Below are positions 1 through 64,000 of a DNA stretch of 64,000 nucleotides, piece after piece. The stretch's first letter is position 1; each line of letters opens with the position of its first letter. A program made the translations under genes and the position numbers. Below the pieces are notes generated by a model. The model had not been told where the DNA came from. It saw nothing but the letters and a program-made list of their open reading frames with translations, and searched no databases. Source of the DNA: Phalacrocorax aristotelis (Eukaryota; Chordata; Aves; Suliformes; Phalacrocoracidae); the NCBI RefSeq assembly GCF_949628215.1, contig NC_134276.1, forward strand, positions 110,894,756 through 110,958,755, in the 5' to 3' direction.

Positions 1-616
1 ATGATTAGTGAATTCAGTTTCAACTTTCAGTTGAAAACAACAGTTTCCTTCACCAACATGCAGTCCTATAGGTGGATAGAACTGTTTAAAACTCACTTTT
101 GAAATGTGTGACTGACAGTCACAGCTCTCCCTCAGAAGCTGTACAGCCTATGCCTGGTTCAGTGGGAATCCTTTCCTTTTCCCCTCCCTTTTGTCTGGCA
201 CTCCTCAGCTCAAACCAATGACTCTAAACTAGGTCTCGCTTGGTGTTCCTTGATCCCAAACCCAAAGTTGATTAGCACTGATCTGGCAGTGTATTTATCC
301 ACATAAATATCCAGCACAGTGGACAAGAGGTTTAATTACAAATCTGGATCTTTCTTAAAGATGCCAAACTCATAGAACATTATCTCAGTTTCTTACAGGG
401 ATAAGAATTTCTACGTAATAGGAGAAAATACTTGTCCTTTTCTCATTTGTCTCTTCTCTAATGTCTTATCCACTTAACATCTTCTCCATTCAACATCATC
501 TCACTGTATCTGGCGTCAGGGTCTCCTCATATGAAAGCTTTTTGAAGTAGAGAGTTGGGAAACAGAATTTTATACCTCTGGTTTATTTCTTATTATATAC
601 AGTACCTTCTCTTTAC
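1..616. other. ABCC13 intron 24 (incomplete), nothing recognised
   Basis: Noncoding AT-rich intron sequence. Both strands were scanned for a GRTGAGKS-type exon and none was seen. Confidence 0.6.
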
Positions 617-749
617 TCTGTGTCTGAAAAGAGATGTTATTCAGGGCTAAACCAAGATCCTTCCTGTACTGAGCCTTGTAGTTAACAAACTCTATTATTC
701 CTCCATTGGGCCACCCCACTGGTGGTCTTTTTGACATTATCCATGGTTC
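617..749 (-). CDS. ABCC13: ABCC13 exon 24 (entry to NBD2)
   Basis: It encodes EPWIMSKRPPVGWPNGG, then VNYKAQYRKDLGLALNNISF, the start of NBD2. The acceptor is TTCCAG and the donor GTAAAG. It is 133 nt and ends in phase 1. No Walker A exon is visible in 1-616, so the gene continues to the left. Confidence 0.9.
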
Positions 750-1445
750 CTGGAATTAAAACCACTGGTATTTCAGTGTATGACAGTAAAAATGTCGCAA
801 GTTAATAAAAGGGTTAGGGAAATCATATAAATCTTTTAAAATCCCAGCAGGTTTAGCATAATCCAATGCAATATAAGGGAAAAAGAACCTACTTTCATGA
901 ACACTGGGCAGAAACATTCCAACTGGGTTTTTTAGGGGGTTTGGGTTTGGGTTGTGTTTTCTTTAATAGTTTAAGAGAATGAAGACATAGAAGAAAGTTT
1001 TGTTTCTGAGACAGACCAAGGCTCTTATGCTTCTGTACTTGACATGGGCACTACTTTCAGAAAAGCACAATAAGCAAGGCAAATTGGTTTGAAACAAATG
1101 TCTCTCACACCTCTCTTCCCCTCTTATAATGCTTCTCGTGGTTGCACATGGCACAGAGTTCCCCTGAGCTGTAGCTGCATTAGTCTTACTACAAAATCTG
1201 TTGCTAAGAAGGATGCCAAGAAATTTACTGGTTGAAATAGGAATAAAACTCCTATGACTATAAATGTAATGAAGAAGCTACATATTATTCCCAATGTAAA
1301 AAAAAAAAAAGTGAGAAAGTATTTAATAACAAATTATAACCTGTTATTACCACTCACCAATATTAAAGTCAATCTAAGTTAGTAATTTTCTATGCACATA
1401 AATTGAATATTCAAGAATGCTCACCATTTCAAGACGAATGCTCAC

Positions 1446-1547
1446 CTCTTTATCCATTTCTGCATATTCACAAACTCTTTCAACTGAAACTGAATTGGTC
1501 TCGATTTCACATACCTTACGCACCCAAAAATTTAGACTTTGAATTAT
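1446..1547 (-). CDS. ABCC13: ABCC13 exon 23
   Basis: It encodes LNFWVRKVCEIETNSVSVER and VCEYAEMDKE, the conserved segment linking TMD2 to NBD2. The acceptor is CCCAG and the donor GTGAGC. It has 34 codons, phase 0/0. Confidence 0.93.
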
Positions 1548-2762
1548 CTGGGGAAATAGTTGCATTGTAAAACGTAAAAAGTTGACTCTACTAGAATACA
1601 GCATACTGATTTCAAAACTTACCCAGAAATCTGACACTGCTTCAGGATCAACAGAAAGTGCAGACTAATTGTATGGTAAGTTGAAAGGAAAAACATATAT
1701 GGCTCATATTGTGGGTACATTATTCCCAATGTAAAGTAAGCTAGCAATACAGAACAAAGACTTTGCAATGGAGATATGTATTTGTGGTCTATCTTGTCTG
1801 CCAAATTTGTCGTCTCCAAGAATTGGGAATGCTTCTGCATTAATGGTTAAATGGTTAATGGTTAGTGGTTAAATATTCCATTCCTACTTCTATAGGAAAA
1901 AAGTGAGCCAAAAGAATTCTGATCAACTGTTTTGGCATGCTGTATGTAACTAAAGAAAGAATGGTGTCAGTCTGACATCAGATGAAGGTGAAAACTGCAG
2001 TACCTGTGACTGCCATCACCAAGTATATGATGATAGAAAGGAGATTGTTCTACCTCTGAATCATACAAAATGGAACTCCTGTGAGTTGGGGGTGATGTGG
2101 ATGTGCCATGACAGGTAATTTTCTATTCTTTTTTTTTATTTATTTCTACTTATCTCTCAGCTGTGTTTCTAAAGCACTTACCACAGTGAGAGTCTGGATA
2201 CCACTAGTCTCCTAAGCATCCAAGATTAAAGAAAGCTAGATGTTTAGTTTGTGTACACGTGATACTTAAGATATATTTTAATTAGCAACTTATCAATACA
2301 GTTTACCTTACTTCAGGACACATTTAAAATGTGGCTCTCACATACTATTTTTACAAGGACAATGCCAAAGTAAATGATTTTAGTAAACTTTTAAGTAAGC
2401 ATTCCCACATAACATTCAGTAAGTACACAAAACCAATAAATCAGACATGAAGTATAGTTGTACATGGCCAGAATTCTTATCTGGTTTAACAAAACACTTA
2501 AAAATAAACCATACCTAGTTTGATTAACTTGATTTTTAAATATGTTTTAATAATTATTTTTTCATCTAAATTCAGAAGTGGAAAATAATTAATGTGAAGC
2601 TTCCCAGAATTAATGGAATTCAAAAAAAAAAAACTCTGTTCTGCCCATGGGATTTAGTTTCACTATGCCACCACGTATATTCATCTACTCAACTTCACTC
2701 TATGTATTTTTCCCTTTTCATACGCAATGTGGTAGCAGCAAAAACTTTACACCATTACTTAC

Positions 2763-2889
2763 ATTTAGAGCATAGGATATCGATAAACCCACAGTAGAAG
2801 AACTCACTGTATTTCCAGCCAGTACTACAAACAGTGCAGCAAAGAACACCATTAGATTTCCCAGAAATTCAAGCCTGACCGATAGCCAC
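2763..2889 (-). CDS. ABCC13: ABCC13 exon 22 (TMD2)
   Basis: It encodes WLSVRLEFLGNLMVFFAALF, then GLSISYALN, the last TMD2 helices. The acceptor is TACAG and the donor GTAAGT. It is 127 nt and ends in phase 0. Confidence 0.93.
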
Positions 2890-3676
2890 CTGTAGTAAAT
2901 CAAGGCAAAGAAGAAAGTGAATTACCTATACATTTTTTTACAGTATAATGAACATATTGCTAATATGACTCTGAGATCATCATATTGGCAATTTACCACT
3001 TTACAAAAGAGGTAAGTACTATCGTTCCCATTTTACAGATGGACTGGGGAGGAAATATGACATACCGAGAACTGGTAGCACTACTAAAACCAAAATGCAC
3101 CTCTCTCAACTCCTGGCTAGTGCTCCCTTCATGCCTCATACTGCTTTCCTACTATTCCTTTCTGGAAAAGATTCAGGTCTATGACTGAAGACCAGAACTG
3201 AAAGTCTTCTCCTTGCTAATCTCTGCCTGTAACTGACCTGAATCACAAAGGAAAGAGACAAAATGGACTTACTTCCATAAACCCGAGATTCCACTCTCAA
3301 GACCTACCTGGTGCCTACAGGTACAGACACCAGGTTATTTCCACATGAACTACTGAAATATAAATTCAATTTGTTCATAAACTTGTAAGAGGAACTGTTA
3401 GTTGAAATGTAGTGCAGTCCATGCTCATGATATATTGGTAAACTTTTTTCTTCTTCCCAGACAGCATATGCATATTTTCTATAAACCTACTAGTTTCTGG
3501 TACATAGAGCAGAAATCATCATACTGCTTAGGCATAATCTACGCATTCCTTACAATGAGTGGTGGATAAACTGCCCTTGTCCTCCTGTTTCTCAGTAGGT
3601 TTACTCTGACTAAAGGTAAACATTTAGTTGTGGAATTCTACAGAAGGACTCAGTTGCAGATGCAGAGGTGCAGTAC

Positions 3677-3876
3677 CTGTTTGAGATGACATTGTTGTAG
3701 AAGTAAACTAAGTTCTCATACACAACATCATTATATTTTCTAATGAATCTCTCTTGGTGGCCAAATGCTCGAACTGTTGATCGCCCTACAAGAGTCTCAC
3801 TGAAGTGGGAGATGATGGGAGAATAAGACGCTCCTGCTAGCCGTCGAATTTGCCGTGAACTCGCTATGTAGCATCG
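3677..3876 (-). CDS. ABCC13: ABCC13 exon 21 (TMD2)
   Basis: It encodes SSRQIRRLAGASYSPIISHF and SETLVGRSTVRAFGHQERF, highly conserved in MRPs. The acceptor is TTAG and the donor GTACTG. It is 200 nt and fully open although it lies downstream of the stop. Confidence 0.93.
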
Positions 3877-4880
3877 CTAATAAAACAGTACAGACAAAAC
3901 ACACATTTTAAGTTGCTACCGTTTCTTTTGCATTGTTTAAAATATTTGCCTTATTTATTTCCAGTTAAGTAATCTGTTAAATAATGCCTGTAAAATTTGT
4001 ATATGAAAAAGTTGGAACTGCCTACACAGAAAAAAAAAAGCTATTCACAAACAGTACAGGGAAAAAAAAAATCTGTCTCTTGGGACACACCAATATTGTA
4101 ATGCTGACATAACTGCACTATATAAATTACTGGCAAGGTTAAAATAAAAGAACATTACTGCCAAATTCTATAGAAAATGTGCTATACTACAAGAGGTGTG
4201 TAACAACCAACTAAAACTTCTATATAAACTTCCCAATTAGAATGTCCCGCTTCTTTCTCAGATGAAATTGAGCCTTTATTTCTTCAATGTAATGACACCT
4301 GTATTTAAATTCTTTAGCAGAGACTGAATCCAGGCACTCTTTTCCTTCCTCTATATTCTTATTTTAGAATCTTTTAAGGTCTTTAATCACAGACCATACT
4401 TTGAGATCAAGAAACAGGAGTGTAGCCATTACTCTTTCTGAAACATTACTTTTTGGTTTCTCAGTAGCATAAGTGACACTCTAGACAAAAAACAGCACAG
4501 GTGGTTTAGGCATCATTCTAATTTACATCTGCTGTTTCAGGTTTACCCTTCAACTTTTGGCTTTCACTATAATACACATCTCATTTTTTCAGGTATCTTC
4601 AAAATTCTTTGTGGGATCTGTATCAATATTGTATCTTCTTAAGAAAAAGGAAAATATAAAGAGAAAAATGTAACTCATTAACAGTTCCCATGCATTACAG
4701 GATATATTCAAAAGTGTTCTAATTTCCTTTTGAGAAGCCTGAAGATTTTTTCTGAAAGCAATTTCAGATGTAGATTTTTTTTTTTCACAATAAGGAACAA
4801 TTTAAACCTGTATCCTTGATTGTTTTGGACATTTCATCCACATAGATCTAGAAATCCTTATAAAAGCTTAATGAACTTAC

Positions 4881-5036
4881 TTGGATAGTACAATAAAAGT
4901 ATCCCAGGGGAATAACTACTACTGTGAATAACGGTGAGGCAGATGTGATAACCAGAATGGTTCCAATAACATCTAGTGTACAATTTAGTCAAGTTCGTAA
5001 GTAGTAATGGAAACGTAAGTCCACGATAAGTAAGTC
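4881..5036 (-). CDS. ABCC13: ABCC13 exon 20 (TMD2), contains in-frame stop
   Basis: It has 52 codons, phase 0 at both ends, acceptor TTACAG and donor GTAAGT. It reads DLLIVDLRFHYYLRT, then TGA at 4989-4991, then LNCTLDVIGTILVI and SPLFTVVVIPLG. Family alignment expects Trp (TGG) at the stop, so one G-to-A change suffices. The rest of the exon remains clearly conserved. The product would end at residue 857, before NBD2. Confidence 0.9.
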
Positions 5037-6129
5037 CTGTAACAATGCACAGAGAAATCAAGACTTTTAAAAGTAAATTTCACTAAAAATTTCGAGAAAG
5101 CATACTTTAAAAATAGAATCAAACTAAAGTATCTTCAATAAAAATTAGTAGGATCCCCCCAATCATATCCTAATGAAATGTATTCATATACATTATTTGT
5201 CTAAAAGTGGAATAGACATAGTAACTTTTAGACTACTCATGGTATGTCAGAGAACAGGCTCAGAGTATATGAAGTCAAAGAGACAGCTCTTGCTATTTTG
5301 CTACTCAATATTATTTAGCTTATGTAAAGCATATCAGACTGAAAAGGAGGCCAGGAATTAAAATCCTAACTCTTGTATACTCCTGTTAATAATTCTAAAA
5401 GTGTACTGAGATATTACTAATCTCTTACTGTACGCGATAAAGATTTTTCAAACCTAGTTTATAATACAAAGACTAGGGGCTTGAGTGAAACCTAAATCAA
5501 CTGATCTTTTAGTGTATTACACATCCACTCTTGGGTCTGTTCTAGAGAACATCACAATCAACGGTCACTATATTTGAAGTAATCAGTAATGCATTGCAAC
5601 AACCTAATTAAGATGGATTGGGAAGTATTGAAGTAGTGGTAAATAACAATTGTTTGTGTATTAGAGGTTCCAATTAAAGCCAAAACACTACAAAAATAGA
5701 AAGCAACATTCACTTTAAGTCTATATACCTCTGAGAATGTGCATTTAACGTATTAAATGGTTTTGACAATAACTTGATTCTGATATGCAATATACTATTG
5801 AAGAAAAATACAGTTTTTTTTAAAAACAGAACAGGTTTAGGTCTGGTAAACTTGTTGCACTGAAGGAATGCCCTTTGAGGAATGGCTTCCTAATGATCTT
5901 AGGTTGTATACAACTTCTACTAATAACATGTTTTGATCATTTTATAAGAAAATAGCTTGAGACAGTTCTTTTAAGTCTTTATGCTCTGAAACAGCTTTCT
6001 ATTGCTAGATATTACATTCACTTACTTCGGTTATCTTTGATTTTTCAACAACACTAAATGGAATTAAATTTATAGTCACTCAAGCTTCATTCTCACAAAA
6101 TGGAAAATATGCATAAATCTTCCCTTTAC

Positions 6130-6284
6130 CTTTGTGAATCTATTGATAATCTGACCAACTGGATTAGTTTCAAAATGTTGAAGAGGAAGGCGCAATACAC
6201 TGTCCAGCAGCTGACGATGCAATGCCTGAGAAGCAGACAGGGACCCCCTGGTGAGCACATAAGCACCGCAGCAAACAAGAAGAC
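6130..6284 (-). CDS. ABCC13: ABCC13 exon 19 (TMD2)
   Basis: It encodes SLSASQALHRQLLDSVLRLP, then FETNPVGQIINRFTK, a hallmark MRP sequence. The acceptor is ACAAG and the donor GTAAAG. It is 155 nt, ends in phase 0 and is intact. Confidence 0.92.
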
Positions 6285-6776
6285 CTTGTGAATGGATAAA
6301 TTAAAAGACAGTATGAATGCTTGGGGAGGGAGAGGAGATTGAGCTTGTTTCTGTCACTGTTTTCTACCACAGTGAGCAATCCAACAGTCGCACCTCATAT
6401 CTTAGTTTTACAAATGTACATATTTGTATTTTGCTGGTACATCTTACTACTTCATAAGTAGTTTTTTCCTGCAACTAAATCTCTCATGCTAGTATGCCAC
6501 TACACATCAGCACTGATTTCCTTCCTCAGTGAGATGCCAACATAACTTCATCAGGTTGCTCTTGGAAGTTCCAATTCACAGAAGTATCATAAAATTAAAT
6601 AGCATTTTCTTCTACCTGTCTGCATATCTCTTCTCCTCTCCCCAGATCAAACTATTATACTGTGTTGCAGACAATTCTGTTTATGAAACAACCAGCATTA
6701 TTTCTTTACTAATACACATTCAGGTAGATCAGCCTTGGCAAATGGTGAGAAAAGAGTCATAAATGCTCATCCTTGC

Positions 6777-6996
6777 CTTGCATGAATCCCAGAAGCCCAT
6801 AGACACAAAGTTTATAGTTTCGTGATTGTTTCCATTCTGTGAAATCATTAACTTTTGCTGTTTCTTCAGTCCAGGTGCTAAGCCATAGATTTTGTCCAAT
6901 GGCTAGTGCATTTTGTCCTAAATAAGCAGCTATGGTTAGCCATATCCATTGCCAGTCGAAGGCTTGGAGGTATTTCAAAATAACTGACATTTTCAT
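6777..6996 (-). CDS. ABCC13: ABCC13 exon 18 (TMD2 start), GC donor
   Basis: It encodes YLQAFDWQWIWLTIAAYLGQ and NLWLSTWTEE, the first TMD2 helix and loop of MRPs. The acceptor is TTTAG. The donor reads CAAG|GCAAGG, a GC donor with an otherwise ideal context. GC-AG introns splice normally, so it is not counted as a lesion. It is 220 nt. Confidence 0.9.
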
Positions 6997-7257
6997 CTAA
7001 ATATATTTAAAAAAGAATACAAAAAAGGAGTTACAATTGTTGAAGTCAAATACATGCTATATAATGGGAATTGGACACTTAATTTCAGAATTAATCTAAA
7101 GAATTTCTTAATTAATTCTGCTAACTTAGGTATAGCAAATCATACTGTAAAAAGGTCTCATCTCCCACTCTTTAGTGGTACATATTGTAGGCAACGTTGC
7201 TTGTGACACTTTCCAGTGTCAGACTTAAAAATTCTTACATATGTAGGTTATACAAAA

Positions 7258-7298
7258 TAAGCAAACAAACAAAACAAAAAACCAACCAACCAAACAAG
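7258..7298. repeat. CAAA/CCAA-rich simple repeat
   Basis: A short A/C-rich low-complexity run (AAACAAAC and AACCAACC units) in ABCC13 intron 17. Confidence 0.7.
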
Positions 7299-8145
7299 AG
7301 TGCAATTCCTGGGTAGTTTGTATGAAGCAAATCTTAATCTATTAATTAATGGAACTGGAAACTTTAGAACTGCCACTCTGGGCTACTGGAGCCAAGGAAA
7401 TCAGTGGCAGCAGGAGAAAGTTCTCATCCTTGGTGCCTATGAGGACTAAAGGGGCCAAACTCAGCTAGGCTGCTTGAAAGCTAGAACTGGTAGGAGCACA
7501 ATAATGACAGATTCTTGTATTTCATTATTGGGTCTGGAGTGAAAGGAGCTCTAGTTTGCACAAACTCTTCTGTCTGTTCTGCAAACTTATTTTTTTCAAG
7601 AGCCTATTTCCACCACCTTGCTAGAAACTCATACATTCTTCCCCTCTCCACCCCACCCGCTGCCCCCGTTCTTATTTTAATTCAACTATAGCTTCCCAGG
7701 AAGTTTTTACCTTCTCCACACTCTGTTTCACCTGTTCTTTTCCCTCTCCCTAGCAACTGCCAGATTTTTTTAATGGAGACTGCAGAAAGTGTGCACAATA
7801 CTGCAGCAGTATTACCACGCAAGATTCCTAGTCTGTGCTCCAGCACACAGGTATTTAAACTTCCTAAAGGTAAGACAGACACAATGTTTTTCTAACAGAG
7901 GTAGAGGCTTTTTTCATCTTCTTTCTGAAATATGCAAAACAGACTGGACCTAGATATAATATGAAAATGCAGCCAGCAGCAGATTATCAAATAGAAAATC
8001 ACAGACTACGTACTTAAAATTGGCAAAAACCTGTAAGATTTATTTTAAATTCAGTAACCTTAACAAGAAACAGGAAACTGCAACTGCAAAATAATACATT
8101 TCTATAAAAACAAACGTCAAACCCTTTCTGATTAGTGATACTTAC

Positions 8146-8203
8146 ACCACCAGTAGCAACTTTTTCTTCATTGTTAGTGAATATTTTCCATTGATCAAAA
8201 GAA
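8146..8203 (-). CDS. ABCC13: ABCC13 exon 17 (linker)
   Basis: It is a 58-nt linker exon ending EEKVATGG, the equivalent of the EExxxxG motif before TMD2 in MRPs. The acceptor is TTGCAG and the donor GTAAGT. It ends in phase 0. Confidence 0.78.
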
Positions 8204-9108
8204 CTGCAATAAGAAACAATTTCAAATCTTCTTGTGGATCATCATACAAAGAATATATCCATTTATTCCTGAGCAAAAATGGGTACTATAAAATCTTGTA
8301 AATTTTCCCTGTTCTGTTTTTGTTGTTTGAATAACATTATGGTCAAGAAGACAACACTAGGTATGGCTTTTTCATTTCTTGTGTAATTATGTGTAGATAA
8401 AACTAACATGCCCTGCATAGGCATCAGCTAGATATGTAAGATCACCCTTTTCTGAGGCATGTAAGTGTGGTGCAACTTGGGTGTCAGCCCTTGTCTAGGC
8501 CCAGGATTAGGGCTTACTATTTGACTTACCCAATTCTACTACTTCTGGACCAGGGTGGTTAATCTTACGTGTGCTGCACTATCTAAACTTGCTAGGTTGA
8601 GTCTCTTCTACTTTGTCTTTGCACTATCTTCTACCACTACAAATATACCACTACAGTGCTTTACAAACTGATCTAAGAGGTCATTCAACTATGTGAAAGC
8701 AAGAAGTCTTCTTAAAGGTCGGAAAAACCAAATCAATGTTACAGGGGGAAAACAAAGAGTGTAAGCAACTGGTTAATACACCAAAGTGTCAAATTGCTTC
8801 CAGGGAGTTGTGGGTGCATCCACATCAGCAACTTCAGTTGGTCTTCTGAAAGTCCCCTTCATTCCTGCTTAATGTACTTTGGTTCACACAATGAAGCAGC
8901 CCATGAACTGTACCTCTTGAACTCATGCAGCACATTACTGGATTTCTGTTGTATAAAGCGAAAGCAGAAGATGATATCCAGATTCACACTCTCCAGCCAA
9001 CTGCTAACCTGTCTTACAGAGCGAAGGATAGTGGCACAGCCTTCAGCACTTAGGGTTGTTCTAGCATTGCATCAGTTTAGCAATGGCTAATTTTTTTAAA
9101 ATACTTAC

Positions 9109-9178
9109 TTTTTATGTTTCAGCAGTTCTCTTTGTTGCAGACTCCTACTCAGTTGGCCTTCTTCCTTTGAAGAACTCA
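9109..9178 (-). CDS. ABCC13: ABCC13 exon 16 (linker)
   Basis: It is a low-conservation linker exon (SSSKEEGQLSRSLQQRELLK) between NBD1 and TMD2. It is accepted because phase, acceptor (TTACAG) and donor (GTAAGT) fit both neighbours. It is 70 nt. Confidence 0.75.
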
Positions 9179-10817
9179 CTGTAACAGAAAAAAAATAGAA
9201 AAAATCTTTTCAGTATTACATGAGTAGACAGGTACAGTGCAAGAAGCTAGAAATAAAAAATGGGGACAAAATGATGAATGGGGATACTTTAAATAACGAA
9301 CACCTTAAGCTGACCTAGTCTTAGGACAGCTACTACACCAGACAGACACATTTATGACCAAATGCTACAACTGTGACAGCAGGTAAATCTCCCCCATGAG
9401 CCTACAGTCTCTTTGGAATTCCGTTCTTGCTTAGCAAAAGTATTAGTACCCCTGCAAATATTAACATTAGCGTTTATGACAAAGTAGTCTTGCATCATGG
9501 CTGGAAAACCGAGCTTGCTGTTCTTTTTGTGTTAATGAAAGGAGTCAACGCTTTTTTCTTCCAGGAATGGATTTTCTTCTTCTTTTTCATATTTGATGTT
9601 ATTTTTGTCAACAGATCTGTTAAGAAAAAGATATGTTTTCCACATCCATCCCTCCTGCTGAATGTACTTCTGCTGCATAATTTTGTGTCACAACACATTT
9701 CATGCTGTTTCTTCTCCTCATTACTTTGCTTCCCCTTCCCTCTCTTTATTACCCTTCATGAATAATACAGGTCTCCTTACACAGCTACCCTACAGTTTCT
9801 TCCAAAACAGCTAACTCAAGACTGCCCACTGCTGCGTTTTGCAAATTTGCTGTTCTTTCTGACTTTCCACTCCTCCCTGTCAACACCAGCAAGTATTTGA
9901 AAGTGCTGGCTCCAGTACAGGGCCTGAACTAATAAGCCCACCAGACTGTGCATTGTACTTACTACAGGCTCAATTTAGAGTTGCTAAGCTAACTGGAAAC
10001 CAGCATTATAAACCCCTGTGGTCACTTATCTGTTACAGGACTCTTCTGTGTCATGTGGAGAAATTCCTTCTCTCAAAATTAAATAACCACAATTAATCTC
10101 CTCCTGAAGTACATGAAGAAAACAGGCCAAACAGACTGCATTGTCAATGTACCTATTCCTTTCCCACAACTCTATGAAGAGCACACATTGAACAACTTGG
10201 GTACAGAAATAAGTTGAGTCCCAATCAACGGGAATGATTTGTAAGTATGCTCTTTTACAGTACTATGCAGTATGTGTTCGTTTATGCTGTCTACTTGTTG
10301 GCTGGAAGTATTTAATGAATATACTAAAAGTTTAATTTATTTTTTTCTCCTACAAATGGATCACATTCTCCTACTCCTTCTGCTATGCTCCATGATTACA
10401 GCAGTCTAAGGTGATGGAAACAGGAAGTATCCAGTTGAAAACAGGACACAATGGTTGATGCTGCAAGATTAATTTGAAATGTCCATCAGTTATTTATTGA
10501 GTGATAAAACCTTAGCAGAATCAGGTAGCTTTACTGGGTAATTAATACAGAATGTAAAAATAGAAAACAGCTGCATAACACAGCTTTATCATACATTCAT
10601 TAGTTGAAAGAGTAAACCATTTGATCTCAAGACACTAAAGCCTGATTTTTTTTTTTTAATTTTGTAACCTATAATTTTATACCAAAATGTAGACAGGAAT
10701 ACTCTACATTTTCCAGCAATTATTCTATTCATTTCCAGGAATGGGGAGAGAAATATTTTGAGAAGCTTGAAAGAAAAGAAAAAATACTAAGCAAACACAG
10801 TATACAAATTTTCTCAC

Positions 10818-11007
10818 CTTCCATTGGGGTTGTCTCTTCACTTGTATGCTCTGCACTGAATAAGACCTGAATAAGCTTAGCAAAATTAGCTCTCTTTGAA
10901 ATGAGTTCTTGGTAGGTCCCCATGTGACTTATTCTGCCCTCTTCCATTACTACTATAAGATCAGTGCGAGGCAGGAGCGTTAGGTTATGGGTTACCAATA
11001 TACAAGT
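10818..11007 (-). CDS. ABCC13: ABCC13 exon 15 (NBD1 H-loop)
   Basis: It encodes TCILVTHNLTLLPRTDLIVV (H-loop His) and the GTYQELI motif, the end of NBD1. The acceptor is TTTCAG and the donor GTGAGA. It is 190 nt and ends in phase 1. Confidence 0.93.
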
Positions 11008-12050
11008 CTGAAACACAATGTTTTTCATTTTACCATATAAATACAAAGCACATATTAAAAGTAGAGATTATATTATGATAACCGGTATGATATAATGGAT
11101 TTTTTTTCTGGGATTTTCCTCGTTTATTTGTCTACTTTATTAGTATTATTGGTTTTTGTTGCCTACTTTACTACATTACTCTTTTAACTGCAGATTGTAA
11201 TGTCAAACTTTATGCTTATAGCTACTTGCTATTACTTGTACTTATCTGTTTCTTAATGTGTGTCTTCTGCTCAGGAATAGTTTAGATTAGGTTGTAAGCA
11301 GAAGAGGTAGATACTACAGCTTTTAATATACTCATGTCGTTTGATAGTCTCAATAATAAAATCTGCTTACAAGTCTGCTGTTACTAGAGTCCTTACTTCT
11401 GCCAGATACTTATTACCCATGGTGCAGGTAAATTTAAAAAAAGGGAGAAGGGAGAGAGGGAAAGTGAATGACATTTACTTCATAGTAATACATGTGTTTT
11501 GCAGGCATCAGCCAGCGGGAATAATCTTTACTAATTCATAACACTGAGGAGAGATTTTTTACAAGCTATGTTATCTTCCCACATCGACAGTTTTAAAATG
11601 GGAGAATCAATTGCTTCAGATTCTACTTTCCCCTAGGAACTTCTTTGCTAAACAAGAAGCCTTTCTTTCTATAACCTCTACTGGCTGTAACGTATTTACT
11701 GCAGTGAGGCATCACGAGTGACCCCAAAGGGCTCCACCCTGCCTTCTATACGCAGATCACAGCACTCCTCAAAAATTGCCAGTAATGAAGAAATGAGCAA
11801 ATATTATATGAACCTTTCAGACTCCCAGGTCAGGCCAGCTCTCAATTTCTTTTTTTGTCTGTGCTGTGCCTACCCAATAGGTTACAAATTGGCACAATCA
11901 GCTGTGCTTTTTAGTTAGCCTCTTTATTCAGAATAATATTAATGAACACACTAGGTAAGAGATGAGCTTTTCCAAAATGACTGGGACTTTTACTGTGTCT
12001 GTTGTATTGTACAAAGCAGTTAATCCCCAAACTGAAAGGAAGGCATCCTA

Positions 12051-12224
<174 letters not shown>

Positions 12225-12726
12225 CTAAGAAACGAAAGCCAAAATAATCCACATTTAAATACGAAATACCAAAGAAGACCAGTGTATCACACTCAGTCTT
12301 GTCATTATTTTTTTCAGGTAATCAAAGTAAATTTTATAGTAGATATGAAAATTAAAATGTGGACTTTTAAGTAATTAGAGCGAAGTTTGGGTTCTGTTGA
12401 TGAAGTTCCCACTCCAAAACGGGCAAATGCAGGGTACTCTGGAAAATTAAAAAATAACTATTATTTACAGACACACAGGCATTTTTACAGTATAGAGGAA
12501 AACCTTGGTCAGGGCTGACTAAAACTTCTGTATAGGAAGAAGCCACTTTAAAAATCAGGAAGAATTCAGAGATTGAACAGAAGTTAAGTTCAAAGTAAGT
12601 AAGATAAGTAAGGAGATGAGCTAGATGTACTTGGCTGAGCACTGATTAGTCATCAGTGTAAATATGAAAGAGATAATCTATAAAAACATAAAAGCCGTAA
12701 CTTATTGCATCATTTCTGACACCTCA

Positions 12727-12996
<270 letters not shown>

Positions 12997-14203
12997 TTAC
13001 TTTAAAGTAACCAGTAATAACTTCCAAACCAAACTTGACCGTTATTAAATTGTTAAAATTTTGACTAAGTCAGGTAGTAAAAACAATCTGTTGAATATTC
13101 CTGTATAACAGCTTGCCTATAGGTATTATAAGAGCACATACTTTGAATAAAACTGACAAAGCTGGGACATACTTTAAGTAAAGTCAGGGAATGATCACAG
13201 TGACAAATAGGGATCCACTGTAAGATTTATACGCAGCAAAATGGGTCTGTATTAGGTATATAGTAAAATACATTTTGACTGTATTTTTCCACAACATGCT
13301 GTGGAATGTGTCAGCCATTAGAAATTAACGTTACAGGATAGGAACGAAAACTGCAAATGCTCCTAGATCTCTTCTTACACTAAGCTACATACCCTGTGAA
13401 AATCTATTAATCTGACAACAAATTGGTAGTACAGATACACAGTTGGGTATATGCCTTCCTTATTAGATTCCACACAGCTGGTCTTTTTCCCATTAATTAC
13501 TACTCAGATTTGGAACACCTCAACTTCATATTCTTCCCCATCCCCCAGCAGTGACAGGATACTGTACTAGATTTCCATAGGAGCGGATTCGTCTTCAACA
13601 CTTCTTTTCAAGGTTGAGACACTTTTTTAACGTTGCCACATCCACTCGCAACCAGATTAACAGATATCATGCTTATCCCTTGATATTTATTGGCTCAAGC
13701 ACTGTAGTCTGTCATCAGGGCTTAACTTCCTCTGCATCTATAGCCTATAAAAAAACTTTCCTGAACTCTATTCTGTGATGGGGACTTCCACTGCTCTACG
13801 TAACTACAAGACAAGTTAAGCTACAGGGTTTCCTGTCACTAGGAGAGCCAGACCCTTAGTTCCATCTCTGCCTAAAGTCCAACTTTTCCTTCTATTTCCA
13901 TATCCTGTATCTTTTCTAAACATAAGCCATTGCAAGATGATAATCTTCTACAACAGTTCATAACTGCTTCAAGTGGGTCATGTTTGTACAGCTGTTCAAA
14001 ACCAGCAACCATTAGATGTTCAATATGAGACTTAAACACTCATTATTTTTGCACTGAATTAGATAGATTACAAAAATTAAAATAGCTTTGCAATCACTTA
14101 GGCTGAAAACAAAGAAAAAATTGTTACACTGTTAATAAAGTGTCACTATATTACTTTTCTTCTAAGATTTAAGAAGCTGGAGCTACCCTTGCCAGTGTTT
14201 CTA

Positions 14204-14461
<258 letters not shown>

Positions 14462-15682
14462 TTAGTTATCCTCTTTGTAAATACTCCATCATGTATGGGT
14501 TGTGGTCACTGTAATATGGAAATACTCTGCTTTACCCTCAAAATGATGAGAAATTAGTACTTAAGTTTGCATGTGTTTTGACTATGTAGTGTTCAGAAAC
14601 TTGCAGTAATATCTTTAAGTATAAATTTATTTGTCTGCAAGTTAAGAGGTTGAGCTTTCATCTGGTCACAATAAAATCAAATGAGAGAGAGTCTAACCAA
14701 TAGTCAACCAGTGGTCTTACTGTATTCTTTTCAGGCCTGTGGTTCATGTTCTGTCTTACTCTTGACAATCAACTGCTAGACTTCTCATGTAGCATCTACT
14801 GTAGCCAATGTGTGATCCCTCTAAAGGAAAAAAATAGCTGTTTGGGTAAATAAAAGCTGCCATTCATCATCTGCATATTTTTCTGTCAAAATAAGTACAA
14901 TAGGTACTCATAAAATTTAGGATACAAGGAGAGCCACTTGCTGAATCTGTACTGTATGCTATCTGGATCTAAGCCTGTTCTGATTTGAAGGCCCTATGCT
15001 AAGATAAGCATAGTCTCTTCAGACTGGAGCTTGGAGCACAAATGAGATAGACTGTACCCAGAGATTATGCCAGCCTTTAATGAAGTCTGTGTATGATGCT
15101 GAAGGCGCCTTTTACCTGGATACTATATTGCTGGCTGTGGTGGCTGAGATGTGGACACCCAATGCCATGTTATAGGACATGATCCCCACAGCCCTGAGAG
15201 GAACAGGGTAGACAGTGTGGTGAGAGGGTTAGACTGGGTGGGTTGTAACCTCTTCAGCTGCCTTAGTAAAATTTAGCAGCTGTATAGGTTCGTCATTCCG
15301 CTCCAGAGCTTGGTTACTCCATTTCCTTATACCTTACATGCTTACATCCTCCAATGTGTCCACTGCGTCACAGTTTAAGTATAGCTGAATTTACACCTAA
15401 GAAATACCTTGTTAAGAAATGACAAACAAAAAGAGGGGTGTGTGCAGGCAAGAGAGTACTCTGTGAGAAAACCAAACTTTTTGTTTGTTTGCTTTTTCCA
15501 AAGGAATCTACAGGCCAATTTTAAGATCAGCATTCAATGCAAGGCTGCATAAATACCTTAGCTTACTTGTAGGCAATAGGGCATCTTGCCAGTTAATGCT
15601 CCCCAAAATGCAATTCTGGAAAAATTGATATTGCAGTTCAGTCACCCTTGTGCAAACTGAGGGCAGAGGTGGTAGGAAAGAA

Positions 15683-15737
15683 GGGATGAAGAAGGAATGA
15701 AGAACGAATGAAGAAGGAATGAAGAAGGAATGAAGAG
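15683..15737. repeat. Short 11-bp tandem repeat (GAATGAAGAAG)
   Basis: About five head-to-tail copies of the 11-mer GAATGAAGAAG with minor variation lie in ABCC13 intron 11. It is a purine-rich minisatellite with no coding role. Confidence 0.85.
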
Positions 15738-15988
15738 CACTGGCCTCCCATAGCACTTATACAGTGCTATGTTGGGGAACACGTACTTTTATGTGGTTCC
15801 TCTTGGAACATCAGGGAGACCAGGTCAGATTTGACTTTCCAGAGCACACTGATCATGTGGGATACTCTGGAAACAATAACTGATGTTCTTTTTGGTATGT
15901 AACATCATGATCTAGTCTGAATCAGAATACATTAAACCTGAACAAAATCACATTCTGCCCATCACATTCTGCCAAAGAAATATCTTAC

Positions 15989-16055
15989 TTTTTTAAGACT
16001 GGCAGGCCATTTTTCTCCCAGCGGAAAGAAGCATCAATAAACCCAACAGCATGAT
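15989..16055 (-). CDS. ABCC13: ABCC13 exon 11 (NBD1 A-loop)
   Basis: It encodes GFIDASFRWEKNGLPVLK. The aromatic residue before the Glu fits the A-loop that stacks on adenine. The acceptor is CACAG and the donor GTAAGA. It is 67 nt. Confidence 0.88.
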
Positions 16056-16163
16056 CTGTGGCAGTAAAGAAAAAAGAGCAAAGAGTTGCTAATCCATCCC
16101 GAGTTTCTTAATGATCACCCATATAAACTCATGACCAATTAAAAATTAATAACAACTGCTTAC

Positions 16164-16248
16164 TTCCACTGTAGTTTGTATTGATATCCCCAGGTTTAAG
16201 ATCCTCAGCACACAGAAAATCCTCTAAACGGCTCAGAGAAACTTTGGT
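16164..16248 (-). CDS. ABCC13: ABCC13 exon 10
   Basis: It encodes TKVSLSRLEDFLCAEDL, the linker from TMD1 to NBD1 (VSLxRLxxFL motif). The acceptor is TTGCAG and the donor GTAAGC. It is 85 nt and ends in phase 1. Confidence 0.88.
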
Positions 16249-17429
16249 CTGCAAGATGACCATACATATATAAAATTTATAACATGTCTGTGCTCCCTAA
16301 ATTTTTAAATAATATCTTAAAAGTTCTGGATAATATGGAAAGACATATTCTTTGTCTTATTTGAAGATAGACAAAAAAGGTGTTTAGGCATTTAAACTTT
16401 ATTTTCCGTAAAGTACTAAACAATCTAAAGTCATAAGTGTATTTTTTTCCTGAGGATCTACAGCTTGGTAGTTATAAAGTAATAGAGCATGCTTGACATA
16501 TCCAATGTTAGAAGACATAGTTAATCCTTGAATGCTGGTTCCTCTGACTTAATTAGTTTGTCTTCATAAACCTGTGGTGAAAACACTTCAACTTTTTTTT
16601 TTTTTAAAGAACCAGCACACAGTAACTCTCTTCATATAATGAAGAAAGACAACATTTTACTGTGAGTGCATTATGAGATGTCTATCACTGTGCTGTGGCA
16701 AAGTGAGATGAACACACGCTTATGCTAATGTTTAAGCTATTACAGCTACCATAAATGAAATCAAATCAGGATGAGTAGTCAGGATGAGCTCACAGTGGTC
16801 CCCTTCCTTACAAAAAGCTGAGTTGTGTACAAGCTGTGAGAGAGTACATTCATGAGCAGCTCATATAATACACCTGAAATAGAGTCTTAAAAACTAGAAG
16901 TTCCCAACTCACATGGTAACCGTAAGGTACCATTAGGACTGAAGGTTGCTGATACGATATCCTCAGCCACTCTACTCCTTTTTTCTCTCTGGTGACTTGA
17001 GAAAAACAGTATTGTAGAGTCCACAATGGGTGTCCCCTACTTGGTAACAAGGGCTCCAATATATAACAATGCCTGAGTGATTTAAACACGTGCAGCCCAA
17101 ATTGTCCATACTTTATCTCTGATGAACTATGAAGAGAAGCTGAGAGAGTAGGAGCAGAAGCTGAGTCTAGTTCAGTGACGGAAGAAAAGTAAGAAACAGA
17201 AAGCTCACTCATAATCAGGTGTGCTACCCAATCTTCATTCTACTTAGAAGACTGAGAGACATCCTTTAAACAGCATTCATGCTTCTCATAACATAAAAAT
17301 ACTGTGCAGTTTCATATCAATAAAATGTAACTTAAAATAATTAAATGACTTAATCACTCCCAGAAATAGATGAAACACAGCAGGGTATGAACATCAACCT
17401 TTCATAGCACTTGTTCACAATATGTTTAC

Positions 17430-17576
17430 CTGGGCTACTGCAGAGATCACAGAAGGTAAATCAAACAAAGGCAGTCGCAAAATGTTAAACAAAGAAATAG
17501 ATGTGAAAACTTTAGTTGCTGTTAAAACATTCTCTTTGTCCAGATGAAAGAAGACTCCAAATGTAGCCAATGAGAT
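17430..17576 (-). CDS. ABCC13: ABCC13 exon 9 (end of TMD1)
   Basis: It encodes TSISLFNILRLPLFDLPSVI, the strongly conserved last TMD1 region of MRPs. The acceptor is AAAAG and the donor GTAAAC. It has 49 codons and is intact. Confidence 0.9.
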
Positions 17577-18432
17577 CTTTTAAATAAAAAAAAAAGAAAA
17601 AGACATATCCAGAAGCAAAATCACATTGTAACTAAAATTTATACAGAGACACTATTTTCATTTGCCTTTGAAAGATGCAGGATCCCATTTCTGCTCGTGT
17701 ATACACAGGGAATCTGTAACTGCTGCACACGGAAATGACTGCATAGTTGCAATCCTGAGTGCAGGAATACTATAATTTTAGTAAGCAAAAAACATGGCTA
17801 CTGTGTTTAACCCAACACATATGAAAATCAATGAAATCACTTTCCAATCTGAGGAACTGATTTCTTCATTTTGAAAACACTCAAACATGATGTTTCAGGA
17901 AATGAACTTTTTTTTTTTCCTTCTTCTTGCTATCGCTGTGATATTGGACATAAAAGAGAATACTGCAGGTATTTTTACTTTGACCACTTAGAATTTTTTT
18001 CAAAAATCTAGTCAGTATTCATCAGAGAATAAGCTGGATTCCTACACAACAGATATTAAAACCTTCAGAATTACCCAGAAAAATCTAAATTTAACAGCCT
18101 GTCCTATGGGGTCTCTTCTGCCTTTTGTTAACTTTAGGAGTCCTAAACTAAACTAGCTGTAAAGTAGAAGGACTCCTTAGAAATTCCTAAATAAGAAGTT
18201 CATTATTTCACTGCATTTAATTCAAACTTTGAAGTTTTCTTGATCACTACTTCAAATATTCCAGTTGTTATCAAGGTTACAGACTGAAGGATGGCCTTAA
18301 TCTTCCCTTTCACTATTCCTAAGGAATATTCCTCTTTACCTCCTACATATTGTGAGTTAAGCACTAGAAGATGTCGGTTTGTTAAATGAAGTTAGTCGTG
18401 GTCATTTTTCCCTAATGAAGGTTCCAGTTTGA

Positions 18433-20345
18433 TCCATAGAACCATTTAGGTTGGAAAAGGCCTTTAGGATCACCAAATCCAACCATTAACCTAACACCGC
18501 CAAGTCCACTACTGAACTATGTTCCTAAGCACCACATCTACACATCTTTTAAATACCTCCAGGGTACTTAAAAGCGGTGACTCAACCACTTCCCTGGGCA
18601 GCCTGTTCCAATGTTTGGCAACCCTTTTGGTGAAGAAATTTTTCCTCGTATCCAATCTAAACTTCCCCTGCTGCAACTTGAGGCCATTTCCTCTCATCCT
18701 ATCACTTGGTGTCTGGGAAAAGAGACCAAGAGCCACCTTGCAACAACCTCCTGTCAGGTGGCTGTAGAGAGCAACCCAAGTGCAGGACCTGGCACTGAGC
18801 CTTGTTGAATCCCACAGAACTGGCCTTGGCCCATTGATCCAGCCTGTCCAGATCCCTCTGCAGAGCCTTTCTACCCTCAAGCAGATAGACACTCCTGCCC
18901 AACTTGGTGTTGTCTGCAAACTTACTTAGGGTGCACTTGATCCCCTTGTCCAGATCATTGATAAAGATATTATACAGAACTGGCCCCAAAACTGAGCCCT
19001 GGGCAAAACCACTTGTGACCAGCTGCCAATTGGATTTAACTTCATCCACCACAACTCTTCGGGCCTGTCCATCTAGCCAGTTTTTTACCCAGCAAAGATA
19101 CACCCATCCAAGCCATGAACATCCAGTTTCTCCAGGAGAATGCTGTGGGAAACAATGTCAAAGGCTTCACTACAGTCCAGGTAGACAACATCAACAGCCT
19201 TTCCCTCATCCACTAAGCATGTCACATTGTCATAGAAGGAGGTCAGATTAGTCCAGCAGGACTTGCCTTTCATAAACCCATGCTGACTGCTTCATCTGCA
19301 CTGTAGTGTATTTCCAGCAGATATCTGATAAGTTGAAGTCCCCCACGAGAACAAGGGTTAGCAATTGTGAGACTTCTGTCAGCTGCTTGTAGAATATTTT
19401 GTCTGCCCCTTCACCCTGGTTGGGTGGTCAGTAACAGACTCCCACCACGAAATCTGCCTTGTTGGCCTTCCCCGATTCTTACCCATAAACACTCAAGCCT
19501 ATTGTCACCGTCATTAAGCTTTAGACAATCAAAGCACTCCCTAACATACAGGGCTACCCCACTGCCTCTCCTTCCTTGCCTACTGAAGAGTTTATAGCCA
19601 TCCATTGCAGCACCTCTGCTGTGTGAGTCATCCCAACCACGTTTCCGTGATGGCAACTATATCACAGTTTTCCTGCTGCACAATGGCTTCCAGCTCCTCC
19701 TGTTTGCTGCCCATGCTGCATGCACTGGTGTAGGTGCATTTCAGTTGGGCTGTTATTCCTGCCACCTTTTTTGGGGGAGAAACCCTAATTCCTATGTGAC
19801 CATTCCCAGGCACTTCCATGGTTTCTAACACATCCATAACTCTTGCGTCTTTGCTGCCACGTGGATCTCCATCCCCTGCCTCCACTGAGATGGCAGACTG
19901 AAGGACCTCGCTAGCACACCACCCCTCAAACATTGGCATGCTGCCCTCATGCTTATCTCTAGTGAGCTTGGTTTTATCCCTTCCCCCCTTCCAATCTAGT
20001 TTAAAGCTCTTTCAATGATCCCTGCTAATTCCTGTGCAAAAATCCTTTTCCCCTTTTGAGACAGGTGTATCCCTTCTGTCGCCAGCAGGCCTGGTGTTAT
20101 GTAAACTAGCCCATGATCAAAAAACACAAAATTCTGCTGGTGGCACCAGGCTCTGAGCCAGGTATTGATCTGCTGTGTCTTCCTGTGTCTTCCCTCATCA
20201 TTCCCTGCAACTGGAAGGATAGAGGAGAACACTACTCGTGCTCCTGATCCTTTAACCAGTTGTCCCACGGCCCTGAAGTCTCCATTTACTTTCCAATGAA
20301 GTTTAACAGAGGCATTTAAAGATCCAAAGATGTGAATGCATCCCT
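18433..20345 (-). mobile_element. CR1 LINE, internally deleted, with ORF1 esterase, endonuclease and RT remnants
   Basis: Read on the minus strand, the order is: C-terminal SGNH-esterase part of CR1 ORF1 (about 20340-19996, ending EGIHLSQKGK); the ORF2 start with endonuclease motif AITETW (about 19840-19630) and on to GDFN (near 19340); then a deletion; the RT C-terminal half ([18 protein letters not shown], about 19180, and [16 protein letters not shown], about 18980); a second deletion after the LHLG motif; and the 3' untranslated part ([15 protein letters not shown]). The RT YxDD box reads FADN, so the catalytic Asp pair is lost. The 3' end near 18433 has the avian CR1 tail. It is inactive, lies in ABCC13 intron 8 and has the same orientation as the gene. 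Confidence 0.9.
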
Positions 20346-20827
20346 GATAGAATTCCACTGAAACAAGGCAGGATTAATTTGGTTCATATTTTTCATATTT
20401 TTTGGTTTTTTTTTTCTTTTTCATTTTTTTAGAGGTTTAGTGTTTGAGAAGGGATAGCTAAAAATTACAGACCAAAAATGCATTCCCTTACCACTTAAAA
20501 AAGGAGGAGTATAGAGAAGGTGGTTGATTTCTATGCAATAGAAACAGGATGATTAAAACAGTGAAATGAGATTCAGGTACTTTGGATTTGGTTTCTGACT
20601 TTCTAACAGAGGTCTTTCAAAACTTGGTCAATCCACAATCTTTCACTCTCTCTCATGCAGTCATATACACATATACATACTATTAGAACCTGAAAATTCA
20701 AATATATTGTGTGGATAAATTTAATGTTTTGAGATACTGAGGCAACGTTTGTGAATCATTCAGCTACTAATGCAATAGGAAACATGAGAACCGGTTCTGC
20801 ATGAATTAATATTTGTATAAAACAAAC

Positions 20828-20965
20828 CATAAAAGGAATACACGTCAATGTTAGCATGGAGTAAGTCGTCAGATACCCAGATGACTTCAAAACATCCATT
20901 TCACGTTCTCTAATGCTCATGACCTTCCTTTGATATGCAGGTTCCCATGCATAAAGTTTGAGGAT
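20828..20965 (-). CDS. ABCC13: ABCC13 exon 8
   Basis: It begins ILKLYAWEPAYQRKV, the classic continuation of the GIK motif, and enters the next TM helix. The acceptor is TCTAG and the donor GTTTGT. It has 46 codons and is intact. A CR1 element lies in the following intron. Confidence 0.9.
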
Positions 20966-21521
20966 CTAGACAATCAAACAAACAGATTTTAATAAAACAA
21001 AAAAGCAGTGTCCATGCTTCAGAAAATAAGCTAACCTCTAAATATAATTTTCAAATATTCAGCAATGCCCAGCTACAAAAACTTGAATGTTTTACAAATG
21101 AAAGCAAGACCTGGGATAACTCAAAATTAGGTCTTCTTGTGGAAGATACACTCTAGTCACTCTTAATTCTTCAGACTTCAGTTTGTTCCTTATGTATCAT
21201 AAACAATGAGCTGGTTTATTTCAGAACAGAATAAATAACAAAAATGAGACAATCTTTTAAAGTGCTTTTCTTTTTCATTCTCATTAAAAATGTGGTAGAA
21301 AAATTAATGCATCATGGATAGTAAGTTTTTAAAATGAAATTAAACCAGTAAATATTTTCAAAAAACACTGTAAGCACATTATGTTAAAATGTTTTCTCTT
21401 TAAACTTTTATCATTATCAGCTGAAATATTGCTCATAAAACCTTAAGTTTTTTTAAATAACTTACTTTCTGTCTCTCCAATCTAACAGAAGAAACAAACC
21501 CCTTATTAGTTGTGGCATTAC

Positions 21522-21587
21522 CTTTATTCCATGTAACATTTCACTTAGTAGCTTGACTCGCAGGTCTGAATACCTCATTTGGCTTTT
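21522..21587 (-). CDS. ABCC13: ABCC13 exon 7
   Basis: It is a short exon of 22 codons encoding RVKLLSEMLHGIK, the conserved cytoplasmic loop motif of MRPs. The acceptor is ATAG and the donor GTAATG. Phase is 0/0. Confidence 0.85.
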
Positions 21588-21959
21588 CTATTTAAAAGAC
21601 AGCAATGTTTTCATTTTTCAATGAGCAAAACAATTTGGAAAGTAAAATATGCAGTGTACTGTAGGCAATAAATACCTTTTATGCTATTTTTACCTTGCTA
21701 AAAAATACACCAGCACTGCAGTTATACCATTTTGGGATATACATGTAGTAAAAAAATTAATTAGATAGAACAAAGGATTAAACACATTAAAATAACATTT
21801 TCCTGTAAAATATCTTAAAAAGTGCGTTTCAATTTTTGTCCTTTCTATTTTTCTTGGCGTTGAATTAACAGGCTTCCAGTTCCCAGGCTGTTCAGGAATG
21901 ATAATATGTTTTAATCTTCAAAATCACTAGACGGGTAAATACAGACTCAATAACAATAT

Positions 21960-22050
21960 AGTATAACACTACATACACACATACATGAATATATACATAA
22001 GACTATATGGATATAAAACACTGTATATATACATATATATACACACACAG
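21960..22050. repeat. AT/CA-rich microsatellite-like run
   Basis: Mixed (TA)n and (CA)n tracts such as ATATACATATATAT and ACACACACAG in ABCC13 intron 6. No other function is visible. Confidence 0.65.
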
Positions 22051-23038
22051 GAGTTAGGAAGAGTTTCCTGCGTTACTGATTAATACATTGTATTGAAAGA
22101 GCCAATCAAAGAAATACAGAAATTCTTCTCACTTCTATGCTATACTCAGGCTCTTCTAAAACACTAATCAACAGCCCCTTTAATATTTTGAATCTTAATC
22201 AAATACAACGACAAGTTGCTAACTTTTAGACAGAATTATTTTATTGTCCTTTGTATTTCTTCTCCACCTCTCATATTGCAGTAGGGATCTAAGTGCATAC
22301 GTAGCTGCTGCACCTCACCTGCACAAGAGGTGAGAGAGATTTTTGGCATTTTTTTCAATGTCCCTAAACTGTCACGCCTAACAAAAGGATCAGTGGAGAC
22401 CCAGAGTCTTCACTTCATGTTGCAGCATCAAAGGCAGAATAAGAGCGTGACAAATAATTGCCTTGGTAGCAATGCAAAATTTAGGGTTGTATTATTTATT
22501 TTTCAGTGGAGCTCACAGAAATTGTCACAGTAACAGGTGATACAGTGCCAAGAGAACTGTAGCATCAAAGTAGAAAAGAAGTCAGAACACACGCAATACC
22601 TTTATGGAAATTCCCATAATCTCAGGGGAATGTGCTAAATTTGAGTGAGCAGCTTAGCCTGAATAATGAAAGTGGAAGAGGGCCATAATCCTACAAAATC
22701 CCTCATTTAATGGATTTAACTAATGTAATATGCAAAAACATAGCTGTTTCCTAAATTGAGTCATACATTAATTTTTACTAATACAAAAGTATTGTTTCAG
22801 TATAATGAAAATTTAGGTATCCAACCTAAATAGTAGTTTAGCTATCAAACATATGGCTTCCTTACTGCAGCTATGCTTCCCCCTCAGTGAAAAACAGCTA
22901 TGGTTTGGTGTTGTTTATTAGCGTTTAATTCAGATGTACCAATAGTATTCTTACACGTGCATAATTTACACACACCCCCTTCATTCCTCTGTTATGACAA
23001 CTTAACCTCTCCTTACTATGCTTATTTAAATATCTCAC

Positions 23039-23293
23039 CTTCAGTCCTTTTACTTTGGCTGCAATGACAGCATTTATAGGTATAACCAAAAGAAGTACTG
23101 CAACACCTGCTAGGACTGAGGGGCCAAGTTCTTTCCAGAGAAAGACAACAGCCATGATGATCTGAAAAGGTGCTGACCACAACAGGTTGATGTTTACAGT
23201 TAGCTCCATGAGTTGCTGAGCATCTGCTGACATCAGGTTAACAATTTCTCCAGTTGTATAGTTTTGTCGTGAGGAGTTTGCTAAAGTTAACGC
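23039..23293 (-). CDS. ABCC13: ABCC13 exon 6 (TMD1)
   Basis: It has 85 codons with the hallmark MRP string NYTTGEIVNLMSADAQQLME followed by two hydrophobic helices. The acceptor is TTGCAG and the donor GTGAGA. It is in phase 0 at both ends and intact. Confidence 0.92.
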
Positions 23294-24755
23294 CTGCAAC
23301 CAGAAAATACAGAGGTTACAAAAATCAAGCTGAAAGGACAATAAGGCTTAGAAAGCCTCAGCTTCGGCCTAGCTTAGAACCTCCCAGTGCAGGAACCAGC
23401 AACAGCAGGCTTCACAGCAGGCACATGTATAATCTCAGTGTGGCAGGCAGATTCCAAAAGTCCCAGGTGTCTCCGGGACTGACACCCAAACACGCTCGCT
23501 CTCTCTGTGTCTCTCTGAGTGCCTCTCAGTTTCCACTGCGTCACCTGCAATTCCTGCATGTAACAAGACAGTGCTGCAGCAACTCACTCCAAATTCCATC
23601 CCATGTGCAAAGCACAGCCTGACTCGGCACTCACTTATCAGCTCTACTCAGAGGAAGAAGCTCTACCTCTACCGTGTAGCTGTGGAAACTTGCCAGAAGA
23701 CATGCCCACTCCAGCTGGAGCCTCTGTTCTTGATCTGACTTACTGATGCACCTTGATATGCGACTTGAGAAAATTAGCTCCTTTATGTAATTGATTTATA
23801 CCTTACTAGTAAAATTTTGTGTACTGGTTCAGAAAACACCTGAGAAATCTATATCAGAATATTGGTTTGACTCTCTGGAGAAAGACGGCTGTATTTTAAA
23901 TAACACAGACAGTTATTTATTTCAGATTTGGATTATTTTTTGTCTTCCTTAACTTGTGCTTAATAGTTAAATACTGCAGTTAAAATACCAGCATACCATG
24001 TTCATAACAAAGTAAACTAAAAGTGCAGCACTGAGAAACCAGCTTCATCTCATATGCTAAATATTAACAGTATAGTAAACATTTTTACGCTTTGCAGGTC
24101 AGACAGCTGCTTTTACTTTTATGTTATTAGCACCTGCCTCTCTTGTAACTAATAATGCTGCCACCTCAGCATATCTTATTAAAGGTGGGCTAAGTTATAG
24201 ATAGATTTCCACAGCATTTAGCCATCTTTTAAACACCTGAAAAACTATGAGCCTACTGGGTATTCAACTCAACAGAAATTAAATTTCACTAAAATCAGAG
24301 GGGAAACTTCAACCTCCAAAGGAGACAACGTGGCAAACTTCAGCTTCTCATATTCACTACCACTATATAGCAAAAACAGTGATCACGTATACCCAATTTT
24401 TTTCCCCAGACATCTAGCCTAGAAAAGTTTTGCCAGGTCATTCAGTAAATTTGGGAAATTAACCAATAATTAAAATAGGAAGAGTTAGGTTTCTACATGT
24501 ATCTCCAACACTATGTCTGCACAGGTGGATGACAAAAGTATGTAATATCAGGATTAGAGCCTTATAATAGAAATGCTGCTGAATTTCCAAATTACTATGA
24601 ACAAGTAACCATCAAAATATAAAGTCAGTCTGTTAGCCTGTCACCACTGTATAACATCCTGGGTTTTAATCATGCTGGTAAGCATATTATCTTTTAACAC
24701 TGAGTGTTCATTTTAGGTTTTGTTTTGAACAAAAAGTAGAAGAATACGTTATTAT

Positions 24756-24933
24756 GTTTTTGTATATCAGGCCAACAACTGCAGTCTTGATTTTGGCTGC
24801 AGTAAGCATGTTGTTACGCTGGTATAACTGATGGAGAAGAGTTTGTGTGAGCACTACAAAAAACAGGGCAATAGCATAGCCATATCCACTCCCAGATGAA
24901 CTCGGATGATTTTCACTGACCATTATAATTGCT
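24756..24933 (-). CDS. ABCC13: ABCC13 exon 5, splice donor lost
   Basis: It encodes a TMD1 helix (GYGYAIALFFVVLTQTLLHQ) and the GLIYKN motif. The acceptor is TTTCAG. By family alignment and phase the exon must end after AAA AAC, but the next bases are ATAATAAC where GT is required. A cryptic GT 8 bases further (24746-24747), or skipping the exon, each leads to a stop within three codons in exon 6. Confidence 0.85.
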
Positions 24934-25971
24934 CTGAAAATGAAGGAAAATAAAATTTAAATTCTGCACATTAAGTCAACGCACCAACAATAAAAAGTTG
25001 CATAAACTGACATACTGGCAACTTGTGTAATTAAGTCCCTTTTGGATCCAGATATGGCAGGAGGTCACAAAGAAATACGATGTTAAAAAAAGGCAGGTCT
25101 TATCTGTGTTTTCCAATCTGTTAGCTTAGAAACAATTCTCAAATACAATTCACAACATGAGTATGCTATGGCTGATTCACTGACAATGGAGTACAAATAA
25201 AGAATGGCATAGGAAAAAAAAAAACATTACCTAGATATTTGTACTTTGGAAGGTTGCAAATACCAACCATGAAAGTGAGAGAAAAAAAATCTAGAGGAAA
25301 ATTCTTATTTTTGTATTAGTAAAAGGTTACCTTAAATTACCAGCAACTCTTGATATCTTTGAACAGATTTTATGGTTAGCCGTCTTTTTCAGGATTACAC
25401 TGAATCAGGGTATAGTTTGGAGGTTAACAATAATTCTGTTCATTAACTGTTTTCTTTATAAACACATAGGTATTTGATAAATTCCTAACAGCTCTATGGT
25501 AAGCACACTTTCTAAAAGCCACTTCCATCAACCTCATGGTACCAACAACATGATAACAACAGCCACTGCAGTTTTCCATTAAATACTGAAGCTGTAGATA
25601 TTACTATATTTAAGTGGGTTTTTTAAAAATAGAGACAGAAAAATATTGACAAAAAAGCAGGGAAGTTAAATATCTTGGTACTCCATTTTTCTTAACATTG
25701 GATTTTATATTTAAGTATATTAAATACTTAAATACAATATTGTGGAATTGAACTTCTACCGGTTTTGTCTCAGTCCTTTGTCGAAGAAATTCCAGATCTC
25801 CTTGAGCTTTCCCTCATTAGACCATTTTCAGATAATCACTGGGGCAGGGGTGGGGAACAAAATCTTTACACATCTCAGCTGTTGCTTAGTTTGTTTTCGA
25901 TATTGGTAGCCCTTTAGCTTTATTATTACTGTTACTCTCTGAACATAAAGAGAAACACATTAGAAACTTAC

Positions 25972-26129
25972 TTCATTATTTGTGGACTCATGAAAGCCAG
26001 AATGTCCGCTGTAACTTTCAGAAATGCAACTTTAACCAATAAAAATTTAAATGTTCTCCATAATGGAAAAATCAAATATGGTTTATGGAAACTTGTTTTC
26101 TTAAATAGTACTCTTCTGATGTAAGAAGC
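25972..26129 (-). CDS. ABCC13: ABCC13 exon 4 (TM1)
   Basis: It reads through the first TMD1 helix and ends in FMSPQIM, equivalent to the FVNPQLL of other MRPs. The acceptor is TTGCAG and the donor GTAAGT. It is 158 nt, ends in phase 2 and is intact. Confidence 0.88.
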
Positions 26130-27525
26130 CTGCAAGATTACAACAATATGTACAGAAGTAAGAGAAAAAAATATTGTTGAAGTTCACCCACTTTTACAAA
26201 TATAAAATATGTAATGTTAGAGTGTCCATCTAAAGCCATCACTGTACTTATGACCTGAAAAAGTGCATTTCCTACAGTTAGAAGAGAATCTTTGGGGCAA
26301 TAAATGAAGTCTGGTTTTATTTAGCCTGGCTAACAGTCTTTCAGCAAAGGATCAATATAATTTCTAGGGTTGCCCCAATCAGCCATGAATATAATTAGAA
26401 AATAATTTAATCCTCAAATGATTATCATAGGTCAAAAATCCTGTATCACAAAAACAGAAGTAAGCTTCAACATAAATGCATTATCATTTATAGCAAGCTT
26501 ACAGCAACTTTAAGGTTGAATAACCCTTCTGGTTTTTTCAGAATATTTTCAGTTGTCAAGTAACTATTTTTCTCAGTTTGAATTTGTCTCAAACAATTGC
26601 AAATATTCTTACAAGGACTCACATAAAAGAATTAGTCTTTCTCAATTATCACAGTGTTGAAGGACAGGACATTTTTTACAGGTTACTTGAATAATAAAAA
26701 CAGAATCTGAATTAAAAATTATCCTTATTGAAAAATATATTTGAATGCTTTGGTAGAAAGGGGTTTGGTGTGTATACCATCAGTGGAAGAAAGGGCAAAT
26801 CTACAAACAGGTAAGAAAAATACTGAAGAGATGCAGGAAGGTCAGACTCTGCAGGAGCCCTCTTTCTTCTCAGTAATTCATTAAAAGCCAAAAGCCACAC
26901 TCTTACTGGGCTTACAAGGTTAGGTCCTCTCTCCTGTGAACTTTCTAAGGTTACAGAGCTCCTAGTGTACTTTAACTACAAGAACAAAGTAACAACTGTG
27001 AGTGAAACTGTCAAGGATTTACATGAAAATCACACAGGATAATTCAAGCAAAAAAAACCAAAATACCTGTAAAACTCAATATTGTTAAAATTAAAGAAAA
27101 ATGAAGCCTGTTTTGTGTGTTCTGTAAGCCCGAGTGTCTACTGATAAGCAAGCTGTAACAGACTTCGCTACCTACCCGAAATACAGATGCAAAGATAAGA
27201 CATTGGGGAATAGACAAGTTCAGAGAGAAAGTAGTTGGACAGTTTTGACAAAGATGGTAATTTATCACCGAAGTAAAACTCACGGTAGATTCCATATCAC
27301 CTGAAGTGTTAAAATGGAACTGGATAGCTTTCTAAGAGGTAAATTTGAATTTAAATTACTTAGAAAATCCTACAGCCACTCTAGAGATCACTGATCACAA
27401 CACTGACCGGCCTTTGCGATCTACAAAGGCTGTTCAATAAACAACATGATTTTCGAAATCATCTCCAGCTTCCAGACTACTTAAATTTAAAAAAGGATAT
27501 TGCTTATTTTCAGAATTATAGTTAC

Positions 27526-27667
27526 TGTTAATCCTGTGGTAGACTTCTGGATTTCTTTTCTCCATTGCTTCTGAAAGTTAGGACACACTCTGTATGGTGA
27601 ATCACTTTCATTCAGTTCAAACAGGTCATCCCTCTCCAATGGCTTCTTATAGCCTATAGATATTAGT
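27526..27667 (-). CDS. ABCC13: ABCC13 exon 3
   Basis: It encodes the conserved MRP element LISIGYKKPLERDDLFELN that precedes TMD1. The acceptor is TTTCAG and the donor GTAACT. It is 142 nt and ends in phase 0. Confidence 0.88.
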
Positions 27668-30356
27668 CTGAAAGAAAGGAATGAATTTAGACAGCACGAA
27701 ATACAGCAGACAAAACAAGCAGAACTACTAACTCAAAAAGTTAATCATATCATTTAGTGTATATAAACTCTATAATCAAAATAATGTATGTAATCCTATA
27801 AATGCTACAGACTAAGTGGTGGGACATACTTACAGTCACCCTAAATACACTGAAATTCACCTGAAGTAAGAAGAGCCCAAGCAGATTGTCACATTTGAAC
27901 AGAAAATTGAGGAACCTTTGTACCTCAGAATCTGTCTATATTTCTTCATAGGAAAATATACTATTTCATAAACAAATGTGTGTAGCAACTTTATCCACTT
28001 ACTCTTGTGACCTCAAATGGAACACCTTTTCTGTCACAAGTCTGCATTATGTTGCGACTCATCTTTAATCAAGGTAAAAAACTTAAGCTACAGGGTTTCA
28101 GCACAAGTACAGTAGAAGCTTCTCTACAGTAGATCTTCAGCTGTTAAAATTTTGTTTTAGCAAAGTGCTTTTACCTACTTACAGGTCAACAAAAACACTT
28201 GTTTGGTGGGGTCTTAAAATGGCAAAATAGGGCTAATGAATACACTGAACCTACAGGAACTCTGAAAGAACAACAGATGGTTTGGATTTTTTGATGAGCA
28301 TGTCAGATTTATAGCAACTCAAAGCAAAACATGCCAAACCATTTCTGAGGTGGGGGGAAAATGCAAAGGATTAATGCTGACAATGTTCCCTAACTTGAAG
28401 GAAGTCCCAAACATCTAGGAAGCAACCAGGGACATGTGTAGACACTGGAGTGTGCGTCCTGTCAGCAGCAGCTCCAATGCTTTCAGGCTGGTGGGGATTT
28501 CCCTCCCTGAGGGCTGCAACCCAAGTGCAGTGTCTATGCTCTCGAGTGAGCACTTCCAGTGTCCATCCCTGTGCTGGTCAGTGCCAGCGCTGGGCTTGGG
28601 CCTAATGTGTGCCATTGCGCTTATCACAGGACAGAAAGTAAGACTCAGAAACACTTTTTTGGAGGTTGTAAAATACTCGTGGGAGTGCACCTCACTATCC
28701 CCAAGGGCCACCCAAGCATCTGCTGAAGCTGTAATATTAATACAAAGTGAATTTGCCTTACGCTTGGTAAGTTAAGGCAAAAATAACACAGCTTCTCACT
28801 AAGAGCACCAGCTTTTGCGACAGATGAGGGAAACAGACCAGCTGGTGCTTGAGTGGGAACTGTTGTTTAAGAATTCTGCATAACTCATCTCAGTGCTAAA
28901 ACTCACTGCTGCCAGAGGATAAACAGATTTACCAAACGCCCTTCCCACTGTAATCTCCAGATCACCCAAATTCTAAAGAAACATAATATAGCATTATGGG
29001 TTTATAATAAAACAATTAATTTGAGACTTCCTCATTTAGATTGCAGGCACTTAAGGCAAGTATGTATTAGCCATAATTTATTGTGTTTGCTTGTGACAGG
29101 AAAGAGGGAACATACCTAATGTTCAGAATATTAGTTTAATCACATCCAGTTAGTTCTTTCATAGCTAAACAAGCTCTCACCGGGTAGCATTTAAGTCCTC
29201 CCCCCCTTCTTTTGTTAAACATTGTGGAATTGGTTAAAGAATACAAAGGATAGCCTAGCTTGAACATTTGGGTGAACATTGTGATGTAATGAAAAAATAA
29301 ATGCGCTTAGTATACTGCATAACTTTCTAGAAAAACTGAAACTTTTTATTTATGGTATAGAATCTAAGGACTGGTAAAAACCACAGCTACCTTGACACTG
29401 ATGGTAAACTCCTAACTTCAACAGGGCCAGAATTTAACTAAATGCTCTGAAGCCCTGAAACAATCTGATTGTTTTTTCTGAGTTTATTAATAGCAAATAC
29501 CATTTTCAGTTTTTCCTTAAAATTAGTAATATTGAATAAAGGAAGAAACAGTTACAATACTCTTGAAATGTTTTTTCTCACTTTTAGGTTTTTGAGGTGT
29601 ATATGTCTGACTCAAATGATTTTTAAAAAAGAAAAAGGAAAACTTAAAAATGAATAATGGTCACAAGATACAGCGCATGAATAATGTTTGAAATAACACG
29701 CAAAATATTAAGTGACAGGAAGCTGCATGACTCAATGTAGTTAAGCTTTCAGTTCCCATTTCTGAGTGGAAAATTTCCCAAGAAGCAGAGGAACTTTATT
29801 GGTGTTCATGAGCAGGTGATCTACAGAAATAACATGCGGCCTGCCATGAAAGAAGGAAGAAAACAAGCATGAAATTGGCTACTTGGAAAACACCTTAAAT
29901 GTACTACTGAATATTTGTTCCTGGAGATTTAGCAAATTGTTGTATCACTATATGGAGTATTAAGGAAACCTTATTTTGATTTTTTACTATTGCCAAACTT
30001 TACACAGAGAGATAATAAATAAAAATGGATAGCTTAATTTGGCTTTTTATATCCTGCTGTCTAAAAATATTGTCTGTTGTGACAAGAACATTGTGCTTAG
30101 TTGTCAAAATATTAATGTTTTAAATAACACCATTAGATTATATACAAAATGACTGTTCCTATGTATAAACAATACTTCACAAAATATTTTAATATAATAT
30201 CTAAAGTTGTAAACTTTGATTTTTGTACATAAAGCTAACAGCAATCTCAGGCTCAGGCTCTGGGTCAAGCCAGAATGATGGTGTGCAATGTAAGCACATG
30301 CTCTGTAATTCTGTGAGCACCAATGAACATCAACAAGCAGTTTATTAAATTCTCAC

Positions 30357-30418
30357 CTGGTAAACCAGGAATATGTTAATTTACTGAAGAAGAAAACATT
30401 TTCTTCAGGGCTGCGTTT
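30357..30418 (-). CDS. ABCC13: ABCC13 exon 2
   Basis: It encodes the family N-terminal motif SPEENVFFFSKLTYSWFT. The acceptor is CAG and the donor GTGAGA. It is 62 nt and ends with two bases of an Arg codon, completed by exon 3. Confidence 0.85.
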
Positions 30419-30726
30419 CTGTTTAAAAAAAAGGAAAAGTAGCAATATTTCTTGAAAGACTGAAGAAAAAGGTTTTTTTTCTTTCACAAACATGTAGTTC
30501 TTAGGAGCTATTTAATTCTGAGCTATAATAAGGTCTATACTTATACTTCCTCACCTGTTACCTTCTCCCACCAATAGACTCTAACACAAGGTATGAAGAA
30601 TGGAAGAGATCTACAGTCTTGTGACTTACTAGAACAAATTAACTTGCTGTAAGAGGATATTCACCACCACCTTAGCTTGATTTTACACTGTTTACACATA
30701 TCCTAGAGTATGATCACACCAACAGT

Positions 30727-30802
30727 AAACCATAGGAGTTGGACTCGATCCTTGTGGCTCCCTTCCAACTTGAGATATTCTATGATTCTATAATTCTGTG
30801 TC
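30727..30802 (+). mobile_element. CR1 LINE 3' tail fragment
   Basis: Matches the avian CR1 3' end: GTTGGACTCGATCCTTGTGG, CTTCCAACTTGAGATATTCT, then the tail ATGATTCTATAATTCTGTG. It is a short insertion remnant on the plus strand, opposite to ABCC13, in intron 1. Confidence 0.88.
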
Positions 30803-31729
30803 CAATACATGCAAACCTTCCTTAAATCTTTGACAGTTAAAATCCTACAGGGTTTTTTTCCCCCATTTGAAAACCTAGCTATTGGAAGTTTTCAACTGCT
30901 AATAGCTAAAGAACAGAAAACTCCTTTCAGGCCTTAAGAGATGAAGTACTACTAATGTGTACTGTACACATAAAGAAGAAGAATAGGAGGCTTGTGCACT
31001 GCTGCCAGTTTCGTAAGTCATTGGAGATATGTGTAATAGAGGCAAACAAATATGAACTCTCCCATACTTCCTGACTTCAGCACAGCCAGCTAGTACGTTC
31101 TGTCCCTCAGTAATTACAGTCTTAAATTTCTAAGAAAAGATGCAGTTACAGTTCTTTTCGGTAGGTGGTGTAAGAAACCCAACTATCAGAAATGTATGCT
31201 GCAGGTGCTGAGACCCTTATATACTTTCCACGCTGATTTTTCCTGTACCGTCAGTGAAAAGCCAAATGATGAAATGATAATCCAAGAAACAAATACCTAA
31301 CAAATATGTACACAAGCTTCTGTAACAAACGCATCTTCTTGCTCATCTACTTGCCTTTCACTATCAGATGAAAAGGTTTGCCACGGTCCGTTAGGATTTC
31401 TGAAATTTAGATCCAAACAGCATTGTTTATGTAAACTGTTGTCTTTTACTACTGAAGAACACGGGTATGAACACTTCCTGCTCAGATCCGGCTCCTATTC
31501 CTATCTGTGGCACAGCCCCTATTTCCTTAAGAAAAGGACTCCTATTTCCTTAAGAATTGTAAGAAATATAGACCAAAACCCCGACCTAAAGATACTCCCT
31601 CCTTAGCAATTCAAAGGGTGCATCTCAGGACACACCACCTGTCATTAGCTGCAGGTTTGGGTTTTTTTTTTGACACAGGCCTGGCACAAAACCCACGTCA
31701 AATCCGTTCAGGTTTAAAGCACCCACTCG

Positions 31730-32115
31730 CGGCTGATGCATCCGCCGGGTCCCTCCCGGTGCAGCCTGCGGTCCCCTGCGGGGCGGCGCCCCGCCCTCAG
31801 CCCCCCCCCCAACGCCTCCTCGCGGCTCGCCCGTCCATCCCCGCCGTGTCACCTTCTTGCCGGTGGGACTCGGGCGCTTGTAGCAGTCACTCTGCTTCCC
31901 AGGCGAGGCGGCCATGGCCCCCGCCCAAAGCGGACGGCTCCGAAGGGGCCTACTGGGGCAGCCGGCGGCGGCCGTTAACGGCCGCCCCCCCAGCGCCGCG
32001 CGCGAGGGGAGAGGCGTTGGAGGCGGGAGAGGCGCGAGAGGAGGCGCTAGGTAGCTCCACCGCCTTGGTAGAGCCTGGGGTGAGGGAACGTTGTGCCCTG
32101 AGAGGCAACGTGCCG
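31730..32115. promoter_or_regulatory. ABCC13: CpG-rich island over ABCC13 exon 1
   Basis: A sharp rise in GC and many CpG dinucleotides in otherwise AT-rich DNA, centred on the ABCC13 start codon. It is the probable promoter and 5' UTR of ABCC13, transcribed leftwards. Long open frames here on both strands follow from GC bias and are not called genes. Confidence 0.75.
31853..31915 (-). CDS. ABCC13: ABCC13 exon 1 (start codon)
   Basis: It begins MAASPGKQ with the ATG in a strong Kozak context (GGCCATGG), inside a CpG-rich island, and ends at a GTGACA donor after Lys-Lys (21 codons, phase 0). The N-terminus is too short for a TMD0, so this is a short MRP. The start is chosen because the next exon continues in phase. 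Confidence 0.75.
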
Positions 32116-32221
32116 CTGAGGGCACGGTCTGCCCGGCGGTTGTGCCTGGTTGGTCTCATTTAATGACAGGCGCAGCGTGTGTTGTACTAGTGGCCTGCAT
32201 TCAAGTAAAAGGGCAAATTTA

Positions 32222-32678
32222 AGGCAATGAAGCTGGTGAAGGGTCACGAGCACAAGTCTTATAAGGAGCGGGTGAGGGAGCTGGGGCTGTTTATTCTGTA
32301 GAAGAGGAGGCTGAGGGGAGACCTTTTTGCTCTCCCCAACTACCTGGAAGGAGGTTGTAGTGAGGTGGATGTTGGTCTCTTCTCCCAGCTAACAAGCGAT
32401 AGGATGAGAGGAAATAGCCTCACGTTGCACCAGGGGAGGTTTAGATTGGATATTAGAAAAAATTTCTTTACTGACGGAGTGGTCAGGCATTGGAACAGGC
32501 TGCCCAGAGAGGAGGTAGAGTCGCCATCCCTGGAGGTGTTCAAAAAATGTGTAGACGTGACACTAAAGAGCATGGTTTAGGAGGCATGGTGGTGGTGGAT
32601 TTGTGGTTGGACTTGATGGTCTTGGAGGTCTTTTCCAATCTTAATGATTCTATTCTGGAGATTCTATTCTATTCTAGG
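32222..32678 (+). mobile_element. CR1 LINE 3' fragment next to the ABCC13 promoter
   Basis: About 450 bp of the 3' end of a CR1: GGAGCGGGTGAGGGAGCTGG, AGGAAATAGCCTCACGTTGC, GGCATTGGAACAGGCTGCCC, GTGGTTGGACTTGATGGTCT and a degenerate ATTCTATTCT tail. The translated remnant reads [16 protein letters not shown]. It is 5' truncated, inserted in plus orientation about 100 bp upstream of the CpG island. Confidence 0.93.
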
Positions 32679-35600
32679 AGAATCCAGAGGGCAGGAGAGG
32701 GAATGGTGTGTGGCAGTGTGCGTGCATCCTATCTTCGGACTAAGCATATGAAAAATATATGCCTGTCTCTACTAGCTTTTAGCTGGACGTGTGCTACCAT
32801 AAATTTATTAGCACATCAGAAGATGACAAATGACAACAGTACTTCCCTCTCAGAGTTGGGCCTGTGGAGCAAGCTGCTTTGTGACACCAGCTGTGTCCCA
32901 CACTCAAATCAGAGCACTGAAGCGCCATCACTGCTGAACAGAGCCAACTTGAAACACTTCCAGATAAAACTTAGAAAGCGCGCACTCGCTGTCCACCGAC
33001 CTACTCCACCTGGGACTGGCAGCTGAAACTCTGGCCTGTCTCTGGAACCAGGCTGCTGCAGCACTGGGAACTCTGGCAGATAGCATATCAGATAAGCCAG
33101 TTTTTACCTTTGTTACTTCTCAATGCTTTCTAGGTTTGCTCTTTGGAGGCTTTATATAGCTTGCTCATTAGTATTTAAATGTAAAGGTAGGTAGGAAGGA
33201 AGCTATAATAGCAAATTCCATTGCTGTGGGTTTTTTCCTGGACATAATGGTTTTTCCAAAAGTTAATAAAAATCAGTATCTTCATTTTTACTCTATAGTT
33301 AATGCAGCACCTTCCCTTTGATTCTTGTTCACCTGGCACATTGCCACCTTAAATGAGAATGCATCACTGACTGCAGTGATAGTGATTTGTCCAAAGTTTG
33401 GGAGATTGTAACGGAAATAACTATGCACTGCATTCCATATAATAAAATACGGAGAAACAAGTCTAAATGCAAGACCTATGTGACAGCAAGGAAGGCAAGG
33501 TCTTGTGGCCACTCAGTAGCATGGGATTTGAAAGACCAGGACAAAAAACCCAATAATTTAGAATCAGAACTAACATATGAAACATTCATTTCATATAAAT
33601 AAATAATTTTTAAAAGTGATTGGAAAAGATGGGGGGATTGAAGAAGTATTTGGTGAAGGCCAAACTCAAGTGGTTTTTTTGTTTCCAGTATTTTATGCCC
33701 TAAACATGGTGACAGTTGGTGATGTCGGCCCTGGTGAAGGGGCCCTGACTAAAGTGATGCCTTAAGTTAACAGATGTACAAAAGAAATTTAGTTATGGCT
33801 AAAGTAATTTTAGTAAATTCCCATATGCCCAGCTTTTCTTCTTTTAACAAACTGAGGAGGTTTAGGTAAGTGGATTTTTAAAGGTGTTAAAATCCATACC
33901 TCCCCCAGGAAGACAAAGACTGGGAAGAAAGCGAGTAAGAAAAATTATTTCTGTAGAAGAACTGTATTGATAATTTATCAGCCATATGCAATATGATCCT
34001 CCTAGACATTCCTTTTATAGAATATAATTGCATAAAACAGATTATCTTATCTATCCACTGGGGAGGTCTTACAAGGACACATTAGCATAGACCTGACTAA
34101 GCAACTCTTTCTGTAGGCTAACTCTGGTTTGGGCATCCATCTGTTTTCTCTTTGGTCTGGTGAACTTCACTTCTAACTTGAGCTAATGTTCACATATCCC
34201 TCCTCTACTTGATTATATTTAAATCTTTAACATAGGGAACAGGTTTAAAGAAATCTAGTGTATTTTACTTGTTAACTCTTTCCATTATTGTGGCAACTTT
34301 TGTGATCAGTGACTTAGTGGTATAATGCCAGCAATATCTTCCAACAGAAGTTAGATTACATCTACATAGCTTAGTCCTAAAGTTACTGATGGGGAGAGAG
34401 AGGAAAAAAAAAAAAAGATAAAGCGGCAAGTGTTTGTGTGCAAGGGTAGAGGAGAAAAAAGGGATTGGGCAGACTTAGCAAGTTTCTTAAAACATAAGGC
34501 ATAAATCTTATTTAAGGCACAAACCTTTGTTACTTAGGTTCTTTCTAGAGAAGGTTGAATTCAATTGCTAATGACATTTCAAGGGTGCCACACTGTGGTG
34601 TTACAGGAATATCTCTTAGGCTAAAGAAGTAATCCCTTTGGGAAGTTATAAAGCAGCACCTTGAGAAAGTGATTTTATTAGCTGTGATTTATCAGACAAA
34701 AGAGAAATTGTTGCAAGCTAAACATTCTTCCATTTCTGAAACTCATTTGGGCTTGTAAAACATCACTTTTAAACCAGTAAACTTGGATATTCTTTCTCAA
34801 TACTAGTGTAAGGATGAAAATTATTCCTTTCAAGCAACCCAACTTCATAAACAAGAAAACTGAGTTTAATAAAACCAAAATCCTTTCCTACTGTCAGGTT
34901 CAATTTGAAGCCTACATCTTGTCTGAAGACGACAACTTAACTTTAAGCAATATTAAATAGCCAAAATTTTAAGTGTTTTGCTTTCTTATAACAGGATCTT
35001 AGAAGTGTTTTACCTGTACTTGGTATTGCATAAGACAATGCCTCTGTATCTGTCTATAGGTTGTTGGTGGCAGTTGTGAAAAATAGAAAATAGGTCATTT
35101 GACTACTTGGATTCATCACAATATGATAGTTTATTCTTCCTCTGTTAAACAAGGAAAAAATTTTTCTTCTTAAGAGGTAGTACTAACTCCGCTGACTCAT
35201 GCTTTTGTGCTAGCAGTTAAGATGAAATACTCATTACATTTTTCATCCATTTATTACAATGAACATTTAGGTTCTCAAATAAGCAAATAAAACACTAGAG
35301 AGTAACTTTATACAATGATGCATATATATATGCATGTAGTTCTAGTCAGTAAATAGCAGTCATAAAGTATGTACATTCATTTGAGTATTGATAAGTAAGT
35401 CTTGTAGTAAGTACAAATGCCCGTATTTTACCTCAGATTTACTACTGGAAAAAAACAGTTCCAGTAACCATACAAGGTGATCCTAACTGAAAGTAACAAC
35501 AGAGCTAAATCAGAAAAAAAAGTTGTAGGTGTTGATGCTACAGTGACGAGCACATCTCTGATGTGGCACCTACAATTTCTAGCCCACTCAATTCCTCAAT

Positions 35601-35993
35601 GGCTCTAGAAAATTCTTACACCATTCACAAAAATATATTCTGTAAGTGATACATATGCTTCATGAGTGGCTGAAATTAAGTATTTTCATAAAGTTTCTAT
35701 ATTAGTGAAATAATAGCTTTCCATGATTTCCTGGGAGGTGGAGGAACCAACTAGTTTTCTTCCTTTATTAGGAAAACTTTATCTTCTTAAATGTTTCCTA
35801 CATCTTAAATAGTACTTTCCTCTTTAAATAGGTTAAGATGAAATAAAGTATCAGCATATTTTATGCATAACACATTTTAAAAATAATATGAATCTTGAGC
35901 ATTCCTTTATTATTAAAGTGCAAAGATGAAAGATTAAATATCTCTCAAATAAAAATAGCAAATGTCATTAAAGTTGAATCCAGTTACACAGTA
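32679..35993. other. Intergenic interval between ABCC13 and RBM11
   Basis: No supported exon, RNA gene or large repeat was seen. It must contain the RBM11 3' UTR at its right end: AATAAA on the minus strand at 35906-35911 (about 85 nt after the stop) and at 35764-35769 are candidate polyadenylation signals. Confidence 0.55.
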
Positions 35994-36326
35994 TTAATGC
36001 GTCTTTTTCTTGCCCTTGTACTTTCTGTATTTCTGGTCATGGTCTCTTTGTCTCATTTTGTCATCCTCGATACTAGTGTCACTGTCACAACTTTGCTGTT
36101 CGTTCTTTCTTTTAGAGGTGTTTTCATCCACCCGGTACACTTCACAGTCACTTGAATGTGGCAGGGCCCATTCAAAAGAGCTCTGTGCAGAGTTAAAATT
36201 TGCAGCTTGATTCTGACAGGGAGAAAAGGATAAATTTGAAGGCAGTGGTGGAGCCATCTGATAGTAAGGAAATTGCTGACCCATTAGACTCCGTACTGTG
36301 TACTGTTGTGCTAAAACATGGTTCAT
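35994..36326 (-). CDS. RBM11: RBM11 exon 5 (C-terminus and stop)
   Basis: 110 codons plus TAA. It is Tyr/Pro/Ser rich (FPYYQMAPPLPSNLSFS), then TSKRKNEQQSCDSDTSIEDD and a lysine-rich tail, matching the human C-terminus pattern KRK...CDSDSS...KKKK. The acceptor is TCTAG. Confidence 0.95.
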   Translation of the reverse strand: MNHVLAQQYTVRSLMGQQFPYYQMAPPLPSNLSFSPCQNQAANFNSAQSSFEWALPHSSDCEVYRVDENTSKRKNEQQSCDSDTSIEDDKMRQRDHDQKYRKYKGKKKTH

Positions 36327-39300
36327 CTAGAAAAACAGAAACTTGAGTTGTTAACATTGTAAAGGGGACGTTCTGAAGAGTTTAATTTTGCATGCATTAC
36401 AGCTTATACAATGAAAATACTGATAAATGATAAAATAACAATACAGAATGTTTGAGAATAAAGCTTATATGTTTTATTATATCAACTAATGTAGTTGGAA
36501 AAAATAGAGTATTTTTTCATGGCAAAGTTAGAACAGAGATGTGATCTGATTTAAGATTAAATGCCAGTTAGTCCTTGTGTAAGGTAATCAAACATGGCAT
36601 TTCATTTCTTCATCTATGTATTTTACAAACATTTCTAACTGCACTGCCTATTGTTAGTGTAAAGACATGCACATCTGCGATTTTTTAATATGGTTTAACT
36701 AATCTTAAAGTTAATGTGGAACAAGGCATTCCAACAAGGTATAGTGAATCCATAGGTCAAAGCACTTTAAACAATGCACTAAGTGCCCAGCTTATTGATA
36801 CAGTCCCTACAGTACCCTAAGAGTCCCTCTCATACAACATGCACAGCCCAAATACAGAAATAGAATTACAAAGGTCAGAAGAGAGCGGCTTTCTACTGAC
36901 TGGCAGTAATCAGAAAAATGATGGGGCTGAGTATGTTGAATGTGCAGGCAGACTCCAGGCAGGTAACCTGCCTGGCTCACCCAAATAAAGGCGAGGTCGA
37001 TGTGTGAAGGCCTACATGTGATGAGATCACTTCTTGCTGAAGCTGCAATAGACTATTGTTGGAGGCATACTGCAATACCATCCCTCCTAGCAAGCAGAAA
37101 ATGGGATGAAGTTGGTTGTGTGCTGGTCTGCTGAGTTTGGTCTCTTGGTGCTTATGTACTGCATTGCTACTGAGGAGTGGATTCATCGGTGAGCACAGTG
37201 GGGCAGCTGGTACACTCCCGAGCCTTCCAACCACAGCAGAGAGGATGGGAAAGTTTGTGCAAGCACCAGCTCTTCTGAGGACGCTGCCTGTGAAGACAGG
37301 AGGCAGGCCACCACCACATCTGTGCAACAGGGAACAGACCCTCTCTGTTCCCCTGCTCAGACTGCAGCTAGCTCGAGTAATCTATCCAGGCTTCACCCCT
37401 TCTACAGTTACAGAGGGCTGGCCATTCCCTAGTCAGACTGGGTGGCAGCAGTACTGTCCACAGTTGGTACCTCACATTAAATGTTGGGTTTCTTCAGTCC
37501 TACCGACCCATACTCATCAATGCAGAAGCTCCACGATGTGTTTGGTGAATAGGGTTTGGCCCATAGGCTGCCAGCTGAAAAGCCCGGTTCCCTTGCCTTG
37601 AGGAATATCTCAGACAAAAGAGATTAGGACAAGAATGGCCCAGTGCACCAGAGTCTGTCTGAGTGGAGGGAAGTAGAATACAGGTTCTCACTGTCTACTA
37701 CTGTGAAAGTAAATCATGAATGTGAGAAATGCAGGGGCATGTAATGGTTCAGGCCAGAAACACTCAAACTATTGTTGCCCCAAGCTAGGCAGTGGTGATT
37801 TGTTGGGCAGATTTTAGGTTTGGTTTTAGGACATTTCAAATTTCTGCTGGGAGCTATGAGGATCCCCGACTGAATTAGCTGTACGTAAATAAGCTATTGC
37901 TTGCATGGTTGTAATTTTACTAGGTTAGCTTATGTCGCCAATAGGATTTGATTTGGAACATGGTACCAGAGAGAGCTGCATCTGTGGACTTGACATTTTT
38001 AGCCTCCCTAAGCTATACACCTTTAAGACATTTCTGCACTAAGAAAATAATTTGGTTTCGTAGATTCCCTGTTATTACAGTACCTTTAAATGCTAGAATA
38101 AATAGACTTAGTACTGTCAAAGTTAACAGCTAAAACCACATTTTGAGGCATTAAATAAGCACCGTTGTTTGCAGAAATGCAGAATATGTTCAAATTCATA
38201 CAAAAGCTCCCAAATTTTTACCTTGTAACACAAACTTACCATCTTTTGAAAGCCTGAGTATTCATAAGGTAAACTATTGCTCACTGGAAAAGGAGTAACG
38301 GGAAATGGAGGATTCCTATAAGGCTCTTGATACCTAGGAAAAACAAGCAACCGTACAAAGACTACATGTTGACCACATACTGCTTACCAGCGTGTTAAGA
38401 CTTAACTCTTGGGCTATAATGAGAATATTCAAGAGGAGACTTTAGATATTAACAACAGGACTTCCATGAAAAAACAGATAAAACAAGGAAAATACACCCA
38501 AAGGCTCACTTAATGAGTCATCCTCACATCTACTTAAGTGCAGACTCAGAGCAGTTCTGGATTTCACCAAGGGAGTTTAGCTTCCACAGAGAGCTCTGTC
38601 ACGTTTGTAAATAAAGATGTTGAAACACTGAAAAATACTGAATCTGGGGTGTTCAGACTTCCATTATAACTTCCATTATATGCACTCATATGTGCATGAC
38701 AGCTGCTTGTACATATACACACAAGAAATACAAACTCAGTGGGGTTTAAAAAGATAATCTCCATTGTCAGACTTTTTTTTCCCCTAACAACTGCAAACAT
38801 TGTTAGTACAAACACCGTATTTCAATATTTTCTCATGATCCTGTATCTTGCAGAAACCCAAAGAGAATGGAAGAGTCAAGCTAACTCAACCTCTGGCAAA
38901 CTAAACAACCAAATGCTAAAATTAACTACAGCCCGTTGCAAGTCATCAGTAAGGATGCAATTAAAGCATGCAACAGCTGTTTTAATGAAAAGCCTGAAGA
39001 TTGGTCTACCACATCAGCCAATTTTCTTAGTAAGATTTTTTTTTTAATTATACAGTTAATTCACAGGTGATCTTTGTTACCTATATGAAGGTGAGTATAA
39101 GTCAATGTAGTTCTCAAAACCATGTGTAGGGCTGTTTAGTTCTGATGAGTGAGAACTCCCTGTAAATAAGACGAGCATAATGACTATTCAGTTACGACTA
39201 TTCAGTTAACAAGTTAAAAACACAAAGCGTTCGGTGTCATCTGTAGGGTGCTAGTGTATCTGAGTTAGTATATAAAGGCAACATGCCATTTAATGGCAGA

Positions 39301-42300
39301 TAATCTATAGCATCATTTTACTGCTTGAAAACATTTGTTTATCATTTATTAATTTACAGAAGCATAGATCGGGGCTGTTGAATTAACCATGAACGGAATA
39401 ATTCCCATTCAGTTACAGGCACGGGAGATGCTTCTGATTTCAGGAACCTCAGCCGTTCTGCTAAACCCAGCAACTGCTCTGCACAGCCTTTGAAGTAAGG
39501 AGTGGTACAGTGCATAGTAGGAGCATGAGTCCTTAATGTTTGGGGCGCAAACGCTGCCTGATCATCAGCTTTCTAGGTTTATTTTCAAAAACATAAAATG
39601 AAGAATGTGACACTGATTTGGCTATGTTCTTCGAACTACAATCCCTTCCACTGAAAACAACAGCTCTGATAACTCTGTGGCTGTAGTATAAAAACTATCA
39701 AACAGCTTGGTAATTGCTGCACTTACTGAATCAACTTTTCCTGCCAGGTTGGTCACACCCCAACCCCTAAATGCAATGTTCCAAGTCATGCTGTTCTGAA
39801 GCAACCTATTGTATTCTCTTAGTAAACAAAAAATATGAAGACTGAATCCTTCCCTATGCAAAATCCACAGGAAGATTTTGTTTCTTTAAAAAATGGATTG
39901 TAATTTGTTCCAACTAAAAACCGTTGTCTTTGTAAAAGACTGTAGGATTCAAAAATAGTCATTAAAAAGAAATAATAAAAAATAAATTTTTTTATTTTTA
40001 TAATATAAATATAATATATAATATAATAATAATACAATAATAATATAATAATAATATAATATAAAATAAAAAAAATTAAGAAGAAATTAAAATTTAACAA
40101 AGAATTCATCACCGAGACTACCGAACATACCAAACCTATACTGCACTTTAATTGGTCTTCCATACAAACGGATGCCATTCAGCAAAGCTATTGCGTAATG
40201 CACTGACTCTTCATGCTTAAAGCAGACAAATCCGAAAGACTTAGGTTTTCCTTCTTTGTCCTTACAAATCGTCACTTTGGTTAATGGTCCAGCCTGAAAG
40301 AAATTTGGATTATTTTCTCACAGAAATTAACAGAGATGGACAATTCATTCTATTTTGAATATTTCATACTGGAGCACATTTTGCCATAGTCAGACACAGT
40401 GTAAAGTTTCTCAGTATAAGAATCTCTACTTAATTTTGAAAAATGGCTCTCCACATTCCCCAAGCTCAAATTCTGAGCCTTCTACAAACAAAAATCAGCT
40501 CCACAAATGCTAAAAGGGACCCAAGCATCAGTCCATGGGTGATGTTTAGTCTTTAATAATCAGCTGCTTTAATAATACAGCTGCTAGTAAAATTATTACA
40601 GAGGTTTTTTGCACAGCTAACATAACTAAGCAAATTGATAATAGCAGCTATGTAAAAGCGACCTACTCCATTAATATGCTTCTATTTTACTGTTGCTTAA
40701 ATTCCTAAAATGGGCAGCATCAACACTGTGGGAAAGCAAACCTGAACAGAGACTCGGGCTTCTGGAATCACCACAAAACAGAGTTTTCAGTACTGCCTAA
40801 CCGTCATCACAACTGCATGGTAAGGGATCAAGAGACCTGATCATCTCATCAGATATAATGCACTGTCTCTGCCCACTTACCCCCTCCCCCCTAAAAAACC
40901 CTCAAACTCCACCAATAAAACAAAACTCCAAAACACACCCGTGGGCTGAAACATCTTCATTGAAAAGTTCCATCTCTGCCTACATGTACCATTTTAATCC
41001 TTGCATAGTATTTCTAGACCCAAATTAAAGCAGTGGTATTGCATAAATACTGGCTCCATTTTCAAAGAAACTGACATTTTCGTAATAGATAACAATGATT
41101 AATCTTCTCTACACAAGACAGAATTGGTGTATTAGTCACCAAATTAACTTTCTCATCAAAACAAGCAATGCATCTGTATGGCTGATTTAGCAGTGTAAAG
41201 AAACGGCCAACAGCAGTCTCCTGGCACAGCTCAGGGGCGTTAAGGATGCAAAAACTTAACTTCAGGAGGATATAATATCCAGATGAGCAATGAAGTGAAT
41301 GTAAGTTATAAAAAAATCCATCAGTAAAAAAATTACTGAATGTCTAAATTCCTGTAGTAGATGGAGAAGTCATTGTCCTGAATCAAAATATAGCACTCAC
41401 CAGCAGAACTGGCTTCCACTACTACTACAGTATGTACTTTTCAGTAAAAGTTGCTCAGAAGTTACCTATACCTTCAGGCGAACACAAGTCAATTTGTAAC
41501 AAACAGCTTTACAGCAATTAAACTGCAAAAGCAGTTAAGCATTCAGAAGAAACACACAGCATATGCTCAGATGAAGGAAATAAGCCATAGAAAATAATCT
41601 ACTTTATTATTCTGCATTCTCAACGATTACTCAAATAACAAATCTGCAGTTTGTCTGCTCTGAGCATTTAGAGTGATGATGTGGAGCCATCGCCCTTATT
41701 ATACTCTCCATATTTTCAGACTGAAGATATTAAGGCCTGTTGTGTGTGATAATAATGTCTGATTGCCGTATGCTCTTGCCAGCTGTGCATAAACTAATCC
41801 TCAATTAATTAAGATGCTTTTGCTGAAAAATATAACACCCCCACCACCCAACCCTGGTGAAACCAGGGAAGTCATATAGACCAACGAAAAGGACCAAAAA
41901 TAATGTACCATTTTTTATTATCAGTGCAGAGGGTGATCAGGCTGTACAGCAATGGATACTACCTACGTTGTCCTGTGCAGGGAATCTTCAACATGTTCAT
42001 CTCTTCTTTCCAAATATCTTGAAGTTTGTTGGTTTTTGTGTTGTTGTTTTTTTTTGTTTTGTTTTGTTTTCCTTTGTTTAGGTTTGTTTTTTAAAGAAGG
42101 GATTTCTGAACTTGTTTATTTTTGCTTGAGTTGGCTCCTTAAGGCATTTTTGTTGTTCTGCACTACACTGCAGTTTAAAAAAAAATACACACACCCAGTC
42201 TTCTGATTATTATTTGCCTAATGAGGAAGATACGGTTCTTGAAGAACTAGAAGCAAACTCAAGTCCTTTGCAGATCAGTCTTTTAAATATGTAGAGTCTT

Positions 42301-44265
42301 CCTGTTCATAAATAAAAATATGAATAGTTTAGAAGCAGTAATAGATACTCGCTTGTAATTTGATGGGGTGAAAGTGACAGGTCAGGACTATGCGACAGCA
42401 GGAATACTGAACTGTACGCTTTCCAAGAAAGCACAATACTGCAGAGAGAAGCATATGCTGCTGCAGCAAAAGACAGAGAAACCTGAGGGAGAGCAAGATG
42501 AAGAGAAGGGAAAATGTAAGTAGGTGTTATTGGGATGACCAAAAGGCTCAGATAACAGTCAGCAGTTAGATGATTGCTGCAGATGATGTAGAAGAGTCAT
42601 GTAAAACTGCATTCTGAGAGCATCTGCTTATTTTTATCACCTTTGTATCAGAATTTGTATGGTATTACTCATGTTCCCTAGTTAGATAAGCTTTCTTAAC
42701 ATTTACAGTCAAACAGCAGGCTACTGTTTAGTATTGGAAACAGGGAGGAATACTGCATAGAAAATAAGGGAAAACAGGAAACAACTGTTTCTTAGCTAAT
42801 TTTAGGTAAAAGGTAAAAATTGAAAGTTAGGAAGAGATGGGAACAGCTGAAAACCCAAAGGGCTAGAATATACCAAGCAAAAAGGCCTTTCAATGCAGAT
42901 GGGGTAGCATGCTGAGCACTTGCCTAGTTAACAAGACAAATACCAGATTAATCAGTGGAATAAAACTGGTGAATAGAAACGGTTCCAATTAGCAAATGAA
43001 ATAGCAAGAGAACAGATGATTCTGCCCACTTTTTTTTTGGGCATGCCTTATTTTGCGAACTCACCAGAAGGAAGCAGGGTTCGTTCTGAAACTGGGGGAA
43101 ATTAGTGGATGGGTAGAAGCAAGTTTATCGCCATACTACCAGCCTAACTGTCCTGTCAGAGCCTGAAGCCTTTTGGCTTCACAGAGGCTGACTGGATCAT
43201 GCCGGGGGGGGGGGCGGGGGAGGGGGGGAGAAGACAAACCAAACACACACACCATAAACAAATACAGGAAAAGCCGCTAATCAGCAGCTATTGTCAATCC
43301 AGCTTGGAATGTGGTGCTTGTATTAGTGATGAAACGCTCCCTCCTCTCCATATCCTACCCCCTCTTTTCCTTCCTATTTTCAGGTTAATAAGCCTGGCTT
43401 AGTCAGCCATGCTGTCAATGCGAGATCAAAATTGAAGCCAAGTCAGTGCCTTAACAAAGGCAAAGGCAGTGCCTTTGTCGTTTTCTTTCCTTCTTGGCGC
43501 ACCTCATTTCCAAAGAGTATTAAGCTCAGGTTTGAAACAGGCCCAACTACTTAGTATTTTCCCACCACGTCCCTGAAAACTCCACCAATGGAATCTCTGA
43601 TACCTTCTCAAGCATTAAAGCACAACACATTTTGATATAAAGGTCACTCACAGGTGGAAGACCACAGCCCCACCTGCAGATCATTCCCGCTGCCTCCCAG
43701 CTGAACAGTTTCAACTTTGCTCAACCCATTTTCAGGTTTTACACTAACTTTTCTTCATATTAGTGATCACAATTTCTTGCTCAGAATAAATTTTAAAAGC
43801 GTAAAAAAGATTCTTTCCTGAGGGATTTTAATGACGTCTTTAAATTGTCTAACTCCCTCTCTAGCCTGGGGCCCACCCGTGGCACCGAAACCGGCACAGC
43901 CGGCAGGAGGTGCGGGGCGGCCAGGCGGGCGGGGTAGGGACCGCTCCCCGCCGCGCCCAGGGCCGCCGAGTCGCAGCGGCGACCGCCCACGGGCAATGTG
44001 GGGAAAGGGCTCCCGGCTCCCGGCTCCCGGCCCTCGCCTCATCCCGCCCCTGCCCAGCCCCGCCCGGCCCCGGGGACAAGGCGCCCGGCGGCGGCCCCGC
44101 CGAGCCCGTGCCCGGCCCGGCCACGCCCCTCCGCAGAGGCCCGCCCCCGCCCTCCACCTGCAGGAAGAGCTCGTAGAGGATCTCCTCCCGCACGCGGCTC
44201 TCCAGGTTCCCCACGAACAGCGTCCGGCCCGCCTCCGCCTCCTCGGGCCGCCCCGGCCGGGACAT
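35994..44265 (-). CDS. RBM11: RBM11, RNA-binding motif protein 11 (gene span, five coding exons)
   Basis: Exons 44158-44265, 40131-40293, 39081-39159, 38240-38333 and 35994-36326 join in phase to 777 nt, a 258-residue protein (the human protein is about 281). Residues 14-90 form one RRM with RNP2 LFVGNL (16-21) and RNP1 KSFGFVCF (54-61), nearly identical to human RBM11. The middle is a low-complexity Pro/Ser/Tyr region. The C-terminus is acidic-Ser (SCDSDTSIEDD), then a basic tail KYRKYKGKKKTH, likely nuclear localisation. Known family role: a tissue-restricted nuclear splicing regulator related to RBM7. All splice sites are GT-AG. It starts in a CpG island and is divergent from LIPI. It appears fully intact. 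Confidence 0.95.
36890..37700. other. GC-richer block in RBM11 intron 4, unidentified
   Basis: An approximately 0.8 kb stretch with clearly higher GC than the flanking intron. It carries a 161-codon open frame on the plus strand (37116-37601) and shorter overlapping frames on the minus strand. No family, repeat tail or splice logic was recognised. It may be an old decayed repeat or an antisense noncoding exon. Confidence 0.35.
38240..38333 (-). CDS. RBM11: RBM11 exon 4
   Basis: YQEPYRNPPFPVTPFPVSNS, then LPYEYSGFQKM, aligning with the human SFPMQYFPIN...LPQEYFLFQKM region. The acceptor is CCTAG and the donor GTAAGT. It is 94 nt and ends in phase 0. Confidence 0.9.
39081..39159 (-). CDS. RBM11: RBM11 exon 3
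   Basis: SSHSSELNSPTHGFENYIDL, then YSPSYR, matching the weakly conserved SSRSSEP region of human RBM11. The acceptor is TTACAG and the donor GTAACA. It is 79 nt. Confidence 0.88.
39960..40092. repeat. AT-rich low-complexity (ATT/AATA)n tract
   Basis: Almost pure A/T for about 130 bp, with repeated TAATATAATAATAA-type units, in RBM11 intron 2. It starts only about 40 bases downstream of the exon 2 donor. Confidence 0.9.
40131..40293 (-). CDS. RBM11: RBM11 exon 2
   Basis: AGPLTKVTICKDKEGKPKSF, then GFVCFKHEESVHYAIALLNG and IKVQYRF: the rest of the RRM, almost identical to human. The acceptor is CTTTCAG and the donor GTATGT. It is 163 nt and ends in phase 1. Confidence 0.97.
43203..43230 (+). 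repeat. G-run, possible G-quadruplex
   Basis: Several G tracts separated by single C or A bases, located in RBM11 intron 1 about 0.6 kb from the CpG island. On the RBM11 transcript strand it is C-rich. Confidence 0.75.
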
Positions 44266-44660
44266 GCCGGCGCCCCTGTCCCGCCGGCGGGCCCCGCCGG
44301 GGAGGGGAGAGGGGCTGCGCTCCCGCTGCCGTAAAGCGCCGCGCGACGGGTCGCGATGCTAGGGAGCGGCCTCGGTGTCCTAGCAACGGCGGCGCGCCGG
44401 CTTCCCGTATCGCGCCGAGTGAGAGGGCGCGGCGTGGTGGGAGGGGCCGCCGGGCGGGGGCTGTCGGGGGCAGGCGGCGGGTGTCAGGAGGCGGGCGGTG
44501 ACGCCGCCGCCTGGCGCGGGGTGCGGAGGCCCAGCGGGGGGCCCGATCGCGGCTGCGGCTACGCACGCGTTTTGTTTAACGGCCTTTCTGAGGGACGCTG
44601 GGCGAGCGGCGGGTTGGCGCCGGAGGGGGCCGGCGCTCGCTCCTGCCCTGATAACCGGGG
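43860..44660. promoter_or_regulatory. RBM11: CpG island and RBM11 promoter
   Basis: Extremely GC- and CpG-rich sequence covering RBM11 exon 1 and about 400 bp upstream. It is the probable start region for RBM11 leftwards. CpG islands are often bidirectional, but no spliced rightward exon is evident. Long frames on both strands here are composition artefacts. Confidence 0.85.
44158..44265 (-). CDS. RBM11: RBM11 exon 1
   Basis: 36 codons from the ATG: an acidic leader, then RTLFVGNLESRVREEILYEL, the first half of the RRM. The donor is CAG|GTGGAG. This ATG is chosen because the frame matches the conserved leader length and no better upstream start fits. Confidence 0.93.
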
Positions 44661-47600
44661 GAGCCTCAACGTCCTAAGGCGCTTACTTCATTTTATTTTT
44701 TGCTTGACCGGCCCACCAGTGGAAGCGTGTGTCGCACAGAAATACGGCCTCGGGAAGAGGCCTGTGTGGGGCTGCCAGCCGGCAGCTGAAGAGCGAGAAG
44801 AGAACCTTGTAACCGCCGGAGAACCTAGCCGAGAAGCTCTCTTCTCCCCTTGCCACGCTGCAAGCGGGTGGGCACCGCAGCTGCTGGAGCCCGGCTGGGT
44901 GACAAATAACGTCAAAAACCTTTGAAGCCCTGAAGTGTTTTAATCATCACTATGATAAAGCATTGCAAGGGTTGCTAATAAAATACACGTGTTGGGTGTT
45001 GTACGTTTTTCAAGGTATAAAAGGAACTGGAATATGATCGCTGTCCTTGAAGTTGTACCCACATTATAACCTGCTGGTGCATGGCTGCTATAAACAGGTG
45101 TCAAGGACGTACACACACTGAATGTTCAGTATATATTTTTAAAGTGTTATTTTACAAAGGAGCACATTTGCGGAAGTCATCCTGATGATGGCTATGTGAA
45201 AAACAAATTTTTTTCTCCCCCGAGCATAGTTGATGTGCTTTCCCTCGATGCCTATTATTTTCAAATGGAGGCCTTGGTACTGACATGTCAAGTCTATTCA
45301 GAAAGGGATTATCAATTTACAGGAATTGCAGTCTTCAGTGTAGAATACAAAATGAGTCTTAAATTTCTTCCAGCCAGTCAGGGTTTTCCTCTTTGTAATC
45401 TTCAGACAGCTTTTTCCATAGTTAAACATACTGCATTCCAAAACCCAGGTGTGATTTCATCTCACCTGAAAGGGAGCAGTGTTCTTAATCTGGTGGTTAG
45501 AGAGGAATTTTTCTGGAGAAGTGGTTCAATTCATAAGAGAAATGAGAATTGTTATGAGAGTGGGATTTCCCAAGATTACAGAATCCTTGGGGGTAGTGAA
45601 AAAATTAGAAGGGGAAATACACTTACATGTGACCACAGATAAGGGTATCAAGTCTTGCATGAAAGCCGTGCTGTAATGTTTTCAGCTGTTATTTTATCAG
45701 AAACTTCTGGGGGTAAATCGAATTGTAAAAGTGCCATCCTGTTACCTGTAAATCATAGTAATCTTGTACTGTAATAAAGTGAAGATTTTTTAATATTTTT
45801 TTTTTTAACTGGAATACTTGGCCTGTCTTGAGGGGTTTTTAATAGCTGGTGGACTGTGGGTTGCCCCAAAAGCGTCAGGGTTTGTTCAGGAGGTGCTACT
45901 GTTACGGTCCTGAGTGCTGAGGGGGACAGTCAAAGACCTGAAGAGGCAGCGCTAGGATCCTCCACTGCTTTGCATGAGGCACTTTTGGAGCAGGTAGCTC
46001 TGAATTTCAGTGCGAGAAGAGGTGTATCCTTGTGGGAAAGGCGGTGGACATGCAACGTGCAGTGAAGCGGGGTGGGCAGTGCCCAAACTTCACAGTTCTT
46101 GCGTCTCTGTGTGACAGCGTGCCTGAAACTCAGTCGCTTTGAAGGATTTACCTGGGAGTGGGATGTCAGTAGAAACAACAGTGTAAACACTAGCCGTAGT
46201 TAAGGTTTATGAATTTCTAAGTGGCATAAGTGCCACTGTTGGTGAACAAAGTCCCCTTGTCATACAACAGAAAGGCGAGTCCAACAAGCGCTAGTTCAAC
46301 ATCCTGATTAATGCAAAACTTTCTGGGTGTTGACTTAGTAAAGGAGTCCTTTCCTGAGGCCGACTTCAGAGGGCTTTAAAACTGTTCCATGGGTTGTTAT
46401 CGACATGGGTTGTGCTTTACTTACATGTGAGCTGGGCTTATATGTTTTCAGTTCAAAAGGGACCTTAAGATTTCCTTTCTTTTCCCCATTCATGTGTAAA
46501 AGAACAAGTGTTTGTTTATTCACAACTAGTGGCATTGGGTATATGTAAAGGTACGTATGTAAGATTTTCTAAGGTCAGGTGATTGGCTCTTGGATAAGCA
46601 TGGCGGATATTTTACTATTACCAGTTTGTTTTTAGTGGTGTCGAGCTCTCCATGCTTTAACTTGTATATGAATGCATGCTGAGGCTGCCTAACAGGTGAT
46701 TGCTTAGGTGCACTAAGTTTTTGTTGTAACACTGATCTATATTAAAAAGTAGAGAGGAGATAGAGCCAAATTGAGACTATACCATTACTTGTTCTAAGTA
46801 ATATGTAATATTGGTAGGGCTGCACTTTTATAATAATAGGTGGGCAAAGTGTCAAAGAGTTGAGTTGAGGAAGGAAGGCAAAGTGATAACAAGAGCTGCC
46901 TTAGTGAACTTTACTGAGAACGGGGTGAGAAATTTGAGAAATGGAAGTAAAGTCATAAAAGGTCACTAGTTAAGCTGAGTTGATTTTCATATGAGTGGAC
47001 ATACTACATCTTCTCCTTGTGGCTCCATTCAGAGGGGCAGAGACTTTGAAGAGATTTCCTAAAGGCTGCCTGCTGCAGGAGCTTGTGTGGCACAGCTTTG
47101 TTGAGCTGCTAAGAATCATAAAGGCAGCTGAAGGGACTGATCACTTAAAAGTAAATAATAAAACATGCACGCACTCCCCTACCACCCCCCACCCCCACCC
47201 GCTTAACTGTTGCAGATGGAAAAGAAGGAGACCTAGACCTTGTGGTTAGAAACACTGTGAAGCATACACTGTGCAAAAAAAAAAAATTCTGGGATGCATC
47301 TCTCGTATTTGAGTGGTTATGGTTTGTTTTTCTTTCTCCTGCAGTGGAAATAAGTGGGGGCCAGATGTAGGCAAACTAAGCATCCAGACGTCTCACTTGA
47401 ATAATGAAGAGTTTATCTGCCTCTCTGCCTCACCATGAGCTCTGAGAAACTGAAGTTTGTCCTCTTGTATTTACCCAGTGAATTGGTTTGTAAATAAATG
47501 AGCTTCACAAAAATAAATGTTTCTTCATCTGTTTTGTAGTTGAGGACACAGAGGGAATGAAGTTAAGTTACGTACCCAAAATGTCCAGCAAGTCAGTGTC

Positions 47601-48245
47601 TGGGTGAGATCTGTGGGGCTCTAAGCTCCATCTCTCTCCCATATAAGCGCTTTCACAGACCTCCTCCTGATGTAGATTAGAGAATGACTCCTTGGAAAAA
47701 GCTCAGAAGATAATTTTGTGCAAAAATAATCCATGGAGATACAGTTCTCAGAATTATTTTGAAGTTCTTACAGAAAAATACTTCTGTCATCAGAATGACT
47801 TTTTGGTCTAAGTTTCTTTTGCCCATCTCAGTGCCTCTAATTACAGTTGAGTGACACACTTAAAAAAAGACACACGGTGGGTCTCTAATGTGATGTACCT
47901 CTAGTTATTCTGCTTCCTAAATTCCACTCATGTAACAGCTGTCAGTAATATATAATATCAACTGCTTATGTGTAAATCTGCTGACAGCCAAAGAGAGAGG
48001 GAAATAGATTATAAACCAGTCCCAACCCTTGAAGACCAGAAACCACCCTACCTACTGAAGTCATTCAATAGGAGGAGTCATGAATTGCAGAAGCTTGAAT
48101 ACAGCTTTGCTGTCTGCTTCCTACTCTACATGTCACTTACTTCATTAGTGGCATTCAGTTAGGTTAGAAATCTAGCATACTATAAGGAAACACTAGCTTT
48201 GCCGCTTGTCTGTGGATGCTACGTGTTGCTTTTCTCTGTTTCCAC
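44661..48245. other. Intergenic interval between RBM11 and LIPI
   Basis: No coding exon, RNA gene or identifiable repeat was found. A slightly GC-richer patch near 45.86-46.15 kb and a C-rich run near 47.18-47.2 kb have no recognised identity. It must contain the LIPI promoter, which has no CpG island. Confidence 0.5.
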
Positions 48246-48294
48246 ATGCTGAAATTGTGTTTCTTCATCTGCTTGATATACTGGGTGAAATCAG
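48246..48294 (+). CDS. LIPI: LIPI exon 1 (signal peptide)
   Basis: [16 protein letters not shown], then one base before GTAAGA. It is too short to stand out as an open frame, but its length, phase and sequence pattern match human MRVYIFLCLMCWVRS. It joins exon 2 to give Asp17. Confidence 0.88.
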
Positions 48295-51200
48295 GTAAGA
48301 ACCATTAGCTTATTCTTTGTGATGTAGCCTCTTGGCTTTATTCAAGCATAAAAAATGAATAGGCCTTCATTTGAACTGGCCAAAAGATTAAACCTTGTGA
48401 ATTATGCCTAATGAAGCAGACAATTAGTAGAGAGAATTTGATTACTTTGAACTGAGACGTAGGTTTTCATTTTAAAGTAAATAGAACAAAGCCCGATACT
48501 TTATCTCTGGCTGTACTTTGCACAGAGTCACACTCAGGTACATGCACTTTGTACAAAGTAAAGAGGTAACTGTGAAATAGTTTTAGCACATTGGTGTTTG
48601 TTGTTTATTGCTGATTTGAGAGGTTGACAGGTTGTCAAGTTATGTGTTATGCTTTAAATAGTAAAATCTAGTTACAGAAAAGTCAGTCGGCACTTACGAT
48701 TTTCCTCTTTCAAACACAGAAAGTACTTAGAATGCTTACTAACATACACAGGAAAGTTACAATTGTACATTAACTGAGTTAAACTGCATATGTCAGTGCC
48801 CAACACCTATCTGTATGTTCTGACTGTACAGAAAAGCATACGTGAGTACTCCCACAAGTGTGCAGAAAGGGCAGGTGGGTATTCCTTCCAGTAACCAATC
48901 AGAAATAGGAGTTTGAAAAACCTCCGCTCGATGACTCCTCGCTAAACAATTCAAAGTATTAAAACTATCGATCTGTTTATAGTACTTATCTAAGTCCACA
49001 GTAAAGACATAATCTTTTCTTTTTTTTCTATATTTACTTTTCAAAGAATAACTGCTGTCACTTCACAGCCGTAAGTAAACGAGTTGTTTCCCTATGACAT
49101 TTCCCAGCTACTAAATAGGTTTTGTCAGTTAAAATAGTTTCCTTGTGACAGATTTCTCACTTCCATGGACCAGACTCTGTTGCTGTTTTATGTCACTGTC
49201 ATTCCTCTGGCTTTTGAAGAATTAATTCTTGTTTCTACCAATCAAATATTGAGAAATCAAAGCACTTAAATGGATGTGGAGGAACACTTCAGTAATATCT
49301 TAGCATGAATCTTTTGTATGTTAGATATGTAGGAGTGAATTATCAGTGATTAAACTTGGATTTAAGAACAGTATTAGGCAAAAATGAAAGAGTTTCATCT
49401 TGTAGATTTGAATCTGAGTAGCAAAATTTAATCAAGTGGCTGGTTTTTATCATTTAGCTTTGTGTATGACATTTGTGTAATAGAATTTCTATATTAGTGT
49501 TATTGTCATATATCATTATATGAAAACTAGAGATTCAATGTGACACATCCTGTTAACATGTTACATGTATGACGTTTTAACAGTTTCTTGAATACTGTGT
49601 TCTTTAAATTCAAGGCAACTGCAGCTGAACAGCTCTTAATTTCAGAACTTCTTCCTGGATAAGTGTCAGCAATGAAACTGAGTCACCTTCCTGTACTACT
49701 AGTTAGTTAATAACCTGTCCAATAATCATAGTAAAAGTTACTTGAATTATTCAATGTCAAAATGGGGAGAATGGTGATATTTATTTTGAAATATAGGTAA
49801 TTCTAAGTTTTCCTAGACATAATAATTATAGCTATTGCCATAAAGTGATGATAGGCCTGAAACTTTAGTGTGGGCAATTTGAGACAGGAAGTTTCACACC
49901 ATTTCTAACAGTCTGTAACTTCAGCTCTGCTCTGGTTTGCAAATATCCATTATTTTTTTGTGACATCCAGTTCAGTTCAGACTGGTCTAGTTGTCATAGA
50001 TACATGGTTTGGCCAGAGGTGATTAATTTAGTTTCCTAAGTGAATTAGTGTCTTTACCGCATCTTTACTGCATCTTCAGTGCTGTAATTCACATTGTTCA
50101 GCTTTGTTTCAATCTGCACTACAGTATCAAAATACATTTTTCAGATACCCTGTAACCCCCCCGCACTTGCCCTTCATAGCTTTATAAACCAGTGAGGGCT
50201 CGCTGGCTGTCTCAGATGTGCAAACGTGGTGGATTCGGTTCTGCCTGCTAGCCGCTTGCTGGGAAAAGGAGAAGAGCTATAACTGCCTCTCCTATAATTC
50301 AAAAATTCTCAGAAATTCAGGTTACTTTTAAAATTATTTTTTTAAGGAACTAAGTAGGTACTATTTCTCTTCCTACTTTTGCTTTCTAGAAGTTGACTGA
50401 GTCTTGTTTTACAAAGTTGTTAATGACAGGAAAATTGAGAAAGGTGTCATCAAATATCGGACAAAAGCCTTGTGTAAAGATGCATAGTCCACTAGAAGTC
50501 AAGAGATCGGCCCAAATTGCTTGGGCCGTACACCGACTAACACCATAGCAAAGGTAAAGAAGCCATACAGAAGAACTGTGACAGGCATGAGCGTTGTGCC
50601 GAGAATCCTGAAGTGGCTTATCCACACAGTGTGACCTCCGTAGCCAAAGGATACTTTTTCTGATGTTCATAAGCACACAGGGGAAAAATTAAGCCTTTTT
50701 AGACTCTCTTGAAAATCTCCCTCCTCTTGCTGATCCTGTCTGAGCTGCAGCTTAACCTTGTATGCCATAACTGTCCAACTACAGAAATGCTAAATACTAC
50801 AGTTTTTCCTGTGCCATTATGTACATTGACCTTACAGACTCTTATTTTTTCAAATTCAGAACAGGGTTATTTTTTTCTTCTTTCTTAGTTTCTTGGCAAT
50901 GGTGTCCTTACGGTGATCCAAAACTAGGGAAGGGTTCTAGATCATGCCTGTACTCTCAGGCAACTGTTTCTTATTGCTAGATCAAACAATAAGGTCTAAT
51001 GATTGGCAACTTTGACAGCTTGGCCAAAAGAGGAAGAAACAACAACAGTGGTCTTCCTGTTTATACAACACACACTGGTTGTGAAAAAATTCTGAGAACC
51101 TAAGTTTGATGGTTAAGCAAAGGATCTTATCAGCACTGACTACTAATTTGCATTTGTTATGGAGAAAATATATGGTTCAGTAACAACTAAAAAGGTTAAT

Positions 51201-54200
51201 TTTATATTTCAAGGGTTCAGAGGAACATAGTGCTATCTGCAGAGTCATTAGTTAAACTGTGTGTCCTCATTGTTCAACGCACGTTTTGGCACCGCATTCT
51301 AAAGGTCTGGAGTGAAGAAAATGGAAGTTCTTCACTTTTAGTGGAAAAATGTGGAAAGAAAAATGAAGAGGTGGTATTTCAGGTGGTCTAGCTCATCAAA
51401 TTACTGCCTAACATTTTCATCTTTTTCAGATGAGGACAAAAAATGTCCTGAATTTACAGATCTTAATATAGGCGATGCTTTGTCTGGGACAGAAGTCCAA
51501 GTCCAGCTACTGCTATACACAAAGGAAAATCCAAATTGTTCTGAGAGACTCATTGAACATAATGTTACTGCATCTGAGTACCTTAATACCTCCAAGAAAA
51601 TTGTCTTTGTAATTCATGGCTTCAGACCAACAGGATCTCCACCGGCATGGCTAGGTGACATGAAAGAGCTTTTACTGTCTTCAGAGGATATTAATCTCAT
51701 TATAGTTGACTGGAATCGTGGTGCTACAACTGTGAATTACATTACTGCTGTTGCAAACTGCAGAAAAGTTGCAGAAATACTGAAGAACTATGTGGACCAG
51801 ATGCTGGTAAGGCAGAGAGTTGCATCTGTTCTGCATAAGTCTAAATAGCATATTTTGAGTGGGAACGGATATTTAAAATACATCTAAAGTGAACAATGTC
51901 AAATGGCATTTCCTTGACAAAGTATTTGCTAGGTTTGCATACAGTTACAACTGCATGTCTTTAACGCCACCTGAGTTCTTATTTCCCTTTCACTGAAGTA
52001 TGCATGAAAGCTCTGATTCCTTTAGCCAGCTGGAAGTTTTAGGCCTTTAGGAAAGACAGAACGTGCTGGTGGGGAGATGAAGTGGGACATGTTCAAATAG
52101 TATGCAGCATTAAAACTTTACAAAAGCATTACACTACTCTTTTTACTATTAAACTCCTATAATTAAAGATTGTAAATGAAAAAGAAATCACTGACAGAGA
52201 TATAAATATTTGTTCCAAAATTATATAAACTTTGTGATTCTAGAGGGAGTTGCCAAAACAGTTGTTGATGCCAGTGGTCTTAACTGGGCTTTAGATTTGT
52301 TGCTTAATCAAATGAACAAAAAAAATTATCATCTCATTTATGGCATTGTTAGATATATCACTTGATTTTTCTTCTATTCTCACCACTTCTTTTCCCAGCC
52401 ATTCTCAGTTCTACATGCTGTAGAGTAAGAAAATATTCATGTGGAATTTGAGTAGAAAGCTCAGCATTTTGAGAAAGGATAAGGTGAAAGAAGAGGGACA
52501 CCATCAGAATCTGGACTCTGGGGCTACATATAGTGATAACGATTTGTAATTATGACAGTAAATTTTTTTGTTATGGAACAGGAGAATAAAATAGGACTAT
52601 AAGAGCAGTCTCCAATACGGAGTGGGTTAAAAGGTGTATTTTGCAAATTTCTCGATGCAGATTTCTGGTTAATTGCTGGTTACAGGTCTGCCTGGCAAAG
52701 CAATGACTGCAGGGCATGCTTGGGCCCACCTTGTTGTGCGAGCCATCAGAGGGATGGTGGTAGTGTATTTGTGTCCCACAGCTATGAGTTTCATACTCGC
52801 AAGCTGTCGTGAGGCCTTTGTTAATGCATTTTGAGATGCATTAATAATTAAGGTCCCATGTATCATTCCATCACTTTTCAGAGATTCTAACAGGTCTGCT
52901 GATACTATTTCAGAGTTCTTTGATAGGGTTGTTTTTAAATACCGCCTGCTTTGTAGAATGGGCATCTTAAGGCTTTCCTGCAAGTGTGCATTTGGCACCA
53001 TTATTCAGCAGATCTGTGGTGTAAGTATTAATGGTATTGTGTTTTAAATTTATTTTATTGGAAGGATAAGGCAGGGGGAGATAGATTTTTTTTTTTCCCC
53101 TAATTCATAGTTTTGTTTCATCTTTCTTGTATCTGGTAAATGTCTTCCTCTTCCCTCCCCATGCTCCTCCTCTAACTAGTGTGACAGTTTGGAAGAAATG
53201 TGACTCAAGCTTCCTTTTTACATTTTTTTTAGTCAAAGAATTTCATAATTACTGCACCGTTTAACTAATGCAGAATGTCAAACTGAAAAGAACTTTGTAA
53301 TTTCCATTTGTTTTTAAAGTTAGAGAGTTAGAAATATAACTTAGAGTACTGATAAAAAGTGAAAACTAAATCAGTCTACTGGTGTCTGTTCAGTTAACCA
53401 TATGTGTGGTTGTGGCTTTGGGTTTTTTTTTTTCCTGATAGGTACATGGAGCTTCTCTTGATGCTATCTATATGATTGGTGTTAGTCTTGGAGCTCATAT
53501 AGCTGGTTTTGTTGGCCAGAAGTATAATGGCAAAATTGGCAGAATTACAGGTAAGTCTTTTAATCCCGATACACATATTCTAATGTACCTTGTGTTGTTG
53601 TCATAGCTGCAAATCACATAGATGCTAGCACTGAAATATTGACAAATGAGGACTGATTATTTAGTAACATACATGAGGAAAAATGTATCCCTGGTAGAAG
53701 TTCAGAAACTTGTGGAAGTCTGCCTTCAGGACCTAAGTTACACCTGAAATTTTCCAACGTCTTTACCTCTGGTCTCTCAAATGAAAATTGAGTGCTACAT
53801 TCAAATGCAACTTAAATTACATACTACCTGAGTTTCTGTCTAGTTGATGAAGAAAGTCAGGTCCCTCTGCAGGGAGATTCGAAGGCTCTTGGTCAGACCA
53901 CAGGAATCAGACACCAGGATTTAGTTTCGGTTTGAGGTATCTGAACATGGTGCAGGCTTTAGTGTGTTGAGCCGTCTGCTACAGGGAGCTTAAATCAGGT
54001 GTTCAACCTGTGTGTGGATACTGCAAATCTTACCTCATACTTGTTACACCGTCAGCATTGTCATCTGCGGGAAGTGATGCATATGGTGAAAATTGGAGTA
54101 CCATCATTTGCGTACATCTTTCAGGATCAGGTTGCGTGAAGTTTAGGATTAACTTTTAGATGCTGGTTCCTAGGGCAGAATCCACAGTGCTAATTTGGGT

Positions 54201-57200
54201 TCACAGACTCCAGATACTTCTTGTGATGAAAGAGCAAAAATCGCTGCAGCTAGCGTGTTGAGAAGGAAGCTCGCTAAGGTAACTGCCAGAAAAGGTGCTA
54301 AGGGGAGAAGGGATGTTGGATCCTGATAATGTTTTGCATTTAAGAGAACAGCTATTTTCAGGCTGAAGGGAGGCAGTTGCCACTCCTTGAGATTCATAGC
54401 TCCAAACACTCTCTTCAGAGTACTTTTTTCCCCAAATGTAAGAGGAGCCAATAGCCAGCCTTAAGAAAGGGAATTAGAGGCTCCTCCCCCTCTAGTACAG
54501 CAATCTGAAAGTCAGGGCATTTCTAAGAGTGTGATAGGCTCCAGCTATATCCCTTTGGTTAAGAATACTTGTTTCCACTCTACGCAATTCCCTAGAGTTT
54601 GGTAGGGTAACAGGTTGGGGACAGTCTTGATTTCAATGGTAGGCTAGCAGGTCCATACCCTCTCTGTACAATAACTGGGAGCTAGAAGTTCCATGTAATT
54701 TCTGAGCTCAGATGCTTGCTGGTAAATGGAATTATATGAAATGTTTCAATCACCTTACAATTACTGATATGGATAAATAAAGGCAAAGATTGAGTAGTCC
54801 AAACACACAAGGCTCTTAACCTCTTAAGTGACTGTTTTGATACTCTTTCTTTCAAACAAGTTGAGCTGGTAGCCCAAACTGACGTTGGAAAAATGAGATT
54901 TAAAAAAAAAAAAAAAAAGCTATCTTCTTCACTGTTTGGAGATTTCTGAAATATAAAACTAATTAGTGGACTAAAACAATGACCTTTGCACCTGGGGCAT
55001 TATGAATGTGAATTCTTGACATTCTATGAACCCCTGCAATCATGTGCATCTTGGTTATCTTAATATTGAGAGAGAACCTTCCTAGACTAGTTCTTAAAGA
55101 ACATCTGCCAGTTAAATCATAATTCAAATTTGCATAAGCTAAGGTCATACTATGTCCCTGTCTCTCAATCAGTGAGAACGTAAGTAGAAGTTAGTTAAGC
55201 ATAGGAATATTTTTTGCCTTGACAGTTGTATTTTCCATCTTTGCTGCTTTTTCATTTCCCCTCTTTGTCTTTGCTTTTGTTGTCAAGAAAATAGGAGCAG
55301 AGCAAACCTCAGCTAACGTCTCACTTTCCTGCAAAGGACGGAATTTACGATCATGAAATTTATCAGATTTCAGGGCTGCACAACATAATTCCCTGTCCCT
55401 AAAATGAATGAGAATACGCAGTGTTTATACTTCAGATACTTTGCCACCCAAATCCCGTCCTCCTTGATATAAAGTGCTTTTTATGAATCTCAGTTGGAAT
55501 CTCTTTTGTCATATTTGAGTTTTGATTTGAGTATAAATTTCCAAGCCTCCTTCAGGTGAAAATATTGTCAGAAACTAGTATTTCACTTAGCTGTATATAA
55601 AAATCGTTTTTCTATAAGGAATTTCAACACCAACTGATAAAATCATTGCGGCATGTTTGAAATTGTCTCCGTCCAAGAGGTCTTCATCTTGTGTTCTGGT
55701 GGTGAGAGTAGTTATATTATGCATTGCATTTTTATGAAGTACATAATAGGTATGGGATTTTCTGGGGAAAAGGACAAAATTAATTCTCCTGATTTGACCC
55801 CTGTTGCTGTTGGCTTATAATTCATCTGGAGAACTGGGAGATAAGCACAACTAATTAGGGAGAGAGAGAAATTCAAAGATATGGGCTGATCAGTCTTGTG
55901 CTTTGCTTAGCAAGTTGAAGAATAGAAACTTGAGAAGAATTGTGCTGGGTTTTATATTCATTATTGTCCCAGGAAAATGAAGAGTCATTGATGAATTACG
56001 CTCAAATGTTCATCTTGTATATATCTGTAGAAACAGACCCCGGGATTTGTAATGCTATTGTTATTTTCATTTAGGGCTTGATCCAGCAGGCCCTTCGTTC
56101 ACTCGAGCACCACCAGAGGAGAGACTGGATTGTACCGATGCACAATTTGTTGATGTAATCCACTCAGATACTGATGGTAATGACATAGCCTTAACCTTTC
56201 CTATTTCAACTTGAGGAAAGGCAGGAAAGCAAAAGAGAAGGGATAAGGTGTTCCAGTAACATCCAAGCAGTGCTGCAGAAGTATATTCTGTGTTATCAGG
56301 TGGATTCCTGAGCTGTTGCTTTCTAACAACGTCTATACTTTTGAAATCAAACTGTATGGTATTATGCCTATTCATCAAGAAATTGAAACTCAGCTTCGCC
56401 AATGACTGAAGCAATGATGGACAGTTTTGTTCAGTTTTGACATAAGTTGCCGTGTTACTGAGTGAAGTTTCATTACTGAACCTGAAAATATTGAAGTTTT
56501 ATGTCCAACAGCTAGCTGAAGGCATATGTAGATAGCCATAGAGTAATGGGTCCATTCAATGTCATGCAAAAGAGGCGATTACACTGCTGTCATTTATGTC
56601 TTTTTTGCTATAGTATATTCCTTCTGAATACAAAAAACAACTCTGCACATTGAATAAAGGATGTCTATTGCATTAATTTATGATACTGCTATTTCCAAAA
56701 TAGTTTCGCATTAACATTCTTTTGCTGTGCTAGTGTGTATGAACATAGAGGTTGTAAGCATGTGATTATCACGGAATTAGTCCCTTCTGAGACAGCCTGT
56801 CTCAGCTGTATCACATTGGCACACTACAGATCCTCTGCTTAAAATTCTACATCATGTCACTGTAAGGTTTAAATTAAGAACGTTGTAAAGTCTGCATCAT
56901 CCGTGCTATAATCTGGTTTAATTTTTTTCTCAAAACCATAAGTAAACCTTTCAAACCTACCACACCTGTGCCATTATTTGTGTAGTTTCATATCAGTTTC
57001 TTTAATGATATTAAAAATTACAGATTTTACGATACAAATTTATACGTGAAGCTGTAAAATACCAATTTTTGTAATGTAATCTTACTCGTGGTCTTTTACA
57101 GTCCAGATACAGATTTTTCTCCTTTGATATACTGATTATATTAGTGTAACTCAGAATCCAATGTCAAGTGCAAAAAATGGAAAATCTTACTCTAATGAAA

Positions 57201-60200
57201 ATTACACTGGGAAAGAATTTTGGTTGCTGGAGAGAACATGAATTTAATAAATTTCTGTGTGCAAATAATACCTCTGCTACAGCACTAAATAGTTGCTTCT
57301 GTTCTTTCCTTTTATGGCAGTAGGAATCTTACACAAATTTGTATACATTTGTGCACAGCATCTTACACGTGTATTATTTTTCTTAAGAAAAATCCCCATG
57401 GATTTTAACTCATAACATGACTCCCATTTACAGAACAAAAGAACAGTATAATTGCAAAAAAATTCTTTAAGACCTCCATGTTATTTTGTAACTAATGTAA
57501 TGATAAATAATTAACTGCATAATTCTGTTCATGTTTTTTTGATTCATTATGTTTTTACTTTAGCACTAGGTTTCAAGAAACCTTTAGGAACCATTGATTT
57601 CTATCCAAATGGAGGAATGGATCAGCCTGGTTGTCCAAAAACAGTATTCAGTGGTAAATAAAAATGTATTCAATTAATGAGAAAAGAGTTTGAGATCAGA
57701 TAAAAAAAAAAGGTTAAACCGAATTCAGTGGACGCTGCACATATTTGGTAACATGGGAGCTGAGGGCATTGTCTTCTTTCTTTTCCGTTCCCACTCAGCA
57801 AATTAGAAATCACAAATGGATGGAATTATATTATTATATTATATATACAATCTGCATATAGTTATCATTATTTTTCTGTCTTTATATATGGCTACACATA
57901 GGGGAAGATGCTTGCATCCCAATGGTTTGGACAGGATCACTTGCATATGACTTGGAAGGCTTTCAAGTTGTCACTGTGGCTTAGGTTTTGGACAGCTCTT
58001 TTAGGCTCTAGGATGAAAACAGTTTTATGACACGATCTTTTGCTGCAGAATTTTGGTTATTTCAACCTCTATAAATCTTAGGCGAGGTTGCTGCCCATTG
58101 TTTTTGTTTACCCTTTTTGAATGTGTTTATGACTGTCTATGTTTCTGTTACTAATCTGCACACTGCTGCTACGAATTAGAGCTGCCGCAAAAGCATAGGG
58201 CTTCCACTTGTGCATCTGTGGGTATGGGAGAATCCCTTAAGACTCAGGATCATCATCTTCATCTGTACAATTCTCACAGTTTGTTTTGCTAGTAGAGAAA
58301 GTAATTTATCACACCAAAAAAACTAGAGAGAAGAATCTCTGAAGGATTCCTTGTGGTAGTTTTTCTGCAAAAACATTCTTCACTGGATGCAACAAGGCAA
58401 ATTTTAACTCAGACTTATGCTTTATAAAAAAATATTCTGTAAATTTGATAGGAATTAGTAGACTATTTCTTACATAAAAAAACCTGTAGACTTTTCTCTA
58501 TACCTGTTATATTGAAAATAATCTTCAAGTTTTTCTTCTTGTGTGTGTGCATCCATTTTTTACACCTAGTGGTCAACTAACCAGAGAATAAAAGCATGGC
58601 TAACCTAATGACTCAGGTAAATGAGATTACTTTGGTAACACCTTTCATTCCATGAAGAAAAGTGATTACATATTCTTTGTATATTTCATTTTTTCTTTCC
58701 TGAAGGACTTCAGTATTTTAAGTGTGACCATCAAAGATCTGTCTTCCTCTTCTTATCATCTTTGAAAAGGAAGTGCAACATAATAACATATCCTTGTGAA
58801 TCTTACTTGGATTACAAGAGAGGAAAATGTGTCGATTGTGGAGCTTTCCAGCCAATGTCCTGTCCAGTACTGGGTAAGTGTTATGGTATCTGCTCTGCGC
58901 TGTGTGAGATTTTCTGGGAAATCCAGACTAGCTCTTTCTGGGTCTACTCTGTAATACTCTGTATTATCATGTTGAGGGATCTGTAGAGATTGATCGCGTG
59001 CAGAGCTGCATATTGTTTAAAGTAGTTTAAAGTTCATGGCTTCTGTTAGACACAGGTGCTGAATTTTCCTAATCTTTGGTCATTATGCTTTCCACTCTGA
59101 AATGGATTCACAGTGTATTTCCTTTCTACAGAGAAACTGCTTCTGCTTAGTTCATCACTTCAGGCTGCACAGTGTGTTATCATCTCTACAGCACTTGTGG
59201 TTTTTATTTAAGAGTAATAAAGTTTATAGCAACTTCAGGCTTCTCTGGCTCTTCTTTCAGAATCAAGCTTTCGTTTGGAGGGGGTTTTAGTTGTTTGGGG
59301 CTTTATTGGTTTTAGAGAGGATCTGGGGACAGTTTGGAAAGAGCTATGGTAGTATGAGCATTTCCTAGTTGGCAGGGTTTTCTTAAGAATGAAATTTAAA
59401 AATATTTAATTAGAAGTTAACTTTCAATTTGTACCTTGTCTTTTTTATATCCTTATATTAGGATATACCCCCTATATTAGTTAGAGCAGTTTCAAGAAAA
59501 AAGTGTAGATAGATAGATCTGTATGTTATTTTGTAATATAACCCAACCATAACGGGACCTTATAGTAGGGCAGAAAGACTCCAGGACTTCCCCAGCATGG
59601 TTGTTAGCCATGCGTGATGCACTTACACAGAATGTCCAAGCAAGAGGTGGAGAAATATTTGACCGGTCAGCTGCCACCTTTTTTTTTTTTTCTTTAATAT
59701 TCATAAAACCTATGAGGAAATGGCAAGCAGCTGAATCTGGAAACTGAGAGAAGCATCATCCTCCTACTGCAAGCTTTGCTGCTTGCTGCCTAGCAGTGGC
59801 AGCTCTGCAGCCTGGAAATAGCCCTTGTTGTCCAGCCTAGGTAAAGAAAGTAAGAGGGAGAGGACAGGCTCAGCCATTTCAGAAACAAGGACTGTTATCA
59901 AGCCCCAAAGACAATAAGCATAGAATTGTATAACCCAAAAGTTCTTTCTACATTATATCCATAATCTTAGGAGGTTTACAGAGTATCTATCATTTTATTA
60001 AATAATATCCACGATTATAGATGACAGGGTTTAAAAATATTTACTTTAATGGTTCAAAAAAGAAAGGAGGAAATTTTACCTAACGTGAAGCTGTTTTGTA
60101 GCTGTTCTCTGCAAATATGTGGGCTACTTTTTTGGGTTTGTTTTTTTACCTCTGCAGGAGTTTATAAGCACTATTTTTTTGAGTTAGTATGCTAGACTAA

Positions 60201-63200
60201 ACAGATTCCCACTATTACAGTATGAAATGTTTAGTGATACTAATATACCAGAAGAATGAAATACATGCATATTGCGTTCTGTTGTACCCGGGGGATTCCT
60301 GCATTTTCCAAATCAATTTACTTTCTCAGAGAATATTTAAAAAAATTAAAGCCAAATCTGTCACTTTGTGTAATTATATGTGTATCATGATTTTGATAAA
60401 TGTCTGAAATGAAATATTTAAATTTTGGGTTTCAGGTTATTACGCTGATAGATGGAAAAATCTCTTAATCCCAATGAGTTCACCAACGAAAGCTTATTTT
60501 GATACATCAGATCAAGACCCATTCTGCAGTGAGTGACTGAATACATACATAACAAACTCTTTATGAAATGTTATGGCTGTTATTTGTTAGCTGATCTGGA
60601 GTGAAAGCACGTTAAAAGTAGAAAGTTATTGTTAACTGCTGTGTGAAATGGTGTAATAAACCGTGAGCAAAGTGTCAGCTCATAGACTGGAGGAAGAAGG
60701 AGAATGACTCTGGTAAAAGAGTAAACTGTACATGAACTGAGAAAGGCATGTGACTTTAAAAGTAATGGGATATACTGCCAAGGGGAAGAAGGAAGCCAGA
60801 AAATAAGAATCAAGCCACAGGCAAAAAGCTGTACTGAGAGAACCTGCTTAGATGGGATCATGCTGCCATTTTTAGAGAGCAAAAATGGGAAGCGAGACTG
60901 CCCTTGGTGGGGAACAAAAAGAGACACCTCTATATTCCACCCCAGGAGGAGAGCACCCCGCAGTCAGCTACAGCTACTCCAGCTTTTAAAAGTCCTAGTC
61001 TCCCCAGGAGTAAAATAGTGGAGGGAAAACTTAGCTGAACTGTTTCAGGGTTATATTCTATGGGAATGAATTCGCGTGGCATGGGTTTTAACTGCAATGG
61101 TTCAGGTATCTACCTATCCATGTAGAGGTGCAGTTTAGATTGTCATCCAATTTCTGTTTATATTAACAGACTTTGCCACCATAAGCAAATGTTAGCACAC
61201 TCTTTAAATTGCTTTAAGGCTCTTTGATTTGGGGTATGGGGAAAGGCTTACATGGAATTTAAATGAAATCAAGATTCCCGTTGGATTTTTTCCATCATTC
61301 TGGCAAAGTTTTTTTACCAGGGACTGAATATCTCTTTTTATAGTGGTAATGATGTTTACTTATATCACTGTTTCTTTCAAAGGGCCAAGGAGAGGTTAAT
61401 GAAGATGTGATGGATTTTATATAAAATAACCTATTCCCAATGGTCTTTCAGCTCAGCCGAAACCTGCTGCCACTGTTCTCTCCTGCTCCTGTTTGCTTGG
61501 GCTTTGCTCTTCCATGCTCTCAAGGCTGCACAGGCTGCTAGATCTGTCTCCTCATTCATTCTTCTGGCAGAAAAATACAGTTTTGTTTTCACTCTCACAC
61601 AAACTAAAGTCTGGGCATTCATCAAAAACCCAACCAGCCAGCATCCTGATGATGGAAAGAGTACATTGTAGAAGTAAAAGATTATGTATAGCATTCTGGG
61701 ACATGGGTGGTAGAAGAGAGAAAAGAGGAGGAGAAACATTTTTGTCAATATCCTTCTTATTCTGCTTTGAGCTGGTGACTTAGAAGAGTCACTGTTCCTA
61801 TCATCAAGCAGTGAATACTTTTAACAGGGTGATATTAACAACTGTATCATGTTGAGGTCATTCTTTGAAACTTATTATTTCCTATTTCTTTTTGCAGTGT
61901 ATAACTACTTACTGGATATTACTACCTGGAATAAAAGCATTAGGAGAGGTTTCATTAAAGTTAAAATAACAGATTATACTGGAAACACAGTAGAATCAGA
62001 GATGAATAGGTATGCTGTGCTTTATCTCTAAGTATTTTTTTATCACTTCATAGCACTAATTTTCTGGGTTTCCTAAACCTTTTAACTTGTTAACCTGTAA
62101 GTCAAAAAAGTATTATGAGTTGTTAAGACTCGGTCACGGCTCCTTTTCCTGGGTATGGCTCAGTGTCAGAGGCGGTGCTTTTCACACTGAAATGATCTTC
62201 TCTCCATTTATGAACTAGCCCGGGTCCTTGCATGGCACTGGTTTGAATCCAGTTCTAGTGTCCTTGTTCTGAATGCTCAAAGTTGAAACATCTTACAAGA
62301 TTTCTGATCCTAATAATAATGCTTAGTAATACTGAATATTACTCCACTGACAAAACCCTAACTAGAAAAAATATTTTTCTTTAGTGAAGCTTCAACATTT
62401 CAGCAATATAAAAGAGTCAAAATACTAACTGGATTTTACCAAGACCTTGACAAAATATCAAAAATTTCCTTGACGTTTTCTACGAAGACTTTAGTAGGCC
62501 CAAAATACAAGCTTAGGATTCTCCAGATGAGGCTGAAATCTCTTAATAATCCAGAAAGGTAAGTAAGTGTGTGTCACATATCAAAGTTGTGTATCAGCTA
62601 AACTGCTGAGGATGTCTATTTCCCCTCTATCGATTATTTAACCACATTTTCCTAAATGCCTGAACATCCTCCTCATCTTACCTAGGATCAAATTTATCGT
62701 GTGGAAGAGCCGCTCTGTACATTAACATTTAGTGCACAGCACCTTCAGTTCGCATCTCTCGTACATGTACATGTCAACGAGCGTGCTGCTTGTTACAGCG
62801 GGCTGCTGCTGCTGTCTGGTCACAGCGGGTTTTCAAGGACCACTTGTGTAGACCAGCCTGACTTACAGGTGCATGGTTAAGTTCTCTTCCAGAAGATAAA
62901 TTTTATTAAGCGCTTTTCTGATTTTGACTATATGTCTGTACACAGCTTTTCACACTCAGCTACAAAAGGGAGCACTTCAGCTACTTGTGAGACTGGAATA
63001 GTTTTTGGTTGTCTTGCTGATGGTAAAGACCTTCCAAGACCAAAACACAGTCTATGCTTGCCTACACTTGAAATTGTCTGATTTTTTTTTTATATTTAAA
63101 TGTCATTACTAAGCTTTTATTAATTATTTCTGGTTTTAAATACTTGGGCAGTAGTGCCGTATGTTCATTTTTTAGGTCTCCAGAGTTACTGGTACAATAG

Positions 63201-64000
63201 CATTAGTAATTACATTTTATATTTGTGTCTTGTGGAAATAACACATTACATGGATTAGGTAAGAAATATCCAGGAGTAGAAAGAGTACTTTATTTTAGAG
63301 TTATCATGTTAATTTGCTTCATATGAATGTCAGATTCAATAAAGTCAGAATCTAAAATAAAATTTAATAATGGTTATCAAATAAGTAATGAATGGGAATA
63401 ATATTACAATATAAGTCTTTAGTCAATATATGTTGCTAACTTGAGAAATAACATTTAAGGCTTTCTGATTTGGTATATAATAATAGTCTAGTAGCAGCAG
63501 GGCTTGATCAAAGCTCGAAATCATATTGCAATTTTTTTTCTCAACCTAATGGTGATAAATCAGGAGATACATTTCATGCAAGCCTATCAGCATTCAAGAC
63601 TTTCTCAGATCATCATCTAGCAAATAAGTAAGACTTTCCGTGAACATCCCTTACCGGTTTTGAGTTTTCATTCCTGTTACTCTGACTCTTGTTAGTTTTG
63701 AAGTAAGATGTACTTGGTTTGCTTTAGTATAGGATCCAATAAGTCTTTCACCCAGAGCCTCCTCAGATGGCAGTCATATAAGCACATTAGATACTTTTAG
63801 ATATCAATGGAAAACAGCGTATTGAATCAGCATGTAAAGGTAATTTAAATGCAGATGTTACCACACTATTGGTTGGTATAATTACATAATTGCTCACTGT
63901 AATTATAGCTACCTGTATTTACCTTATTTAGTTATATATAACTACAACAATTACTTGAACACAAGGTAATCAACTAGAAACTACATTTAAAATATTTAAA
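48246..64000 (+). CDS. LIPI: LIPI, phosphatidic-acid-selective phospholipase A1 beta (gene span, last exon outside window)
   Basis: Nine exons join in phase to 1274 nt (424 complete codons): 48246-48294, 51430-51806, 53442-53550, 56075-56176, 57564-57653, 58706-58873, 60436-60528, 61898-62009 and 62385-62558. Residues 1-16 form a signal peptide. The lipase triad is Ser157 (GVSLG), Asp181 (LDPAGP) and His251 (CDHQR), with the same 24- and 70-residue spacing as LIPH. The lid loop between the Cys residues in [12 protein letters not shown] is short, as in PA-PLA1 enzymes. Known role: a secreted, membrane-associated enzyme that hydrolyses phosphatidic acid to 2-acyl lysophosphatidic acid. The human protein has about 460 residues, so only about 30 C-terminal residues are missing. 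It is intact within the window. Confidence 0.95.
51430..51806 (+). CDS. LIPI: LIPI exon 2
   Basis: [20 protein letters not shown], then the lipase fold motifs [14 protein letters not shown] (oxyanion-side HG) and [20 protein letters not shown]. The acceptor is TTTTTCAG and the donor CTG|GTAAGG. It is 377 nt and ends in phase 0. Confidence 0.96.
52669..53001 (-). other. Unrecognised antisense open frame in LIPI intron 2
   Basis: A 110-codon frame on the minus strand (starts [20 protein letters not shown], ends near RPVTSN). Its mixed composition is unlike translated AT-rich intron DNA. No introns, partner exons or domain were recognised. It could be part of a decayed retrocopy or chance. Confidence 0.25.
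53442..53550 (+). CDS. LIPI: LIPI exon 3 (nucleophile Ser)
   Basis: [20 protein letters not shown], then [21 protein letters not shown] holds the catalytic Ser157. The acceptor is TGATAG and the donor GTAAGT. It is 109 nt. Confidence 0.97.
56075..56176 (+). CDS. LIPI: LIPI exon 4 (catalytic Asp)
   Basis: [20 protein letters not shown], then [13 protein letters not shown]. Asp181 in LDPAGP is the triad acid. The acceptor is TTTAG and the donor GTAATG. It is 102 nt. Confidence 0.97.
57564..57653 (+). CDS. LIPI: LIPI exon 5
   Basis: [20 protein letters not shown], then PGCPKTVFS, matching human [20 protein letters not shown]. The acceptor is CTTTAG and the donor GTAAAT. It is 90 nt. Confidence 0.97.
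58706..58873 (+). CDS. LIPI: LIPI exon 6 (catalytic His and lid)
   Basis: [19 protein letters not shown] carries the triad His251. [20 protein letters not shown] encodes the short lid and paired cysteines. The acceptor is TGAAG and the donor GTAAGT. It is 168 nt. Confidence 0.97.
60436..60528 (+). CDS. LIPI: LIPI exon 7
   Basis: [20 protein letters not shown], then [10 protein letters not shown], equivalent to human VFLDTSGTYPFC, the end of the catalytic domain. The acceptor is TTTCAG and the donor GTGAGT. It is 93 nt. Confidence 0.95.
61898..62009 (+). CDS. LIPI: LIPI exon 8 (start of C-terminal domain)
   Basis: [20 protein letters not shown], then [16 protein letters not shown], the beginning of the C-terminal beta domain. 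The acceptor is TTGCAG and the donor GTATGC. It is 112 nt. Confidence 0.93.
62385..62558 (+). CDS. LIPI: LIPI exon 9 (C-terminal domain)
   Basis: [20 protein letters not shown], then [15 protein letters not shown], matching human IQRLMLKSLTYPER. The acceptor is TTTAG and the donor AG|GTAAGT. It is 174 nt and ends in phase 2, so one more exon is needed. Confidence 0.94.
62559..64000. other. LIPI: LIPI intron 9 (incomplete)
   Basis: AT-rich sequence. No exon like the human C-terminal PPLCRYNIVL segment with a fitting acceptor was seen, so the last exon probably lies beyond the right edge. Confidence 0.55.

Follow-up and report, generated by a model that had tools for sequence, protein, structure and literature searches.

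A probable young unitary pseudogene of ABCC13 with an in-frame TGA in exon 20 in Phalacrocorax aristotelis

The ABCC13 locus and its neighbours

The DNA analysed here (the window) is a stretch of 64,000 nucleotides, bases 110,894,756-110,958,755 on a 219-Mb contig of a genome of 1.28 Gb in 352 contigs. It carries exons 1 to 24 of a gene on the minus strand, which is ABCC13, encoding an MRP-type transporter, probably of the 12-TM form, with ABCC2 as its closest paralogue. Since the 3′ end of this gene lies to the left of the window, 30 kb more were taken in, and the overlapping part proved identical to the window. Among solved structures, the best match of the 436-residue 3′ part of ABCC13 is ABCC2, and a published tree groups ABCC2 with ABCC13 (PMC5902450). 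The 12-TM form is also the one given for ABCC13 in a passage of PMC10721954. Between RBM11 and exon 2 we found no convincing TMD0 exon, in a search that short or diverged exons could escape.

Upstream of ABCC13 and on the same strand, three exons lie at about 44200, 40317-40090 and 36326-35997 (minus strand); we take these exons, at about 44.2, 40.3 and 36.3 kb, to be RBM11-like. Both marks by which ABCC13 can be identified, ABCC2 as the nearest relative and an adjoining RBM11-like gene, are present at this locus. An open frame with a lipase-like stretch at 51342-51845 on the plus strand is probably LIPI, and the RBM11- and LIPI-like neighbours stand in the order known from human 21q11. The intron between exons 8 and 9 holds, at 18500-20400 (minus strand), what we presume to be CR1-like reverse transcriptase fragments.

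The exon 20 region gave one match in a whole-genome DNA search. A protein search queried with exons 20-21, in which only the best candidates were scored, gave 13 matches: 2 are the ABCC13 locus itself, and none of the remaining 11 exceeds 46% identity. Neither search found a second copy of ABCC13. One 22-base pattern of exon 20 had 0 matches in viral_contigs.

Exon structure and reading frame

A purpose-written spliced alignment against human ABCC2 served to model the exons, from TMD1 onward, and the linker and 5′ end of the model were corrected by hand. The model comprises 28 exons, 1,294 codons and 3,885 nt, and ends in a family-like AGIR-TGA. Its main features are as follows.

31853..31915, minus strand: proposed first coding exon (MAASPGKQSDCYKRPSPTGKK), a GC-rich stretch; the weakest part of the model, with no homology support
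30357..30418, minus strand: exon 2
24756..24933, minus strand: exon 5, TMD1; 178 nt with its end placed at the family boundary
15989..16055, minus strand: exon 11, start of NBD1
14312..14438, minus strand: exon 12, NBD1 Walker A (GQVGSGKSS) intact
12057..12224, minus strand: exon 14, NBD1 signature ISGGQ and Walker B LYLLDDP intact
4881..5036, minus strand: exon 20, TMD2 segment; 156 nt, phase 0/0, GT-AG flanks
3677..3876, minus strand: exon 21, the first past the TGA, open
2763..2889, minus strand: exon 22, open
1446..1547, minus strand: exon 23, open
606..749, minus strand: exon 24, start of NBD2, open
window coordinates -62 to -4716 (left of the window), minus strand: exons 25-28

From exon 5 onward, exon length equals that of ABCC2 in 20 of the 24 exons compared, two of these matches (exons 5 and 25) having been imposed from the paralogues. 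The spliced alignment against human ABCC2 gave no frameshift in the model. The spliced frame contains just two internal stops, codons 858 and 1280, as opposed to 87 and 82 stops in the remaining two frames; this frame is therefore coding, and the TGA is no mistake of frame.

The in-frame TGA of exon 20

An earlier note on this DNA had described an in-frame TGA in exon 20 of ABCC13, which we confirm at 4991-4989 of the minus strand, the exon number included.

4989..4991, minus strand: in-frame TGA (model codon 858), with CTA as the next codon

The exon had been called in phase with intact splice sites, and it is: the frame reads DLLIVDLRFHYYLRT-TGA-LNCTLDVIGT within 156 nt of phase 0/0, flanked by the acceptor tgttacag and the donor gtaagt. 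In length it equals exon 24 of ABCC2 from the same genome.

In an alignment to solved structures, with the query carrying X at the TGA, the TGA column corresponds to Trp 1102 of the human ABCC2 chains (LRSW). The same LRSW is found in rat ABCC2, and ABCC2 of the same genome (on contig C12) has FRSW. Elsewhere in this genome the column is occupied by Phe in the ABCC1-like, ABCC3-like and ABCC10-like loci, by Leu in an ABCC6-like locus (L010) and by Thr in a SUR-like locus (L012, in a gapped alignment), all of these names being our own assignments. The claim that family alignment predicts Trp therefore holds for the ABCC2 clade and fails for the other paralogues of the same genome. Although codons for R, G, S, L and C are likewise one step from TGA, the kinship of ABCC13 with ABCC2 makes Trp the best guess for the lost residue, and TGG appears the likeliest ancestral codon.

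Upstream of the TGA (4989-5036, minus strand), exon 20 reads DLRFHYY at the place of DETIPMS in ABCC2 and DSTIPPI in ABCC1 of the same genome. The loss from this stretch of a Pro common to the paralogues may hint at relaxed constraint.

Splice signals and a second internal stop

Among the 27 introns of ABCC13, 24 are GT-AG and one each is AT-AG, GC-AG and GT-GG. As a control, ABCC2 of the same genome, treated with the same script, gave GT-AG in 31 of 31 introns and 0 stops. The unusual signals of ABCC13 and its second internal stop are located as follows.

24754..24755, minus strand: donor of exon 5, AT and not GT (AAC/ATAATA) at the family boundary
6775..6776, minus strand: donor of exon 18, GC (AAG/GCAAGG); GT in ABCC2 and ABCC1 of the same genome
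window coordinates -60/-61, minus strand: acceptor of exon 25 (NBD2 Walker A), GG and not AG
window coordinates -4669 to -4671, minus strand: second internal TGA, codon 1280, in the last exon, followed by AAA

The family boundary of exon 5 falls where VYKK precedes ALTL in ABCC2, and ABCC13 has IYKN there; we set the end of the exon from the ABCC2/ABCC1 exon length and from the alignment of residues. The start of exon 25 was likewise set from the paralogues, with EK before VGIVGRTGAGKS at the boundary, and its acceptor consists of a pyrimidine-rich tract followed by GG (ctgtttcGG/GTTGGA). At the exon 5 donor and the exon 25 acceptor, ABCC2 and ABCC1 of the same genome have GT and AG, respectively. 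We used ABCC1 for the named boundaries only; its run against the ABCC2 reference fitted the N-terminus and linker poorly, with short spurious exons and with one stop in the poorly fitted N-terminal part. The GC donor of exon 18, which stands in a good context, is probably usable, if possibly weak, and was counted apart from the lost splice signals, which affect 2 of the 27 introns (those without GT or without AG).

Past codon 1280 the frame continues for 14 family-like codons to a TGA, so that the family-like end is 15 codons away. The second stop costs 15 residues only and could mark an old, harmless C-terminus.

Sequence conservation and the age of decay

Where human ABCC2 and the ABCC2 and ABCC1 of the same genome share a residue, ABCC13 keeps it at 226 of 311 positions before the TGA, in a count that begins at exon 5, and at 184 of 237 past it. 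The shared residues are kept at 105/126 positions in the NBD1 exons and 125/151 in the NBD2 exons, and at 89/136 in the TMD2 exons, 8/15 in exon 20 and 8/20 in exon 5. The low retention in TMD2, exon 20 and exon 5 could reflect an older relaxation or a different substrate. In both NBDs of ABCC13 the Walker A, signature, Walker B and H-loop strings are present. Because these main motifs are intact and conservation does not drop past the TGA, any loss of the gene would be recent.

The age was estimated with a simple Poisson model covering exons 5-28; its input was 0 frameshifts, 2 lost splice signals and 2 stops, with indel ratios of 0.05-0.15. Since the end of constraint, it gives 0.6-1.1% neutral substitutions per site, with intervals that together span 0.25-2.8%. 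At a rate of about 2e-9 per site and year for birds, on which the figure in years depends, the age would come to a few million years. The same model expects 1.5-2.6 frameshifts at the best-fitting age, where we observe 0, which tells somewhat against such a loss, and since frameshift indels are absent from the model, ABCC13 is possibly less decayed than its four lesions suggest.

ABCC13 as a probable young unitary pseudogene

The premature stop in exon 20, together with the two unusual splice sites and the second early stop, leads us to read ABCC13 in this genome as recently lost. We put at about 0.78 the probability that it is a young unitary pseudogene, of which a single copy was found, in an early phase of decay. 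The gene retains its introns and carries disabling lesions (GT or AG is lacking in 2 of the 27 introns, and the frame has 2 internal stops), and no other functional copy of it was found in the genome. Transcripts would be mis-spliced at exons 5 and 25 and/or degraded, and translation would terminate at codon 858, in exon 20 of 28 and before NBD2. A stop at this place would be expected to expose the ABCC13 transcript to nonsense-mediated decay. Any protein made would consist of TMD1-NBD1 and the beginning of TMD2; its end at residue 857, before NBD2, agrees with what the earlier note had proposed. The transporter would thereby be removed and its transport lost, each of these steps from RNA on being predicted from sequence features.

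We infer a loss of ABCC13 function, as the earlier note did, and favour it more strongly, because the candidate lesions number four: the TGA is joined by three that the note did not mention, the exon 5 donor inside the window and two more outside it. A single TGG-to-TGA change in a gene without other damage is therefore too simple a picture, and the expectation of Trp comes from ABCC2 only.

Alternative explanations

The foremost alternative is that ABCC13 works. In that case the TGA would have arisen recently as a nonsense allele that perhaps segregates in the species, and the lineage would tolerate the last TGA and its odd splice signals as variants. Several observations agree with such a gene: the model contains 0 frameshifts, NBD1 and NBD2 are kept equally well, and ABCC13 is stated to be functional in chicken (PMC4458048). 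A modified but working transcript through alternative splice sites is conceivable, as the automatic model offered in-frame alternatives at both places: at exon 5 a poor GT lying 21 nt upstream, with a tiny extra exon, and at exon 25 an AG lying 27 nt before the GG, which would add 9 residues and no stop. However, on a simple scale the upstream GT of exon 5 scores -3.1 versus at least 1.8 for the 31 ABCC2 donors, the 9 added residues would directly precede the Walker A strand, and the shifts at exons 5 and 25 would both be required simultaneously. We therefore regard a working ABCC13 as unlikely, although it is the best placed of the alternatives to a young pseudogene.

Decoding of the TGA is far less probable. 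On this reading, the context UGA-CUA would cause Trp or Arg to be inserted by a few percent of the ribosomes, which would then make full-length transporter. UGA CUA is a human high-readthrough context, and MDH1, which has it, shows about 4% readthrough with insertion of Trp and Arg, according to passages in PMC4359377 and PMC5133446. In ABCC13 the half downstream of the TGA is indeed well conserved, but a conserved frame there fits a recent lesion as well and is no mark of readthrough alone. The base at +7 (TGA CTA A) is A and not the G of the strongest motif, and CTA past the stop counts for little, being a common codon for Leu in this gene (24 of the 155 Leu codons from exon 5 on, or about 2% of all codons there). 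Readthrough would not mend splicing, and it leaves unexplained both the splice lesions and the second TGA, after which comes AAA; these other lesions make it improbable. The fullest form of the idea, in which low-level UGA readthrough inserting Trp would give truncated and full-length protein from one mRNA with shifted splice sites at exons 5 and 25, strikes us as scarcely credible.

Rescue at the RNA level, by A-to-I editing of UGA to UGG, by skipping of exon 20 or by selenocysteine, is similarly very doubtful. Editing of the A would yield Trp, but ADAR disfavours a G 5′ of the edited A, and the base 5′ of the A in this TGA is G. Nor is the structure around the TGA unusual (z -0.88). Exon 20 is symmetric, as had been noted earlier when skipping was raised as a way of keeping the frame; yet skipping would be no rescue for the gene, because it deletes 52 residues of TMD2 and the other lesions stay. 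Two AG sites past the TGA, examined by eye as internal acceptors within exon 20, lead to a frame shift or an immediate stop. Selenocysteine was set aside, since 20 kb covering the 3′ end of ABCC13 and the DNA beyond gave nothing in Rfam at E up to 1. Structural stimulation of readthrough or editing was likewise set aside: structure past the stop is not beyond chance (z -0.12), and there is no signal around it either.

An error of sequencing or assembly is hardly credible as the source of the TGA, given that one gene on a 219-Mb contig shows four separate lesions and ABCC2, by the same method, none.

Comparison with known systems

Loss of ABCC13 has occurred in some mammals. A young loss in a bird, if true, would mean that decay of ABCC13 is no mammalian peculiarity. 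Among the titles and abstract openings of the matches listed in a literature search on ABCC13, birds and gene loss, none describes lesions of ABCC13 in a bird, and the bird ABCC13 probably adds a case to a kind of event already known. Its nearly intact frame would allow the order and date of the lesions to be read from a comparison with a few relatives.

The state of ABCC13 in chicken is not secure from print. Whereas PMC4458048 calls the gene functional, Table 2 of a carp survey gives a chicken count of 0 (PMC4825979). If that count holds, the loss may go back further or reach more widely than the present lineage. In its passage on reported sources of ABCC13, a catfish survey gives zebrafish, dog and macaque (PMC3655950).

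Human ABCC13, at 21q11.2, is described as a pseudogene in a passage of PMC2329642. It resembles the bird gene in its kinship with ABCC2, in its neighbours and in yielding no full transporter, which for the bird gene is a prediction; the bird copy is distinguished by keeping nearly the whole coding frame. The UGA CUA readthrough genes MDH1, LDHB and AQP4 share with ABCC13 the stop context TGA CTA, but in them the stop is the normal end of a protein, whereas the TGA of ABCC13 lies in the middle of the gene, has A at +7 and is accompanied by other lesions. ABCC2 (MRP2) is the best solved relative of the part searched, with equal exon lengths in 20 of 24 exons (two of them imposed), and differs in that the copy of the same genome is intact and has TMD0, for which the search in ABCC13 found no convincing exon.
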